64,000 bases of DNA from Borrelia sp. RT5S (GTDB taxonomy: Bacteria > Spirochaetota > Spirochaetia > Borreliales > Borreliaceae), in the NCBI RefSeq assembly GCF_021165755.1, contig NZ_CP088936.1:496001-560000 (forward strand), written 5' to 3'. Positions 1 through 64,000 of this stretch are shown here, piece after piece (the stretch's first letter is position 1; the number at the start of each line of letters is the position of its first letter). The translations under genes were made by a program, and so were the position numbers. The notes under the pieces were generated by a model, which saw only the letters and a program-made list of their open reading frames with translations, ran no database searches and was not told the origin of the DNA.

Positions 1-558
1 ATAGTTAGACTCAAGGATTATATACCAAATCATGTTTTAATTAAGCAAATACAAAACATTGAAGATAAGGTTTGTGGTGAGGTTGGGCTTAGTATAGCTG
101 ATATTGACTTAAACTTGGAAGCAAAGAGCATTGTCTCAACAGAAGAGTCAAACAAAAGTGATTCTGTCTCTTTAAGATCTAAAGCGGAGTCGTCTGAAAG
201 TTTGGATTCTGATTCGATTGATGATATTTTCATAGAGACGGAAGATGACTTTAATAAGTTAGAAGAGAGTGATAAAATTAAGGAGAGGTTTGTCTATTTC
301 GTATCTAAGTATGTACAAACTTTAATGTATTCGGGAGAGGTTTTGATTGAGAATGGGGTGCTTTATTATAAGGTTTTTAGTCTGTTTGAGTATAATCAGC
401 TTCAGGCTTATCAAGGTGAGATAAGGGCTGAATTTTGCAAGGAATTTCCCAAATTAGAGGTTGTGTTTCAGGGTCATTTTAAGAATAGTGATGATGAATT
501 TGAGAATGAGGTGATGAGAATTAAAAACATTTTTGGAGCAATTGAGGTGAAGGAGTAG
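1..558 (+). CDS. dnaX: DNA polymerase III gamma/tau subunit, C-terminal part (partial)
   Basis: The frame is open from the first base, so the 5' end lies outside the window; 185 codons remain before TAG at 556. The visible part is acidic and Ser/Asp/Glu-rich, followed by a small folded tail, as expected for the poorly conserved clamp-loader C terminus. No ATPase motif is visible here. The identification comes mainly from context: dnaX-ybaB(ebfC)-recR is a widely conserved bacterial order, and ebfC starts 3 bases downstream. What is seen is an open frame; dnaX is inferred from synteny. Confidence 0.8.
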   Translation: MVRLKDYIPNHVLIKQIQNIEDKVCGEVGLSIADIDLNLEAKSIVSTEESNKSDSVSLRSKAESSESLDSDSIDDIFIETEDDFNKLEESDKIKERFVYFVSKYVQTLMYSGEVLIENGVLYYKVFSLFEYNQLQAYQGEIRAEFCKEFPKLEVVFQGHFKNSDDEFENEVMRIKNIFGAIEVKE

Positions 559-561
559 GGT

Positions 562-861
562 ATGGCTGTCAATCCGTTAGATTTTTTAAAAAATATGTCA
601 AACCTTAAGGACAACGTTGACAATATTAAAAAAGAAATGTCTCAGATTGTTGTCTATGGCAAGGCAGGGAACGATGTTGTTGTTATTGAGATGAATGGAG
701 AATTTTTTGTTAAAAAGGTTACAGTTAAGGAAGAGTTTTTTAGTGATTTGGACAATGAAGCACTTGAGCAGATGATGAAGGCAGCTTTTAATGATGCTAT
801 TTTTAAGGTTAAGGAAGAGATAAAGTCAAAGGCGATGGGTTCTATTCCATTTGGGATTTAA
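562..861 (+). CDS. ebfC: YbaB/EbfC family nucleoid-associated DNA-binding protein
   Basis: A 99-residue protein of YbaB/EbfC length. It has the family layout of an N-terminal helix (MAVNPLDFLKNMSNLKDN), a central beta hairpin (GNDVVVIEMNGEFFVKKVTV) and a long C-terminal helical stretch ending SIPFGI. In Borrelia burgdorferi, EbfC is a dimeric nucleoid-associated protein that binds DNA broadly and near erp operators. It lies between dnaX and recR with 3-nt gaps on each side, so the three genes are probably co-transcribed. The ATG start follows a GGAGTAGGG-like Shine-Dalgarno overlapping the dnaX stop. Confidence 0.93.
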   Translation: MAVNPLDFLKNMSNLKDNVDNIKKEMSQIVVYGKAGNDVVVIEMNGEFFVKKVTVKEEFFSDLDNEALEQMMKAAFNDAIFKVKEEIKSKAMGSIPFGI

Positions 862-864
862 GAT

Positions 865-1449
865 TTGATTATAAAAGATTTAATTAATTTAATTTCTAAG
901 TTGCCGGGTATAGGCAAAAAAACAGCGGTACGAATGGTTTATGATATTTTATCTAGTAGTGATGAGTATGCGAAAAATCTTGGTCAAAGTTTAATTAATC
1001 TTCATTCTAGGATAGGAAAATGTAAGAATTGTTACAATTTTGCTGAGGGGGAGTTTTGTGACATTTGTACAGATTTAAATAGAAATAAAGGTTTAATTTG
1101 CGTTGTGGAAACACCACAAGACTTGGAGGTTATTGAGTCTACCAGAGAGTATGATGGATTTTATTTTGTGCTTCATGGGCATCTTGATCCTTTAAAAGAT
1201 ATTGGCCCTGGTAAACTAAACCTTGATAAGCTGGCAAAATATGCCAGAGTACTTGGGGCTAGGGAGGTAGTTGTTGCTACAGAATTTAGCGTTGAAGGGG
1301 ATGTAACGGCTAATTATATTAAGAGTATTTTAAAGGATTTAGATATTAATGTCACAAGAATAGCATCTGGGCTTCCTGTTGGAGGGAGCGTTAGTAGTTC
1401 AGACAAAGTTACTACCCTTAGGGCATTTCGTCTAAGACTTAAGATATAA
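865..1449 (+). CDS. recR: Recombination mediator protein RecR
   Basis: 194 residues, the normal RecR length, starting at TTG 865. Domain order is an N-terminal helix-hairpin-helix (LPGIGKKTA, about 13-21), a four-Cys zinc site (CKNC ... CDIC, about 53-69), a Toprim domain (VVETPQDLEVIE ... YDGFYFVLHGHLDPL) and the C-terminal motif with GLPVGGSV. RecR acts with RecO/RecF to load RecA on gapped DNA. All landmarks are intact, so this is not a decayed copy. From memory, the B. burgdorferi B31 list runs from ebfC to ndk without recR; if so, this gene marks another Borrelia lineage. Confidence 0.95.
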   Translation: MIIKDLINLISKLPGIGKKTAVRMVYDILSSSDEYAKNLGQSLINLHSRIGKCKNCYNFAEGEFCDICTDLNRNKGLICVVETPQDLEVIESTREYDGFYFVLHGHLDPLKDIGPGKLNLDKLAKYARVLGAREVVVATEFSVEGDVTANYIKSILKDLDINVTRIASGLPVGGSVSSSDKVTTLRAFRLRLKI

Positions 1450-1662
1450 AACGGTTATTTATTGCCAGGGTGTGTTAATAGGGTTTATGTGTTTAATATG
1501 TAGAGGAAATTGTTCCTAATTTAATTGTTTTAATTTACAATTTTAGGGTTAAGCTTTGTTTATGGTGGTTTTGTTTTATTGGAAGGTAATGGGGTATCTA
1601 GATATGTTATTTCATCCCGTTATTAATTTTTATATTTATATATTTCGGAACAGATATTTATT

Positions 1663-1697
1663 AATCAGGTTAATTATAAGTTATAATTAACCTGATT
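1663..1697. repeat. Perfect 16-bp inverted repeat upstream of ndk
   Basis: AATCAGGTTAATTATA at 1663-1678 is followed by a 3-nt centre (AGT) and its exact reverse complement at 1682-1697. It ends 10 bases before the AGGAGG Shine-Dalgarno of ndk. As RNA it would form a 16-bp A/U-rich hairpin directly before the ribosome binding site; as DNA it could be a dyad operator. There is no clean U tract after it (TGTATTTTATG), so it is a poor intrinsic terminator. The function is unknown. Confidence 0.8.
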
Positions 1698-1718
1698 TGT
1701 ATTTTATGAGGAGGTTTT

Positions 1719-2228
1719 GTGTCTAGTTTAATACAAAAAACTTTATGCATTATTAAACCCGATGGTGTTAGAAGAGGTTTAATTGGTAATGTAATTGCTA
1801 GGTTCGAGAGAGCGGGATTAAAAATTGTAGCTACTAAGATGGTTTTAGTTAATAGAAAAACGGCAGAGGAGCATTATTTGTATGATGATATTGCTGCAAG
1901 ACATGGAGAAATTGTTTGGAAGTCTTTAATTGATTTTATAATGAGTGCTCCGGTGTTTGCGTTTGTGGTTGAGGGTATTGAATCTATTGAAGTTGTCAGG
2001 AAGCTTTGTGGCTCTACAGAGCCAAAAACGGCTTCCCCTGGTACAATAAGAGGTGATTTTTCCTATCATAGTTTTAATTATGCAAATGAGAAAAAATTTT
2101 CAATTTACAATGTCATTCATGCTGCGGCTAATGTTAAGGATGCTCTTCGTGAAATACCGATTTGGTTTAAAGAAAATGAAATTTTAATTTATAGAAGGGA
2201 TGATGAGCTTGAACATTATTATGATTGA
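1719..2228 (+). CDS. ndk: Nucleoside diphosphate kinase
   Basis: 169 residues with a GTG start behind a strong GAGGAGG site. NDPK transfers the gamma phosphate between NTPs and NDPs through a phosphohistidine. Visible motifs are KPDGVRRGLIG near the N terminus, PGTIRGDFSYHSF, and NVIHAA carrying the catalytic His. It is longer than the ~143-aa E. coli enzyme; the SYHSFNYANEKKFSIYN segment and longer middle resemble archaeal-type Ndk. It stands alone between two gene-poor gaps and is preceded by the 35-bp inverted repeat, so its expression is probably controlled separately. Confidence 0.95.
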   Translation: MSSLIQKTLCIIKPDGVRRGLIGNVIARFERAGLKIVATKMVLVNRKTAEEHYLYDDIAARHGEIVWKSLIDFIMSAPVFAFVVEGIESIEVVRKLCGSTEPKTASPGTIRGDFSYHSFNYANEKKFSIYNVIHAAANVKDALREIPIWFKENEILIYRRDDELEHYYD

Positions 2229-2702
2229 TTTTAATTTGATGTTCAGACAGGAAACATGTAGGATAAGTCATCGATAAATGACATATCAGTACCCATTTAT
2301 GTGGTATTTTTCTTTTTGATCGTGTTGGATCGTTTTTGAAAAACGCTAGCTCCTTGTTTTTAAAGTTTTAGTTCTTACTAGATTGATTCAAGGTTATATG
2401 AGTTTGCTAGTAGTTAAGTAATTTAAGCAGCTGTTAGGTATAAAATAGGCTTTATGATAGACCTTAAGAGATATTTTGTTGTTCATGATGTAATTTATAG
2501 GCAGATTAAAGATTCATTTTTAAATAGTTTTAGCTTCAATAAAAGACTTGCCAATTTGAAAGCCCACAGGTTTTTTTTATATTTAATGATGTAAAATGTG
2601 ATTACTTAAATTGGTTAATGAGGGTTGTTTCAAAATTTTGTTATTTACTTGGTTCGTTGAAAAGATCATAGAAAACTTTGTAGATTTGTTCAGGGTATTT
2701 GT
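2229..2702. other. 474-bp gap between ndk and lptC
   Basis: No gene with convincing family resemblance was found. A 46-codon frame runs from ATG 2454 to TAA 2594 on the + strand, without a good Shine-Dalgarno or any recognisable motif; it may be chance or a remnant. Near the right end there is a possible promoter for the lpt genes: TTGAAA (2657-2662), an 18-bp spacer and TAGATT (2681-2686). The rest is unassigned AT-rich sequence. Confidence 0.4.
2657..2686 (+). promoter_or_regulatory. Possible sigma-70 promoter for lptC-lptA-lptB
   Basis: TTGAAA, an 18-bp spacer and TAGATT lie 16 bases before the GTG start of the lptC-like gene. The -35 box matches 5/6 and the -10 box 4/6. The predicted transcript start falls about 10 bases before the gene, so the leader would be very short. 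Confidence 0.35.
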
Positions 2703-3239
2703 GTGAAGAGGTTTTGTCCACTCTCCTTTTTGCTATCTTTGTTTATTCTCAGTTGTACTTTTGATTACAATGAGTACTCTAGTAGATCAGAGGCTGCTAA
2801 AGAGACTCCTTCAATACAGATATTGGGAATTAGTTATCACAATATTGTGGGTGGTAAGAAACAAACGGTGCTGGAATCCTTAAGTTTTAATTATTTTCAT
2901 GATTATAAGATTTATGAGGTGAATAATGGACGGTTTTTGTATCATTCTTTGGACAATAAAATTTCAGGCAAATTTAATAAACTAGAAGGATCTCATATCA
3001 CTAAAAACTTAGATATGAAAGATTCTGTGGAGTTGAAAATAGAAGACGAGAACAATTATTATTTAGTGAACACGAATAGACTTTTGTGGAGGGATAATGA
3101 CAAGAAAATGTTTTCACCACCAAATGAGATAGTGTTGATTAGATTTGATGATAGCAGTATAAAAGGAAAGGGGTTTTCATACTTTTTAAATCATAATCAT
3201 TTTTATTTTTACTCTGGTATGGAAGGGCTGGTAAGATGA
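2703..3239 (+). CDS. lptC: LptC-like lipoprotein
   Basis: 178 residues, GTG start. The N terminus is a lipoprotein signal (MKRFCPLSFLLSLFILSC, lipobox ILSC with Cys18) rather than the transmembrane anchor of E. coli LptC. The C-terminal half has the LptC-type pattern of beta strands: VELKIEDENNYYLVNTNRL, PNEIVLIRFDDSSIKGKGF, then a short hydrophobic strand ending in G-M-E-G. In LPS-bearing bacteria LptC links the inner-membrane ABC transporter to LptA. The stop overlaps the lptA start by 4 nt (ATGA), and lptA and lptB follow, which supports the assignment. Sequence similarity alone is weak. Confidence 0.7.
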   Translation: MKRFCPLSFLLSLFILSCTFDYNEYSSRSEAAKETPSIQILGISYHNIVGGKKQTVLESLSFNYFHDYKIYEVNNGRFLYHSLDNKISGKFNKLEGSHITKNLDMKDSVELKIEDENNYYLVNTNRLLWRDNDKKMFSPPNEIVLIRFDDSSIKGKGFSYFLNHNHFYFYSGMEGLVR

Positions 3240-3925
3240 GAAGTATTGTTATTTTCTTGATTTTTATTTCTTTGTCTAGTAGTTATGCTCAAGATAAAAA
3301 GGGACTTGAGGGAACTAAAATAGAGAAAAACACGCAAAAGAAAAATAGTTTTACCTTCAAAGCGGATTTCTCTCAAGGGGTTATGTCTTCTCTTTACAGG
3401 AGAGTTGTTTTGAAGGGAAATCCTGAGGTTATTTCATCTGATTTTAAACTTAGGGCTGATGAGATTGAAATTTATGGGGAAGGTAGTTCTTATATTGAGG
3501 CCCGTGGAAGCGTGTATTATGAAGATTACAAAAATAAAATGAATGTTAAGGCACAATTTTTATTCTTTAACAGAAAATTGGATAATTTTTATCTTCAAAG
3601 GGATGTTGAACTTGAGGATTTAGAAAATGAACTCGTTGTTAAGGCTGAAAGGATAGAAGGAGGACATAAATCAAACGTTTATGTTATGCAGTATTCTGTT
3701 AGGATATATAAGGGAGATACTTTTGCAAGAGCTGAGAATGGCATTTATAATAAAGAAGAAAAAGAAATTGTTCTTGAAGGGGTTCCTGTCATTTATCAAG
3801 ATGATAACTATTATTCTGCAGCAAGGATAATTTTTAATACTGAGACTAATAAATACAGTCTTGAGGGGAGTGTTGAGGGTAGGTTTACTCAGACAGAAGA
3901 AGATGTTTCTGAAGAAAAGAGATAA
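3236..3925 (+). CDS. lptA: LptA/OstA-like periplasmic bridge protein
   Basis: 229 residues. A cleavable signal peptide is visible (MRSIVIFLIFISLSSSYA, cut before Q). The mature part is an OstA-type beta-jellyroll with repeated strands: SSDFKLRADEIEIYGEGSSYIEARGSVYYED, ELVVKAERIEG, YYSAARIIFNTETNKYSLEGSVEG. In LPS-producing bacteria LptA carries lipid across the periplasm to LptD. Borrelia lacks LPS; published work I recall links its LptD-like BB0838 to surface lipoprotein translocation, so this set may move lipoproteins or glycolipids (inference). It overlaps lptC by 4 nt and lptB by about 23 nt. Confidence 0.82.
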   Translation: MRSIVIFLIFISLSSSYAQDKKGLEGTKIEKNTQKKNSFTFKADFSQGVMSSLYRRVVLKGNPEVISSDFKLRADEIEIYGEGSSYIEARGSVYYEDYKNKMNVKAQFLFFNRKLDNFYLQRDVELEDLENELVVKAERIEGGHKSNVYVMQYSVRIYKGDTFARAENGIYNKEEKEIVLEGVPVIYQDDNYYSAARIIFNTETNKYSLEGSVEGRFTQTEEDVSEEKR

Positions 3926-4694
3926 AATAAAATCAGTAAAGGAAAGGCTCAATGTTGGCTGTGTGAATGATATTGTGCTTAAGGCAGATAACATTGTTAA
4001 AAAGTACGGAGAGAAAGTAGCCGTTGGTGGTGTTACTATTGGTATTCATCGAGGTGAAGTTGTGGGCTTGCTTGGCCCAAATGGAGCCGGTAAGACTACT
4101 ACCTTTTATACTATTGTGGGGTTTATTAAATCTAATAGTGGGCGTGTATTAATAAATAATTATGATGTTTCTGGTCTTAATATGTATGAGAGAGCTCGGA
4201 TAGGTATTGTATACTTGCCACAAGAGCCTTCTATTTTCAGAGAGCTTACGGTGGAAGATAATATTTTAGTTGCTCTTGAGAGGAGAGAAGATTTGTCTCA
4301 AGCTGAGCGTAAGATTGAGCTTGTAAATCTGCTTAAAGAATTTGAGATAAAGAGAATACAGCATCAAAAGGCCTATACTCTTTCTGGTGGGGAGAGAAGA
4401 AGAACTGAAATAGCTAGGGCCTTAGCGGTTAACCCATATTTTTTGTTGCTTGATGAACCTTTTGCAGGTATTGATCCTATTGCTATTGGTGATATAAAGA
4501 ATATAATAAGGGTTTTAAAAAGTAAGAATATTGGTGTTCTAATTACAGATCACAATGTAAGGGATGCTTTTGACATAATAGACAGGGCTTATATTATTTA
4601 CCAAGGACAGGTGCTTGATGAGGGGAATGTTTCCTACATTGTAAATAGCGAAAAGGCTAAAAAGCTTTATCTTGGTGAAGAGTTTAGATTATGA
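3903..4694 (+). CDS. lptB: LptB-like ABC transporter ATP-binding protein
   Basis: 263 residues from ATG 3903, chosen because AGAAGAAG lies just before it; a TTG at 3861 would extend the frame further into lptA, and GTG 3963 is a shorter alternative. Visible ATPase motifs are Walker A GPNGAGKTTT, Q-loop LPQEPS, signature LSGGERRRTEIARAL, Walker B FLLLDEPFAGIDP and H-loop LITDHNVRD. The motif set and the C terminus (DEGNVSYIVNSEKAKKLYLGEEF) are typical of LptB. Its LptF/G permease partners are not in the window. The last base of the coding region overlaps the next start (ATGA). Confidence 0.92.
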   Translation: MFLKKRDKIKSVKERLNVGCVNDIVLKADNIVKKYGEKVAVGGVTIGIHRGEVVGLLGPNGAGKTTTFYTIVGFIKSNSGRVLINNYDVSGLNMYERARIGIVYLPQEPSIFRELTVEDNILVALERREDLSQAERKIELVNLLKEFEIKRIQHQKAYTLSGGERRRTEIARALAVNPYFLLLDEPFAGIDPIAIGDIKNIIRVLKSKNIGVLITDHNVRDAFDIIDRAYIIYQGQVLDEGNVSYIVNSEKAKKLYLGEEFRL

Positions 4695-5380
4695 GGGTAA
4701 TTGAGAAGGATCTTTATTACGAATTTGAATTGGATCCCAGAATTAAGTTAATCTATACCAAGCAGCCTTTTGATTTAAGTGTTAAGAATATAAGTAGCGA
4801 CAAGCTAGATTTTATTCACAAGGATAAGAAAATAAAATATCTTAAACAATTACATACAAATATTGTTCATGAAGTTTTTGATGATTTTGTTAATTTTCAG
4901 GTGGGGGACGGACTTGTTTCTTCTTCGTATAATGTTGCTCTTCTTGCTTACTACGCAGATTGCCTTCCGATATATTGTTTTGACAGTGTGAAAAAATATA
5001 TCGGGCTTATTCACAGTGGATATAGGGGGAGTTTTAAACTTATTATCCTTAAGATGTTGCTTATGTTTGAGAAGATGGGGTCAAGTTTTGGAGATTTAAA
5101 AGTTGTATTTGGTCCTTACAATAGGGCATGTTGTTATGAAATTTCTTCGGAATTTTTAGCAAAGGTAAAATCAAAATTTAGTAAGAAGTTGTTGGATGTA
5201 TCTTTTTGTAAGAGAAATGATAGAATGTACTTTGATAATGGCAGTTTTAATTTAGGGCTGATTTCTAATTTTAATTTAGACATTAAGGATTCAGGTCTTT
5301 GTACTTATTGTGAGCATAATCTTTATTCTCATAGGGAACACAAAGGTGGGAGAAGTTATGCTGCAATTTGGAGAGTTTAG
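4691..5380 (+). CDS. pgeF: PgeF/YfiH family (laccase-domain) protein
   Basis: 229 residues. The family metal-site residues are visible: His55 in KQLHT, Cys91 in YADCLPIY and His108 in GLIHSGYRG. In E. coli, PgeF/YfiH hydrolyses mis-charged UDP-MurNAc-L-Ser during peptidoglycan synthesis; other family members act on purine nucleosides. It starts within the lptB stop (ATGA overlap) and lies upstream of murA, which suits a cell-wall quality-control role. The exact substrate cannot be told from sequence. Confidence 0.85.
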   Translation: MRVIEKDLYYEFELDPRIKLIYTKQPFDLSVKNISSDKLDFIHKDKKIKYLKQLHTNIVHEVFDDFVNFQVGDGLVSSSYNVALLAYYADCLPIYCFDSVKKYIGLIHSGYRGSFKLIILKMLLMFEKMGSSFGDLKVVFGPYNRACCYEISSEFLAKVKSKFSKKLLDVSFCKRNDRMYFDNGSFNLGLISNFNLDIKDSGLCTYCEHNLYSHREHKGGRSYAAIWRV

Positions 5381-6128
5381 TTTGAAAGTTAAGGATTTAG
5401 CATTCAAGTTGGATGATATGTTTCGGGTAAAGGATTTTAAAGATATTGATAAGGGGCTTAATGGTCTTCAGGTGGGCAATTTGGAGGCTGAGGTTGGCAA
5501 GGTTGCTTTTGCTGTTGATGCAAGTATGATGACTTTAAGAGAAGCTAGGGATTATGATTTTTTAATAACTCATCATGGTATTTTTTGGTCGAAATCTGAG
5601 AGAATTGTCTCTATTATGTATGAAAAGATTAAGTATCTTATTGAAAAAGATATAGCTCTTTACTCTTTGCATTTACCGATGGATGCACATCCTATCTATT
5701 CTCATAGCAAGGTGTTTTCCGATTTTTTTGGGTTTAAAGATCCTATTCCTTTTGCAAATTATAGGGGAGCTGATTTGGGTATTATTGCTGTTGCTAACGC
5801 TAATTTTTCTGAGATCCTTAGCAAGATTAGGATGCGCAATAAACATCTTCTTTATTGTAAAGAATTTAAAGAATATGTTTGCAAGGTGGCTATTGTTAGT
5901 GGTTCTGGATATTCTTTTTTTGAGGAAGCTCTGGAGCATGGCGTTGATTTATTCATAACAGGAGATACTTCTCATCAGATATACCCTTTGGCCCAGGAGT
6001 GTGGTGTGAATTTAATATTTGCGGGTCATTATTTTACTGAAACATTTGGTTTGATAAAATTAATGGAGTATTTTAGGAGTTATGCAGAATTGAAAATCAA
6101 GTTTATTGATAAAGACACCAATTTGTGA
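5358..6128 (+). CDS. NIF3 / GTP cyclohydrolase I type 2-like metalloprotein
   Basis: 256 residues from ATG 5358, which overlaps the preceding gene by 23 nt. TTG 5382, with GGAGAG six bases before it, is a credible alternative start. NIF3 metal-binding motifs are present: FLITHHGIFW, YSLHLPMDAH, DLFITGDTSHQ and FAGHYFTE. Members of this widespread family form hexameric rings with a di-metal centre; their biochemical role is still poorly defined. It sits in the same tight run as pgeF and lspA. Confidence 0.88.
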   Translation: MLQFGEFSLKVKDLAFKLDDMFRVKDFKDIDKGLNGLQVGNLEAEVGKVAFAVDASMMTLREARDYDFLITHHGIFWSKSERIVSIMYEKIKYLIEKDIALYSLHLPMDAHPIYSHSKVFSDFFGFKDPIPFANYRGADLGIIAVANANFSEILSKIRMRNKHLLYCKEFKEYVCKVAIVSGSGYSFFEEALEHGVDLFITGDTSHQIYPLAQECGVNLIFAGHYFTETFGLIKLMEYFRSYAELKIKFIDKDTNL

Positions 6129-6137
6129 GGGTTTTGT

Positions 6138-6644
6138 ATGGGTATAAGTAAAATTAGATTGATTAATAGTTATGTATTTATTTCTGTTTTGGTTTTTTTT
6201 GATCAATTATCTAAGTCTTTAATTGTTCAATATGTCGAACTTGGATCTGAATATTTATCTATTTTTGGAGATTTTTTTAAAATAATACATGTTAGGAATA
6301 CTGGGATTTTATTTTCAATAGGTTCTAATATTGATGATAGTTTGAAGAATTTGTTTTTTCTTGTGCTTCCTGTTGTTGTTTTAGTTTTTGTTTTTTATTT
6401 TTCCTTAAAAGAAAAGAATAGCGTGAGCAGGATTTCGCTTTTATTGATTTTATCTGGTGGTATTGGGAATATTATTGATAGATTATTTAGACCTTTAGGA
6501 GTTGTGGATTTCCTGGATGTAAAATTTTTTGGTATTTTTGGGCTTCAGAGATGGCCAACTTTTAACTTTGCAGACAGCTATGTTGTCATAGGTATAGGGT
6601 TATTTGCGATTTGTGATTTATTTATAAAGAACAGAAAGAACTAA
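6138..6644 (+). CDS. lspA: Lipoprotein signal peptidase (SPase II)
   Basis: 168 residues with four predicted membrane segments. It cleaves prolipoprotein signal peptides after diacylglyceryl modification, an essential job in a genus whose surface is dominated by lipoproteins. Conserved motifs are FDQLSK (about 21-26), HVRNTGILFSI, GGIGNIIDR with catalytic Asp114, VVDFLD, and WPTFNFADS with catalytic Asp146. ATG start after GAGGG, 9 nt after the NIF3 gene. Confidence 0.97.
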   Translation: MGISKIRLINSYVFISVLVFFDQLSKSLIVQYVELGSEYLSIFGDFFKIIHVRNTGILFSIGSNIDDSLKNLFFLVLPVVVLVFVFYFSLKEKNSVSRISLLLILSGGIGNIIDRLFRPLGVVDFLDVKFFGIFGLQRWPTFNFADSYVVIGIGLFAICDLFIKNRKN

Positions 6645-6647
6645 CTT

Positions 6648-6875
6648 ATGAAGATTTTATATTTTATTTTGTGTTCACTGACTAATTTGTCTTTAATGCT
6701 TTTGGTTTTTTTTCTTGAGTTTGTTTTTGTTGCCAGACTTAATATTATTATTTCTCCTTTTTTTCAGTTTGTTTTGGTTTTGTTAATGATTATTATTTCG
6801 ATTACCATAAGCTATTTTTTATCAAACGTTATTGTAAAAAGTATTATTTCTAAGTTTTTCAATCCAGATAAATAA
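6648..6875 (+). CDS. Small two-helix membrane protein, unknown function
   Basis: 75 residues almost entirely in two hydrophobic segments (about 3-32 and 36-63), ending in a short basic tail (KSIISKFFNPDK). It follows lspA by 3 nt and precedes the YmdB-like gene by about 16 nt, so co-transcription is likely. No family is recognised. Position and uniform codon use favour a real gene over chance. Confidence 0.7.
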   Translation: MKILYFILCSLTNLSLMLLVFFLEFVFVARLNIIISPFFQFVLVLLMIIISITISYFLSNVIVKSIISKFFNPDK

Positions 6876-6891
6876 AGAGAGAGAGGTTTTG

Positions 6892-7713
6892 GTGGCTTTG
6901 CGAGTTTTAATTACTGGGGAAGTTGTAGGCAAGCCCGGTATTATTGTGATAAAAGAGTTTTTGTCTACTTTTAAAGAGGACAAAAAAATTGATTTTGTAG
7001 TGTCTGGTAATAATTTTACTACGGGATTTAGAGGACTTTGTAAGCGTCATGTTTTTTTGCTAAGAAAATATGGCGTTGATGTATTAACTTTAGGAGAGAA
7101 TGCATTCGCAAGGTCTGCTCTGGGGGGTGAACTTGATAAATATAGTTTTATTTTAAAGCCTCTAAATTATCCTGTTAGACTGAAGGGTTACTCTTACTTT
7201 ATTTACAACGTTAATGGTATTAGAGTTGCTGTAATTAGACTTGTTGGGCAGACGGGAGTTACGAAACATAATTTTAATAATCCTTTTTTTGCTTTTGATT
7301 ATCTTTATGAAAAAATAAAATTACACACAAATAACATAATCGTACTTTTTGATTCAAACACTACGGCTGAAACGAATGCTATGTTTTTTTATTTAAAATC
7401 TAGAGTTAGTGTTTGTTTTGGCATTGGAAGGAGAATATTAACAGCCGATCCGAGAATCCTAGAAGGCACTGCTGTTATTACTGACCTTGGTAGGGTTGGA
7501 AGTTTAAATAGTGTTATTGGATGTGTTCCTGAACTTGAGATAGATAAATTTTTAAAAGGATTCCTACACAATCGATTTACTGAATCTTGGGAAGGGCTTG
7601 GCTTTAATGGCGCTATAGTTGAGATTGATGATGAGGGTAAGGCTGTTTTAGTGGAAAATGTAAGGGAGTATATTAGTTTTAAAGGTAGTTTAGAAAGTCA
7701 AGGTGATATTTAA
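6892..7713 (+). CDS. YmdB-family protein without metal ligands (probable pseudoenzyme)
   Basis: 273 residues from GTG 6892 (TTG 6889 is also in frame, but too close to the AGAGAGAGAGG site). It aligns over its length with the YmdB gene at 28648-29439, sharing the ending GTA-x-I-x-DLG and GSLNSVIG and the helical spacing. Every YmdB metal-site motif is changed: GDIIGD became GEVVGK, ANGEN became VSGNN, GNHVYS became GENAFA, the DFHAE His became Asn, and GTHTH became GIGRR. The fold is kept but phosphodiesterase activity is unlikely. It lies between lspA and murA. Confidence 0.82.
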   Translation: MALRVLITGEVVGKPGIIVIKEFLSTFKEDKKIDFVVSGNNFTTGFRGLCKRHVFLLRKYGVDVLTLGENAFARSALGGELDKYSFILKPLNYPVRLKGYSYFIYNVNGIRVAVIRLVGQTGVTKHNFNNPFFAFDYLYEKIKLHTNNIIVLFDSNTTAETNAMFFYLKSRVSVCFGIGRRILTADPRILEGTAVITDLGRVGSLNSVIGCVPELEIDKFLKGFLHNRFTESWEGLGFNGAIVEIDDEGKAVLVENVREYISFKGSLESQGDI

Positions 7714-7760
7714 GCTATTGATGGCAAGATAAATATTGTGTTCAAACTGGAGGCAAAATA

Positions 7761-9044
7761 ATGTACAAATACCTTGTAGAAGGTGGTTTTAGGATAGGTG
7801 GGAAAATAACGGCTAGCGGTAATAAAAATGCAGCTTTGCCTTGTATAGTAGCTGCGCTACTTACAGATGAAGAGGTTGTATTGGAAAATATCCCAAATAT
7901 TAAAGATGTAGATGTTATCTTGAAAATTTTAAAGGACGTGGGTGCTGAGGTTTTAAGAGAGGACAATATTGTCAGAATTAAGGTTTTAAATATTACCAAG
8001 ACTGAGATGAGTTCTTCTTTAACGGATTTAATTAGGGCTTCTATTTTATTTATTGGGCCTATTCTTGCTAGGTGTGGAAAGATTAACATTGCTCCTCCTG
8101 GAGGTGATGTTATTGGAAAGAGGAGACTTGATACTCATTTTTATGGGCTCAGTAAGCTTGGAGCCAGGTTAATAGATAATGAACAGCGAATTATTTTAGA
8201 AGTAGATAAATTAATTGGAACTGAGATGTTTTTAGATGAAGCATCAGTTACTGCCACTGAAAATATTATCATGGCTGCTGTTTTTGCTCATGGGGAGACC
8301 GTGGTAATGAACGCTGCATGCGAACCGCATGTGCAAGATTTGTGTAGGATGTTAAATACTATGGGAGCTAATATCAATGGCATTGGTTCTAATATTGTTA
8401 AAATAAAGGGTGTTAAAAAGTTAAGGGGAACTAGGTTTCGCATAGGATCTGATTTTATGCAGGTAGGGTCCTTAATTAGCCTTTCTGCTTTAACAGGAGG
8501 GGAGCTTGAGATTAATAGAGCTGATCCTAGGCATTTTATTTTAATAAAGCATGTATATTCAAAGCTTGGAATTGATTTTGAGTATGATGAGGAGAATATA
8601 TACGTCAAGGAGAAGCAAGATTTAAGGGTAAGGCCGGATTTTGGAGGGCACATTCCTAAAATTGATGATGGGCCATGGCCTGCTTTTCCTACAGATCTTA
8701 TAAGTATAGTTATAGTGACTGCTACTCAGGTGCAGGGTACTGTTCTTATTTTTGAAAAAATGTTTGAATCGAGAATGTTTTTTGTAGACAAGCTGATAAA
8801 GATGGGTGCTCAAATTGTTCTTTGTGATCCGCATCGGGTGGTTGTTACAGGGAAAACGATTCTTAAGGGAAGCGTTCTATCTTCTCCTGACGTTAGAGCG
8901 GGCATGTCTTTGCTTATTGCAGCTCTTTGTGCTAGGGGAAAGAGCCAGATTCAAAATGTTTATCAAATCGAGAGAGGATATGAGGAAGTTGTTGGTAGGT
9001 TAAATTCTTTAGGAGCAAGGATCAAGAAAGTTTTAGAAGAATAG
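7761..9044 (+). CDS. murA: UDP-N-acetylglucosamine 1-carboxyvinyltransferase
   Basis: 427 residues, ATG start after CTGGAGG. It catalyses the first committed step of peptidoglycan synthesis, adding enolpyruvate to UDP-GlcNAc. Lys22 and Asn23 of the conserved SGNKNAALP motif are present. The catalytic loop reads APPGGDVIGKRRLDTH, so Asp116 replaces the usual Cys (E. coli Cys115). A Cys-to-Asp change is reported for B. burgdorferi MurA and confers intrinsic fosfomycin resistance while keeping activity. RADPRH and the C-terminal DVRAGMSLLIAAL motif are intact. Confidence 0.97.
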   Translation: MYKYLVEGGFRIGGKITASGNKNAALPCIVAALLTDEEVVLENIPNIKDVDVILKILKDVGAEVLREDNIVRIKVLNITKTEMSSSLTDLIRASILFIGPILARCGKINIAPPGGDVIGKRRLDTHFYGLSKLGARLIDNEQRIILEVDKLIGTEMFLDEASVTATENIIMAAVFAHGETVVMNAACEPHVQDLCRMLNTMGANINGIGSNIVKIKGVKKLRGTRFRIGSDFMQVGSLISLSALTGGELEINRADPRHFILIKHVYSKLGIDFEYDEENIYVKEKQDLRVRPDFGGHIPKIDDGPWPAFPTDLISIVIVTATQVQGTVLIFEKMFESRMFFVDKLIKMGAQIVLCDPHRVVVTGKTILKGSVLSSPDVRAGMSLLIAALCARGKSQIQNVYQIERGYEEVVGRLNSLGARIKKVLEE

Positions 9045-9072
9045 AAGTTTCGTTTTATTGAGGAGAATATTT

Positions 9073-10425
9073 TTGATAGCAAAGCAAGACAAAACAAGGG
9101 ATCTTGTCATCAATGGAAATATATATAAAGTAATTTTCGTCGTTGGTTTACCCCTAGTTGTCACTAACATTATTCAGATTTTTTATGAGTTAACTGATAT
9201 GTTTTATGTAGCAAAACTTGGTACTTTATATGTGAGTGCGCTTTCTCTTATTTGGCCCATAAATTTTTTTATTGTATCCCTAGGAATGGGCATGGGTATA
9301 GGTAGCGTATCCTTAATAGCTAGAAGTTTTGGGGAGGGCAATTACAAGAAAACAGCTAGATACTCAGGTCAGTTATTAACCTTAAGCTTTCTTCTTTCTA
9401 TATTGGTAGCTTTATCGGCATTCATTTTTATTGATTCGATTTTAGATTATATTGGTGCTTCTGGAGAGCTTAAAGATTATGCAAGAGAGTATTTTTCCAT
9501 AGCTATTTATGCAATACCTGTAATGTTTTTAAGCATGGCTATTGTATTTATACTAAATGCAATAGGCTCCACGGTTATTTCTATGATAATAATTTTGATT
9601 GCAAATATTGTTAATTTTATTCTTGATCCAATGCTAATATTTACCTTTGACTTAGGCATTGCTGGTGCTGCTTGGGCCACTCTTTTTTCAAAGTTAGTTA
9701 CCGTTGTAAGTTATCCCATTATTGCCTTCTGTTTTAATAAATGTTTAAAAATTTATATTAAAGATTTAATGCCTAATCTTGATTACTTGCTTCGGATGCT
9801 CAAGGGTGGTATCCCTGCGTCTTTAAGTCAGGCTATGGTATCTTTTTCTTTTATCATCTTCAATTCGTTTATTGTAACAATCGGAACTGATTTTTTGGCT
9901 GCCTACGGTATTTCTAACATGATAGATACATTTTTATTTCTGCCTGCAATGGCCTTTAGCTCTGCTTTAGCAACAATAATCGGACAAAATCTTGGTATAA
10001 GTAAAATAAAAAGAGCCAGCGAGGCTTTGCGTAAGGGATTTTTTGTCATAGGTCTAATTTCTATTTCTACAACATTAATTTTAATTATTAACAGAAATTT
10101 TTTGATATCTTTGTTTACTGGTAATAAAACAGTTTTAGAGTATGCAAATTATTATCTATTTTTTATTGCCATTGGTAGCGTTGGATTTTCTTTTCAACTT
10201 GCTCTTCAGGGTGCTCTGATTGGAGCAGGTTTAACCAATTTAGTTATGGTTGTGACTTTTACTAGAGTGTGGCTTGTTGCAATGCCTATTATGTTAATAA
10301 TTAAATATTTTGGTGTAATTTTCGAGTATATTTGGGTTTTTGCTGCAATTCCAAGCTATATTGGGTTCTTTATTACTCTTGTTATTGTTCTTAACGGTTC
10401 TTGGAGGCACAAAAAGTTTTACTAG
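9073..10425 (+). CDS. MATE-family efflux transporter, copy 1
   Basis: 450 residues from TTG 9073. A TTG at 9058 is also in frame, but GAGGAGA lies seven bases before 9073 and the resulting N terminus aligns exactly with the start of the downstream copy. About 12 membrane helices are expected; the N-terminal MATE signature appears as VTNIIQIFYELTDMFYVAKLG. MATE proteins export cationic compounds using H+ or Na+ gradients; the substrate cannot be predicted. It is the upstream half of a tandem pair with the gene at 10533. Confidence 0.9.
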   Translation: MIAKQDKTRDLVINGNIYKVIFVVGLPLVVTNIIQIFYELTDMFYVAKLGTLYVSALSLIWPINFFIVSLGMGMGIGSVSLIARSFGEGNYKKTARYSGQLLTLSFLLSILVALSAFIFIDSILDYIGASGELKDYAREYFSIAIYAIPVMFLSMAIVFILNAIGSTVISMIIILIANIVNFILDPMLIFTFDLGIAGAAWATLFSKLVTVVSYPIIAFCFNKCLKIYIKDLMPNLDYLLRMLKGGIPASLSQAMVSFSFIIFNSFIVTIGTDFLAAYGISNMIDTFLFLPAMAFSSALATIIGQNLGISKIKRASEALRKGFFVIGLISISTTLILIINRNFLISLFTGNKTVLEYANYYLFFIAIGSVGFSFQLALQGALIGAGLTNLVMVVTFTRVWLVAMPIMLIIKYFGVIFEYIWVFAAIPSYIGFFITLVIVLNGSWRHKKFY

Positions 10426-10532
10426 TTGAGTAGTCTGTTTTGTTTGTGGTTTAAAATTAGATATTAAGTAAATGGCTTGTTTTGAAAAACTTTGTGGTTT
10501 GGTAGAAATAAGTGATGAAAGGCTAAATTCAT

Positions 10533-11891
10533 ATGGCAACGAGTCAAGCTAGAACTAGAAAGTTAATATTAGAAGGGAATTTATATAAAGTATTGTCAGT
10601 TGTTAGTTTGCCCATTCTGGTGACTAATGTTATTCAGGCTTTTTACGAACTTACAGATATGTTTTATGTAGGAAAACTTGGTGCTGTTCCTCTTGCTGCA
10701 CTATCTCTTACGGGTCCTATTAATTTTCTTATTATGGTTTTTGCTATGGGGATGGCTATGGGAAGCATATCATTGATGTCTAAAGCTATTGGAGAGGGTA
10801 CATTTTCTAAGTTTTCAAAATATGCAGGACAATTATTATTTTTAAATTTCATATCATCTCTCTTTGTTACAGTTTTTATTTTGCTATCCATAGATTCTAT
10901 TCTAGATTTTATGTCTGTTAAGGGCGATCTTATGGAACTTACTAAGTCTTATTTTTATGTCACAGCCTATGCGATACCCGTAATGTTTTTAAGTATTTCT
11001 ATTGTATATATATTAAATTCTCAGGGAGAAACCATTATTTCTATGGTAATAATTTTGATTGCAAATATTATCAATTTTATTCTTGATCCAATTTTAATGT
11101 TTACTTTTGATTTAGGTATTGCTGGTGCCGCTTGGGCTACTTTTTTTTCAAAATTAGTAACAGTTTTTTCTTATTTGTTTCTAACTTATGGGCTAAATCG
11201 CGGTTTTAAGATAAATTTAGGGGACATGATGCCAGATGCTGCCGTAATGAGAAATATTTTTAATTTAGGGTTTCCAGCAGCTTTTGGACAGATTATGACT
11301 TCTCTTTCTTTTTTGGTTTTCAATTATCTTGTGATTCAAATTAGTCCTAAATTTTTAGCCGCTTACGGACTTACGAATAGTATTATTGCATTTCTGCTTC
11401 TTCCTGGAATGAGTATTGGTACTGGAATTATTACAATTGTTGGACAAAATCTTGGAGCTAAAAATTTCGATAGAATAGGGGACGCCCTAAAGAAGGGCTT
11501 TTTTTTGTCTTTAATAGTTTTATTTACAATCAACGTGGTTATAATATCTTTCAGAGAGGTTATTGTAACTTTTTTTACGGATGATTTGGAAGTTTTAAGT
11601 TATGCTAATGACTATTTGTTATTAGCATCAATTGGAACTGTTGGATATGGGTTGCAACAAGTTTTTTTTGGAGGGTTGATTGGCTCGGGATTTACAAAAC
11701 TTGTCATGGTTATTGTTTGTGTTCGTCTTTGGGTTATTCGCTTGCCGGTTGTGCTTATTTTTCAATATTTTGGAATCATGGAAGATTCCCTAGGGTATGC
11801 CTTCATAATTTCAAACTATGTGGCCTTTATGATTTTATTGTTCCTTACTCTTACAAAATACTGGTTGAAGCCGCAGTATAGTTCAATATAA
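10533..11891 (+). CDS. MATE-family efflux transporter, copy 2
   Basis: 452 residues, ATG start. It is a clear paralogue of the preceding gene over its whole length: VTNVIQAFYELTDMFYVGKLG matches copy 1 at almost every position, and near residues 175-215 the two genes are very similar even in DNA (from 9588 and 11049). About 12 membrane helices. A gap of 107 bp separates the copies and may contain its own weak promoter. Likely role is export of small molecules or drugs; substrate unknown. Confidence 0.9.
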   Translation: MATSQARTRKLILEGNLYKVLSVVSLPILVTNVIQAFYELTDMFYVGKLGAVPLAALSLTGPINFLIMVFAMGMAMGSISLMSKAIGEGTFSKFSKYAGQLLFLNFISSLFVTVFILLSIDSILDFMSVKGDLMELTKSYFYVTAYAIPVMFLSISIVYILNSQGETIISMVIILIANIINFILDPILMFTFDLGIAGAAWATFFSKLVTVFSYLFLTYGLNRGFKINLGDMMPDAAVMRNIFNLGFPAAFGQIMTSLSFLVFNYLVIQISPKFLAAYGLTNSIIAFLLLPGMSIGTGIITIVGQNLGAKNFDRIGDALKKGFFLSLIVLFTINVVIISFREVIVTFFTDDLEVLSYANDYLLLASIGTVGYGLQQVFFGGLIGSGFTKLVMVIVCVRLWVIRLPVVLIFQYFGIMEDSLGYAFIISNYVAFMILLFLTLTKYWLKPQYSSI

Positions 11892-11975
11892 TAATTTTAG
11901 TAGCTATATATTTTGTGTAGGCATTTCAGCAGACTTAAAATTTAGTAGTCTCACATAAGGGTAAAGATTAATTTA

Positions 11976-12311
11976 TCAATCTTGTTTTAAGAAAATATGA
12001 AATATATTTTGTTTTCTTTTGTTTACGCTGATATTCAATTTAAATTTTTTCTTTTCTCCTGCCTTAAGACCTTCTTTGATTATATGGCCTGTTTTGTTGC
12101 CTTTTTTAAAAATTGCTAATGAATTTTGTTTTATGTCAGTTTTTTTGTTGTTTTTAAGAGTAATTATTAAATTGTCTTTACTGTCAGCTTCGAATTTTAC
12201 TATTTCAATTTTTTGTGTATTTTTATTTATGCTAACAATATAGGTGAGCTCTCTGGTATTATTTTGTGCCTTCATAGGGTTGTTTTTCATACATGATACA
12301 TTCATAGACAC
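11976..12311 (-). CDS. Putative lipoprotein whose frame is one base out of register with its likely start
   Basis: The open frame (111 codons from GTG 12311) encodes a small basic protein of unknown family. In the same frame, the upstream codons read NGKIIITTLVSMNVSC, a lipoprotein signal lacking a start. ATG 12346, with AAGAGA eight bases before it, is out of frame by one base across an A7 tract (12337-12343) and as written gives only MKKMAKLL-L-stop. With eight As it would read MKKNGKIIITTLVSMNVSC, a normal Borrelia lipoprotein signal with Cys19. So the gene is frameshifted, phase-variable, or uses slippage; a sequence error is also possible. From memory, B. burgdorferi has a lipoprotein (BB0475) at this place. 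Confidence 0.65.
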   Translation of the reverse strand: MSMNVSCMKNNPMKAQNNTRELTYIVSINKNTQKIEIVKFEADSKDNLIITLKNNKKTDIKQNSLAIFKKGNKTGHIIKEGLKAGEKKKFKLNISVNKRKQNIFHIFLKQD

Positions 12312-12335
12312 AAGGGTCGTTATAATAATTTTGCC

Positions 12336-12382
12336 ATTTTTTTCATTAATCGTGTCTCTTGCACATGATTAATGAAAAAAAT
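12336..12382 (-). repeat. 20-bp inverted repeat enclosing the lipoprotein start codon
   Basis: Arms 12336-12355 and 12363-12382 pair at 19 of 20 positions around a 7-nt loop (12356-12362). In the minus-strand transcript, the Shine-Dalgarno-like AAGAGA falls in the loop and at its edge, while ATG 12346 and the A7 tract are in the 3' arm. The structure could limit ribosome access to the start codon. Confidence 0.75.
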
Positions 12383-12409
12383 TAAATAATGATGCATAGG
12401 ACCTACGCA

Positions 12410-12439
12410 ATTATACCTAAAGGTTGAGCTTCTTGTACA
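12410..12439 (-). promoter_or_regulatory. Candidate promoter for the minus-strand lipoprotein gene
   Basis: Read on the minus strand: TGTACA (12439-12434), an 18-bp spacer, and a perfect TATAAT (12415-12410). The predicted transcript starts near 12403, giving a leader of roughly 57 nt that contains the hairpin and ATG 12346. This supports 12346 as the intended start. Confidence 0.5.
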
Positions 12440-12654
12440 CTTCATTTTTGCTGATTATAGAATAATATGTAACGTTGCTATGTAGGATTAGGAATTGTAA
12501 ATATACTTGGATACGATTCTTTATCGATTTAGTGCTGTTTTAAAGAGACAATGAAATGGCTTGCTTGGAATGTGGAATAGTGAGTCATTATGTTTGTTTT
12601 TTGTCTTATTTAACCAATTAAAGAAGATTGTATCAGAATAAGATGATAAAGTTA

Positions 12655-12683
12655 TTGACTACATGTCAAATAATTTGTAGACT
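12655..12683 (+). promoter_or_regulatory. Promoter of the tuf-S10-spc-alpha superoperon
   Basis: TTGACT (12655-12660), exactly 17 bp, then TAGACT (12678-12683). The -35 box matches the sigma-70 consensus at 5/6 and the -10 box at 4/6, with ideal spacing. The expected start is near 12690, leaving a leader of about 200 nt before tuf. No equally good promoter is seen later in the cluster, so this may drive all 28 genes. Confidence 0.65.
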
Positions 12684-12893
12684 ACTAGAGTTGTTAAAGA
12701 TTTCTTTTAGAAAAACACGGGAGTCGGGTCAATTTCTAATAAGAGATGGTCTTTTTGATATGCAGCACAGTGTGGCGGTTCTATTTATTTTGTAATTGTT
12801 GTATATTATTAGGGAAGTAGGATGGAATTCTTAAGATAAGGATTTTTAAAGGCTAGGTATAAAGATTTGGAGTATAAGTTTAGGAGGTGATTC

Positions 12894-14078
12894 ATGGCTA
12901 AGGAAGTTTTTCAGAGAACAAAACCGCACATGAATGTTGGTACAATAGGGCACGTTGACCACGGGAAGACAACATTGACGGCGGCTATTAGTATTTATTG
13001 CTCAAAGGTAAACAAGGACGTTCGTGCGCTTAAATATGAAGATATTGATAATGCACCTGAGGAGAAGGCAAGGGGGATAACTATTAATGCTAGACATATT
13101 GAGTATGAGACTGCAAGTAGGCATTATGCTCATGTTGATTGTCCGGGACACGCCGATTACATTAAAAATATGATTACTGGAGCGGCTCAGATGGACGCTG
13201 CTATACTATTGGTTGCGGCTGACAGCGGGGCAGAGCCTCAGACGAAAGAACATTTGCTTCTTGCACAGAGAATGGGGATAAAAAAAATAATAGTGTTTTT
13301 GAATAAACTAGATTTGGCAGATCCTGAGCTTGTTGAACTTGTTGAGGTTGAAGTTTTGGAGCTTGTTGAGAAGTATGGGTTTGCTGGTGATACTCCGATA
13401 ATAAAGGGAGCGGCTTTTGGCGCTATGTCAAATCCGGATGATCCTGAGGCTACTAAGTGTATAAAGGAGCTTCTTGATTCTATGGATAATTATTTTGACC
13501 TTCCTGAAAGGGACATTGATAAGCCGTTTTTGCTTGCTGTTGAGGATGTTTTTTCTATATCTGGACGCGGTACTGTTGCTACTGGGCGTATTGAGAGGGG
13601 CCTTATTAAGGTTGGGCAAGAGGTTGAGATTGTTGGAATTCGGGAGACTAGGAAAACAACGGTGACTGGTGTTGAAATGTTTCAAAAAATTCTTGAGCAA
13701 GGACAGGCAGGGGATAATGTTGGGCTTTTGCTTAGAGGTGTTGATAAAAAGGATATTGAAAGAGGCCAGGTTATTGCTGCTATTGGCACAATCACTCCTC
13801 ATAAGAAATTTAAGGCGTCTATATATTGTTTGACTAAGGAAGAGGGCGGAAGGCATAAGCCGTTTTTCCCAGGATATAGGCCACAGTTTTTCTTCAGAAC
13901 AACAGATGTTACGGGTATGGTAACTTTGGAAGGGAAAGAAATGGTTATGCCAGGAGATAATGTTGATATTTCTGTTGAGCTTATCTCTTCAATAGCTATG
14001 GATAAAAATGTTGAGTTTGCTGTTAGGGAAGGCGGTAGAACTGTTGCTTCGGGGCGTATTCTTGAAATATTGGAATAG
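12894..14078 (+). CDS. tuf: Elongation factor Tu
   Basis: 394 residues. ATG start 3 nt after AGGAGGTGA (12882-12890), a full-length anti-Shine-Dalgarno complement, which fits very high expression. It delivers aminoacyl-tRNA to the ribosome. GTPase motifs are [22 protein letters not shown] and NKLD; later domains include [20 protein letters not shown] and the C-terminal [10 protein letters not shown]. Here tuf heads the ribosomal operon without rpsL, rpsG or fusA beside it. Confidence 0.98.
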
Positions 14079-14085
14079 TGGGGGA

Positions 14086-14108
14086 TAGGGATACTTTTTG
14101 TGTCCCTA
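14086..14108 (+). promoter_or_regulatory. Hairpin between tuf and rpsJ
   Basis: TAGGGATAC (14086-14094) pairs with GTGTCCCTA (14100-14108) across a T5 loop: a 9-bp stem with one U-G pair. No U tract follows, so it does not look like a full terminator. It could stabilise or process the tuf message or reduce read-through into the ribosomal genes. Confidence 0.6.
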
Positions 14109-14125
14109 AAGTTTAGGAGATTAAA

Positions 14126-14434
14126 TTGATTGCTAGAGATAAAATACGGGTAAGGCTTTTTAGTTTTGATGTTAAGATATTGGACCAGAGCGCTGAGTCT
14201 ATTGTTAGGGCTGTTCAGAAATCTAAAGCTCAAATAAAGGGTCCTATTCCTTTGCCGACAAAGATAAAGAAATATACTGTTTTGCGTTCTCCTCATGTTA
14301 ATAAAAAATCAAGAGAGCAATTTGAAATGAGAACTCACAAAAGGCTTATTGATATTTTAGATCCTACTTCTGCTTTGATGGATTCCTTGATGAAATTGGA
14401 GCTACCTGCGGGTGTGGAAGTGGATATTAAGTAG
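14126..14434 (+). CDS. rpsJ: 30S ribosomal protein S10
   Basis: 102 residues from TTG 14126, with TAGGAG five bases before. Family motifs are [23 protein letters not shown] and [10 protein letters not shown]10 is in the 30S head and doubles as NusE in transcription antitermination. It is the first true S10-operon gene, 47 bp after tuf and just behind the intercistronic hairpin. Confidence 0.97.
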
Positions 14435-14472
14435 GCGATGAGATGTTAAGTATATTAATTTGAGGTGTTTTA

Positions 14473-15102
14473 ATGTTGGGATTGATTGGAAAAAAGGTGG
14501 GCATGACTCAGATATTCCAAGAAGATGGGATTGTGGTGCCTGTGACGGTAATAGAATTTGAGTCCAATTATGTTATAGGGAAGAAAACGGTAGAGAGAGA
14601 TGGATATGATGCTCTTATAATGGGATCTGTTGACCTTAAGAGTTTTAAGGTGTCAAAGCCCGTAAGAGGTCAGTATAAAAAATTAGAGAACATTGAACCT
14701 AGGAAGTATGTTATAGAATTTAGAGGCTTTAAGGGTTATGATGCTGGTGATGAGATTAAACTTGATGTTTTCAGAGAGATTAGATATGTGGATGTTACTG
14801 GTACTACTAAGGGTAAGGGTTTTCAGGGAGCTATGAAGAGACATAACTTTAGTGGTGGTCCCTCTTCTCATGGGTCTAAGTTTCACAGACATCTTGGCGG
14901 TACGGGACAGGCTACTACGCCTGCTAGGACTTTTAAGGGAGCTAAAATGGCTGGTAGGATGGGTGGCGTGCAGCAAACTATTCAAAATCTTGAAATTATT
15001 TTTGTTGATGAAGAGAAGAGAGCCCTTTTGGTAAAGGGTGCTGTACCAGGGGTTAAGGGTTCTTTTGTTATTGTTAAAAAGGCGAAAAAAGTGGGTGTTT
15101 AG
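14473..15102 (+). CDS. rplC: 50S ribosomal protein L3
   Basis: 209 residues, ATG start after TGAGGTG. Begins MLGLIGKKVGMTQIF, a typical L3 opening. The peptidyl-transferase-reaching loop is visible as GGTGQATTPARTFKG, containing the Gln that is methylated by PrmB in many bacteria, followed by MAGRMGG. Early assembly protein of the 50S subunit. It is one base from rplD. Confidence 0.98.
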   Translation: MLGLIGKKVGMTQIFQEDGIVVPVTVIEFESNYVIGKKTVERDGYDALIMGSVDLKSFKVSKPVRGQYKKLENIEPRKYVIEFRGFKGYDAGDEIKLDVFREIRYVDVTGTTKGKGFQGAMKRHNFSGGPSSHGSKFHRHLGGTGQATTPARTFKGAKMAGRMGGVQQTIQNLEIIFVDEEKRALLVKGAVPGVKGSFVIVKKAKKVGV

Positions 15103-15103
15103 T

Positions 15104-15733
15104 ATGGAAAGGAAAGTTTTTTCTCAAGAAGGACAGGAGATTCGGTCTATAGATTTGGAAGATAGGGTTTTTAACGTTGATATTAGCTATGGTTCTATAT
15201 ATAATGCTATTCGGAACGAGTTGGCTAATCTGAGGGTTGGGACAGCTTCTACTAAAACTAGAGCTGAGGTTAGGGGAAGTTCTAAAAAGCCTTGGAAGCA
15301 AAAGGGTACGGGGCGTGCAAGGGTTGGCACTAGGCGGAATCCAATTTGGGTTGGTGGTGGTGTGGCTTTAGGACCGAAACCAAGGGACTATAATTATAAA
15401 TTGCCGAGGAAGGTAAAGAGGCTTGCTTTTAGGTCTGTTCTTAGTTTGCGTGCGTCTGTGGAAGATAGTTTTAAAGTTATTGAAGATTTCACTGTTGAGT
15501 CGGGGAAGACAAGGGAGCTTGCTTTGATAATGAAGAATTTTATAAGAACCAATGGAAAAACAGTTATTCTGTTGGGTAATGATGATCAGATGGTTAAGAG
15601 AGCAGGAAAGAATATTAGAGATTTGAAGATTTTATCTTTTAATAGACTTAGGGTTGTTGATTTGTTTTATGCTAAGAATTTAATAGCTCTCGAGTCTGCT
15701 GTCAGAGGGCTTAATGAGTTTTATGTTAAATAA
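15104..15733 (+). CDS. rplD: 50S ribosomal protein L4
   Basis: 209 residues from ATG 15104. The frame is open further upstream into rplC, but the extension resembles nothing and ATG 15104 gives a normal L4 N terminus. The exit-tunnel loop motif PWKQKGTGRARVGTRRNP is intact. In E. coli, L4 represses its own S10 operon; I could not identify an equivalent leader structure here. Confidence 0.97.
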   Translation: MERKVFSQEGQEIRSIDLEDRVFNVDISYGSIYNAIRNELANLRVGTASTKTRAEVRGSSKKPWKQKGTGRARVGTRRNPIWVGGGVALGPKPRDYNYKLPRKVKRLAFRSVLSLRASVEDSFKVIEDFTVESGKTRELALIMKNFIRTNGKTVILLGNDDQMVKRAGKNIRDLKILSFNRLRVVDLFYAKNLIALESAVRGLNEFYVK

Positions 15734-15756
15734 AAGGGGAATATTGAGGATGAAAT

Positions 15757-16053
15757 ATGAGAGCTTGTGATATAATGATCTCGCCTGTGCTCACCGAAAA
15801 AACTAATATTCAGCGAGAGAATATGAGTGTTTATGCTTTTAGGGTTAAGAAGCAGGCTAATAAGAAAGATATTGGTGCTGCAATTAAGGAGCTTTTTGGT
15901 GTTGTTCCGGTGGCTTGTAGAGTTCTTAATGTTAAAAGCAAGAATAAGATAGTGGTTTCAAAGAAGGGTTACCCTATTGGTAGAGGAAGAACTTCTTCGT
16001 GGAAAAAGGCGTATATTTATCTTAAAAAAGAAGATAAGATAGACATATTTTAG
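15757..16053 (+). CDS. rplW: 50S ribosomal protein L23
   Basis: 98 residues, ATG start. L23 lines the polypeptide exit and docks trigger factor and SRP. Typical features are SPVLTEKTN near the N terminus, the VKKQANKKDIGAAIKELFGV helix and GYPIGRGRTSSWKKAYI in the loop. It lies between rplD and rplB in the standard order. Confidence 0.97.
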   Translation: MRACDIMISPVLTEKTNIQRENMSVYAFRVKKQANKKDIGAAIKELFGVVPVACRVLNVKSKNKIVVSKKGYPIGRGRTSSWKKAYIYLKKEDKIDIF

Positions 16054-16074
16054 TGGTTTTGGAGAAAGGAAAAT

Positions 16075-16908
16075 ATGGGTATTAAGACTTATAGACCGAA
16101 AACGTCTTCTTTGCGATATAAAACAACTTTGTCCTTTGATGATTTGAGCAAGGGGAATAGTCCTTTGAGGTCTTTGACTAGAGGTAAGGTTTCTAGAGCT
16201 GGGAGAGATTCTTCTGGAAGAATTAGCGTCAGAAGGAGAGGTGGAGGGCATAAGAGAAGGTATAGGGAAATTGATTTTGGTAGAAGGGATAAGTTTGGGG
16301 TGTATGCTCGGGTTGCGTCTATTGAATATGATCCAAATAGAAGCTCCAATATAGCTTTGCTTGTTTACAGGGACGGGGATAAGAGATATGTCATTGCCCC
16401 TAAGGGGATTAAAGTTGGTGACATACTGGAGAGTGGTCCAAATTCTCCAATAAGAAGTGGTAATTCACTTCCTCTTGAGAATATTCCAGTTGGCAAGATG
16501 GTGCATAATATTGAGCTTAGCCTTGGAAGGGGAGGGCAGCTTGTAAGGAGTGCTGGTAGTTATGCTATGATACTTGCCTCTGATGATGATTATGTTACTG
16601 TTAAGCTTCCGTCAGGAGAAATGCGCATGATTTTTAAGAAATGTATGGCGACTCTTGGAGAGGTTGGGAACGAGGATTATATGAATGTTTCTTGGGGCAA
16701 GGCTGGTAAGAGTAGGTGGCTTGGAAAGAGGCCTAGGGTGAGGGGGGTTGCTATGAACCCTGTTGACCATCCTCATGGCGGTGGAGAGGGCAAGACTTCT
16801 GGAGGTCGCCATCCTGTATCTCCTTGGGGGCAGCCTACTAAGGGGTATAAAACTAGAAAAAAGAAGAAATACTCAGATAAATTTATAGTTAAGCGAAGAA
16901 GTAAGTAG
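16075..16908 (+). CDS. rplB: 50S ribosomal protein L2
   Basis: 277 residues, normal length. L2 supports subunit association and peptidyl transfer. Visible signatures are [17 protein letters not shown] near the N terminus and the C-terminal [13 protein letters not shown] with the conserved His near the peptidyl-transferase centre. ATG start after GGAGAAAGG. Confidence 0.98.
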
Positions 16909-16917
16909 GAGATTATA

Positions 16918-17196
16918 GTGGCAAGATCTATTAAGAAAGGACCTTTTATAGAAAAAAGTCTTTATCAAAAAGTTTTAGCAGCTTCTGGTAAGGGGAAAAG
17001 AGTGGTTATTAAAACATATTCTAGAGCTTCGACAATAATACCTGACATGGTAAGTCTTACTATATCTGTTTATAATGGTAAGTCTTTTATTCCTGTCTAT
17101 ATTACTGAAGATCTTGTGGGGCATAAGCTTGGTGAGTTTTCTCCGACAAGGATTTTTAGGGGACATGCTAAATCAGATAAGAAGGGAAGGAAGTAG
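16918..17196 (+). CDS. rpsS: 30S ribosomal protein S19
   Basis: 92 residues, GTG start after GTAGGAG. The opening [14 protein letters not shown] and the later [15 protein letters not shown] are standard S19 motifs. It binds 16S rRNA in the 30S head together with S13. The gap to rplV is 6 bp. Confidence 0.97.
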
Positions 17197-17202
17197 GGGG
17201 TT

Positions 17203-17565
17203 ATGGGTGTAAATAGGAGATATACGGCAAGGGGCAAGAATCTGCCATCTTCCCCGAAGAAGGTGAGGCCCATAGCTGATAATATACGTGGTAGATCTTA
17301 TGTTGAGGCTGCTGCTATACTTTATTCTATGCCCAATAAAGGGGCTAAGCTTTTGGGTAAGGTGGTTAAATCAGCTGCATCAAATGCTATGTATCATAAT
17401 AAAAATCTTTCTGAGGATATGATCATTGTGAAGGTGGTTATGGTTGATGATGGAAGGCGCCGTAAGAGTGTTTGGCCTAGAGCTAGAGGGAGGGCCGATA
17501 GACTAGTTAATAGAAGTTGTCATATTTTTGTTGAAGTTGATGAAAAGATGGGAAGTGGAGAATAA
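17203..17565 (+). CDS. rplV: 50S ribosomal protein L22
   Basis: 120 residues, ATG start. L22 has a long beta-hairpin in the exit tunnel that contacts macrolide-binding rRNA; the hairpin region reads DDGRRRKSVWPRARGRADR. LPSSPKKVRPIADNIRG near the N terminus is also typical. It lies between rpsS and rpsC as usual. Confidence 0.97.
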   Translation: MGVNRRYTARGKNLPSSPKKVRPIADNIRGRSYVEAAAILYSMPNKGAKLLGKVVKSAASNAMYHNKNLSEDMIIVKVVMVDDGRRRKSVWPRARGRADRLVNRSCHIFVEVDEKMGSGE

Positions 17566-17568
17566 GAT

Positions 17569-18387
17569 ATGGGTCAAAAAGTACATCCTTATAGCTTAAG
17601 AATAAAGATTAATAAGGACTGGAAGTCGAAATGGTATTTTGATAAGAAGTTGTATTCGGAGATACTTTATGAAGATTTCTTGATAAGACGAGAGACTATG
17701 AAGTTTCTCAGGGGTATTAAGTTTGATATTTCTGACATAGAGATTATTAGAAATAATCTTCAAAGGGTAACAGTGGTTATTTCTACTCCAAGGCCTGGTT
17801 CTGTTATTGGAGCTAAGGGCGCCAACCTTGAAAAGATAGGGCAGCTGCTGACTAGGAAGATTTCTAAAAAGATCAATATTAAGATAAAAGAGATTAAAAA
17901 GCCGGAGTTTGATGCTCAGATTATTGCTAATGGGATAGCAAGGCAAATTGAAAATAGGGCTTCTTACAGAAAGCTTTTAAAAACTTCGCTTTCGTCTTCT
18001 ATTTCAAAAGGTCTTCAGGGAATTAAAATTAAAGTTTCGGGTAGGCTCGGTGGGGCTGAAATTGCTAGAAGTTTTGAGGTTAAGGAAGGAAGAATCCCTT
18101 TGCACACTCTTAGGGCTAACATAGATTATGGTTTTGTTGAGGCGCAGACGACTTATGGTATCATTGGCGTTAAGGTTTGGGTATTTAAGGGAGAGCTTTT
18201 AGGGAGGAAAATTAATGCGGATGCTGGTCAGGTAATAAATAAAAAGCCTGCAAGGGAGAGAAGTGAAAATTTTAATAAGATTGGGATAGCGCAAGATAGG
18301 AATAGCCAGGATGGCAAGAATAGAAGGGTTTCAGACGAGGGTAAATTTTTTAAGGAAAAATCAGGGCCCGGAGATGATTCTGTTTAG
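17569..18387 (+). CDS. rpsC: 30S ribosomal protein S3
   Basis: 272 residues. The KH-domain loop is PGSVIGAKGANLEKI and the C-terminal domain carries SGRLGGAEIARSFEVKEGR. S3 lies at the mRNA entry channel. After the conserved core there is a polar tail of about 50 residues (from ARERSENFNK), longer than in E. coli S3 (233 aa); the tail looks disordered. Confidence 0.97.
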   Translation: MGQKVHPYSLRIKINKDWKSKWYFDKKLYSEILYEDFLIRRETMKFLRGIKFDISDIEIIRNNLQRVTVVISTPRPGSVIGAKGANLEKIGQLLTRKISKKINIKIKEIKKPEFDAQIIANGIARQIENRASYRKLLKTSLSSSISKGLQGIKIKVSGRLGGAEIARSFEVKEGRIPLHTLRANIDYGFVEAQTTYGIIGVKVWVFKGELLGRKINADAGQVINKKPARERSENFNKIGIAQDRNSQDGKNRRVSDEGKFFKEKSGPGDDSV

Positions 18388-18426
18388 AGGAAGATTTTTG
18401 ATATCTAGGATCTTAAGGAGAGTTAA

Positions 18427-18843
18427 ATGTTGAGTCCTAAAAAGGTTAGGTATAGGAAGAGGCAGAGAGGGAGGCTTACTGGGCAAGCACAGAAGGGGAA
18501 TAAGATATCCTTTGGAGAGTATGGGCTTGTTTCTCTTGAGACGGATTTTATTACTTCAAGGCAGATTGAGGCAGCTCGTATTGCTATGACTCGTAGGGTT
18601 AAGAGAGGTGGTAAAGTTTGGATAAGAATATTTCCGGACATTCCTTACACCAAGAAACCAGCTGAGACTAGAATGGGTAAGGGTAAGGGGGGTGTTGATC
18701 ATTGGAATGCTCCTGTTAAGCTTGGGACTGTTATGTTTGAGATGGCTGGCGTAGCTAAGGAGCTTGCTGAGGAAGCTATGGTGCTTGCTAGCTCTAAATT
18801 GCCAGTTAAAACGGTGTTTGTTGTAAGGAGAGATTTGAGGTAG
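18427..18843 (+). CDS. rplP: 50S ribosomal protein L16
   Basis: 138 residues, ATG after AAGGAGAG. Begins [16 protein letters not shown] and contains the conserved [16 protein letters not shown] segment. L16 sits near the A site and completes 50S assembly. The gap to rpmC is 3 bp. Confidence 0.97.
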
Positions 18844-18846
18844 GCT

Positions 18847-19047
18847 ATGTTAAAGAAATTTAAGGATATGTCTCTTGATGATATTAGGGCTAAGCGCTTG
18901 TCGCTGAAGAGAGAGTATATGGATTTGAGGTTTAGGACGGTTGTGGGGCATGTTGAGAACCCTTTAAAGAAAAGGGAGATAAGGCGGGATATTGCAAGGC
19001 TTAATACGATAATCTATGAATATGAAATAGGTATTAGGAAGGTTTAG
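18847..19047 (+). CDS. rpmC: 50S ribosomal protein L29
   Basis: 66 residues, a two-helix protein of the usual length: [18 protein letters not shown] then [16 protein letters not shown]. It sits near the exit tunnel next to L23. Standard position between rplP and rpsQ. Confidence 0.95.
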
Positions 19048-19051
19048 TTTT

Positions 19052-19306
19052 ATGGCAAGAGAAAATAAGAGAGAGCTAGTCGGTAGGGTTGTCAGCGATA
19101 GGATGAGTAAATCTATAGTTGTTGAAATTGTTCAGAGAAGAATGCATCCTATATATCATAAATACCTAAAGGTTAGTAGAAGAGTTAAGGCTCATGACGA
19201 GAAAGAAGAATCAAAGGTTGGAGATAAGGTAAGGATTGTTGAGGCTCGACCTATTAGTAAGGAGAAGAGGTGGATGCTTGTTGGAGTTTTAGAAAAGTCA
19301 AAGTGA
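19052..19306 (+). CDS. rpsQ: 30S ribosomal protein S17
   Basis: 84 residues, ATG start. OB-fold rRNA-binding protein with the motifs [38 protein letters not shown] and [15 protein letters not shown]. Standard S17 length and place. Confidence 0.96.
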
Positions 19307-19334
19307 TTTTTGTTGTTTTTTAGAGGAGAGTAAT

Positions 19335-19703
19335 ATGGTACAGATGCAGACGTATTTAACGGTTGCTGATAATACAGGCGGTAAGTTGGCTCAGTGTATA
19401 AAGGTTTTGGGTGGTAGTAAGAAGCGTTATGCTAGGGTTGGAGACATAATTGTTGTCGCTGTAAAGCAGGCTATTCCTAATTCTCCTGTTAAAAAGGGAG
19501 ATGTGTATAAGGCTGTTGTTGTTAGAACTTCGAAAGAGATAAGACGTAGGAATGGGACTTATGTTAGATTTGATGATAATGCTTGTGTTATACTCGATGC
19601 TAATTTAAATCCAAGAGGTAAGAGAGTTTTTGGGCCTGTTGCAAGGGAATTGAGAGATGCTAATTTTATGAAGGTTGTCTCTTTAGCTTCAGAGGTAATA
19701 TAG
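19335..19703 (+). CDS. rplN: 50S ribosomal protein L14
   Basis: 122 residues, ATG after AGAGGAGAG. Opens [17 protein letters not shown] and contains [29 protein letters not shown], diagnostic for L14. It forms part of the inter-subunit bridge and the landing site of the silencing factor RsfS. Confidence 0.98.
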
Positions 19704-19713
19704 GGGTGTAATT

Positions 19714-20019
19714 ATGAAGACAAAGCTAAGATTGGGGGATAACGTAAAGGTTCTTTGTGGCAAAGATAGAGGAAGGATAGGTAGAGTTATTGGTATTGAT
19801 AGGGGGAGATCTAGGGTTACTGTTGAAGCTTGTAATATGGTTAAAAAGGTTATTAAGGCGAGGACACCTCAGGAAAAGAGTAAAATAATTAATAAAGAGG
19901 CAGCTATGGATATCTCGAATGTGATGTTGTTCGTGGGGGGCATAGCTTCTAGGGTAGGGTTTAGATTTGAAGGCAATGAAAAGAAGAGATTTCTTAAGAA
20001 GAATGGGGGGAATGTTTAA
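19714..20019 (+). CDS. rplX: 50S ribosomal protein L24
   Basis: 101 residues, with an N-terminal KOW motif ([21 protein letters not shown]) followed by the extended bacterial L24 arm. An assembly initiator of the 50S subunit. The gap to rplE is 3 bp. Confidence 0.96.
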
Positions 20020-20022
20020 AGT

Positions 20023-20571
20023 ATGAGTTACGTTCCTGAGTTTAAGAGATATTATAGGGAAAGTATTGTGAAGGAGCTTGCTGAGGAGTTTCAGTATAGG
20101 TCTATCATGCAGGCTCCTAGAATAGAAAAAATAGTTGTTTCTATGGGGGTTGGAGAGGCTGTTAAGAACAAGAAGCTTTTAGATTCGGCTGTTGAGGAGC
20201 TTAGTCAGATTACTGGCCAGAGGGCTGTGAAGACGAAGGCTAGGAGAGCTATTGCTGGTTTCAAGATTAGACAGGGACAGGAAATTGGAGCTATGGTTAC
20301 ACTTAGGGGCAATGTTATGTATGAATTTTTATACAAGCTTATCAATTTAGCCTTGCCTCGTGTTAAAGATTTCAGAGGAGTTAACGGCAATTCTTTTGAT
20401 GGCAATGGCAATTATTCTTTCGGGATAGCAGAACAGATAATATTTTCTGAGATAGATTATGATAAAATAGAGCGAGTGTCTGGTTTGAATGTTACTATAG
20501 TAACGACGGCTTTAAGTGATAGGGAAGGGAAGGCTTTGCTATCTAGGTTTGGTATGCCGTTTAGTAGCTAA
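20023..20571 (+). CDS. rplE: 50S ribosomal protein L5
   Basis: 182 residues. 5S rRNA-binding protein with the motifs [35 protein letters not shown], and a C-terminal [13 protein letters not shown]. Normal length, normal position before rpsN. Confidence 0.98.
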
Positions 20572-20585
20572 AGGAGTTTGTATTT

Positions 20586-20771
20586 ATGGCTAAGAAGTCA
20601 ATGATAATTAAGGCTTTACGGAAGCCAAAATATAGAACAAGGCAGAATCATAGGTGTAGGCTGTGTGGGCGCCCAAGGGGATATATGAGAGATTTTGGTA
20701 TGTGTCGTGTATGTTTTAGGAAGTATGCGTCTGCTGGATTAATTCCTGGTGTTTCAAAGTCAAGCTGGTAA
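20586..20771 (+). CDS. rpsN: 30S ribosomal protein S14, zinc-binding (type Z)
   Basis: 61 residues, the short zinc-ribbon form. Four Cys ligands are visible at 24, 27, 40 and 43 (CRLC and CRVC), in contrast to the ~100-residue zinc-free form. Sits in the 30S head. The presence of the Z form makes the cell dependent on zinc here unless a second copy exists elsewhere. Confidence 0.97.
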
Positions 20772-20780
20772 GGAGAGTTT

Positions 20781-21179
20781 ATGTCGGTTACGCATTCAGT
20801 TGGAGATATGTTAACTAAGATAAGAAATGCAAGTAGAGTTAGGCATGAATCTGTGGAACTGAAGATGTCTAAGATAAATAAGTCGATTTTAGATATTCTT
20901 AAGGAAGAAGGGTATATTAAGGACTATGGGTTGTTTGATAAAGATGGTATTTCTTTTATTAGGGTGGTGTTAAATTATGATAATAAGAGAAATCCTGCTA
21001 TAAACAGGATAGATGCTATTTCAACTCCTGGTAGAAAAGTTTATTCTTCGTATAAAAAAATGCCGAGGATAAAGAATGGCTATGGGATCTTGGTTGTGTC
21101 CTCTTCTAGGGGTGTTATTACCGGGAAGAAGGCTAGGGATAGCAAGGTGGGCGGTGAGCTCATTTGTTCAGTTTGGTAA
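20781..21179 (+). CDS. rpsH: 30S ribosomal protein S8
   Basis: 132 residues, ATG after AAGGAGAG. Standard motifs are DMLTKIRNASRV near the start and GYGILVVSSSRGVITGKKAR near the end. In E. coli S8 represses the spc operon; whether that applies here is not visible. Confidence 0.97.
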   Translation: MSVTHSVGDMLTKIRNASRVRHESVELKMSKINKSILDILKEEGYIKDYGLFDKDGISFIRVVLNYDNKRNPAINRIDAISTPGRKVYSSYKKMPRIKNGYGILVVSSSRGVITGKKARDSKVGGELICSVW

Positions 21180-21191
21180 GGGGGTGTTTGT

Positions 21192-21734
21192 ATGTCACGT
21201 GTTGGCAAGCTTCCTATAAGGATAGCAGATTCTGTTAAAGTGGGCGTTGTGGACAATTTGATAACGATTGAGGGGAAGAGGGGTAAATTGAATCAGGTGG
21301 TAGGAAGCGGTATTAAGGTTAGAGTGGAGGATGACAACATTATTGTGGAGCGTGCTTTTGAGGATAAGCAGACAAGAGCCTTTCATGGGCTTTATAGAAG
21401 CTTGATTTTTAATATGGTCAAGGGAGTGACGGATGGGTTTTCAAAGTCCCTTACTATTAATGGGGTAGGTTATAGGGTGGAGCAGCAGGGGAGCAGTCTT
21501 TTTTTTAATCTGGGGTATTCAACTCAGTTTGAGTATGTAATACCGGAGGGGGTTTCTATTAAGCTTGATGGGAATACTAAAATTTCAGTTGAGGGGATAG
21601 ACAAGTGCAGGGTTGGACAAGTCGCTGCTGAGATTAGAAGCTTGAAGGTGCCAGAACCGTATAAGGGTAAAGGTATTAAGTATGACAGTGAGGTAATTAA
21701 GCGTAAAGTAGGAAAATCGGGAGTAAAGAAATAA
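21192..21734 (+). CDS. rplF: 50S ribosomal protein L6
   Basis: 180 residues with two duplicated alpha/beta domains. Opens MSRVGKLPI and ends with the highly conserved PEPYKGKGIKY motif. Located near the GTPase-associated centre. Standard position between rpsH and rplR. Confidence 0.98.
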   Translation: MSRVGKLPIRIADSVKVGVVDNLITIEGKRGKLNQVVGSGIKVRVEDDNIIVERAFEDKQTRAFHGLYRSLIFNMVKGVTDGFSKSLTINGVGYRVEQQGSSLFFNLGYSTQFEYVIPEGVSIKLDGNTKISVEGIDKCRVGQVAAEIRSLKVPEPYKGKGIKYDSEVIKRKVGKSGVKK

Positions 21735-21751
21735 GTTTTAGGTGATTATTT

Positions 21752-22111
21752 ATGAAAAGAATAAAAGAAGCTGAAAAAAGAAATATGAAACGCAAGAAGA
21801 AAATAAAGGGCAGGATTGGGCTTGGAGTGGCAGACAGACCTAGGGTTACTGTCTTTAAGTCTAACAGATATTTTTATGCTCAGGTTATCGATGATGTGGT
21901 GGGGCACACCTTGGCAAGTGTTTCCACTATTGAGAAGGGCCTTAAATTGAGTAAAAACGTTGACGATGTAAGGAAGCTTGGAGAGGTCCTTGTGAGTAGG
22001 CTTAAGGAGAAGAATATAAGTAGACTTATTTTTGATAGGAATGGTTATAAATACCATGGGCTTATTGCAAGCTTTGCGACTTCTTTGCGGGAAGCTGGTA
22101 TTGATGTTTAG
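21752..22111 (+). CDS. rplR: 50S ribosomal protein L18
   Basis: 119 residues. 5S rRNA-binding protein; recognisable by [20 protein letters not shown] and the C-terminal [23 protein letters not shown]. The N terminus is Lys/Arg-rich, as usual. Standard place. Confidence 0.97.
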
Positions 22112-22122
22112 GAGGAGATAGG

Positions 22123-22617
22123 GTGGAAGCTCAGGTTCAGAAGAAACAAATAGAGAAATTAATATCACTTAATAGGGTTACCAAGGTTGTAAAAGGGGGG
22201 AGAAGGTTTTCCTTTGCTGCTTTTATGGTTATTGGTGATGGAGAAGGGCGTGTTGGCTGGGGGTTTGGTAAGGCTAATGATGCTAGCGATGCTATAAAGA
22301 AAAGTTCCACGAATGCTAGGAAAAATTTAAGGTCTGTTCCTATTAAGAAGGGTACACTACCTCATATGGTTATTGGAGATTTTAAGAAGGCCAAGGTTTT
22401 AATTAAGCCAGCCACTGAGGGTACTGGCATTATTGCGGGTGGACCTGTGCGCGCTGTAATGGAAGCTGTGGGGGTGCATGATATTTTGAGCAAGTCTCTT
22501 GGGTCTAATAATTCTATGAATGTGGTGAAGGCGACTTTTAGGGCATTTGATTTGGTTTTGGATGGTAGAAAAGTGGCTGGAATAAGAGGGAAAACTTTAA
22601 GAACTTTATGGGGTTGA
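22123..22617 (+). CDS. rpsE: 30S ribosomal protein S5
   Basis: 164 residues, GTG start after TAGGAGGAG. Double-stranded-RNA-binding N domain (LISLNRVTKVVKGGRRFSF) and the loop VGWGFGKANDASDAI. S5 affects translational accuracy and spectinomycin response. The spectinomycin-binding VVKGGRRF segment looks wild type. Confidence 0.98.
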   Translation: MEAQVQKKQIEKLISLNRVTKVVKGGRRFSFAAFMVIGDGEGRVGWGFGKANDASDAIKKSSTNARKNLRSVPIKKGTLPHMVIGDFKKAKVLIKPATEGTGIIAGGPVRAVMEAVGVHDILSKSLGSNNSMNVVKATFRAFDLVLDGRKVAGIRGKTLRTLWG

Positions 22618-22620
22618 TTT

Positions 22621-22932
22621 ATGATTAAGAGGAAATTAAGACTTCAACTTAAGAAAAGTAGGTTTAAGGCTTCAAGATCTAGGGCTAAAAACAAGGCTTT
22701 TATTAGGAGGATGGAGAGGAATAGAGAGGTTATTTCTAAAAGTGGTGTTGAGGTCGAAGTTGAACTCAAGAGAAGCTCGATTGGAAAATTGGATAACAAG
22801 GTAAGGACATTAAGAGCTTTAGGCTTGAAGAGAATAGGAGATAAAAGAAGGCATAGTTTGGACAAATCGGTACAGGGGATGCTTGTTAAGGTAATTAGTA
22901 TGGTTTTAATAAGTGAGGTGGTAAGTGGTTAA
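22621..22932 (+). CDS. rpmD: 50S ribosomal protein L30 with long N-terminal extension
   Basis: 103 residues, versus about 60 in most bacteria. The L30 core is the last ~57 residues (VEVELKRSSIGKLDNKVRTLRALGL through GMLVKVISMV). The first ~45 residues are very rich in Lys and Arg (KRKLRLQLKKSRFKASRSR) and are probably an rRNA-binding extension. The gene overlaps rplO by 8 nt. The core motif and position leave little doubt about identity. Confidence 0.94.
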   Translation: MIKRKLRLQLKKSRFKASRSRAKNKAFIRRMERNREVISKSGVEVEVELKRSSIGKLDNKVRTLRALGLKRIGDKRRHSLDKSVQGMLVKVISMVLISEVVSG

Positions 22933-23362
22933 GTTAAGAAGTCCTTTGGGGGCCAATAAGGCTAGAAAGGTTTTAGGTAGGGGGTCCGGATCTGGTCTTG
23001 GGAAGACGTCAGGTCGAGGTCAGAAAGGGCAGAGAGCTAGGAATAGTTCGCCAAGGCCTGGATTTGAAGGGGGGCAAACTCCTCTTTATAGGAGACTTCC
23101 AAGGAGAGGATTCTCCAATTATGATTATAAGTTAAGATATGAGATTGTGGGGCTTGATGATATAGAGAAAAAATTTGAGCCTGGTGATGTAGTAAGTTGT
23201 AGCACTTTATTTGAGAAAGGACTTGTGGGCAGGAATGTTAAGAATATTAAAATTTTGGCTAACGGTGAGCTTACTAAGAAGGTTGATTTTGAAATTTCTC
23301 GCATTTCAAAATCTGCTGAAGAACTTGTAGTAAAAATGGGTTGTAAAATTAAGTTAATTTAG
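22925..23362 (+). CDS. rplO: 50S ribosomal protein L15
   Basis: 145 residues from GTG 22925, inside the end of rpmD, behind a GAGGTGG site. The Gly/Arg-rich N terminus (RKVLGRGSGSGLGKTSGRGQKGQ) and RPGFEGGQTPLYRRLP are diagnostic. The overlap suggests translational coupling with rpmD. Confidence 0.97.
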   Translation: MVKLRSPLGANKARKVLGRGSGSGLGKTSGRGQKGQRARNSSPRPGFEGGQTPLYRRLPRRGFSNYDYKLRYEIVGLDDIEKKFEPGDVVSCSTLFEKGLVGRNVKNIKILANGELTKKVDFEISRISKSAEELVVKMGCKIKLI

Positions 23363-23374
23363 AATGGTAGTGGG

Positions 23375-24679
23375 ATGAAAGATTTGTTTTTCAATTTGTT
23401 TAGTATCAAGGAGTTAAGGACTAAGTTTTTGTTTACTCTGTCTATTCTTTTTATTTTCAGGGTTGGTTCGTATTTGCCAATACCGGGAATAAATCCTGTG
23501 GCTCTCAGGAGCTATTTTAAGGCACAGGCAGATTTTTCGATCACTAATTATTTTGATTTTTTTTCAGGTGGTGCTTTTAGTAATTTTTCTGTGTTTATGC
23601 TTGGCATAGGACCCTATATATCGGCTTCAATCATCATACAGCTTCTCGTTTATTCTTTTCCTTCTCTTAAGAGAATGCAGGAGGGGGATGGTGGAAGAAA
23701 AAAGGTTAAAAAATATACAAAGTATCTAACGATTGTTGCGGCCTTGGCCCAGGGGTATGCTACTAGCCTTTACGCAAGAAGTATTCCAGGTGCACTTAAT
23801 ATGCCTTTTAGTAGATATATTTTTATTGCTATTTTGACTGTCACGGCTGGGACTTTTATACTTTTGTGGCTTGGTGAACAAATCAATCAAAGGGGAATTG
23901 GAAACGGTGTGTCTTTGATAATTTTTTCAGGAATAGTAGTGAGACTGCAGGCGGCTTTGTTTAATTTGTTTCAGGGGATGAGAGACCCTTCTCAAAATAT
24001 TAATCCCGTTTTTGTGATATTGGTTTTAGGTGTTTTTGTTGTAGTCGTAGTGCTAATTATATATGAGTATAAGGCACAAAGAAGGATTGCTATACACTAT
24101 GCTAGGGCAAGTTCAAGGGGTACTGTGAGTTCGTATTTACCAATAAAACTTAATCCATCGGGAGTTCTACCTGTCATTTTTGCGTCTGTTCTTATTACTT
24201 TGCCTTTGCAAATTTTGAGTGGGTTTGCTGAGACTTCTGCACTTGCAAGACAATTTTTATCCTATCTAAGACCCAACGGACTTTATTATAATTTGTTGAA
24301 TGTAGTCTTAATAGTAGGGTTTACATATTTTTATTCGAAGATACAATTAAGTCCTAAGGATATAAGCAATAATATTAGGAAAAATGGAGGTACTATTCCA
24401 GGAATAAAGGCAGATGAAATGGAGGGCTATTTGGATAGTATTATGAATAGAACGCTATTTTCGGGCTCTATTTTTTTGTCTATTATTGCAATAATTCCAT
24501 TTTTGGTGCAGACTATCTTCAGATTTCCGTATGATGTCTCAAGGATCGTGGGCAGTTCTTCATTGTTGATTATGGTGGGGGTGGCTCTTGATACGTTAAT
24601 TCAGATTGATGCGTATTTAAAGACCCGAGGAGTGTCTCGTGGGAATGATAAAAAGAGTGCTTTTTTACAAAAAATTTAG
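23375..24679 (+). CDS. secY: Preprotein translocase subunit SecY
   Basis: 434 residues, ten predicted membrane helices. Forms the protein-conducting channel with SecE/SecG. Motifs include GSYLPIPGINP at the start, SGGAFSNFSVFMLGIGPYISASI near the plug and helix 2b, and PKDISNNIRKNGGTIPGIK in the cytoplasmic loop that contacts SecA and ribosomes. It sits at its usual place after rplO. Confidence 0.98.
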   Translation: MKDLFFNLFSIKELRTKFLFTLSILFIFRVGSYLPIPGINPVALRSYFKAQADFSITNYFDFFSGGAFSNFSVFMLGIGPYISASIIIQLLVYSFPSLKRMQEGDGGRKKVKKYTKYLTIVAALAQGYATSLYARSIPGALNMPFSRYIFIAILTVTAGTFILLWLGEQINQRGIGNGVSLIIFSGIVVRLQAALFNLFQGMRDPSQNINPVFVILVLGVFVVVVVLIIYEYKAQRRIAIHYARASSRGTVSSYLPIKLNPSGVLPVIFASVLITLPLQILSGFAETSALARQFLSYLRPNGLYYNLLNVVLIVGFTYFYSKIQLSPKDISNNIRKNGGTIPGIKADEMEGYLDSIMNRTLFSGSIFLSIIAIIPFLVQTIFRFPYDVSRIVGSSSLLIMVGVALDTLIQIDAYLKTRGVSRGNDKKSAFLQKI

Positions 24680-24688
24680 GGGTAGGTT

Positions 24689-24802
24689 ATGAAAGTTAGG
24701 GTAAGCGTGAAGCCGATTTGTGAAAAATGTAAGGTAATAAAGAGAAAGGGTGTTTTAAGGATTATTTGTGATAACCTCAAGCACAAACAAAGACAAAAAT
24801 AA
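24689..24802 (+). CDS. rpmJ: 50S ribosomal protein L36, zinc-binding form
   Basis: 37 residues: starts [17 protein letters not shown] and ends KHKQRQK. The zinc ligands Cys11, Cys14, Cys27 and His32 are all present, so this is the C+ form. GGGGTAGG lies just before the ATG. It directly follows secY; infA, adk and map, which often separate the two genes in other bacteria, are not here. Confidence 0.97.
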
Positions 24803-24811
24803 GGGGATATA

Positions 24812-25189
24812 ATGGCTAGGATAGCGGGAATAGATTTACCTAATGGTAAACAACTTCAGATAGCTCTTACATCTATTTATGGCATAGGAAGGGCTAGAGC
24901 TTTGGAAGTCTGCAGAAAGACGGATATTGCGCCAGATAAAAAAGCGAAGGATTTAGATAATAATGAAATTAATAAGCTTAGAAAGATAGTTGAAAGTGAT
25001 TATGTTGTCGAGGGGAAGCTTAGAAGTGAGTTGGCTATGTCTATTAAGAGGCTTATGGATATTGCATGTTATAGGGGAGTTAGGCATAGGAAGGGGTTGC
25101 CCTTAAGGGGACAGAGAACTAAAACTAATGCAAGGACTAGAAAGGGTAAGCGAAGAACTGTTGCTAATAAGAAAATAGCTGCTAAATAA
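24812..25189 (+). CDS. rpsM: 30S ribosomal protein S13
   Basis: 125 residues, ATG after AAGGGGAT. Opens [15 protein letters not shown]; contains [13 protein letters not shown] and the C-terminal [25 protein letters not shown] segment that reaches the P-site tRNA. Normal length and order. Confidence 0.98.
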
Positions 25190-25216
25190 GATTGTTTTGT
25201 ATATGGAGGGTGAAGA

Positions 25217-25606
25217 TTGAGTGCAAAATTATCGACTAACAAAAGAAGAGTAAAGAGGACTATTGGAGAGGGTAATGTTTATATACAAGCTACTTTTAAT
25301 AACACAATCGTGACTGTATCGGATATAAGGGGTAATACTTTAGCTTGGGCAAGTGCGGGGGGTATGGGGTTTAAGGGGGCTAAGAAATCGACTCCTTATG
25401 CTGCTCAGATGACTGCTGAGTCTGCTTTGGGTAAGGTTAAGGATTTTGGTATTAATTATGTACATGTCTTTGTGAAAGGACCAGGGATTGGTAGAGAGTC
25501 TGCTATACGTGCTGTTGGATCGGCTGGTATAGTTGTTAAGTCAATCTCAGATGTAACTCCGATACCGCATAATGGGTGTAGGCCTAAGAAAACTAGACGA
25601 GTTTAA
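25217..25606 (+). CDS. rpsK: 30S ribosomal protein S11
   Basis: 129 residues from TTG 25217 behind GGAGGGTGA (25205-25213). Motifs are [41 protein letters not shown] and the ending [15 protein letters not shown]. It forms the 30S platform. The usual next gene, rpsD, is missing; rpoA follows directly. Confidence 0.97.
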
Positions 25607-25622
25607 TTGGAGGAACTAACTG

Positions 25623-26654
25623 ATGTCTTTAGATAAACTTTTGAAAGATTTTACTATACCTGATAGGATTGAGTTTTTAAGGGGAGAGGATGATGGTTCT
25701 TATGGGAAATTTGTAATATATCCTTTTGAGAAAGGGTTTGGTGTTACCATTGGAAATACTCTAAGGCGAGTTTTGTTATCTTCTATTGAGGGGTACGCTA
25801 TATCTGCTATGAGAATTCAGTCTAATCAGGGGGGATCTTCGAGGGCTGTTTCAAGTGAATTTGATTTAATACCTGGAGTTGTGGAAGATACTCTTGAAGT
25901 AATTGCTAATATTAAGAATATTCATTTAAAGCTAGACAGGGGGATTAGTAGTACGGTTATAAGTTTTTCTGTTAATGGTAGGGACACTAATGTGTTAAGA
26001 GCTGCTAATTTTGAAAGAGAGGGCGTTGAAGTATTAAATAAAGATTTGGTTATTGCTACACTTTCAGGTGATGCAAGTTTGGATTTTGAGTTTCAAGTTA
26101 ATTATGGGAGAGGTTATGTTTCTTCTGAGCACAATGCTAGGTATTTGGAAGAAGTTAATACTATTGCGCTTGATTCTATATTTTCCCCAATAGAAAAGGT
26201 GTCATATTCTATTGAGGACACTAGGGTGGGGCAACGATCTGATTATGATAAGCTTATTATGGAAATATGGACAACGGGTGCAATTAGTGCTAATGATGCT
26301 ATAAGAAAGGCTGCTTCTGTAGTGCGAGAGTTTTTACTTCCATTGGTGAATTTTGAGGATAAGATTGTTCAATCGCTTGAAAATTCTGAATTGAAAGAAT
26401 CTGACTTGCTTAATATGAGTATTAAGAAGTTAGATTTGTCTGTTAGATCCTTAAATTGTTTGACTAAGGAGAATGTTAAAACTTTGGGGGAGCTTATTAG
26501 TAAGACTTCGGAAGAGCTTTCAAGGGCTAGAAACTTTGGGAAAAAAAGTTTAGAAGAAATAATTGAGAAGCTTAGTATTTATGGGTTATTCTTAGGGATG
26601 GCTAAGACGGAGGCTATTAAAGTATTAAACAAAAACGATAAAATATCTAAGTAA
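25623..26654 (+). CDS. rpoA: RNA polymerase alpha subunit
   Basis: 343 residues. The N-terminal dimerisation and assembly domain has [25 protein letters not shown], and the C-terminal domain (last ~70 residues) keeps the helix-hairpin-helix [22 protein letters not shown] and [10 protein letters not shown]. The CTD contacts UP elements and activators. ATG after TGGAGG. It is co-transcribed with ribosomal genes as in most bacteria. Confidence 0.98.
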
Positions 26655-26670
26655 AAGGAAACTGTTTCAT

Positions 26671-27042
26671 ATGAAGACTAGGATAGGATTTAATAGATTA
26701 GACAGGAAATCAAGCCACAGGAGGGCGCTTTTAAGGAATATGGTAATTTCTCTTTTTAGGCACGAGAGAATAACTTCTACTAAAGTTAAGTTGGGTGAAG
26801 TTAAGAGATTTGCTGAAAAACTAATTACTAGAGCAAAGGTAGATAGCGTGCATAACAGAAGGGAAGTGTCAAGGTTTATACACGATAAGTATATTCTTAA
26901 TAAATTATTTACCAATATTTCCCCCATTTTTAAAGAAAGAAAGGGCGGTTATACTAGGGTTATTAAACTAGGGCAGAGACGTGGAGATGCTGCTGAGATG
27001 GCTATTCTTGAGCTAGTTGATAAAACCCTAGAAGAAAAGTAA
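26671..27042 (+). CDS. rplQ: 50S ribosomal protein L17
   Basis: 123 residues. Motifs are [20 protein letters not shown] near the start, [21 protein letters not shown], and the ending [12 protein letters not shown]. It closes the ribosomal superoperon. A gap of 74 bp with no clear terminator separates it from rny. Confidence 0.97.
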
Positions 27043-27116
27043 TAGTCTTTACATATTAAGTATTTCCTTTTTAAGGAGTTATATTTAGTTAGTTTAGAGG
27101 ATAAGAGGTAAGCTAT

Positions 27117-28658
27117 ATGTTGTATATTACTTTTTCTTCTATTCTTGCTGTTGTTATAGGCGTTGTATTAGGTTTTGCAATAAGAATTGTTTTAGATAGA
27201 ATTTCTTTATTAAACTTAGGTAAAAAGCTAGAAAAGATAAAAGAAGAAGCAATTTTAGAGATAGGCAATGAAAAAAAGCAGATTATTTCGAATGCAAAAG
27301 CTCAGATGCTTAAAGAAAAGAATCAGCAAGATAAGGAAATAAGAGAACGAAGGAATGAAATTTTTAACTTAGAAAAAAGGTTTTTACAAAGAGAGGAGAC
27401 ACTGGACAAGAGAATGTCTGCTCTTGATAAGCAACAAAGTAGAATTGATTCCAGAGTTAAGGAATTTGAACAAAAAGAAAAGACGATACGAGAAAAAGAA
27501 ATATCTTTAGTTAAAAAATTAGAAAATATTTCTGGCTTAACGAAAGAGGAAGCAAAAAAGATCGTCATTGAGAGAGTTGAAAATGAGGCTAGAAGGGATG
27601 CTCAGATTATTATCAATAAAAGCGAACAAGAGGCTCAGCTTTTAGCAGATAAGCTTTCAAAGGATATATTGGTATCCACCATGCAGCGCATGGTTACAGA
27701 AGTTAGCTCTGAATTTACTATTGCTTCTGTTGCATTGCCTAACGATGAGATGAAAGGCAGGATAATTGGCAAGGAAGGGCGCAATATTAGGGTGCTTGAA
27801 ACATTAATAGGGGCTGATATCATTATTGATGATACTCCTGAAGCTGTTGTTATATCTTGTTTTAATCCAGTAAGAAAGGAAATAGCTAAAAGAACGCTTG
27901 AGAGACTTATTACAGATGGGAGAATTCACCCCGCAAGAATTGAAGAAGTTGTTCATAGTGTTACTAATGAAATAAATAATATTATCCTTGAAGAAGGAGA
28001 GAAGGTAGTATTTGATTTAAATATTCATGGACTTGATAAGAGACTTATTAGGGGGCTTGGTAGGCTTTACTTTAGAAGTAGCTATGGTCAAAATGTCTTA
28101 AGTCACTCAAAAGAAACAGCAATAATGGGTGAAATTTTAGCTAAGGAGATGAAGTTAGATCCTGTTGTCGTAAAGAGAGCGTGTCTTTTGCATGACATTG
28201 GTAAGGGCATGGAAAGTATTTCAGAGAATAGCGAGGGGCATGCCATTACGGGAGCTGAGCTTGCGCAAAGTTGTGGAGAGAGTGACATTGTTGTTAACGC
28301 TATTGCTGCTCATCATAACGAAATAAAACCAGAGAGTCTTGAAGCTATTGTTGTTCAAATAGCGGATGCTATTTCTGCATCTCGGCCTGGCGCAAGGCGT
28401 GAAAGTTTGAATAATTATATAAACAGACTTAAGAGGCTAGAGGAAATTGCTTATGGGTTTGAGGGCGTTCAAAAATGTTATGCAATTCAGGCTGGGCGTG
28501 AAGTTAGGATTATTGTTGACAATTTATTGGTTAATGACGAGAAAGCCACCATGCTTGCAAGGAACATTGCAAAGAAAATAGAAGTTGAGATGAGATATCC
28601 TGGTAAAATTAAAGTTACTATTATTCGAGAAACCAGAGTTATTGAATATGCAAGATAG
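27117..28658 (+). CDS. rny: Ribonuclease Y
   Basis: 513 residues. N-terminal membrane anchor (about 3-24), a long charged coiled coil (about 35-190), a KH domain (GRIIGKEGRNIRVLETLIGAD), and an HD domain with the metal motif LLHDIGKG and AAHHNEI. RNase Y is the membrane-bound endonuclease that starts mRNA decay in bacteria without RNase E. The YmdB gene overlaps its 3' end, an arrangement conserved in many bacteria. Confidence 0.97.
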   Translation: MLYITFSSILAVVIGVVLGFAIRIVLDRISLLNLGKKLEKIKEEAILEIGNEKKQIISNAKAQMLKEKNQQDKEIRERRNEIFNLEKRFLQREETLDKRMSALDKQQSRIDSRVKEFEQKEKTIREKEISLVKKLENISGLTKEEAKKIVIERVENEARRDAQIIINKSEQEAQLLADKLSKDILVSTMQRMVTEVSSEFTIASVALPNDEMKGRIIGKEGRNIRVLETLIGADIIIDDTPEAVVISCFNPVRKEIAKRTLERLITDGRIHPARIEEVVHSVTNEINNIILEEGEKVVFDLNIHGLDKRLIRGLGRLYFRSSYGQNVLSHSKETAIMGEILAKEMKLDPVVVKRACLLHDIGKGMESISENSEGHAITGAELAQSCGESDIVVNAIAAHHNEIKPESLEAIVVQIADAISASRPGARRESLNNYINRLKRLEEIAYGFEGVQKCYAIQAGREVRIIVDNLLVNDEKATMLARNIAKKIEVEMRYPGKIKVTIIRETRVIEYAR

Positions 28659-29439
28659 TGGCATTATTAGGACTTTAATAATTGGGGATATAATAGGTGA
28701 TTCGGGATTGAAAAAGATTTTTTTTAATCTTAAGATCCTTAAGGATAAATATAACGTTGATCTTGTTATTGCTAATGGAGAAAATTCGTCTGGGGGGTTT
28801 GGAATTACCCCAGAGATAGCAGATAATCTTTTTAAAGCTGGTGTTAATGTTGTTACTACAGGTAATCATGTCTATTCTGACCATAGTATAAAAGAATATT
28901 TAGATAAGCAGAAATATATATTAAGACCAAATAATTTTTCAGATTTACTTGAGGGACATGGTTATTGTGTTTTAAATATCAGAAATGAAAAGGTTGCTGT
29001 TGTAAATGTTCAAGGGTTTTTGGGAATGACTTTTATTGTTAAAAACCCTTTTGAAAATATAAAAAAGTTTGTAAATATGATCAAGAATAAGGTCAAAACT
29101 ATTTTTGTTGATTTTCATGCTGAGAGTAATTATGAAAAAGAGAGCTTTGGATATTTTTTGGATGGACTTGTTACGGGAGTTGTTGGCACACACACGCACG
29201 TAATGACACAAGATGAGAGAATTTTAGAAAAAGGAACTGCTTATATCAGTGATCTTGGTATGACAGGCAGTTTAAATTCTGTAATAGGGTTTAGTCCTGA
29301 AATTTCTCTTAAGGGGTTGCTTGAGTGTGTTTCCCTGCGAACAGAGGTTGTTGAGGATAACGTGATTATACAAGGGGTTGTCATTACTTCTGATATTAAG
29401 ACGGGACGTGCTTTAAAGATTGAGAGAATACAGAAATAG
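28648..29439 (+). CDS. ymdB: YmdB-family metallophosphoesterase
   Basis: 263 residues from ATG 28648 (TTG 28642 is an alternative); it overlaps rny by 11 nt. All di-metal ligands are intact: IGDIIGD, ANGENSSGG, GNHVYS, VDFHAE and GTHTHV. In Bacillus, YmdB is a 2',3'-cyclic-nucleotide phosphodiesterase that influences RNase Y targets and biofilm choice. Linked here to rny and tlyA, it is the active counterpart of the degenerate copy at 6892-7713. Confidence 0.95.
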   Translation: MQDSGIIRTLIIGDIIGDSGLKKIFFNLKILKDKYNVDLVIANGENSSGGFGITPEIADNLFKAGVNVVTTGNHVYSDHSIKEYLDKQKYILRPNNFSDLLEGHGYCVLNIRNEKVAVVNVQGFLGMTFIVKNPFENIKKFVNMIKNKVKTIFVDFHAESNYEKESFGYFLDGLVTGVVGTHTHVMTQDERILEKGTAYISDLGMTGSLNSVIGFSPEISLKGLLECVSLRTEVVEDNVIIQGVVITSDIKTGRALKIERIQK

Positions 29440-30211
29440 TTTACTTAATTTGCTTTGTCAAAGTTACCCTAATTTGACAAGAGATGAGTTGCGGATATTA
29501 ATTTTAACTGGAAGTGTGTACGTCAATTCGCACAAGGAGCTCAATCCCAAGGTTTTACTGGTAAAGAGTAGTGAAATAAGTTTGGTACAATCCGAAGTTA
29601 ATCAGTTTGTGTCAAGAGGAGGGGGTAAACTTTTAGAAGCATTGGAATCGTTTAAAATCGCAGTTAAAGGTAAGGTCTGTGTTGATGTTGGAGCTTCAAC
29701 GGGTGGGTTTACAGATTGTCTTTTGCAAAAAGGAGCTTTGTTAGTTTATGCTGTTGATGTTGGCTTTAATCAGCTTTCTTATAAGCTGCGAGTTGACCCA
29801 AGGGTTAAGGTTTATGAGAAGACTAATATATTTGATGTTAAACAATATGACGTCTCCCCCAATTTAGCTGTTGTTGATGTTTCTTTTAGATCTGCAGTTG
29901 GCATATGCATAGATTTAATTAATAAGCTTTCTGACGGGTTTATCATTGCTCTTATTAAACCTCAGTTTGAACTTAAAGGATTAGATTTAGATATAAAAGG
30001 TTTTAGTGGTGTGGTCGATTCTAAACACCTGACTAAAATACTAGATAAGGTAATTAGAAGATTTTATGACAACAACTTACAAGTTAAAAACATACTAAAA
30101 CTTAAAATCAAGGGAAGAAAGGGAAATCAAGAATTTATGTTTTTAATTACCAAGAACGCCCAGATGGAGCTTAATCAGTCTCTGGAACTACTTAAAAGTA
30201 TTAATGATTGA
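29420..30211 (+). CDS. tlyA: TlyA-family rRNA 2'-O-methyltransferase
   Basis: 263 residues from TTG 29420, overlapping ymdB by 20 nt. An N-terminal S4 RNA-binding domain (TRDELRILILTGSVYVNSHKEL) is followed by an FtsJ-type methyltransferase with the SAM motif VCVDVGASTGGFTDCLL, VDVGFNQL and ALIKPQFEL. Family members methylate 16S and 23S rRNA and set capreomycin sensitivity; older literature calls them haemolysins. Its 3' end overlaps the convergent GerMN gene by 11 bp. Confidence 0.93.
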   Translation: MREYRNSLLNLLCQSYPNLTRDELRILILTGSVYVNSHKELNPKVLLVKSSEISLVQSEVNQFVSRGGGKLLEALESFKIAVKGKVCVDVGASTGGFTDCLLQKGALLVYAVDVGFNQLSYKLRVDPRVKVYEKTNIFDVKQYDVSPNLAVVDVSFRSAVGICIDLINKLSDGFIIALIKPQFELKGLDLDIKGFSGVVDSKHLTKILDKVIRRFYDNNLQVKNILKLKIKGRKGNQEFMFLITKNAQMELNQSLELLKSIND

Positions 30212-30965
30212 TACTTTGAAGTGTTTTTTTATCTAAAACGCCTGAGAAATTTAAATTGAAATCTTCAAGTATTATTGGATTATTGCCAATTTTTAAAGTT
30301 ATTCCGTTAATGCCCTGGATCTCAAGGCATGTTAAGATAATCTGGTTTACTTGGTTGATTGTACCCTCTACTCCAAAGCTATTTTCATAAAATTCCTTAG
30401 ATAGGTTGATGTGAGCAATACCATCACTTATGCTTAAATTTAGTATTTTAGTATTAATGGGAATTAAACTTAAATAGTTGTTTTTAAGTTCATATTCATT
30501 TGGTCCATTAATAAGTGCTTTTAGCGTTTCTTCAAGAATATTTTTGTCATAGTGAATAGTCCTTTTAATGTCTTGCTTTAAAAAATGCCCTTCAGCAGTA
30601 ACTTTTATGAAATACAGTTTAACTGCTTTTTTCTTTTTTGAAAGTTTTTGTTGTTGGTGCTTAAATTCTTCTTCGATTTTTTGTATTTCAGGAGGTTTGA
30701 TTAAAAATTTCTCATCACTAACCATCTTAACAGTTTCTCTTTTTGTATTGTCTAACTCAGCCTCTATTACTTTACTAGGTTTTGATGAATCAAATTCAAA
30801 GTTTTCATAACCAGTAATTTGCTCATTAAATATGTTCTTGATTAACGAATTTTTAACCATTAGCAATAAACAAAGTCCCGTAGCAAAAATGGCAAACAGT
30901 ACCAGGAATACATCTGTCTTGCTAAAATTACTTCTCTTGCGTCTATTCCTTTTCTTCCTCTTCAA
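30201..30965 (-). CDS. Membrane-anchored GerMN-domain protein
   Basis: 254 residues. A very basic N terminus (MKRKKRNRRKRS) precedes one membrane segment (about 18-38), so the rest is probably periplasmic. After a Lys/Glu-rich linker, the C-terminal ~140 residues form a GerMN domain: VKLYFIKVTAEGHFLKQDIKR, LEETLKALINGPN, ISDGIAHINLSKEF. GerMN domains are linked to cell-envelope and peptidoglycan processes. It is transcribed away from der and converges on tlyA. Confidence 0.8.
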   Translation of the reverse strand: MKRKKRNRRKRSNFSKTDVFLVLFAIFATGLCLLLMVKNSLIKNIFNEQITGYENFEFDSSKPSKVIEAELDNTKRETVKMVSDEKFLIKPPEIQKIEEEFKHQQQKLSKKKKAVKLYFIKVTAEGHFLKQDIKRTIHYDKNILEETLKALINGPNEYELKNNYLSLIPINTKILNLSISDGIAHINLSKEFYENSFGVEGTINQVNQIILTCLEIQGINGITLKIGNNPIILEDFNLNFSGVLDKKTLQSINH

Positions 30966-30983
30966 CCGAACATCCGTCTATAA

Positions 30984-31013
30984 TTGGCATAAACATATAA
31001 TATCTGATATTAT
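30984..31013 (+). promoter_or_regulatory. Candidate der promoter with embedded palindrome
   Basis: TTGGCA (30984-30989), an 18-bp spacer, and TATTAT (31008-31013), about 40 bp before der. Within it lies ATAATATC-T-GATATTAT (30997-31013), a 17-bp dyad. TATAAT-like boxes also occur on the opposite strand, so the same sequence may serve the divergent GerMN gene. Confidence 0.45.
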
Positions 31014-31051
31014 AATGAAAATAACTATATAAAGAAAGAGGCAAATTATCC

Positions 31052-32380
31052 TTGATTAATTCTAGGACGCAAGACTATCGTAGTGTTTTTATTGTAGGCA
31101 GGCCGAATGTTGGTAAGTCTACTTTGTTTAATAAGCTTTTAAACTCAAGAAGAAGCATTACGGACGAAACTTATGGGGTTACTAGAGATTTGATTAAAGA
31201 GATTTGTGAGGTTGATTCTTGTAGATTTTATTTGGTGGATACTGGCGGATTTACGCTTTTAAGGGATGAAGTTAGCAAAATTGTAGTTGATAAGGTTATC
31301 AACTCGCTTGATGGTGCTGATTTGATCTTGCTTGTTCTAGACGTAAACGAAATGCTATCAGAGGATTATGAACTTATTGAAATACTGAGAAAATATAGTG
31401 ATAAGATAGTCTTGGTATTAAATAAAATAGACGGGCAGAGTAAGGAATCTTTGGTTTATGAGTTTCAAAAATTGGGATTTAAGAAGAGGTTTTTAGTCAG
31501 TGCGGCTCGTGGAAAAGGGATTAATTCTTTAAGGGTTTTTTTAAAAAATTCGATTGGTAAATTAGCAAGTGGCGGTGAGAGCGAGGAAAATGTTGATGTT
31601 AGAATTGGTATTATAGGCAAGCCAAATTCGGGCAAATCCACTCTTATTAACTTTTTGTCAGGAAGTGAGGTCTCTATTGTTTCTCAGGAGGCAGGCACTA
31701 CAAGGGATTTTGTTAGGACGAAATTTCAAAGGAATGGAAGGACATTTGAGGTCATTGACACGGCTGGAATAAGAAGAAGATCGAGGGTAGATGAACTTAT
31801 TGAGTATTATTCTGTAAGTAGGGCTTTAAGAGTGATTGATATGGTGGATGTTGTTTTTTTATTAATTGATACTAATGAAGACTTAACAGCTCAAGATAAG
31901 AAAATTGCTCACTATGCAACTAAGAAGGGCAAGGGTATTGTCGTTGTATTTACCAAGTGGGATTGTGTAGAGATCAAGAAAGGTTATTTTGAAGCCGTAA
32001 AGAATCGTGTTAATTTCTTTTTTCCACTTTTAAACTTTGCCCCCGTATTAAGAATATCCGTTCATGAGAAGATAGGTTTAGACGGTCTTTTTAAGGAAGC
32101 AATTAAATTAAAGAAACAACTTGAGCTTAAGATCAATACCGCTGATTTGAATAAAATGTTAAATTTGTGGATTAAGGATTATCATTTAAATACAACGCAC
32201 AAGGTGAAGTACATAACCCAGGTTAGTGTTAATCCTGTCAGGTTTATTTTATTTGCTAATAAAATTACTAATTTTCCAAATTCTTACTATAATTATTTAG
32301 TAAATAACATTCGTAAGATTGGGTATGCAAATATTCCAATTCTGATAGAAATTAGAGAAAAGGCAAGAAGTTCGAAGTGA
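31052..32380 (+). CDS. der: Ribosome-biogenesis GTPase Der (EngA)
   Basis: 442 residues from TTG 31052 with AAAGAGG ten bases before. Tandem GTPase domains: first FIVGRPNVGKSTLFN with DTGGF and NKID; second IIGKPNSGKSTLIN with DTAGIRRR and TKWD. A C-terminal KH-like domain follows. Der is needed for 50S assembly. It overlaps the next gene by 4 nt (ATGA-type). Confidence 0.97.
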   Translation: MINSRTQDYRSVFIVGRPNVGKSTLFNKLLNSRRSITDETYGVTRDLIKEICEVDSCRFYLVDTGGFTLLRDEVSKIVVDKVINSLDGADLILLVLDVNEMLSEDYELIEILRKYSDKIVLVLNKIDGQSKESLVYEFQKLGFKKRFLVSAARGKGINSLRVFLKNSIGKLASGGESEENVDVRIGIIGKPNSGKSTLINFLSGSEVSIVSQEAGTTRDFVRTKFQRNGRTFEVIDTAGIRRRSRVDELIEYYSVSRALRVIDMVDVVFLLIDTNEDLTAQDKKIAHYATKKGKGIVVVFTKWDCVEIKKGYFEAVKNRVNFFFPLLNFAPVLRISVHEKIGLDGLFKEAIKLKKQLELKINTADLNKMLNLWIKDYHLNTTHKVKYITQVSVNPVRFILFANKITNFPNSYYNYLVNNIRKIGYANIPILIEIREKARSSK

Positions 32381-33630
32381 GATGTATACTTTTATTCCTA
32401 GTCATTATCAGGATCAATCTTTTAGCATATGGGAGTTTTTTCCACGATTTTACCGTTAGGGCAAACCACTCTCGGTATTTTAGTTCAAGCAATTTTTCAG
32501 AAAGGATCAAGCCTCACAAGCATTATACTACAAACGGTTATTATGTCGAGGTTTCAAGTTCAACAAAGGGAGATTACGTTTACTATTCTTTTTTCCATCG
32601 CAAAGACGGGGTATCCTATATTTTTCCAGGTTCTTATGTAGTTAAAGTTGGAAAGGATGGAATTGAGCAAATAAAAATATTTTTTATACACAGGGCAGAT
32701 ACTTTTATTAGAATAAAACCGAGTGGTTCGCATTCTAGTGCTGACTTTTATCTAATAAATACTTTAATACACAAAGAGGTCAAATTGCCTTTTAAGATCG
32801 TAGATATTGCTACGGGTTCTTTCCTAGAAATAGCTGATTATGTTAGCAGTTTTATTGACTTGAAATTTTTTGATCCTCAATATTTTGAAGTCTATGAGAA
32901 TGTTTCCAGCATGGTTGACAAGTTTAGAACATTCTTAAAGAATTCTTCAATTGCTGAGGTTCCCGATGGTGCAATGAGCGATTTGGGAGAGATGGTGTAT
33001 ATTAAAACAGGAGAACCTCAAGGTGAGGTTGAGGGATTTAATTGCTCTGGGTTTGGTAAATGGGTAGCTGATTCAATTTACAAGACAATGACGAAGGGGC
33101 TTTTAAAAATAGAAGATCTTAAGGTAAAGCACATTGGAGTCAGGGGTAATAGTTTTACTGAAAAATATGAATTTAGTAGGGATTTGTTTTTTGGACTTGA
33201 CTGGATCCGTAATATTGGATACAGGCTTAAAAATATTAATGCTGACTTGGATTTAACTAGAATTAAAGAAAATGATGTAAACAATGTTAGCTTCTTCAAA
33301 TACATTGAAAATCGTGGGTATGAGATTGATAACTTAGAGTTTATTCTTTATTACTTAACGTTAAACGAACCTGGTCATATATATTTTGGTTCTATTAATA
33401 CAACAATGAAAGGGGGGGCTTCTGGGAAAGTGTTTCATAAACACGTTGTTGTGTTATTTCCATTTATTGATAAAGAATCGATTTTTAGAACCTCTGTGAT
33501 GGAGGTTAATAGTGAGACTTCAATTAAATCGCTTAGGAAAAGATATCCGAATTCGTATATCCATTTAGTTAGAGCAAAATCTATAAAGGGTGTGACTGTA
33601 GTTCCAATACTAAATAGGATAAATAGTTAG
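32377..33630 (+). CDS. Exported protein with NlpC/P60-like catalytic motif
   Basis: 417 residues with an N-terminal signal-like segment (about 1-20). The first ~190 residues have no recognised family. Residues 216-231 read GEVEGFNCSGFGKWVA, close to the [D/N]CSGF nucleophile motif of NlpC/P60 papain-like amidases (Cys223), and HKHVVVLFPF (His354/His356) resembles the catalytic-His strand. If real, it would cut peptidoglycan stem peptides in the periplasm. A G7 run at 33412-33418 lies in its 3' part. It follows der with a 4-nt overlap. The enzyme class is inferred. Confidence 0.6.
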   Translation: MRCILLFLVIIRINLLAYGSFFHDFTVRANHSRYFSSSNFSERIKPHKHYTTNGYYVEVSSSTKGDYVYYSFFHRKDGVSYIFPGSYVVKVGKDGIEQIKIFFIHRADTFIRIKPSGSHSSADFYLINTLIHKEVKLPFKIVDIATGSFLEIADYVSSFIDLKFFDPQYFEVYENVSSMVDKFRTFLKNSSIAEVPDGAMSDLGEMVYIKTGEPQGEVEGFNCSGFGKWVADSIYKTMTKGLLKIEDLKVKHIGVRGNSFTEKYEFSRDLFFGLDWIRNIGYRLKNINADLDLTRIKENDVNNVSFFKYIENRGYEIDNLEFILYYLTLNEPGHIYFGSINTTMKGGASGKVFHKHVVVLFPFIDKESIFRTSVMEVNSETSIKSLRKRYPNSYIHLVRAKSIKGVTVVPILNRINS

Positions 33631-33635
33631 CTACT

Positions 33636-34322
33636 ATGATAAAAGCTGTAGTATTTGATCTTGATGGAACTCTTTATCCTGAGATTAGTATGAATTTGGC
33701 AATGTTGCCTGAGTTTTTAAGAAATATTAGGTTTTTTTTGGTTTTCAAAAAGGTAAGAAAGGAAATAAGAATTTTACAAAGAGAAAAAAGTGAGCCTTCT
33801 AGCAGAGATAAATTAGTGTCTATGCAGATTGAAATGCTTGCTATGCGTTTAAGGTTTAGTAAGAGCAAGTGCGAATTTTTATTAAATAAGATTTATTATG
33901 GGGAGGCTTTTGGAAATAAATTTAAAAAATTTAAACCTTATTCTGGTGTGCGTGATTTGATTTACTCTCTTAAAGATAAGGGAATAAAACTGGGTGTGAT
34001 GTCAGATTTTCCAATTGCAACCCGCGTAAGCAACTTGTTAGACATTAAGGACAGTTTTTGGGATGTTCTTTATTCATCAGAGGATACTGGGTATTTAAAG
34101 CCAAGCAAAATGGCCTTCTTAAGGATTATGGATGAGCTTGGTATGCAAGGTAGGCATATTTTATATGTTGGGAATTCTTATGAGTATGATATTTTAGGTG
34201 CTGGTGGAGTTTTAATGAGAACGGCTTATTTGTCTGGTAGAAAATTATTAAATAATTTGAAATGTGATTTCATTTTTAATGACTATAAGGAATTGCAAAA
34301 ATATATACTTTTAAATATATAG
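33636..34322 (+). CDS. HAD-superfamily hydrolase
   Basis: 228 residues. HAD motifs in order: I VVFDLDGTLYPE (nucleophile Asp and general-acid Asp), II GVMSDFP, III Lys in YLKPSKMAF, IV YVGNSYEYDILGA. A helical cap lies between I and II. Probably a small-molecule phosphatase; substrate unknown. It follows the NlpC-like gene by 5 bp and precedes the giant coiled-coil gene by 16 bp. Confidence 0.88.
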   Translation: MIKAVVFDLDGTLYPEISMNLAMLPEFLRNIRFFLVFKKVRKEIRILQREKSEPSSRDKLVSMQIEMLAMRLRFSKSKCEFLLNKIYYGEAFGNKFKKFKPYSGVRDLIYSLKDKGIKLGVMSDFPIATRVSNLLDIKDSFWDVLYSSEDTGYLKPSKMAFLRIMDELGMQGRHILYVGNSYEYDILGAGGVLMRTAYLSGRKLLNNLKCDFIFNDYKELQKYILLNI

Positions 34323-34338
34323 ATGGGTAAAATATTTT

Positions 34339-37300
34339 ATGATAGATTTTGTAACCATTTTAGTTAATCTTTTATTGGTTTTTATAATTTTATTTATCTA
34401 TAGACAATATGACAGGCGTTCAAGGGCCCTAGATAAGATTAAAAAATTTGTCGATATTGCCAAGGATAATCTTGAAGATTTTATTGAAGAGAAGACAAAA
34501 GAGATCAGCAATCTTGCCGTTGACATGGAAGCTTATCAGCGTTCTAGCATAGAGATTATAAAAAAAATAGATGAAGTTCAACAAAAAATTAAGAATAAAA
34601 GTAATGATTTTGCGGAAGTGGAGAAAAAGATTGCTTATCATGACTCTATGCTTAAAGAGCTAGATGACATGACGCTTAAAGTACAGGACAATATACAAAG
34701 ACTGCAAGTCGATGGAAAAATCGTAGATAAGCTTTCAAAGACTTTAAAGCATTTTAATACTCAGATTGATTCTGTTGATTCTAGGCTGAATTCGGTTTTT
34801 GAAAAATTCGATAAGACAAATAAGGAAAATCTTGAGGCGATTAAGATTGAAAGTTGGAAGAAGTTTGACAACACCGTTGAAGAACTAAGCTTGAGAATGA
34901 ATAATCTAGATCAAGATATTATGTCTTATCAAGAGTCTTTAGGAATTATTGAGGAGAGGAAGAGTGAAATTTTAGATAAAGGTAATGAGAAGCTTGATAA
35001 TGAGTTTAAGGAATTTTTATTCAAGATTGAATCTAATATAGAGAGCTATAACAAGTCAATAGAAGAATCTTTGATTGTGTATGAAGACAAGTATAAATCG
35101 ATAGAGGATTCTATTGAGCTTATACTTGAAAAGGCAAAAACTAAAATTAATGATAAGGAAGACTTTATTTTAAACAGATTGAATGAGGAGCTACAGGCAA
35201 AGTTTGATGGAGTATTTGTTTATGTCAATGAACGTTCTGTGCAAATGAGAGATAAACTTGAGGACAAGCTTATGTTAATAGATAACGAAATTTCTTCTGT
35301 AAGTTCTGTTTTTAAAGATAATGCTTATTCTAGATTGAATTCTATTGAAGAGACCATTAAACAAGAAATAAGACAATATGAAGAACAAGTTGCGGATATC
35401 TTTGATCAATTTAGGGTCCAGATTGAATCTAATGTAGGAGAGATTTATAAAGAGTATGATAATAAGATAAATCAGTTTAACAGTGATATAAGAGAGAGAA
35501 TAGAACTTAGCCTAGATAACGCTAATTCTAGAATGGAAAGTGTAGAGACAAATGTTAAGACATTGTTAGATGAACTTGAGGAAGACTCTAATAAAATATA
35601 TGTTGATTTTAAGACAAAGGTAGAGGGAGATATTGATAAATTTAGCGAAAGTGTATTTTCAAGGATGAGTAGCACTGGGAATGAATTAGAAACAAAGATT
35701 TCAAGTATTGAGGGAGATGTTCAGGATAAGATACTTAAGTTGGAAAACGGCTTGTATGCGGATCTTAAAAAGATCAATGATAGGCTTGTTAGTGATTATT
35801 CTTATTTAGATGAAAGTATTAATTCAAAATATAATACTCTCTTTGAATCTTTAAATCTGAAAAGTAGTGATTTAGAAAATCAGCTGGAAAGTAAGTATAA
35901 GAATATTGCAGATAAACTTGAGTGCAATATTGATGATTTTGCTATCAAGTACAATGAGAAATTTGACAAAGCTTTTGAAAAATCAAATATTGATTACCAG
36001 AATTTTGATGTTACTAGTAAAAAGTTAGAAGATGACATGAGATCTTTGAATGATTTGCTGAAGAAAGACTTTGAAATTTTAAGGTCAGATTTTCAATCCA
36101 ATTTGATTAGCATCAGTGATGATATTGGTAGGGAAATATCTAATTTGAAGAGTAATTATAGTGAAGATATAGGTGAATTTATTAGTAAAATGGAAGCTAC
36201 CAAATTGCAGTACGAAAATTGGCAGAAGGAAGTAAGTTCTAATCTAGAGAATATTGAGTCCAATTTGAATAAAACCAATGAAGAATTTTTAAATTTGATT
36301 GAAGTGCAAAGGGCAAAAGGAAAAGAGCTTAGTGAAAGTATCTTTGGCGAACTTTCAGATCATATTCAGAAGAAGGCAATGGATATGCATAGCAATTGGA
36401 AAGATGAGCTTATTGCTTTAAACAAATCTTTACTAGATATTAAGATCTCAAGTGAAGAGCTACTCTTATCAGCTTCTTCTAAAGTGGAGTCCTTAGAAAG
36501 AGATGTTAATGAAAGACTTGAGTACGTTTCATCAAAAACGGAGGATCTTGAAAGTTCAGTATTAGAAAAGTACAAAGAGTTGAAAGATATGTCATATAGG
36601 AAGGGCAATGATACATTGTTAGGCATTAAAGAGTTTATTGATAATCAGGCTGAAATAATTCATGATAAGGCCATTATGATGCTTAATGGCCTTAATGAAG
36701 AATTTTCTGGTAAAGAAGAGTTGATTAGAAACAAAATAGAAGAACTTGAATATAGATTGAAAGATTTTAAACTCGAGGGTGAAGATGTCCTAAGTAATTT
36801 TAGGACGGATCTTGATTCTTTTATTGAAACTAGAGTGCGAGAGTTTGCCGGAATTAAGAATGAGAATCAAAAGCAAATAGACAATTTTTTAAACTCGATA
36901 TCTGAGGACATTTTGAGTAGAAAAGATATGCTTAGTGTTGAAATGGATAGCAAGATTACTGATTGGCAGGGGAAATTGAGCGAAATAGCAGTTAATATCG
37001 AAAATGTATTGACTTCAGGAAGGGTTGATATTAATTCATTAGAATCTGAGGTATCCCTAAAGGTTAGGGATCTTAAGAATACCATAGAGGGGCTTGAGAG
37101 TTACTATCTTGAAAAGATAGATGAATTTAGAAACCAAGGGAATATATATTCGGATGAGTTGCTGTCTAATATCATTAGTCATTTTGACGCAGACACTAAG
37201 GAGATAGAAGAAAATTTATCTAAGAAATTTGCTACGGTATTAGAAAGATCTGAAGAGTTTGTTAAAGAAGTTGACAGTTTATTGCAAGACAAAAGAACGG

Positions 37301-40300
37301 ATATTACTTCATTTCAGGCAAATATTGATATTACTCTTGACTCTCTCAGTTCAAGGTTTAATGATTTAAACAAAGAGATTAATGAAAAATATAATGAGGT
37401 AATACTTAATTCTAGAGGGTATTCAGAAACTCTTTCAAATAAATTAGAGAATGAGATAGTATATGAGATTGAAGATATAAGCAAAAAATTGACAGACAAG
37501 ATAGATGTTCTTAGTAGGAATATGAATGAAAATTTACAGAGTTTTAAATCATCTTTTGATGTGTCGAAGTATCAAGTTGAAAACTTTGAAATTAAGATTA
37601 AGGACATAATAGAAAAAGAAGAAATAAGAATTAATGAATTTTTAAAGGAAATTGAACAGCAATATGAAACCAGAAGAGAAGAAGCTGTTGATTACAAGAG
37701 GATAATGGACAATGATGTTGTTAAGTTAAAAGAGCAGTTTATAGAAAGGATTAATGAACTTAAGAGTAATATTGAGGATAAATCTGAGTTTTTAAATGAT
37801 CTTTATAAGGAAAGATTTAAAGTTTTTGAAAATAATCTTGAAGAAAGGTATTCAACTTTTTTAATTGAAAGTGAAGGGGCTATTTTAAAGATTAGAGATG
37901 AAATATATAAAATACTTACAGATAATGATGAAAATTTGAGGATAAAAATAAGCGAGATTGATCGCAATTTTGAGATAGTGGAGGAAAGGTCAAAGGAGAT
38001 TTTAGAGTTTGAGGAGAGTTTAAGAAAAAGGATAAGTGAGAATAACGACACGATAAGCTATCAATTTGATTTAATTAAGTCAGATATTGAGAAAGAAATG
38101 AAGATACAATTTGAGTCACATATGATGAGAACAACTGCTTCAATTGATGAAGAGATTGCAAAGTATGAGAATGGGATTAATAACAAAATATCTTCACTTA
38201 AGTTAATTGAAAATAGTTTTAAGGACATAGAAAAAGATTTAAAAGATAAAATTGGTAAATGTCATGCTGAAATCAGCAGTACTCTTGACTTGAAGTATAG
38301 AGAGTTAGAGGGGAAGTACAGTGAGAAGCAGGAGCAGATTGAGGGCAAGATAGAGGAGAGGAGTAGTTTTGTAGAAGAGATGATATTGAATAAGTATAGG
38401 GAGTTAGAGGGGAAGTATATTGAGAAGCAGGAGCAGATTGAGGGTAAGATAGAGGAGAGGAGTAGTTTTGTAGAAGAGATGATATTGAATAAGTATAGAG
38501 AGTTAGAGGGGAAGTATAATAGTATGCATCGTGATATGGAGGGCAGATTAAATTCATGTATTTCTGATTTGGGTGAAGAACTTGCCCATGCAAATACAAG
38601 AATGACAGGAGAAATTAGGGAACAGTTAAAAAATCTTGGAGAACTTAAATTAAGTCTAAGTAATATTGAAAAGGATGTTGTGAGGCTTAAAGAAGATTCT
38701 TATCAGAACGTGTCAACACATTTAAAGTTTATTGAAGAAGATTTTTTTGAAGACTTAAAGAAGAGAAGTGAGCATTTAAGGACTTCTTTGGAAAGTTTTG
38801 TTGAAGTGTCGGATCAGAGGATTGAGAATTTAGAAAGAGATATAGTTAAGAGTTTAGAAGATAAATCAGTCCTTATGAAAAGTTATAAGGTTGAGTTGCA
38901 GCAGGAACTTATTCTTAATAAGGAAAATTTTTACTCAGAATTTAGTAAAGAATTTGATATTAGGAAGAGAGAAGCAGAGAATAAAATGATTAAAATGGAA
39001 GCAAATGCTGCTAGTCGTATGGATGAATTTATTGAATTAATAGATAATCGTCAAAATAATGTTGACTCTTGGTTTTTAAGGGTTAAGGATGAGATGAAGA
39101 ATTGGCAAGAAAGTACTTACGAAACACTTGAAGAGAAGACAAATGCTGCAGAAAGAAGTGTAAAAAGGATTGAAAGCGATATTTCTGTTATTGAAAATAC
39201 TGTAAGGGCCATTAAGGATAGTGTTGAGCAAAGAGCAGAAGAAATTTTTAATGATTTGCAAGAAGATATTAAGAAGTTTAACGATAGTTCTAGTCTTAAC
39301 TTGAATAATATTACGGATGAATTTAAGGATAGAATTTCAAACATTGAGAAAATTATTGGTTCTAGAGTTGAATCTCTGGATGAGAAGATCAATTTGCATA
39401 TTGAGGAGGCTAGGGTTCAGATAGAGGAGAGAGTTTTAAATCAACAAAGAGATATTAAGGCTAGAATAGAAGAGGCTAACCAGAAATTGGAGGATGAATT
39501 TGGTTTAATAGTTTCAAGACTTGAGAGAGAGAAGCAGGAAATTGTAGATAAATTTTTAGATAATAAGGATGATTTTGAATCTCGAGTAGATATTATGAGA
39601 AATGATGTTTTAGATATTTCTGAGAAGCTAAACACATACAGGGTTGATATTGAGAGGACAATTCGGGAGAGCTATGATTCTTTTACTGGTTCTATGAAAG
39701 AGGATTACATTTCATTTGAAAATGAAATTAAGAGTGGTTTTAGTTATTCAGAAGAAGAAATTAAAGCTTTAAAAGATAGATTAAGTAATAGGGTTAATCA
39801 GATGGAAGTTGAGCTTAAGGAAACATGCGGAGCAATGTTTAAAGAGATAGATGAGAATGCTTCACAGCTTAAGTTGAAGATTTTGGATTATGATAGCGAG
39901 CTTGATCGATTTGTCGATGAAGTTAGGAATGATTTGACTTTATACAAGGCTGATTTAAATGAAGAATTTGAGAGCCGTTACTCTGCCATAAGTGTTCAAG
40001 TTGAAAAATACAAGGAGTTTGAAGTTGAATTGGCAAGAAATAATGATGTACTCAGAGAAGCTTATTCTTTCAAGGACAAATTAGAAAGTCTATGGGGCAC
40101 TTTAACGGATGAGATGAAGCTTGTTCAAAACTACAAGAAAGATTTTGAAAAAATTAATAAAGAAATCAAAAATATCCAAAGTCAATCATCAGATATTGTT
40201 GAGGTATTTAATGATTTAAAGGAACAACAAACAGATCTTCAAGGTATTAAGAAGGATTTTGATCAATTTCTTGAGTTTTATGCTTCTTTTAGGGATAGAT

Positions 40301-40929
40301 ATAAGAGATTTACAGAAACTTATGATGAGATGCAAATTTATAAAACTAAGCTTAAGGAAATTAGGGAAGAGCAGAATAATATCCTTGATAATTATGATAG
40401 GATCAGTAACAAAGAGAGCATACTAAAGGCTACCGTAGAATCTGTTGATAAAAATTTTGACTTAATAATTGAAATAGAGAATAGAATGCAGTCATTGGTT
40501 AAAGAGGGTTCAGAATTTCAGGCAAGACTTGGTGAATTAAGAGTAATTATGGCGGAATTAATGGTAAATAAGAATTTATCGCAAGAAGCGTTGGGTAATG
40601 CCCAAACTCTTACAGAAATGCTAGCAGAGATTGAGAGCAAGTTGGAGCACACTAGAAACATAAGAGAGAGGGTTGCTAAATCTGAGACTAGACTAGAGAA
40701 CCTAAATGTAGCTGCGGAAGAGAGAATAAAAACCCTTGGAATTCTTGTAAAGACAGAGTCTAAGTATAAGGATAATGTTGGGCTTAATAATGAAACCGTT
40801 CGAGATTCTGTTATTAAGCTTATGAGGCAAGGTTGGAGTGCTTCAGAAATTTCTAGGGCCACTAAATTATCCGTTGGAGAGGTAGAACTTATTTTGGAAC
40901 TTGGAATTAATAGTAAAAATGAAGATTAA
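34339..40929 (+). CDS. Giant spirochaetal coiled-coil protein
   Basis: 2196 residues, the largest gene in the window. A single membrane helix (about 3-21) is followed by basic residues, then about 2100 residues of charged, almost Pro- and Gly-poor helical sequence typical of continuous coiled coil. A 33-residue unit is duplicated at about 1319-1384. The last ~37 residues (GWSASEISRATKLSVGEVELIL) look like a compact helix-turn-helix motif. It resembles proteins named SpiroCoCo and B. burgdorferi BB0512 (about 2166 aa, from memory). With the N terminus in the inner membrane, the coil should lie in the cytoplasm. Function unknown; a structural or cytoskeletal role is plausible. Confidence 0.85.
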   Translation: MIDFVTILVNLLLVFIILFIYRQYDRRSRALDKIKKFVDIAKDNLEDFIEEKTKEISNLAVDMEAYQRSSIEIIKKIDEVQQKIKNKSNDFAEVEKKIAYHDSMLKELDDMTLKVQDNIQRLQVDGKIVDKLSKTLKHFNTQIDSVDSRLNSVFEKFDKTNKENLEAIKIESWKKFDNTVEELSLRMNNLDQDIMSYQESLGIIEERKSEILDKGNEKLDNEFKEFLFKIESNIESYNKSIEESLIVYEDKYKSIEDSIELILEKAKTKINDKEDFILNRLNEELQAKFDGVFVYVNERSVQMRDKLEDKLMLIDNEISSVSSVFKDNAYSRLNSIEETIKQEIRQYEEQVADIFDQFRVQIESNVGEIYKEYDNKINQFNSDIRERIELSLDNANSRMESVETNVKTLLDELEEDSNKIYVDFKTKVEGDIDKFSESVFSRMSSTGNELETKISSIEGDVQDKILKLENGLYADLKKINDRLVSDYSYLDESINSKYNTLFESLNLKSSDLENQLESKYKNIADKLECNIDDFAIKYNEKFDKAFEKSNIDYQNFDVTSKKLEDDMRSLNDLLKKDFEILRSDFQSNLISISDDIGREISNLKSNYSEDIGEFISKMEATKLQYENWQKEVSSNLENIESNLNKTNEEFLNLIEVQRAKGKELSESIFGELSDHIQKKAMDMHSNWKDELIALNKSLLDIKISSEELLLSASSKVESLERDVNERLEYVSSKTEDLESSVLEKYKELKDMSYRKGNDTLLGIKEFIDNQAEIIHDKAIMMLNGLNEEFSGKEELIRNKIEELEYRLKDFKLEGEDVLSNFRTDLDSFIETRVREFAGIKNENQKQIDNFLNSISEDILSRKDMLSVEMDSKITDWQGKLSEIAVNIENVLTSGRVDINSLESEVSLKVRDLKNTIEGLESYYLEKIDEFRNQGNIYSDELLSNIISHFDADTKEIEENLSKKFATVLERSEEFVKEVDSLLQDKRTDITSFQANIDITLDSLSSRFNDLNKEINEKYNEVILNSRGYSETLSNKLENEIVYEIEDISKKLTDKIDVLSRNMNENLQSFKSSFDVSKYQVENFEIKIKDIIEKEEIRINEFLKEIEQQYETRREEAVDYKRIMDNDVVKLKEQFIERINELKSNIEDKSEFLNDLYKERFKVFENNLEERYSTFLIESEGAILKIRDEIYKILTDNDENLRIKISEIDRNFEIVEERSKEILEFEESLRKRISENNDTISYQFDLIKSDIEKEMKIQFESHMMRTTASIDEEIAKYENGINNKISSLKLIENSFKDIEKDLKDKIGKCHAEISSTLDLKYRELEGKYSEKQEQIEGKIEERSSFVEEMILNKYRELEGKYIEKQEQIEGKIEERSSFVEEMILNKYRELEGKYNSMHRDMEGRLNSCISDLGEELAHANTRMTGEIREQLKNLGELKLSLSNIEKDVVRLKEDSYQNVSTHLKFIEEDFFEDLKKRSEHLRTSLESFVEVSDQRIENLERDIVKSLEDKSVLMKSYKVELQQELILNKENFYSEFSKEFDIRKREAENKMIKMEANAASRMDEFIELIDNRQNNVDSWFLRVKDEMKNWQESTYETLEEKTNAAERSVKRIESDISVIENTVRAIKDSVEQRAEEIFNDLQEDIKKFNDSSSLNLNNITDEFKDRISNIEKIIGSRVESLDEKINLHIEEARVQIEERVLNQQRDIKARIEEANQKLEDEFGLIVSRLEREKQEIVDKFLDNKDDFESRVDIMRNDVLDISEKLNTYRVDIERTIRESYDSFTGSMKEDYISFENEIKSGFSYSEEEIKALKDRLSNRVNQMEVELKETCGAMFKEIDENASQLKLKILDYDSELDRFVDEVRNDLTLYKADLNEEFESRYSAISVQVEKYKEFEVELARNNDVLREAYSFKDKLESLWGTLTDEMKLVQNYKKDFEKINKEIKNIQSQSSDIVEVFNDLKEQQTDLQGIKKDFDQFLEFYASFRDRYKRFTETYDEMQIYKTKLKEIREEQNNILDNYDRISNKESILKATVESVDKNFDLIIEIENRMQSLVKEGSEFQARLGELRVIMAELMVNKNLSQEALGNAQTLTEMLAEIESKLEHTRNIRERVAKSETRLENLNVAAEERIKTLGILVKTESKYKDNVGLNNETVRDSVIKLMRQGWSASEISRATKLSVGEVELILELGINSKNED
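38293..38517 (+). repeat. 99-bp tandem repeat, 2.3 copies, inside the coiled-coil gene
   Basis: Copy 1 is 38293-38391, copy 2 is 38392-38490, and a partial copy of 27 bp is 38491-38517. I count about four differences between the two full copies. The unit encodes 33 residues beginning KYRELEGKY and ending EEMILN. Its length is three hendecads (11 x 3), so gain or loss of a unit would keep the coiled-coil register. Confidence 0.93.
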
Positions 40930-40941
40930 AGGGATAGTTTT

Positions 40942-42489
40942 GTGGACAATAGACTGGAAATGACATTAAAAACATTGCATCCTCTTGAGGTAGAAGTAAT
41001 TCTTCGTTACACAGAGGGTGATAAAATTTCTGCTTTCAATCTTTCTGAGGATTTATCGTACAATGAGGGTCAATCAAATAAAGTAATTGAATGGCTTTCT
41101 TGTAAGGGTATTATTAGTGAAATTTTTAGAAAGGTTAATGTGTTTTATCATTTAACTGCAAAAGGGCTTGATGCTTTAGAAAATGGTTTGGTTGAAGAGA
41201 GAATAATCAATCTTGTATCTGGTAAGAGGGTTTTAGTTACCGATTTGTCGAAAGAATTGGGTGTTGAGGTTAAGGATATTGGCAAGGCATTTGGAAATTT
41301 AATTAAAGAAGAAGTGATATCTTTAGGTCCAAATAAGGAAATTATTGTTAAAGATTTAGAAAAACCTGCTAATTATAAAATGGTTAAAAGACTTCTTTTA
41401 AGAGCTCAAGGTGGCGGTATATTGGAAGACGCCTTGTCAGAAGATGAGTTGCTTGTTATTTCTAGCGTGTCTAAACGAAAAGGAGCTAGTGATACCTTAT
41501 TTAAGGTTAAAGAAAGGTTGGATTTAAGATTTGAACTTACTAAGTTTGGATTGGAAGTAAGATCTGAGTATGTAGCTCGTGAGTTTCCAACGGATCAGAT
41601 TGTAAAATTAACACCAGAAATTTTAAAAAAGGGATCTTATTTAGGTAAAAAATTTAGAGCGTATGATATTCATGTTTTGTCAAACAAGACTTTCATCGGG
41701 CGTGCAAATCCTTATTCTGAGTATATCGCTATGGTTAAGGATAGACTTGTGGGTCTTGGATTTGAAGAGTTTGATGGACCTTTGGTAGAGTCAGAGTTCT
41801 TTAACAATGATGCTCTTTTTATGCCTCAATTTCATCCTGCTCGTGATGTAAGAGATGTTTATTATATTAAAGAGCCAAATTCGTTAGGATCATTACCAGA
41901 ATCTTTATTCTTTAATGTTAAATCTGCTCATGAGGGTGGGTTTAACACAGGATCGAGAGGGTGGAGATATAATTTTGATGAGAGTATTTCAAGAAGGTTA
42001 GTATTAAGAACTCAGGGTACAGTTTTATCGGCTAAGCAATTAATGAATGCAAAAAATCCTGGCAAATATTTTGGAATTGTTAGGTGTTTTAGGTATGATC
42101 AAGTTGATTCTACTCATGGAGCCGATTTTTACCAAACAGAGGGGGTAGTTATTGGGGATGATGTTAATGTTAAGACCTTACTTGGCCTGCTTGAGATTTT
42201 TGCTAGGGAACTTGCTGGGGCTACCGAGGTTAGATATGTTCCTGCTTATTTCCCATTTACAGAGCCTTCGATTGAAATACATGTGAAACATCCTATTCTT
42301 GGGTGGTTTGAGTTGGGCGGTAGCGGCATATTCAGGCCAGAGGTTACAAAACCATTTGGAGTTGATGTGCCCGTCGTTGCTTGGGGCATTGGTATTGATA
42401 GAATGGCTTTAATGCACTTAGGGCTAAATGATTTGAGGGAACTTTTTACTCATGATATTGGGAGTGTTATCTTAAGACGAGGAAGGTAA
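40942..42489 (+). CDS. pheS: Phenylalanyl-tRNA synthetase alpha subunit, archaeal/eukaryotic type
   Basis: 515 residues from GTG 40942; the bacterial form is about 330. The N-terminal ~200 residues are winged-helix modules (SAFNLSEDLSYNEGQ ... FYHLTAKGLDALE), as in archaeal and eukaryotic cytosolic PheRS. The class II core has FDGPLVESEFFNNDALFMPQFHPARD, LRTQGTVLSAKQL, CFRYDQVDSTHGADFYQTEG and GWFELGGSGIFRPEV. pheT follows with no intergenic base. Confidence 0.96.
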   Translation: MDNRLEMTLKTLHPLEVEVILRYTEGDKISAFNLSEDLSYNEGQSNKVIEWLSCKGIISEIFRKVNVFYHLTAKGLDALENGLVEERIINLVSGKRVLVTDLSKELGVEVKDIGKAFGNLIKEEVISLGPNKEIIVKDLEKPANYKMVKRLLLRAQGGGILEDALSEDELLVISSVSKRKGASDTLFKVKERLDLRFELTKFGLEVRSEYVAREFPTDQIVKLTPEILKKGSYLGKKFRAYDIHVLSNKTFIGRANPYSEYIAMVKDRLVGLGFEEFDGPLVESEFFNNDALFMPQFHPARDVRDVYYIKEPNSLGSLPESLFFNVKSAHEGGFNTGSRGWRYNFDESISRRLVLRTQGTVLSAKQLMNAKNPGKYFGIVRCFRYDQVDSTHGADFYQTEGVVIGDDVNVKTLLGLLEIFARELAGATEVRYVPAYFPFTEPSIEIHVKHPILGWFELGGSGIFRPEVTKPFGVDVPVVAWGIGIDRMALMHLGLNDLRELFTHDIGSVILRRGR

Positions 42490-44235
42490 ATGCCGAAGGT
42501 TGAAGTTTATAAGAGTATTTTATTGGAAAAAATAGGAAAGAAGCTAACAGATCGTGAACTCGCGTCTGTGCTTGAGATAGCCAAGGCTGAAATTGATGAG
42601 TTTGATGCAGGAAATGATAAGATAAAAATTGAGTTTAACGATACAAATAGACCAGATTTGTGGTCGGCTGTAGGGCTTGCGCGCCAAATTAAAGCATATC
42701 TTTTTGAAAGCCTGCCTTCTTTTGAATTTTTCTCCAAGGCTGATGATTTGAAAAAGTCTTATGGGCAGATTAGAGTTTCTACTCAGATGATGTCTGGTAT
42801 TAGGCCTTTTGTTTTCGGATTTTTAGCAAAGGGAATGGTTTGTGATGATAAGACACTTGATGCTTTAATTCAGTTGCAGGAAAAACTTTGTCAGAATTAT
42901 GGACAAAAACGTAGAAGAATTGCAATGGGAATGTATTCTGCGGAGTCTATTGAGTTTCCAATAAACTATATTGGATGCGGCCGAGACTATAAATTCATAC
43001 CACTGGGTATGAAAACCGAGATGTCTATTGCGGAAATCAATGAAAGACACCCTAAAGGAATAGAATATTCTTCAATTCTTAAAGATTGCAATACGTACCC
43101 CTTGCTGGTAGATAATAAGGGTAACGTTCTCTCCTATCCGCCAATAATTAATTCTTATGATATTGGAGCTTTAAAGGTGGGTGATACTGATTTATTCATT
43201 GAGGTTACGGGGACTAATCTTGAGGCTACTCTATTATGCTTGTCGGTTGTTTCTTGTGATTTGTATGATATGGGATTCGATATTTTACCGGTAAAGACAG
43301 TTTTCCCCAATGATACTTTATTGGGGAAGGAAATAATTTGTCCTTATTATTTCCAAGATAAGGTGGGGATTAGTGTTGATAATGTTAACAGAATGCTTGG
43401 AAGCAAGTTAACCGCAAGTGATATGTGTCTTGATCTGAAAAAATTGGGGGTGCCTGCATTTACTTACTGTGATAGGGAGAGTGATTCTAGAAATGTAGAC
43501 AAGATATATATCACCCCTCCCGTTTACAGAAATGATTTTCTTCATGAAGTGGACGCTATTGAAGAGATAATGATAGCAAGAGGGTTGGATAGTTTCAAGC
43601 CAGAGCTGCCCAGAAATTTTACTATAGGCAGACTCACCCAGATAGAAGAACTGTCAAGAAAAGTTAAATCTTTAATGATCGGAATGGGATTTCAGGAAAT
43701 GATTTATAATTATCTAGGATCTAGGAAAGATCTAATTGAGAAGGCATGCATGGAAGAAGATTGTTTTCTCAGCATTGCCAATCCGATGACAGAAAATTAT
43801 GAATATATTAGAGCCTCTATAATACCTGATTTGCTTAAGTCTGAAAGCATTAGCTCTAATTTTCCTTATCCACATAAAATTTTTGAAATTGGTAAGGTGG
43901 TTTTAAGGGAATCAAATAGTCTAGAGGGTACTGTGACTTATGATAATTTGGGGTTTTTGATGGCAGATAAGGATCTTACATTTAACGAAATTAGCTCTTT
44001 GTTTGCATCTCTCTTTTATTACTTACATATTGAATTTAAACTGGAAGAATCGAATGCAAGGCTCTATATAGTTGGAAGAGGAGCTGATATTTTTGTAGAT
44101 GACTTTTGTATAGGTAATTTTGGTGAGGTATCGCCTTATGTGTTAAGTAATTTCGGAATTACTGTTCCGTGTTCTGTTCTAGAAATTAATATTAGCAATC
44201 TTTTAAAAGCTGCTCGGATATCCAAGACAGTGTAA
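42490..44235 (+). CDS. pheT: Phenylalanyl-tRNA synthetase beta subunit, archaeal/eukaryotic type
   Basis: 581 residues, far shorter than the ~800 of bacterial PheT, and lacking the N-terminal EMAP/tRNA-binding and C-terminal anticodon-binding domains. The opening MPKVEVYKSILLEKIGKKL and FNDTNRPDLWSAVGLARQIK, and the later YITPPVYRNDFLHEVDAIEEIMIARG, match the archaeal/eukaryotic beta type. It starts one base after the pheS stop (TAAATG). The pair is spirochaete-typical and probably an old transfer. Confidence 0.95.
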   Translation: MPKVEVYKSILLEKIGKKLTDRELASVLEIAKAEIDEFDAGNDKIKIEFNDTNRPDLWSAVGLARQIKAYLFESLPSFEFFSKADDLKKSYGQIRVSTQMMSGIRPFVFGFLAKGMVCDDKTLDALIQLQEKLCQNYGQKRRRIAMGMYSAESIEFPINYIGCGRDYKFIPLGMKTEMSIAEINERHPKGIEYSSILKDCNTYPLLVDNKGNVLSYPPIINSYDIGALKVGDTDLFIEVTGTNLEATLLCLSVVSCDLYDMGFDILPVKTVFPNDTLLGKEIICPYYFQDKVGISVDNVNRMLGSKLTASDMCLDLKKLGVPAFTYCDRESDSRNVDKIYITPPVYRNDFLHEVDAIEEIMIARGLDSFKPELPRNFTIGRLTQIEELSRKVKSLMIGMGFQEMIYNYLGSRKDLIEKACMEEDCFLSIANPMTENYEYIRASIIPDLLKSESISSNFPYPHKIFEIGKVVLRESNSLEGTVTYDNLGFLMADKDLTFNEISSLFASLFYYLHIEFKLEESNARLYIVGRGADIFVDDFCIGNFGEVSPYVLSNFGITVPCSVLEINISNLLKAARISKTV

Positions 44236-44300
44236 TGAAGTTATGTTAAAGAGTTTTATCTACATATTGAAAGGGTACAGAAAGGGAGGTAGAGGGAATT

Positions 44301-45281
44301 ATGTTGAAGTTTGAGTCACTTGAGGTAAAGAAGCGAGACGCTAAAGAGAATTCGAGAGTAGAGATGAATTCTGTTGAAGATGTAATAATTGTTGGTTCAG
44401 GTCCGGCTGGGTTTACAGTTGGAATTTACTCTGTTATGGGGGGATATAAAACGGTTATTTTGGAAGGCCCTGAACCTGGAGGACAGCTTACAACGACAAC
44501 AGAGGTGTACAATTATCCAGGGTTTAAAAATGGCATAAATGGAAGAGAATTGATGTTAAATATGAAAGAGCAGGCGGTGAATTTGGGAGCTACTACTTAT
44601 CCTGAAACTGTAAGATCTATAGAAAAGAGAGATAATGTTTTTTATCTCTTTACTGATAATTATATCTATAAAAGTAAGGCTGTTGTTATTGCAGCAGGAT
44701 CGGCACCTCGAAAGCTTGACAATCTTAAGAATTCGGATTTATTTTGGAACAGGGGTGTTTCTGTTTGTGCAATTTGCGATGGACATCTTTTTAAGGGCAA
44801 AAATGTGGCAGTAATTGGCGGAGGCGATACAGCAATTACAGAGGCCATTTATTTGAGTAAATTAACGGCAAAGGTGTATGTTATTGTGAGAAAAGGCTAT
44901 TTAAGGGCTGTCGCTATGCTAAGGGAGAATGTTTCAAAGCTATCTAATGTTGAAATTTTATATAATTGTGAAGCTATAGAGGTTAATGGAGAAGGTTCTG
45001 TATCTAGAGTGAGAGTTGTAAATAATAGAGATAATTCTACTTTCGAATTAAGTGTAAGTGGGTTGTTTATGGCCATTGGGTACAGGCCGAACACAGATTT
45101 TCTGGAAGGATTTTTAGAACTCGATGAGGATGGGTATATTGTGACGCAAAATTGTGTTAAAACAAGTGTGGAGGGTGTATTTTCCTGTGGGGATGTTAGT
45201 AATAAGCTTTATGCGCAGGCTGTTACAGCGGCGGCCGAAGGATTTGTGGCTTCTGTTGAACTTGGAAAGTTTTTAGGTTAA
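44301..45281 (+). CDS. trxB: Thioredoxin reductase
   Basis: 326 residues, ATG behind GGGAGGTAGAGGG. FAD motif VIIVGSGPAGFTVGIYS, redox-active CAIC (Cys156, Cys159), NADPH motif VAVIGGGDTAITEAIYL and C-terminal FSCGDVSNKLYAQAVTAAAEG. An N-terminal extension of about 25 residues precedes the Rossmann fold. It reduces thioredoxin; in Borrelia, which lacks glutathione synthesis, it should also support peroxide defence. Confidence 0.97.
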   Translation: MLKFESLEVKKRDAKENSRVEMNSVEDVIIVGSGPAGFTVGIYSVMGGYKTVILEGPEPGGQLTTTTEVYNYPGFKNGINGRELMLNMKEQAVNLGATTYPETVRSIEKRDNVFYLFTDNYIYKSKAVVIAAGSAPRKLDNLKNSDLFWNRGVSVCAICDGHLFKGKNVAVIGGGDTAITEAIYLSKLTAKVYVIVRKGYLRAVAMLRENVSKLSNVEILYNCEAIEVNGEGSVSRVRVVNNRDNSTFELSVSGLFMAIGYRPNTDFLEGFLELDEDGYIVTQNCVKTSVEGVFSCGDVSNKLYAQAVTAAAEGFVASVELGKFLG

Positions 45282-45522
45282 TTCTTTAACTCTGTTTTTA
45301 ATAATAAGAAGTATCATACAACTAAGTTTTTAATCTTTTGTGCTGTGTCTTTTATATTAAGCAAATTCAAAAAAGACTCCCGATTTTTATTTGGTGTTCT
45401 GTTTCTTTGACTTTAGATCTACGCTGATCTTTTTCCGCTTTCTGTTTGCAACTTTAATCATGTTTGAGCTCAGGATCTGCTTTGTGTAGATTTTTTGCCT
45501 TCTCTAGGGCAGGAACTTGCTT

Positions 45523-46257
45523 TTAAAGTAAGTTAAGTTGTCTTTTGATTTCAAATATTAAAATGCCTGCTGAAACAGAGACATTCAATGAGTCTATTCT
45601 ACCACTGGTTGGAATTTTTACTAAAAAGTCGGCATTTTCTTTCGTAAGTTTGTGTATTCCCTTCCCCTCATTCCCCATAATTAGTGCAATTCTGGTATCA
45701 TCTATTTTAATTCTGTTTATTTCCTTTCCCTCGATATCGCTTGCGTATACCCAAAATCCGTTTTCTTTTAAAGATTTTATTGCATTATTTATGTTTGGAA
45801 CCATTACTTTGTTGACGTACTGACTTGCTCCAGAGCTAGTGCGTAGGATAGTTGAGTTGTTTTTAGCACTTCGTTTCTGACTAATAATTACAAGATCAAT
45901 GTTAAGCTGTTCTGCTGTTCTCAGAATTGCGCCAAGGTTTTGAGGATCTTCGATTCCATCCAGTATTAGGATAAATATACGATTTTTTTGTTTAAATTCT
46001 TTTAAAAGTTCCTCCAAACTTTTATTGCTAGTACTTGTATTTTGAAACTTTAAGTCCTGTAATCTTAGTGCAAATCCTCTGTGGTTACTGTTTCCAATTA
46101 TGCTAGTAACATCTTTAACTTTGATTATTTTTATGTTGTGTTCCCTAGCTAATTCTTCAATGGCCCTGCTCTTTGGACTCACCTTTGAAAGGTACAACTC
46201 AAATCCCTTATTGTTTTTTATACTCTCAATGATGGAATTAGCATGTGTGATGTACAT
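45523..46257 (-). CDS. rlmB: 23S rRNA (guanosine-2'-O-)methyltransferase, TrmH/RlmB family
   Basis: 244 residues. SPOUT-class motifs: I LDGIEDPQNLGAILRTAE, II IMGNEGKGIHK, III SLNVSVSAGILIFEI. The N-terminal substrate-binding domain reads SPKSRAIEELAREHNIKI and NHRGFAL, as in RlmB, which methylates G2251. RlmB is the most likely assignment, but other TrmH-family targets are possible. It follows dnaJ by one base, as the last gene of the heat-shock operon. Confidence 0.9.
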   Translation of the reverse strand: MYITHANSIIESIKNNKGFELYLSKVSPKSRAIEELAREHNIKIIKVKDVTSIIGNSNHRGFALRLQDLKFQNTSTSNKSLEELLKEFKQKNRIFILILDGIEDPQNLGAILRTAEQLNIDLVIISQKRSAKNNSTILRTSSGASQYVNKVMVPNINNAIKSLKENGFWVYASDIEGKEINRIKIDDTRIALIMGNEGKGIHKLTKENADFLVKIPTSGRIDSLNVSVSAGILIFEIKRQLNLL

Positions 46258-46258
46258 A

Positions 46259-47359
46259 TTAAATTTTATCTAAGTTTACCGCATCGATATCTTTAATCTC
46301 TTGACTTAAGGCCTTCAGTAAATTAATGGCATTTTGATTTAGATTTTTAGGAATTTTTATTTTAGTAATTAAAATAAGATTTCCGAACTTTTCCGTCTGT
46401 AATATTGGCATACCTTCGTTCTTAATAATGATTTGTTCATCATTTTCTATACCTCTCGGAATTTTAATTGTGATTTTTTTTTCGGATATTGTTTTTATTT
46501 TTATTTCCTTACCAAGAGCTGACTGAGTAAAGCTTATTGGTAGTGCTGCATATAGATCCCTTCCGTTTCTTTTAAAAATTTTATGTGGTCTTATTGAAAC
46601 TCTTACATAAAGATCACCATATTTTCTATTGTCAGGATTTATGCTTCCTTTTTCTCTCATTTTGATTTGTTGTGAATCATCAATTCCTGGTGGAATATTG
46701 AGTTCAATTGTTTCCTGACAAGTAAAACTTCCCCTTCCTTTACATGGCTTGCATGGATTTGATATTACTTTTCCGTTCCCATGACATTTCGGGCATGGTG
46801 TTGTTACCCTAAAAACCCCCCCCCCTTGCATTACGCGCCCGCTGCCATTGCACATGTTACATATCGAAGGATTTGTTCCTTTCTCAGATTTCTTCCCCAA
46901 GCAGGATTCACATAGTTTTTCCCTTGTGATATTAATATTGTTTTTGTAGCCAAGATAAGCATCTTCCAGTGATATTTCTATTTGATATGATACGTCCTTG
47001 CCCTTCATACTCTGGCCGTGTCTTCCTTGTCCACTTCTTCCAGTGAAGAATGAATCAAAAATATCTCCAAAATCTTCAAAGATGTCTGTAAATCCACTAA
47101 ATCCGCCGGAAAACCCACTAAAGCCAGAACCTCCGCCTTCAAAAGCCGTGTGTCCAAATCTATCATATTGAGCACGTTTATTGTCATCCCCCAAAACTTC
47201 ATAAGCCTCTGTAGCTGCTTTAAAGAGATTTTCGGCCTCTTTATTGCCCTGATTCTTATCAGGATGATATTTGATTGCTATTTTCCTATATGCTTTCTTG
47301 ATTTCATCTTTTGAGGCTCCTTTTGAGAGCCCCAAAATTTCGTAATAATCTTTTTTCAC
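46259..47359 (-). CDS. dnaJ: Chaperone DnaJ
   Basis: 366 residues from GTG 47359, which overlaps the dnaK stop by one base (TAGTG). J domain with YHPDKNQG (HPD about 32-34), Gly/Phe-rich region (about 75-95), zinc-binding domain with four CxxC repeats (CESC, CNMC, CPKC, CKPC), and C-terminal substrate domains. A G10 run (46816-46825) encodes Gly179-181 between the second and third zinc repeats; the frame is intact as written. Confidence 0.97.
   Translation of the reverse strand: MKKDYYEILGLSKGASKDEIKKAYRKIAIKYHPDKNQGNKEAENLFKAATEAYEVLGDDNKRAQYDRFGHTAFEGGGSGFSGFSGGFSGFTDIFEDFGDIFDSFFTGRSGQGRHGQSMKGKDVSYQIEISLEDAYLGYKNNINITREKLCESCLGKKSEKGTNPSICNMCNGSGRVMQGGGVFRVTTPCPKCHGNGKVISNPCKPCKGRGSFTCQETIELNIPPGIDDSQQIKMREKGSINPDNRKYGDLYVRVSIRPHKIFKRNGRDLYAALPISFTQSALGKEIKIKTISEKKITIKIPRGIENDEQIIIKNEGMPILQTEKFGNLILITKIKIPKNLNQNAINLLKALSQEIKDIDAVNLDKI
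46816..46825 (-). repeat. G10 homopolymer within dnaJ
   Basis: Ten consecutive C on the + strand, G on the coding strand, in a low-G+C genome. It encodes three Gly codons plus the first base of Val182. One-base slippage would truncate DnaJ within the zinc-binding domain. Confidence 0.95.
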
Positions 47360-49257
47360 TACCCCTTATCCTCGTCAACAACTTCGTAATCAGCTTCTTT
47401 GCCTTCACTACCTGTATTGTTTTGAGCATTGCCTTGACTTGATGCATTGGCCTGAGCATCCTTATACATTACCTCAGCTATTTTATATGAAGCTTGCTGA
47501 AGTTCTTCTGTTTTTGATTTAATCAAAGATACATCAGATCCTTCTAATGCGTCTTTAAGCTCTTTAATTTTATCTTCAATCGCCTGCCTGTCTTGACTTG
47601 TAATTTTATCGCCATGTTCTTTAAGAGATTTTTCTGTTTGATAAATTAAGGAATTGCCAGTATTTTTTGCTTCTATGTCTTCTTTTAGCCTTTTATCTTC
47701 CTCAGCATGAGCTTCTGCGTCTCTTACCATTCTCTCAATTTCATCCTCAGATAGGCCCGATGAGGATTCAATTCTAATCTTTTGCTCTTTTCCAGTTCCC
47801 ATATCTTTAGCAGAAACGTGAACTATTCCGTTAGCATCAATGTCAAAACTAACCTCAATTTGTGGAACTCCTCTAGGCGCTGCTGGTATGCCGTCAAGAA
47901 TGAAATTACCAAGCACCCTATTTTGAGCCGCCATCTCACGTTCCCCTTGTAAAACCTTAATATCTACGGAAGTTTGATTGTCAGCTGCTGTTGAGAAGAC
48001 TTGACTCTTCTTTGTAGGAATTGTAGTGTTTCTCTCAATTAATTTTGTCATGACTCCACCCAGAGTTTCAATTCCTAAAGAAAGTGGAGTAACGTCAAGC
48101 AGAACCATATCTTTAGTTTCGCCTGTTAAAATTCCACCTTGAATAGCAGCTCCTATAGCAACAGCTTCATCAGGGTTTACTCCCTTGTTTGGTTCTTGAC
48201 CAAATATTTCCTTTACAATCTTTTGAATAGCCGGTATTCTTGTAGAACCCCCAACCAGTATTACCTCATTTATGTCAGAAGCCTTAAGGCCGGCATCTTT
48301 AATGGCTTTAAGGCAAGGCTCTTTTGTCTTTTGAACTAGGTGATCTACCATCTGTTCAAATTTTGCTCTTGTTAGAGTGTATTGTAAGTGTTTAGGCCCA
48401 TTTGCATCTGCTGTTATGAATGGAAGATTTATTGATGCTTCTTGAGCACCAGAGAGCTCTATTTTTGCCTTCTCAGATGCTTCTTTAAGTCTTTGAAGTG
48501 CCATTTTATCATTTGAAAGATCGATAGCACTATCCTTCTTAAACTCTGTAATTAAGTGTTTAATGATTTCATCATCAAAGTTATCCCCTCCAAGATGAGT
48601 ATCACCATTTGTTGATTTAACTTCAAAAACACCATCTCCAAGTTCAAGTATTGAGATATCAAAAGTACCCCCACCAAGGTCATAGACAGCTACTATTTCT
48701 TCATGTTTTTTCTCAATCCCATAAGCAAGGGCCGCGGCTGTAGGCTCATTAACAATTCTCTTAACATCAAGCCCTGCGATCTTGCCAGCATCCTTTGTTG
48801 CCTGTCTTTGTGCATCATTAAAATAAGCAGGCACGGTAATTACGGCCTCAGTAACCGTCTCTCCCAAATAAGCCTCGGCCGTTTCCTTCATTTTCGTAAG
48901 AGTTGCAGCTGATATCTCTGGAGGTGACATCTGTTTCTTTATGTTAGAGATGTTTACACGAGCATCTCCATTTTGGCCCTTTTCTACCTTGTAAGGAACC
49001 ATCTTGATTTCACTCGCAACTTCTTCAAACCTTCTTCCCATGAATCTTTTTATTGAATATATGGTATTTTCAGGATTTGTAACCATTTGGTTCTTCGCAA
49101 CTTGTCCCACAAGTCTCTCACCCTTGTTTGTGTAAGCTACAATTGATGGTGTGGTTCTTCCTCCTTCTGAATTTTGTATCACGACAGGCTTCCCGTGTTC
49201 CATTATAGCAACACATGAATTTGTTGTTCCTAAGTCAATTCCTATGATTTTTCCCAT
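47359..49257 (-). CDS. dnaK: Chaperone DnaK (Hsp70)
   Basis: 632 residues from ATG 49257, chosen because AGGAGG lies seven bases upstream and the protein then begins [21 protein letters not shown]; the frame is open 15 codons further without support. ATPase motifs are [13 protein letters not shown] and [13 protein letters not shown]; the linker [18 protein letters not shown] is typical, and the tail ends [12 protein letters not shown]. Works with DnaJ and GrpE, encoded on either side. Confidence 0.98.
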
Positions 49258-49282
49258 ATATAACCTCCTTTTATTTTTAACG

Positions 49283-49831
49283 TTAGTTTTTGCTTTGTGC
49301 AACTTTAACTTTCGCAGTTCTTAATACGCGATTATTGTAGCAGTACCCCTTCTGGTACACTTCTACTATTTCTGGAACTTTAAGCTTTTCTTTTTCTTCT
49401 ATACTCAGTGCTTCATGTTGACTTGGATCAAAAGCATCACCAAGATTTCCAAATTTTTTCAAGTTGTATTTTTTGTCGAAGCTAGAGAGTATTTCACTTT
49501 CAATCATACTAATGCCTGACAGCAAAGTATCAAAATCCTTTGATTTCTTTGATGAATCTATTGCTCGTTCTAAGTTGTCAAGAAAGTTGACTATGTCTTT
49601 CATTATGTTCTCATTTGCAAATTTAACGAAGTTATCCTTTTCTTTTTCAAGTCTTTTTCTAAAATTTTCAAATTCTGCTTGTTTCCTTAAATACAAATCT
49701 TTCATATTTGAAATTTCATTTTCTAGTTCAGAAATTTTTTTCTCCATACTGAAGCTGTCTTTGTTTGGGAGCGTACCATGTTCCTGTTCTTGAGCCTTCT
49801 CAGATTCTTCATCTTTGTTCTTTCCTTCCAT
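49283..49831 (-). CDS. grpE: Nucleotide exchange factor GrpE
   Basis: 182 residues, ATG after GGAAGGAGG. A charged disordered N terminus and long helix (about 30-80) lead to the GrpE core: [28 protein letters not shown] and the C-terminal beta domain with [13 protein letters not shown] and [19 protein letters not shown]. It dissociates ADP from DnaK and is the first gene of the grpE-dnaK-dnaJ-rlmB operon. Confidence 0.97.
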
Positions 49832-49852
49832 TTTAGCCTCCTTCCGTAAAGT

Positions 49853-49881
49853 ATTTTATCTTTAAAGAAAATGTTTTACAA
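49853..49881 (-). promoter_or_regulatory. Promoter of the grpE-dnaK-dnaJ operon
   Basis: On the minus strand: TTGTAA (49881-49876), exactly 17 bp, TAAAAT (49858-49853). A run of nine T/A bases lies just upstream, like an UP element. The predicted start is near 49846, only about 15 nt before grpE. I saw no CIRCE element, so HrcA control is not supported. Confidence 0.65.
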
Positions 49882-50016
49882 ATTTTTTTTTGGAAGAATT
49901 TGCGGGGAATTTGACTCATTTTGATTATCTTTAAAGGAGTGAATTTTTACTATTCAATTGTGTTAGTATAATATTTACACATATTTTAAAATCAGGGAAT
50001 TTTCATGTGTATTTTT

Positions 50017-50045
50017 TTGTCAAAAAATATTTATTTCTTTATTAT
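50017..50045 (+). promoter_or_regulatory. Promoter of the glutathione-peroxidase homologue
   Basis: TTGTCA (50017-50022), 17-bp spacer, TATTAT (50040-50045): each box matches consensus at 5/6. A perfect TATAAT at 49967-49972 may be a second, weaker start lacking a good -35 box. The gap also holds the divergent grpE promoter. Confidence 0.6.
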
Positions 50046-50091
50046 TTAAAAGCGGTGTATACAAGTTTTCTGAGTGTCTTTGGAGGATTTT

Positions 50092-50574
50092 ATGAGTATT
50101 TATGATTTTAGGGTAAGACTTGCATCTGGACCTGAGATTTCTATTTCAGATTATATGCGCAAGGTGTTACTAATTGTAAACGTAGCAAGTAATTGTAGTT
50201 ATACAAGTCAATATCAAGATCTTGAAATGCTTTACAGAATATATAGAAGGAGGGGCCTTTTTATATTAGGATTTCCTTGTAATCAGTTTGGTTTACAGGA
50301 ACCTGGTGCAAACGAGGAGATTTTAAGGTTTTGTCAGACAATTTATAATGTTTCATTTCCTATTTTTTCTAAAATTGAGGTTAATGGTGAGAATGCCCAC
50401 CCTTTGTATAAGTATTTAACAGAAAAGTCTCCTCAAGAGTTTAAGGGAGATATTCGTTGGAATTTTACTAAGTTTTTAGTAAACAGAGAAGGAGAGATAG
50501 TAGATAGATATGATTCTAGAGTTACTCCAATGAGTATTAAGGGTAGGATTGAAAGACTATTGAATGTGAGGTAG
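50092..50574 (+). CDS. Glutathione peroxidase family (thiol peroxidase)
   Basis: 160 residues from ATG 50092, with GGAGG five bases before. All catalytic positions are visible: Cys35 in NVASNCSYT, Gln65 in FPCNQFG, Trp123 and Asn124 in IRWNFTKF; Cys81 is a candidate resolving cysteine. It uses Cys rather than selenocysteine. Since Borrelia does not make glutathione, thioredoxin (trxB, 44301) is a likely reductant. It stands alone on its own promoter. From memory, B. burgdorferi B31 has no annotated Gpx. Confidence 0.92.
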   Translation: MSIYDFRVRLASGPEISISDYMRKVLLIVNVASNCSYTSQYQDLEMLYRIYRRRGLFILGFPCNQFGLQEPGANEEILRFCQTIYNVSFPIFSKIEVNGENAHPLYKYLTEKSPQEFKGDIRWNFTKFLVNREGEIVDRYDSRVTPMSIKGRIERLLNVR

Positions 50575-50619
50575 CCCTTTTTGTTGTAATTTTTGCTGTT
50601 ATTGCTTATGATTTAGCTT

Positions 50620-52170
50620 GTGAGAGTATGCATAGCTCAGATAAAGCATAGGGTTTCTAGGTTTGAGGAAACGTTGAGTGAATTTAAAAAAAATTGTGAA
50701 TGTGCTTTGCAGAATAATGTTGACGTTCTAGTTTTCCCTTTTATGTATATTGGCCATTTTGAATATGAAAGTTTGCTAAATAGGCCAGAGTTTTTGAAAT
50801 CTAACCTTGATTATCTTAATTTTGTAAAAAATCAAGTTGACAATAGACTATGTGTCGTATTTGGACATTATGATATTTGTGGAGGGAAGGTAGTGGACTG
50901 TTTATCTGTGGTAAGCGGCCGCGAGCTTGTTTTAACAACTAAAGAAGTTAATGTTCCAATTTTGTTTAGATATAAGGGAAAGAGCCTTGCCATCTTGAAT
51001 TTTGAAGATGATTTTTTATCCAAAGAGTTTAAAGCTGAGAGTATGGCTTGTTTAAGGGAATCCCAATATCTCTTAATTCCATCAAAGTCTTATTTTACTA
51101 GGGGGAAAAATAATTTAAGACTTTCTTTTTTTAAAAGAATAGCTATTGAAAATAATATGGAAGTTGCTTATGCCAATTCATATGGTGTTCATGATCCAAT
51201 TGTATTTGATGGTCTGAGTTTTTTTATTAACAAGCACGGCGAATTAGTTCAAGCTAAAGAGCTTGAAGAAGATATTTTACTAAATGAAGGATTTGCTTCG
51301 TTAGAGCTTGACTCTCCTTTTGTAATTCTTGATAGAGTGATCTCAGCGTTAGTAACTGCTTTAAGGGAATATGTTTGTCTTGCTGGATTTAATAAAGTTC
51401 ATTTGGGTATTTCGGGAGGTATTGATTCTGCTATTGTTGCTTATCTTGCGTGTGTTGCTTTGGGTGGGGATAGAGTTACTGGTATTTCTATGCCCAGTAG
51501 GTTTTCGTCGCGTGGGTCTGTTGCTGACGCTAAGGAGCTGGCTAGAGGATTGGGATTTAAGTTGATTGACATGCCTATTGAGGCTGTGTTTTCAACCACT
51601 TTAGAATTTTTTGGTGATTATTTTAGTACAAAGGGAATTACTGAAGAGAATTTGCAGGCAAGGCTTAGAGGTCTTTTCTTAATGTCTTATAGCAACTCGA
51701 ATCGTTCTTTGCTTTTAAATACTGGTAATAAAAGCGAAATTGCTGTTGGTTATTACACACTTTATGGTGACTCTTGTGGGGGGATTGCTTTGATTGGGGA
51801 TTTGTTTAAAGGTGATGTGTATGAGCTTGCAAGACATATTAATGTAAAAGAAGGTAGAGATGTTATTCCTACTAGTATTATTTTAAAAGAACCTTCTGCT
51901 GAGTTAAGGCTTGAGCAAAAAGATAGCGATTCTCTTCCTACATATGAAGTTCTTGACGAGATTTTGAATAGATATTTGATTAAAAATGAACCTTTGGATC
52001 TTTTGTATAAATCTTTTGGAAAAGAATTGGTCGTAAAAGTGTTAGATCTTTACTCCGGTAGTGAACATAAAAGGAGACAAGGCGCTATGATAGTTAAAGT
52101 TTCTAATAAGACTTTTGGTAACGATATTTTGCTGCCTATATCAAAGGTTAAATTAGCGATAGATGAATAA
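50620..52170 (+). CDS. nadE: NAD+ synthetase with degenerate nitrilase domain
   Basis: 516 residues from GTG 50620. The C-terminal synthetase is complete, with P-loop HLGISGGIDSAIVAYLA, LQARLRGLFLMSYSN and NTGNKSEIAVGYYTLYGD. The N-terminal nitrilase (glutaminase) domain aligns end to end with glutamine-dependent NadE but has lost key residues: FPEL became FPFM (Phe41 for catalytic Glu) and ICED became NFED (Phe128 for catalytic Cys); the Lys (Lys108) remains. The protein probably uses free ammonia. It overlaps the next gene by 8 nt. Confidence 0.93.
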   Translation: MRVCIAQIKHRVSRFEETLSEFKKNCECALQNNVDVLVFPFMYIGHFEYESLLNRPEFLKSNLDYLNFVKNQVDNRLCVVFGHYDICGGKVVDCLSVVSGRELVLTTKEVNVPILFRYKGKSLAILNFEDDFLSKEFKAESMACLRESQYLLIPSKSYFTRGKNNLRLSFFKRIAIENNMEVAYANSYGVHDPIVFDGLSFFINKHGELVQAKELEEDILLNEGFASLELDSPFVILDRVISALVTALREYVCLAGFNKVHLGISGGIDSAIVAYLACVALGGDRVTGISMPSRFSSRGSVADAKELARGLGFKLIDMPIEAVFSTTLEFFGDYFSTKGITEENLQARLRGLFLMSYSNSNRSLLLNTGNKSEIAVGYYTLYGDSCGGIALIGDLFKGDVYELARHINVKEGRDVIPTSIILKEPSAELRLEQKDSDSLPTYEVLDEILNRYLIKNEPLDLLYKSFGKELVVKVLDLYSGSEHKRRQGAMIVKVSNKTFGNDILLPISKVKLAIDE

Positions 52171-53743
52171 TGCTAATATTGTTAGTGTATTAAATGAATT
52201 TAACTTAAAGTTAGAAAAGATTTTTTTGCTGATAAATACTTATTCTTACGAGCTTTATAAAGAAACCCCTAGATATTTTTATGGTGATATTACTAATTAT
52301 CTTGAGTTAACTCTAGAAGTATCGAATAAATTTAAAGAAGAGCTTGAAGCTTCTGAAGAATTAAGAGTAGGTAAGTTTCTTATTAAAAGCGTTAAGTGTG
52401 ATTTAGTTTCTTATTTGTATCTATCTTTAGAGTTAATAGATAATTCTATGAGTTATGATGAGGTTAAAGATGCTGGTTTTGCTTTTCTGAAGGCTATTTC
52501 TTTCAAGATTTCATCAATAGTATCCTATACGGAGATTGAACTTGAAAGGTTAACTCTCTCTTCTGAGCATACAAGTAAGCAAGTTGTAAATAAAGATAGG
52601 CATAAAATATTAATTTTTTCTGGGGATGAAAGTCACAGTAAGGAACTTACGAGGTATTTCATGTTGAAATACGATGTTATATCCGTAGATACTATTGATT
52701 TTTTCAATAAGATGCTTTGTAGTGATTTTTATGATTTAATTATTCTTGATTTTTTTTCAGACAGAGATGTAGCTATAATTTTGAATTTACTTAAAGGAAT
52801 TAAAAAAAATAGTCTTTATGAAAAAATTCCCGTCATTATTGTTTCTAATATAACTAGAAAGGATATTGTTACAATCTTTGTCCAAGAGGGAGTGGATGAT
52901 TATTTTTTAAAAAGTTTAGATTTATTAGTGTTAGAGGCTAGGATAAGTGGGTTTATTGAGAAGAAAAAGAGCATAGAGCAGGGACAGAAGTATTTAGATC
53001 TCATACTTAAGAGCAGAGAATATCTTGAGAGTGGATTGCTTGAGGCTGGGAACTATGTTGAAAGCTTATTGCCTGATAAATTACAAAACGAGTTTTTTAG
53101 TACCGATTGGATTTTTATACCTTCAGAGAGAATTGGAGGTGATTTCTTTAATTACTATTTTGTTAGTGATGATGAATTAGTAATCTATTTAATAGATATT
53201 TCAGGCCATGGGGTAGGTTCTACTCTTTTATCTTTAAGTGTTTCAAGTGTTATTAACTCTTATGTTATGAATAATAATGATATTAATCCCTCCAAGGTTC
53301 TAGGATACATTAATAGTTATTTCGTTAAGTTTAGAAGTGATATGTTTATTACATTATGGTATGGGGTGTTAAATGTGAAGACAAGACAGCTGAGGTTTGC
53401 AACAGCAGGAGCACCTCCTGCTGTTGCTATAACCCATGGGGATAATTTTTGTCTCCATGCAAGAGGGATGATTCTTGGAATTGAAGAGATATATTCTTGT
53501 CAGGAGAGTGAGGTTTTATTGGATAAAGATTCTCACCTCTTGCTTTTCAGTGATGGTGTTTATGAAATTGAAAATAAGAAAAATCTAATAATGTCCATTG
53601 ATGATTTTTATGGAGTAATTAAAGAAAATACACAACATTTGGATGACTTTATCTTAATGCGTATTTATAAGAGTATGTTGGGGTTATCTAAACATAACAA
53701 ATTTAGAGATGATTTTTCCGTTCTAGAGTTCATTATCAAATAG
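52163..53743 (+). CDS. Response regulator with SpoIIE/RsbU-type PP2C phosphatase
   Basis: 526 residues in three parts. The first ~140 form a helical domain of unknown type. The receiver domain (about 147-265) keeps phospho-acceptor Asp196 (LIILDFF), Ser228 and Lys250. The phosphatase domain (about 310-526) keeps its metal ligands: SERIGGDFFNYY (Asp327), LIDISGHGVG (Asp345), LLFSDGVYE and RDDFSVLEF. Such proteins dephosphorylate anti-sigma-factor antagonists. No cognate STAS or anti-sigma gene is in the window. It overlaps nadE by 8 nt. Confidence 0.88.
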   Translation: MNNANIVSVLNEFNLKLEKIFLLINTYSYELYKETPRYFYGDITNYLELTLEVSNKFKEELEASEELRVGKFLIKSVKCDLVSYLYLSLELIDNSMSYDEVKDAGFAFLKAISFKISSIVSYTEIELERLTLSSEHTSKQVVNKDRHKILIFSGDESHSKELTRYFMLKYDVISVDTIDFFNKMLCSDFYDLIILDFFSDRDVAIILNLLKGIKKNSLYEKIPVIIVSNITRKDIVTIFVQEGVDDYFLKSLDLLVLEARISGFIEKKKSIEQGQKYLDLILKSREYLESGLLEAGNYVESLLPDKLQNEFFSTDWIFIPSERIGGDFFNYYFVSDDELVIYLIDISGHGVGSTLLSLSVSSVINSYVMNNNDINPSKVLGYINSYFVKFRSDMFITLWYGVLNVKTRQLRFATAGAPPAVAITHGDNFCLHARGMILGIEEIYSCQESEVLLDKDSHLLLFSDGVYEIENKKNLIMSIDDFYGVIKENTQHLDDFILMRIYKSMLGLSKHNKFRDDFSVLEFIIK

Positions 53744-53803
53744 CAGAGGTCCTTAAACGAAGAAAAGTTGACTATGCATAGTTCTTCAATCATCGGTACA
53801 ATT

Positions 53804-54256
53804 CTATTTTTTCTTAATCTCTCGGGGTTTTTCTTGTTTTCTAGATTGTTTGTCTTTATTTGTGTTCAGTTCGGTAAGAGATCTCAGTAGTTTATTCAGT
53901 GTCCAAGTAGAAAACTTTATATAAAGTATTTTGAAGGGATTTTTTGTATTCCTGAGTAGTACTTTCAAGGATTCCAGGTTCATTATAGTTATTATCTCTC
54001 TTAAAATCTTTGGAAGATTATTAAAAACTTTAGAACCGACTTTATGACCCTCCATGATGAAATTCTGAAGCATTGTCTGGTCTTTTTTTTGCAATCTTCT
54101 CATGTACAATTTTAATATTCTCTCCTGGGTTCTCATTATTTCTGAATTTATTTGCTCTTGTTTTTTTGATACTTTTTTATTTGGTTCAATCATGGGCTTT
54201 CTAGGGAGAGATTTGTATGGATTTGTGCCCGGGATATGATTTTTCGTAATTTTCAT
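53804..54256 (-). CDS. Basic protein of unknown function
   Basis: 150 residues, ATG with CAGGAG upstream. Strongly Lys/Arg-rich at both ends (ends REIKKK), with a mostly helical middle (INSEIMRTQERILKLYMRRL) and no membrane segment or signal peptide. I do not recognise a family. It has its own near-consensus promoter at 54296-54324, back to back with that of the next gene, which supports a real gene. Confidence 0.7.
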   Translation of the reverse strand: MKITKNHIPGTNPYKSLPRKPMIEPNKKVSKKQEQINSEIMRTQERILKLYMRRLQKKDQTMLQNFIMEGHKVGSKVFNNLPKILREIITIMNLESLKVLLRNTKNPFKILYIKFSTWTLNKLLRSLTELNTNKDKQSRKQEKPREIKKK

Positions 54257-54295
54257 CTACACTCACTCCTGTTTAAATAAACTAGGTTCCAGTTA

Positions 54296-54324
54296 ATTTT
54301 ATTAAGTTTTTTTCTTTTATACAA
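54296..54324 (-). promoter_or_regulatory. Promoter of the 150-residue basic protein gene
   Basis: Minus strand: TTGTAT (54324-54319), exactly 17 bp, TAAAAT (54301-54296). Its -35 box is 6 bp from the -35 box of the divergent promoter at 54331, so the two polymerase sites would overlap or compete. Confidence 0.6.
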
Positions 54325-54330
54325 CTGACA

Positions 54331-54359
54331 TTGATATTTTGATTCTTTATTACTAAAAT
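54331..54359 (+). promoter_or_regulatory. Promoter of the 602-residue membrane protein gene
   Basis: TTGATA (54331-54336), exactly 17 bp, TAAAAT (54354-54359); 5/6 match for each box. The predicted start (about 54366) is only 2 nt before ATG 54368, implying a leaderless or nearly leaderless mRNA. Confidence 0.6.
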
Positions 54360-54367
54360 CTAGTGGT

Positions 54368-56176
54368 ATGAAGAAATATTTAAGGATAAGTTTTTTAAAT
54401 TTATTAATTGGTGTGGTTGTTTTGTTTTTGATCATATTTGTTCAATTTAGGGATTTAAGCTTGAATGTATTTTTATTAAAAGATTTAAAATTTTTGGTTG
54501 GTAATAAAGTTGAGGATGGTAAATATGCCCTGGACAATCTTACTCTCATCATAAGGGGAATGAGAATAAATTTATCTAAGGAAAACCCCCTCATTGTCCC
54601 TGATAGTGAACTCTATCTTAATCCTATTTCATATAAATTACAGGGCAATGAAATCTATGTCTATTTTCAAAACAATATTTTCTTGCTATTTTCGTTTGAC
54701 CCAGAAGATAGCTTTAGTATTAGCTCAAATCTTTCCAGAAAGTTAATACTAACTTATGAAATAGAAAGTGATTATAAAATTTTTTTTGATGAAAATGTTT
54801 TAATTAGGAGCAGAGATTACTTTTTTGAAATTTTTTTGGGTAAAAATACTCAAATCAATGAGAGAGAAATTCTGATTAGTCCTCAAGAAATTTTTAAGAT
54901 TGGAAATTTGAATAAAGAAATTGAAAAATCCAAAGAGCCTGTAACAAAGGAAGCATCTGGAAGCGTTTCTTTAGATATAAATTCTTCCGCTGTTTATGGA
55001 TCAATTAAGGAAGTAGAAGAGGGAATTTTTGACTCGGCAATAGTTAGGTTTAAAAATAAAGCATATGATGCATGGAGTAGTAAGTCTGCTTTCAACGTTA
55101 AGCAGGGTGGATGGCTTAAGGGCAATGTATATTCTTTTGATGAAGATATATTTGTTTATCTTCTAGCGGAGTCTTTGACAAGGGCAGAACGTGAAGATAT
55201 TTTTTTAAAGCTTGAGTCTTTAGCAAACCTTAATGAGCACAAACTGACATATTTAAGCTCAAGTTATTATGTTAATGAAGAAAAGATAGATAAATTTTTC
55301 AGTTATTTGTCTCTAAATAGGACTTTTATTAATTCTCTTGAGTCGGATAAGCTTTTAGGGTATTTAAAAGAAGATTCTTCTCTTTTGGAGAAGATTTTTT
55401 TATCTGAGAATGTTTCTCTTTTCAATGAGGCATTAAATATTTTAAAGGAGCCAGAAGTAGTACTGAGCTTTGACTTTAATGTGGTGCAAGCGTACAACAT
55501 ATTGTCTAATTACATTGTATTTTTGAAATTGAATAATGATAGTTCTGTTGTTGGGAAATTAAAAAAAGAGTTCGTTAATTTTATAGCTACCTTATTTCTT
55601 GTGTCTGGCAATGGGAAAGCCTACATACCTAGCGATAAGAATAATTTGTCTTGGGATTTTGAGTACACATTAAAGGTGGCCGGATTACTTAAAAGATTAG
55701 CTTATGCAGTAGGAGATGATTTAATATTAAGGGTTTCCTTTAACGCCATCTATTATGCCTTGATGAGCAAGGAGGTTGATCAGATTCCTTATGAAGCTTA
55801 TTATGCAGATATTGTAGATAATGATTATCTTCCAAAATTTACCTTGATCCCAAGTATTGGAATTGGGAATTGGGTATATGGGGCATCAAAAATTTCAAAT
55901 TACAATATTTCTGATGTTAGTTATTCCCTTGATTTCAATCGTAGTTTAAATTCTCCCGGGTATTTTTTCTTCAAAGGTATTTCAAGTCCTACTTTGGTTA
56001 GGTTTAGAAGTATTAATTGGTATACTGATCCTCAATTTTACATATATTCTGATGGATGGAGATATTATCCTGGTAATAGGATGTTGGTTTTAAAAATAAC
56101 ACCCAAAAAGAGTGAAGACACGAACATTTTATTAAGATTTGATGATGTTAAGATAGTTAGGAATATTGATGAATAA
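54368..56176 (+). CDS. Membrane-anchored protein of unknown function
   Basis: 602 residues. One N-terminal membrane helix (about 7-27) with the positive end first, so the bulk is probably periplasmic. The region about 35-170 is beta-rich (LDNLTLIIRGMRINLS, LILTYEIESDYKIFF), about 225-480 is helical and repeat-like, and the end is beta-rich (VRFRSINWYTDPQFYIYSDGWRYYP). No family recognised. No Shine-Dalgarno precedes the ATG. It overlaps coaX by 8 nt. Borrelia syntenic equivalents are hypothetical. Confidence 0.8.
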   Translation: MKKYLRISFLNLLIGVVVLFLIIFVQFRDLSLNVFLLKDLKFLVGNKVEDGKYALDNLTLIIRGMRINLSKENPLIVPDSELYLNPISYKLQGNEIYVYFQNNIFLLFSFDPEDSFSISSNLSRKLILTYEIESDYKIFFDENVLIRSRDYFFEIFLGKNTQINEREILISPQEIFKIGNLNKEIEKSKEPVTKEASGSVSLDINSSAVYGSIKEVEEGIFDSAIVRFKNKAYDAWSSKSAFNVKQGGWLKGNVYSFDEDIFVYLLAESLTRAEREDIFLKLESLANLNEHKLTYLSSSYYVNEEKIDKFFSYLSLNRTFINSLESDKLLGYLKEDSSLLEKIFLSENVSLFNEALNILKEPEVVLSFDFNVVQAYNILSNYIVFLKLNNDSSVVGKLKKEFVNFIATLFLVSGNGKAYIPSDKNNLSWDFEYTLKVAGLLKRLAYAVGDDLILRVSFNAIYYALMSKEVDQIPYEAYYADIVDNDYLPKFTLIPSIGIGNWVYGASKISNYNISDVSYSLDFNRSLNSPGYFFFKGISSPTLVRFRSINWYTDPQFYIYSDGWRYYPGNRMLVLKITPKKSEDTNILLRFDDVKIVRNIDE

Positions 56177-56948
56177 TTTTGTTGATAGGGTTCAATTGAT
56201 AATTGATGTTGGAAATACAAGTATTTCTTTTGCATTGTATATGCAAAATGAAATGCAGGTATTTTGTAAGCTTGAGATGAGGCATGATTTAAGTTTTAAT
56301 GAGATTTATAAATTTCTCAAATTGAAATTTGATAGTAAGATCGATCAAGTATTTGTAAGTAGTGTTGTACCAATTGTTGATAAAGTGCTCATAAGTGCTG
56401 TTAATTCTCTTTATAAGGTGATCCCTTTATTTATCAGATTTGATTTGAATTACGATTTAAGCTTTGATCCGTATAGGGGTAATCGATTTTTGTTAGGATC
56501 GGATGTTTTTGCAAATCTTGTTGGAGCCATTGAGCTTTATAAGCTTGATAATGCTTTAGTTGTGGATATTGGAACGGCTTGCACTGTCTTTGCTATTAGT
56601 AGGGAAGATGGGATACTAGGGGGTATTATCAACGGAGGGCCTTTCACAAATTTTAATGCATTAATTAAGAGTGCATATCTTTTAAAAGAGTGTGCACTGA
56701 CAACGCCAAAAGAATTGCTAGGGACCTCAACAATTTCTAGTGTTAATAGTGGAGTTATCTATCAGTACAAATATTTAATAGAAGGTGTTTATTATGATCT
56801 TGTTAAAAAATATGAGAGAGAATTTAATTTGATAATTACGGGAGGCAATTCTCATTTAGTTTTACCTTTATTAAGCATAAATTTTGTTTTCAATCTGTAT
56901 TTAACCATTGGAGGAATTAGGATTTTGGGAAATTCCTTTAATGGTTAA
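56169..56948 (+). CDS. coaX: Type III pantothenate kinase
   Basis: 259 residues from ATG 56169 (TTG 56166 directly precedes it). ASKHA-fold motifs are LIIDVGNTSISFAL (P-loop), NALVVDIGTACTVFAI and the C-terminal LIITGGNSHLV. It makes 4'-phosphopantothenate for CoA synthesis. The usual GADR motif reads GSDV (LLGSDVFANLVGA), a variation at a normally conserved Arg. It overlaps the preceding gene by 8 nt. Confidence 0.92.
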   Translation: MNNFVDRVQLIIDVGNTSISFALYMQNEMQVFCKLEMRHDLSFNEIYKFLKLKFDSKIDQVFVSSVVPIVDKVLISAVNSLYKVIPLFIRFDLNYDLSFDPYRGNRFLLGSDVFANLVGAIELYKLDNALVVDIGTACTVFAISREDGILGGIINGGPFTNFNALIKSAYLLKECALTTPKELLGTSTISSVNSGVIYQYKYLIEGVYYDLVKKYEREFNLIITGGNSHLVLPLLSINFVFNLYLTIGGIRILGNSFNG

Positions 56949-56987
56949 AGGGGGCTTATTGTTGATATTTTAAAGCTTGTAAATATG

Positions 56988-56996
56988 TGCTATTAT
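56988..56996 (+). promoter_or_regulatory. Extended -10 promoter for the 50-residue peptide
   Basis: TGCTATTAT (TG-n-TATTAT) at 56988-56996. At 17 bp upstream there is only TTTTAA, so recognition would depend on the extended -10. Predicted start near 57003, about 27 nt before GTG 57030. Confidence 0.45.
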
Positions 56997-57029
56997 TGCG
57001 TTAACAGTAATAGTAGGAAGGGTATTTAG

Positions 57030-57182
57030 GTGAGGTTACTATTTGTTATTCTGTTCACAGTGGCTGTTGCTTTTTTTACTTCTTGTCCCTTGTGTGTGTT
57101 GGGGATTTATTTTTGTATTTTTGATTTTGTAAGTTATGGTTTGGTTAATCTTGTTTTCAGGTTCGTAAGAGAAAAAGGTTAA
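57030..57182 (+). CDS. Short hydrophobic peptide (50 aa), possible lipoprotein
   Basis: 50 residues from GTG 57030. AGGAAGGG (57015-57022) ends seven bases before the start. The sequence opens MRLLFVILFTVAVAFFTSC, which could be a lipoprotein signal (lipobox FTSC, Cys19) or a membrane anchor, and contains three more Cys and two hydrophobic stretches before a basic end (FVREKG). No family is recognised. Promoter, Shine-Dalgarno and codon use make it more credible than a random frame. Confidence 0.55.
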   Translation: MRLLFVILFTVAVAFFTSCPLCVLGIYFCIFDFVSYGLVNLVFRFVREKG

Positions 57183-57446
57183 GTCTAGGGTTTAGTATTG
57201 TGTCTTGATTGCAGTGTTTTTCTACTACTTACGGGGAATCTTCTTGCTGCGTCTAGGAATACAAGCCTTTCTAAGTTGCATAGATGATTCGGTACCTAAT
57301 TGCTAAATTCTTGAAATTGATTGTCTATTGTTTGTCTCCTCTTCAAGATTTTACCTGACTGTGTATCTTCTCCATAGATGAGCTTGCCCTTTCTTCATGT
57401 TAATGAGTTAATTATAGCTTGTACTTTATTTTTTATAAAATAGACA

Positions 57447-58253
57447 TTAAAGCTTTAGAATGTTTGTGAATAAGTCTTCTTTTTTAAATTCTCTGTTGAT
57501 ACCAAATCGAGTTAATGAAAAATCATATTTAACAGGATCATTTTTATTACTCCTTGAGAAATATTGCGTAACTTCTATTGCTTTCTTAAGACTTACATTT
57601 TTATTATGTTTAAGACCAAACAGTTTAGAAGATATATCTGTCATATGAGTGTCCATTGGAACTATTAAGTTTGAAGGATTAAACTTATCCCAGACTCCTA
57701 AATCCACATCATCTTTTCTTATCATCCATCTTAAAAATAAAAATAATCTTTTGCATGCACTTCCCTTTGAGGGTTTTGGAATGAGTATGCCAAAGGGTTG
57801 CCCATTAATTTTTTCCATATAAGTTATTAGTTTGTCTAGGCTTGATATAAAGTTTCCATTTTCTTTGTAGATATTATAGAAAAGATTCTCAATTGTTGAG
57901 TATCTGTTTTGTATTTCCTTAATAGCTATTATCAGTCTTACTATGTCTTCTGTTTTAAAGAATCTGTAAATAAAGTCTTTATATATCGTATTTAGTTCAT
58001 CTTTCGTGAGATGTTTGAGTTTTTCTGAAGGTTTTGTTCCCAATGGTTTTAAAACTCTGTTGATTCCTTCTAATATTTTTTCAACTCTACCAAGTGCTAG
58101 TGATGAACCAATAAGGCCCACAAGTTCAATGTCTTCTTTTTCTGTGTAGTTATATAAAAATTCCAGAGGGTCGGGATGAACGAATTCTCTCTTATTATAT
58201 TGGTTATATATGGACTCTAGGATATCAAATGTAGTATCTCTAGCTTTTTGCAC
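57447..58253 (-). CDS. TIGR02757 (DUF2400) family protein
   Basis: 268 residues, all helical. Recognisable features of the TIGR02757 family are FVHPDPLEFLYNYTEKEDIELVGLI near the start, SKGSACKRLFLFLRWMIRKDDVDLGVW, IVPMDTHM and the ending PVKYDFSLTRFGI. The family is mainly known from Bacteroidetes, spirochaetes and related groups and has no proven function; the fold may relate to helix-hairpin-helix DNA glycosylases. It overlaps the glucosaminidase gene by 14 nt. Confidence 0.85.
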   Translation of the reverse strand: MQKARDTTFDILESIYNQYNKREFVHPDPLEFLYNYTEKEDIELVGLIGSSLALGRVEKILEGINRVLKPLGTKPSEKLKHLTKDELNTIYKDFIYRFFKTEDIVRLIIAIKEIQNRYSTIENLFYNIYKENGNFISSLDKLITYMEKINGQPFGILIPKPSKGSACKRLFLFLRWMIRKDDVDLGVWDKFNPSNLIVPMDTHMTDISSKLFGLKHNKNVSLKKAIEVTQYFSRSNKNDPVKYDFSLTRFGINREFKKEDLFTNILKL

Positions 58254-58857
58254 TGTTAAATTCTAGTAATTTAATCAATATTTTTTTTAATTTTTTGTCA
58301 TAGAATTTGTCTTGTGCCCATTTGCCCGTAAGATCATATATAGTTGGAGCAGAACCTCTTTTTACAAGGTAGAATCTAGGATCGACCATATTGGAATTTA
58401 TGTTTTGTCTTGAAGCATAAGCTTTTAAGTGTTGAATATGTGCTCTGATGCCTTCTTTAATGTTGGAAAAGGAATTGCCCTTTGTAAAATTGTCAGTGGC
58501 TCCTATGCCTGAGAAATTATGCTGTTCTTTAGAAACAATGCCATTAAATCTCAAAATTCCTGTCTCAAGTAACATCTGTGCGTAAGCAATGTCACAATTT
58601 ATCCCCTCAATTAATGCCTCATCTATGTAGGTCTGTGCAATCAACTTGACATATTCTGATTCAAGATAGGGGTTCATTTTCAGCGTATATTCTACAAGAT
58701 CCTCCACCTGACTTATCCCTTTGCTCAGAAGAAAAGGGATATACCTTTCTTCTTCTATTTCAGTGCTTATTTCAATTATGTCGTCTTCACAATAACCCGT
58801 CACGGTTAGCAATACTAATATTTTTGATATTACTAAGAGTATAGATTTTTTTGACAT
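58240..58857 (-). CDS. Exported endo-beta-N-acetylglucosaminidase (GH73-like)
   Basis: 205 residues with a signal peptide (about 1-22, ending VTGYC). The catalytic domain shows INCDIAYAQMLLETGILRF with the candidate acid Glu98, then EQHNFSGIGATDN and IKEGIRAHIQHLKAYAS, all typical of GH73/LytE-like glucosaminidases. It should cut peptidoglycan glycan strands in the periplasm. Cys23 could alternatively be a lipobox Cys (TGYC). It is the middle gene of a minus-strand operon, 2 bp after the gene at 58860. Confidence 0.88.
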   Translation of the reverse strand: MSKKSILLVISKILVLLTVTGYCEDDIIEISTEIEEERYIPFLLSKGISQVEDLVEYTLKMNPYLESEYVKLIAQTYIDEALIEGINCDIAYAQMLLETGILRFNGIVSKEQHNFSGIGATDNFTKGNSFSNIKEGIRAHIQHLKAYASRQNINSNMVDPRFYLVKRGSAPTIYDLTGKWAQDKFYDKKLKKILIKLLEFNSAKS

Positions 58858-58859
58858 TC

Positions 58860-60152
58860 TTAAAATCCTCTTTCTTCGATAAATTTGTTAATTTCTTTAA
58901 TAACAAACTCGAACCTTGGTAACATTAATTTTTTGTCTTTAAATAAATTGAAACTTTTTAAATACCTTCTACTAAATATGAAGTCAGAAATTTCTCCAAC
59001 ATTAGCCATGTTGATGACTTTAATAGATGACGAGGCCACTTGGGTTTCTTTTAATTCATTTTCGTCCTGTTTCATTAATAATTGCAAAGTTTTTATTTTG
59101 TTTAAAGTTTGAGGTTTTCCCCCTATGTTTATGTATTTAGTTATTTGTTTGTTTTTACTAACAATTGAGTTTGCGATATCTGCTTGATTTCCAATAGTAA
59201 TTAATACTAATTTATCCAAGTTCATCTTTAGATCCAAAAATTCTAGTTTTTGAGTCGACTTAATGAGTTCAAAGACATTTTGAATCTCTTTAACCTCAGA
59301 TGATTTATCTGCTCTCTCATCTAAAATTTTTGTAGGTTCTATTAAATACCTAATGACCTTATTTGAAATATCGGTTAATAAGCTATTATCATCATTCTTA
59401 ATAAAGCCATCAGTATGATAGGATCGATATTTGGGCGCGTACAAATAAACAATATTGCCTCTCTTAACCAGTCTATTTACTAATGATTTAAACATCGAAT
59501 CATGGGAGTGAAAGGGGAGTACAACGAACACACTGTTGTATAGCTTTTGGTTGTTGCTAATGAAAGCATTTTCATATACATTGGTGTATTTAGGTATGTA
59601 ATTCATCTCGTTTATGAAAAACGGATTAAACTCGTAGGAAAGAAAAGGATTTTGGCTCTTAAGGCCCATAGTTAGGCTAGTTGGATACCAAACAGACAGA
59701 TTTAAATTATTTGTGTGGTCTTTAATTCTGGTGAAACCTATTTTATAGTTAGACTGCTCATCCTTCGGGTAATCTGTAAACAGGCCGAGGTATGAAAATG
59801 TAGTAGCGATCAGTAATATCATTATTGAGGGTATTACTAATATTCCTTTAAAGAGTAAGGAATAGGTTATTTTCTTAAATTTGTTATGTTGTCCATCTAA
59901 TCCTTTTCTCAGAAAAAGGATTGTGTTTAAGTTTTTCGCGATGACCATTACTAAAAAGAACAAAAATAGTGATCCAACATAAAACATAAGCGGCCTGATT
60001 TCCACCAAATAAAGATTTAGTAGAAAGAATATTCCTGGAGCAATTATCAGGTAATCCTCATGCGAGAATTCTCTTTTAAAATTGAAGAAGTTTATAATCA
60101 AAAAAACACTAAAACTCAGTAAAAATATAATCTCACAGAATTGCTCATTCAT
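58860..60152 (-). CDS. Membrane protein with degenerate alpha/beta-hydrolase domain
   Basis: 430 residues. Four hydrophobic segments in the first ~130 residues, then a soluble domain. The segment GFTRIKDHTNNLNLSVWYPTS resembles the start of PAF-acetylhydrolase-like hydrolases, and NSVFVVLPFHSHDSMFKSLVNRLVKRG resembles the oxyanion strand and following helix. Where G-H-S-x-G-G is expected, the sequence reads LITIGNQAD, with no Ser nucleophile. If the fold is right, the enzyme is inactive. First gene of the minus-strand operon. Confidence 0.6.
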   Translation of the reverse strand: MNEQFCEIIFLLSFSVFLIINFFNFKREFSHEDYLIIAPGIFFLLNLYLVEIRPLMFYVGSLFLFFLVMVIAKNLNTILFLRKGLDGQHNKFKKITYSLLFKGILVIPSIMILLIATTFSYLGLFTDYPKDEQSNYKIGFTRIKDHTNNLNLSVWYPTSLTMGLKSQNPFLSYEFNPFFINEMNYIPKYTNVYENAFISNNQKLYNSVFVVLPFHSHDSMFKSLVNRLVKRGNIVYLYAPKYRSYHTDGFIKNDDNSLLTDISNKVIRYLIEPTKILDERADKSSEVKEIQNVFELIKSTQKLEFLDLKMNLDKLVLITIGNQADIANSIVSKNKQITKYINIGGKPQTLNKIKTLQLLMKQDENELKETQVASSSIKVINMANVGEISDFIFSRRYLKSFNLFKDKKLMLPRFEFVIKEINKFIEERGF

Positions 60153-60174
60153 AAAAGTACTTTTTCCTTAAGTA

Positions 60175-60202
60175 ATTATAAGCATAAAAATGTTATTTAC
60201 AA
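60175..60202 (-). promoter_or_regulatory. Promoter of the hydrolase-glucosaminidase-TIGR02757 operon
   Basis: Minus strand: TTGTAA (60202-60197), 16-bp spacer, perfect TATAAT (60180-60175). AAGGAAAAAG follows as the ribosome binding site before ATG 60152. Confidence 0.65.
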
Positions 60203-60224
60203 AATAATTTCTAAATAAACAGCC

Positions 60225-60254
60225 TTGTAAATAAGAATTTGTAGGCTATATAAT
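60225..60254 (+). promoter_or_regulatory. Candidate promoter upstream of the PhnP-like gene
   Basis: TTGTAA (60225-60230), 18-bp spacer, perfect TATAAT (60249-60254). It is 217 nt before the coding start, so the leader is long or a second promoter exists. Confidence 0.45.
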
Positions 60255-60477
60255 TGCTGCTTGATAAACCAGAGATAACCATCAATAAATGAGTTGTTTT
60301 TCATGACTTACAACGTCAGAAAATATTTTGATTAAAGGAGTTAAAGTTTTAAATTAGAGATATGCTTTCAGTCTGGTCTTTGTGTTTAATTTTCCGTAAA
60401 GGGTGGGTTTATTTATCCTTTTAGTTTATTGTGGTATGGTATAGTGAGATGTCTTTAAGAGTTGAAGGGAAGGCGAT

Positions 60478-61236
60478 GTGTTGGGGATTTTTTTAGGGAC
60501 GGGTGCGTCGAGTGGCGTTCCTATGTTAAACTGCGATTGCAGGGTATGTGGCTCAAGCTCTGATAAAAATAAAAGACTTAGAAGTTCATTTTTCCTTTGT
60601 GTATCTGGAGTTAACTTGCTAATTGACACAGGTCCTGATATTAGAACACAGCTTTTAAGGGAAAATATTTCTAGACTTGATTTGGTATTGTACACTCATG
60701 AGCACTATGATCATGTTATGGGGCTTGATGATATTAAATTTCATACAAGACAGGCTCCTTTGAATATGTACGCACGAGGGAGCACAATGCAGCATATTAA
60801 AAATGCTTTCCCCCACAATTTTACATCAAGGATGTCCATAAGTGGAAAGGCTAATATCATTCCCAAATTGGCAGTAGAGTTAGAACCTATTGTTTTTAAG
60901 GGAGTAGAAATAATGCCAATTCCTTTATTGCATGGGGACATAATTAGTTTAGGGTATAGGATAAACGATTTAGCGTATCTTACTGATGTTAAATCTATTC
61001 CTGATGTTTCTTATAAATATTTAGATGGCCTAGGTGTATTAATAATAGATGCTTTAAGAATAAAACCTCATCCTAGCCATTTAAATTTTGATGAGGCTGT
61101 TAGTGAGGTTAAAAAAATAAAGCCAAAAGTTGCTTATTTTACTCACATAGCACATGATATAATGCACGAAGACTTTAATTACTTAAATAAAGATAGTATT
61201 TATTTGGCTTATGATGGACTTCGGATACATATTTAA
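60478..61236 (+). CDS. PhnP-like metallo-beta-lactamase-fold phosphodiesterase
   Basis: 252 residues, GTG start. MBL-fold metal motif THEHYDH (His74, His76, Asp78, His79), with later ligands in LLHGDI and YFTHIAHD. The N-terminal CDCRVC resembles the structural zinc site of PhnP. PhnP cleaves cyclic ribose phosphates in phosphonate breakdown, but no phosphonate genes are here; a general cyclic phosphodiesterase or tRNase Z-like role is possible. It lies just upstream of exonuclease III. Confidence 0.85.
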   Translation: MLGIFLGTGASSGVPMLNCDCRVCGSSSDKNKRLRSSFFLCVSGVNLLIDTGPDIRTQLLRENISRLDLVLYTHEHYDHVMGLDDIKFHTRQAPLNMYARGSTMQHIKNAFPHNFTSRMSISGKANIIPKLAVELEPIVFKGVEIMPIPLLHGDIISLGYRINDLAYLTDVKSIPDVSYKYLDGLGVLIIDALRIKPHPSHLNFDEAVSEVKKIKPKVAYFTHIAHDIMHEDFNYLNKDSIYLAYDGLRIHI

Positions 61237-61256
61237 CCTAAGGGGTGGTAGGTTTT

Positions 61257-62021
61257 GTGAATTTGATTTCTTGGAACGTGAATGGGATAAGAGCCCTTCT
61301 TAAGAAAGGGTTCCTTGATTTTGTTAAAAAGTATAATCCAGACATTTTGTGTCTTCAAGAAACTAAAGCATGCATGGAGCACTTGCCAAGAGAACTTATC
61401 AATGTTGAGGCGTATTTTTCATATTTTTCAAAATCCACAATAAAGGGGTATAGTGGGGTTGGTATTTATTCAAAGATTGAGCCTATTAGGGTAGAGAATA
61501 TGGGTAGAGAAATATTTGATAAGGAGGGAAGGTGTCTTATTGCTCATTATCGTGATTTCGTTCTTATTAATGCTTATTTTCCCAATTCTCAATCTTTTAG
61601 AAAAAGGTTACAATTCAAACTTGATTTTTTAACGAATCTTAGGGATATTGTGAATTCATTCACAAATTCTGGAAAGAACCTCGTTGTATGTGGGGATTTT
61701 AATATTGCTCATACTGAGATTGATTTATCCAACCCTGGGATTAGCAGAGACTCTGCTGGGTATTATGTTGAGGAAACTACTTGGATGGATAGTTTTTTAA
61801 ATGAGGGGTATGTTGATACCTTTAGGATGTTTAATAAGAATCCAGGTAACTATACTTGGTGGGATTATAAAACTAGAGCAAGAGAACGCAATGTTGGGTG
61901 GAGAATTGATTACTTTATTGTGAATGAAGTTTTAAAGTCTAGGATAAAGGATGCTCTAATTTTAAACGAGGTAATGGGTAGTGATCATTGTCCTATTTCT
62001 CTACATTTAGATTGGAGATAA
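61257..62021 (+). CDS. xth: Exodeoxyribonuclease III / AP endonuclease
   Basis: 254 residues from GTG 61257 (GTG 61245 is also in frame), chosen because GGGGTGGTAGG precedes it and the protein then opens MNLISWNVNGIRA. Catalytic motifs are CLQETKA, GYSGVGIYSK, VVCGDFNIAHTEID, YTWWDYK and GSDHCPISLHLDW. It repairs abasic sites. From the same tight run, the next gene starts directly after its stop. Confidence 0.97.
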   Translation: MNLISWNVNGIRALLKKGFLDFVKKYNPDILCLQETKACMEHLPRELINVEAYFSYFSKSTIKGYSGVGIYSKIEPIRVENMGREIFDKEGRCLIAHYRDFVLINAYFPNSQSFRKRLQFKLDFLTNLRDIVNSFTNSGKNLVVCGDFNIAHTEIDLSNPGISRDSAGYYVEETTWMDSFLNEGYVDTFRMFNKNPGNYTWWDYKTRARERNVGWRIDYFIVNEVLKSRIKDALILNEVMGSDHCPISLHLDWR

Positions 62022-62777
62022 ATGAGGTTTTACATGAATAAATTTTTCTTGGTTATTCTTATTTTTTTTATTCACGGATTTGTTTTTGGGATTGATTTAG
62101 AAGATATTGATTTTTATCGTAGTCTTGATAGGGAAGAATTAGTATTTGTAATTCATTTGTTTGAGCGGGAAAAATATCTAAGTCAAAACGGTAATCTTTT
62201 AACATACATTGACTTGGCTAGGGAAGCTTTAGCCGAGAGAAGTATTCGGGTTTTGCAAGGCGATAGAGTGGGAGATGTACAACATGTTGAGTCTTTAAGA
62301 AGGCCGGATGGTTACAGTAGCGCTAGACTTGCTTTAAGTGCATCAAAGGCTTTAAATATTTTAGTTTATTGTGATGGCAAGGATAGATTTTTAAAAACCT
62401 TAGATGGGCGAAATGTGGGTGTTCAAAATGGTAATTTTGTAATTCTAGATTCCTTTCATAGCAAGAGCTATGGCGATGCCCCAAACGAATATACTACTAT
62501 TGAAATTTATAAGGAAAGTATTTTAAATCCCAATTTTAATAAATTTGCATTAGATCAAACTGGTTCTTTTGTTTACATTAGTGAGTTAGATAAAAAGGTG
62601 TATCTTGATGATGTTTCAAATTTATCTAGGATGGAGCTTTTGTTTTTGTTTTATGAGCTGTTCCCTATTTCAAAATTAAAGAGTGTAGGGGATTGGTATG
62701 ATTTTGGGTTTTCATCTATTCTTAAAGAGCTTAAAAAAGCTTATAATTTGGAAATAAATTCAAGGAGAATTAAATGA
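62022..62777 (+). CDS. Exported protein of unknown function
   Basis: 251 residues. Signal peptide MRFYMNKFFLVILIFFIHGFVFG (start ATG 62022 or 62034). The mature part begins with a helical segment (YRSLDREELVFVIHLFEREKYL) that resembles a short repeat or adaptor, then beta-rich sequence (LKTLDGRNVGVQNGNFVILD). No family recognised. It directly abuts xth and overlaps the protease gene by 4 nt (ATGA), so it may be functionally linked to the protease. Confidence 0.8.
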   Translation: MRFYMNKFFLVILIFFIHGFVFGIDLEDIDFYRSLDREELVFVIHLFEREKYLSQNGNLLTYIDLAREALAERSIRVLQGDRVGDVQHVESLRRPDGYSSARLALSASKALNILVYCDGKDRFLKTLDGRNVGVQNGNFVILDSFHSKSYGDAPNEYTTIEIYKESILNPNFNKFALDQTGSFVYISELDKKVYLDDVSNLSRMELLFLFYELFPISKLKSVGDWYDFGFSSILKELKKAYNLEINSRRIK

Positions 62778-64000
62778 AGTATCGAGATGTCAGTAAAATG
62801 TTTAAGTTTATCGTTTTAATTTTAGTATTTCTTCTTTTGTCTTGTGCTCCTACTAAGTTAAGAACGGACAAAAATTTAGTAAGTGGTCAACTTGAGAATG
62901 GATTTAGGTATTATGTTTATGCTAATAAAACGCCGGAGAAGGCTGTTTATATGGGAATTTTATTTAATGTTGGCTCTTTGCATGAAGAAGAACATGAGAG
63001 AGGTTTGGCTCATTATCTTGAGCATATGGCTTTTAAGGGAACAGAAGATTATCCGGGTGGCGAGGGTATTTTGAAGGTTCTTAAAAAGTTTGGGATGGCA
63101 TTTGGAGCGGATATTAATGCATATACTACCTTTGATAAGACTTATTATAGCCTTGATTTGCCCGATGGTAATAATGAAGAAGAAGTTGATGAGGCTTTAA
63201 ATGTGTTGAAAAACTGGGCATCACAGATGGAATTGGATGAAGTAGAAATAGAGAAAGAGCGTAATATTATTATTGAAGAGAAGAAACGTGGAGAGCGTTA
63301 TCCCAACAGAATTATTGAAAAAATATTTAAATTCATTCTTGGTGGTAGCAAATATGTGGACAGGTTTCCTATTGGACTTGAGGATAGAATTTTATCTTTT
63401 AAGTCGGGGGATTTTAAGGAATTTTATAAAAAATGGTACAGACCGGAACTTACTAGTGTTATTATCGTGGGAGACATTGAGCCTAATAGAATTGAGAAAA
63501 AAATAAAAGAAAAATTTTCGTCTTTTAAAAAACCTGAGGGTGAAATAGGAAAGATTAAGATAAATCTGGATACGGTAATGAATGAAAAATTTGCTAGCAT
63601 AGAAGATTTTGAAAAACCGTTCCCTGGCATGGCTTTTATTAAAAAAGATAACTACGACATATCGCCTACGTCTAGTTACATTAAAAAAAAGGTTGAACAA
63701 GCCTTGTTGAATAATCTTTTTGCAAACAGGTTTGCCGAGTTGAAGACTTCTGGAATTAATTATTTTATGTCTTTTGATAAACAGGCTTCTCCATTAAGGT
63801 CGGACGATAAGTATATTCTAATTGATCAAATTTCTGTTGATTTAAATCCAGAATATTTAAAAGAAGGTATTGAAGAGTTTTTTTATCAGTTTGAGAGGAT
63901 AAAGAAATTTGGATTTACGCAGGGGGAAGTGGATAAGGTGAAATCTCAACTTGTGAGTTCTTATAAGCTTAATAAAGATAACATAGAGAAGAGAAATTCA
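62774..64000 (+). CDS. M16-family zinc protease lipoprotein (5' part)
   Basis: 409 codons are visible and the frame is still open at the window end. A lipoprotein signal ends LLSC (Cys24). The inverted zinc motif HYLEH (His80, Glu83, His84) lies in ERGLAHYLEHMAFKGT, with downstream EIEKERNIIIEEKKRGER carrying the third ligand region, and then the R-Y/PIG segment typical of M16 (YVDRFPIGLED). Borrelia carries such a pitrilysin-like protease, BB0536 from memory. Probably periplasmic and membrane-tethered. Confidence 0.93.
   Translation, partial: MKYRDVSKMFKFIVLILVFLLLSCAPTKLRTDKNLVSGQLENGFRYYVYANKTPEKAVYMGILFNVGSLHEEEHERGLAHYLEHMAFKGTEDYPGGEGILKVLKKFGMAFGADINAYTTFDKTYYSLDLPDGNNEEEVDEALNVLKNWASQMELDEVEIEKERNIIIEEKKRGERYPNRIIEKIFKFILGGSKYVDRFPIGLEDRILSFKSGDFKEFYKKWYRPELTSVIIVGDIEPNRIEKKIKEKFSSFKKPEGEIGKIKINLDTVMNEKFASIEDFEKPFPGMAFIKKDNYDISPTSSYIKKKVEQALLNNLFANRFAELKTSGINYFMSFDKQASPLRSDDKYILIDQISVDLNPEYLKEGIEEFFYQFERIKKFGFTQGEVDKVKSQLVSSYKLNKDNIEKRNS

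Follow-up and report, generated by a model that had tools for sequence, protein, structure and literature searches.

Borrelia are tick-borne bacteria, and NadE is the enzyme that completes their NAD. The gene coding for it in Borrelia sp. RT5S lies in the 64,000-nucleotide stretch analysed here as the window (NZ_CP088936.1, positions 496,001 to 560,000), and it raises the question of which nitrogen donor the enzyme uses, given a glutaminase domain with substituted catalytic residues next to an intact synthetase domain. The following features were identified, with residue numbers of the Mycobacterium tuberculosis enzyme taken from a motif alignment and from the description in PMC6946656:

50620..52170, + strand: nadE, fused NAD(+) synthetase of 516 aa with a GTG start (open reading frame, Pfam and NCBIfam profiles, homologue alignment)
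50620..51315, + strand: pseudo-glutaminase (nitrilase-fold) domain, residues 1-232 (sub-threshold CN_hydrolase match, AlphaFold model, structure matches)
50740..50742, + strand: Phe41 (codon TTT) at the catalytic Glu site (Glu52 of M. tuberculosis); Phe in 17 and Ser in 10 Borreliaceae, Glu in 40/40 intact outgroups
50944..50946, + strand: Glu109 at the catalytic Lys site (Lys121 of M. tuberculosis); Glu in 15, Gln in 9, Lys in 2 and Ser in 1 Borreliaceae, Lys in 40/40 outgroups
50959..50964, + strand: 17 residues missing between positions 114 and 115, matching the YRE-loop stretch (YDVFDExRYF) and its second active-site Glu
51001..51003, + strand: Phe128 (codon TTT) at the nucleophilic Cys site (Cys176 of M. 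tuberculosis); Phe in 17 and Leu in 10 Borreliaceae, Cys in 40/40 outgroups
51031..51036, + strand: about 10 residues lost at the junction of 138 and 139, after the Cys motif; block missing in 27/27 Borreliaceae rows
51085..51093, + strand: Lys156-Ser157-Tyr158 where the SASP motif has Ala-Ser-Pro (alignment)
51340..52080, + strand: intact NAD synthetase (ATP-pyrophosphatase) domain, residues 241-487 (Pfam PF02540 NAD_synthase, E 1.6e-65)
52069..52143, + strand: C-terminal segment KRRQ...FG...LPI, residues 484-508, the extended C-terminal loop (aligned with 5kha, 4f4h and 3n05)

The nadE gene is the only PF02540 match found by profile search in the 1.18-Mb genome, and its product is 79% identical to its relative in Borrelia sp. 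BU AG58. The architecture is that of type F fused NadEs, with an N-terminal nitrilase-fold domain, a NAD synthetase domain and the extended C-terminal loop, a signature element of two-domain NadEs that contacts the glutaminase domain (PMC3376133). The protein scores above the cut-off of TIGR00552. With NF010588 (NCBIfam; PRK13981, NAD+ synthase equivalog) it aligns over residues 1-509 and reaches 398.1 bits, below the curated cut-off of 479, and its N-terminal domain obtains 15.7 bits with Pfam CN_hydrolase, under the cut-off of 23.2. The residues of the SGGxDS motif (ATP-pyrophosphatase P-loop) and of TGNKxE...YGD are invariant in all 72 aligned sequences.

Two neighboring genes vary among the related loci. 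Directly 5' of nadE lies a glutathione-peroxidase-like gene (50074-50574, +) that is apparently in decay at its original site: roughly half of the Borrelia loci (L002, L004-L006, L008, L010, L016) have it at nearly full length, in L007, L009, L011, L012, L017 and L019 it is fragmentary or matches poorly, and there is no match in L013-L015, L018, L020 and the Borreliella loci. On the 3' side, a response-regulator/SpoIIE-phosphatase-like gene (52163-53743, +) starts within nadE, with an overlap of 8 bases that suggests translational coupling. This gene is kept in Borrelia, and just short fragments of it are present in one Borreliella locus (L030).

The 72-sequence alignment comprises 27 sequences from Borreliaceae, 41 fused NadEs from other spirochaetes and four sequences of family f44, and outgroup columns were counted over 40 intact spirochaete homologues. 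Glu, Lys and Cys are retained in 40 of the 41 other spirochaete NadEs, whereas the site is lost in all 27 Borreliaceae; this identical loss rules out chance or sequencing error. The 17-residue block (consensus YDVFDEARYFSPARERE) is missing in every Borreliaceae row and there in most outgroups. In the active enzyme, the YRE loop and its second Glu contact glutamine, position the catalytic Lys, gate the ammonia tunnel and communicate with the synthetase site (PMC6946656). Borreliaceae also lack the Tyr and Pro at the tunnel mouth (M. tuberculosis Tyr58 and Pro204), which form constriction 1 (PMC6946656) and are present in 40/40 outgroups. In the former SASP motif, Lys156 is clade-specific and invariant (27/27 Borreliaceae, versus Ala in 38 and Ser in 2 outgroups), and position 158 is Tyr in 24 and Cys in 3 Borreliaceae versus Pro in all 40 outgroups. 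The window NadE thus has neither the Glu-Lys-Cys triad (F41, E109, F128) nor the YRE loop that EC 6.3.5.1 implies.

The original prediction had Phe41 replacing the Glu and Phe128 replacing the Cys beside an intact synthetase domain, all of which is borne out by the two TTT codons, the uniform outgroup columns, the PF02540 match and the invariant core, and the survey of Borrelia NadEs that it called for extends the loss to all 27 Borreliaceae sequences aligned. Its count of two lost residues was correct as far as it went but understated, with the Lys site and the YRE loop gone too, and the domain falls somewhat short of the full length it had stated, because the 17-residue and ~10-residue blocks are deleted in all Borreliaceae rows. 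Judged from the alignment, at least six separate glutaminase features are lost, not two, and the glutaminase domain of Borreliaceae NadE is almost certainly dead. The loss predates the split of Borrelia and Borreliella.

The dead domain is nevertheless not decaying. An AlphaFold2 model built with the 72-sequence alignment as input gives a confident two-domain fold (mean pLDDT 91.4, pTM 0.92), whose top whole-length matches in the PDB are glutamine-dependent NAD synthetases. At matched synthetase identity, the N-terminal domain is conserved about as in intact enzymes: its median identity in Borreliaceae versus intact enzymes is 0.47 versus 0.405 at synthetase identities of 0.55-0.65, 0.625 versus 0.581 at 0.72-0.80 and 0.75 versus 0.645 at 0.80-0.90, with the slightly opposite direction at 0.65-0.72 (0.472 versus 0.519). 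The dead domain is therefore not clearly faster-evolving than live ones. Its median dN/dS is about 0.30, above the 0.16-0.21 of the synthetase domain; given this difference and the opposite bin, the constraint is real, though not stronger everywhere. The fold of the dead domain is under purifying selection.

These data bear on four other explanations. The substitutions and deletions in the active site, together with the slightly relaxed dN/dS, could mark a functionless relic on its way to being lost, and in one Borreliella genome (G021, L065, about 900-1080) a frame break separates the dead domain from the remainder of nadE, by sequencing error or a real split. This reading is improbable, as the frame is open in every other Borreliaceae genome searched, both deep genera kept the domain, clade-specific residues are conserved, and conservation about equals that of active enzymes at matched synthetase identity. 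The same retained and selected fold, with the clade-specific Lys156 and Tyr158 in the region of the old site, might instead point to a domain that still hydrolyses glutamine through a shifted or new nucleophile. We give this very little credence: no Cys of the domain is conserved across Borreliaceae, which argues against an alternative Cys nucleophile, the position that replaces Lys drifts among Glu, Gln, Lys and Ser, and Glu, Lys, Cys, the second Glu, the YRE loop and the tunnel-mouth Tyr and Pro are all lost or variable. A change of substrate of the synthetase, for example to NMN synthetase (nicotinate mononucleotide amidase) as in Francisella, is suggested by the structural match of the synthetase domain to the ammonia-using Francisella enzyme (3fiu). 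It appears highly improbable, since the window nadE is the only NadE homologue of its genome, the top whole-length matches are glutamine-dependent NadEs, and the synthetase domain falls within the spirochaete fused NadEs in a tree.

A separate glutaminase could also act in trans with NadE, as in the two-subunit enzyme of Thermus thermophilus, and such glutamine-using two-subunit NAD synthetases are known (PMC3376133). In each of the 36 Borreliaceae genomes, one protein besides NadE (about 525 aa) lies above the CN_hydrolase cut-off; the four of these proteins that were read are alike with intact catalytic motifs, and the one scored is the apolipoprotein N-acyltransferase Lnt, a membrane protein. 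No substitute glutaminase of the nitrilase superfamily was thus detected in the 36 genomes, and the kept pseudo-domain would fill the docking face of a partner, so that we regard a glutaminase in trans as scarcely credible. General abandonment of glutamine use is ruled out by the GATase Cys retained in PyrG (CTP synthase) of the window genome (GICLGMQ) and in GuaA of Borreliella (GICYGMQ); other amidotransferases retain their glutaminase, and the loss is therefore particular to NadE. Glutamine synthetase was found in 0/36 Borreliaceae genomes. NF006629, presumably a NadV-like profile, gave no match above cut-off in the 36 genomes for a bypass through nicotinamide phosphoribosyltransferase.

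An ammonia-dependent NadE whose dead glutaminase domain is kept as a scaffold throughout Borreliaceae is the reading that we hold with good confidence. The gene codes for what was once a glutamine-dependent NAD synthetase, and its glutaminase domain, catalytically dead as the sequence shows, was probably retained because it is part of a folded, probably oligomeric enzyme, as the constraint and the kept interface suggest. Since the glutaminase is dead and the synthetase intact, the synthetase domain would amidate deamido-NAD using free ammonia. NAD synthesis in Borreliaceae thus very probably runs on free ammonia, which we infer to be its sole nitrogen donor. Both the structural scaffold and the need for free ammonia had been proposed in the original prediction; the former fits the constraint and the confident predicted fold, and the latter, itself a prediction, fits the lost triad and intact synthetase. 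Channelling of ammonia from the old site, which it had also envisaged, is less likely because the YRE-loop residues and the tunnel-mouth Tyr and Pro are deleted or replaced, although what became of the former pocket and tunnel is judged from the alignment.

The supply of free ammonia needs explaining, because the Km for NH3 is given as 42 (presumably mM, the usual unit of such tables) in a table for the human enzyme. The loss is in keeping with a host-dependent lineage that is unable to make glutamine yet generates ammonia of little other use. PncA (nicotinamidase), which converts nicotinamide to nicotinate and NH3, was identified in 25 of 36 Borreliaceae genomes, including that of the window (G000:C3:24849-25394). 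As it frees one NH3 per nicotinamide and NadE uses one per NAD, the two can balance by pathway stoichiometry, and this NH3 could return one-for-one via NadE; no paper stating such a balance in Borrelia was found in the open-access literature. Several of the 11 PncA-negative genomes are single-contig or few-contig assemblies, which may lack the plasmid. Arginine deiminase is present in 35/36 genomes and would add further ammonia; amino-acid breakdown is thus a possible source, and nicotinamidase would be an equally good one. One single-contig Borrelia genome (G013, L005) has a match to neither arginine deiminase nor PncA, which may stem from an incomplete assembly or from a genuinely different ammonia supply.

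A similar loss is present outside the family. In f44, a spirochaete family with small genomes (L047-L050; four genomes of 1.5-2 Mb), the glutaminase domain of the fused NadE (~490 aa) is even more reduced than in Borreliaceae: Phe stands at the Glu site, the Lys has not been conserved and nothing is left of the Cys motif. AlphaFold gives a two-domain model for it as well (pLDDT 85.3), with a weak stretch at residues 97-117. In f44, arginine deiminase gave no match and the loci read contained no KDWH-type PncA; the ammonia sources proposed above are therefore not general, and PncA coupling is unsupported as a general rule. The isochorismatase-like proteins of f44 are of a type that differs from Borrelia PncA. 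At the triad positions, a single metagenome sequence (L081) shows Lys, Ala and Gly, and it groups within the intact enzymes in the synthetase-domain tree, which was built from fused spirochaete enzymes only. A starred branch (97/94) of the tree separates Borreliaceae from f44, which speaks against a single origin of their losses; grouping the two in one clade is, however, not rejected by the AU test (p 0.066). Their independence is thus likely rather than shown. At least two origins of the loss, L081 (by its one sequence) and the rest, are supported, and three are likely.

Among known systems, the best match by sequence and structure is the glutamine-dependent NadE (type F, PMC3376133; 5kha, 4f4h, 3n05, M. 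tuberculosis 3dla/3sdb, human 6ofb), with which Borreliaceae NadE shares domain order, nitrilase fold, intact synthetase domain and extended C-terminal loop; it differs in lacking the triad, the YRE loop with the second Glu and the tunnel-mouth Tyr and Pro, and is about 27 residues shorter in two blocks. The single-domain type N enzymes (Salmonella, Helicobacter pylori 1xng, Methanocaldococcus jannaschii) resemble it in its predicted use of free ammonia only. In contrast to type N, it keeps the N-terminal domain, though dead, and the C-terminal loop, and its synthetase domain sits in the tree of fused spirochaete NadEs. The M. tuberculosis C176A mutant (3sdb/3seq/3sez/3szg) reproduces one of the natural changes in the laboratory and, going by the structure titles, folds and binds synthetase ligands, but it alters the Cys alone, and the YRE loop, Glu and Lys stay. 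Animal CPS1 is an ammonia-using relative of amidotransferases that kept an inactive glutaminase-like domain after loss of the catalytic Cys. It would offer a functional parallel to a dead glutaminase-like domain with ammonia use, but its fold is a class I GATase and not a nitrilase, its reaction is another, and the two are not homologous.

A more far-reaching idea, which we consider doubtful, is that the dead domain was re-used. The clade-specific residues (Lys156, Phe/Leu128, Tyr158) and the absence of the YRE loop might have made it a port where ammonia enters, a regulatory pocket or a surface on which an ammonia producer such as PncA docks, with the amide nitrogen of scavenged nicotinamide returned to NAD in a closed loop, and such a dead-glutaminase NadE might have been reached more than once in reduced spirochaetes. 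If true, the closed nitrogen loop would spare host glutamine.

In the open-access literature, no previous description of a NadE with a dead glutaminase domain was found. BB0522 is presumably the Borreliella orthologue of the window nadE, according to the B. burgdorferi annotation. A 2017 acid-stress paper proposed that BB0522 may turn glutamate into glutamine with NH3 (PMC5626856), which is disfavoured because the active site is lost. Fused NadEs were treated as glutamine-utilising in 2012, in a main text without Borrelia or spirochaetes (PMC3376133), and annotation and modelling take two-domain NadEs to depend on glutamine, which for Borreliaceae is very probably wrong. These enzymes would represent a natural pseudo-amidotransferase that arose more than once within a phylum and lets the scaffold be separated from catalysis. 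The NAD supply of Borreliaceae would hinge on free ammonia, in a family where nicotinamidase is essential in the host for one of its organisms (PMC13398362).
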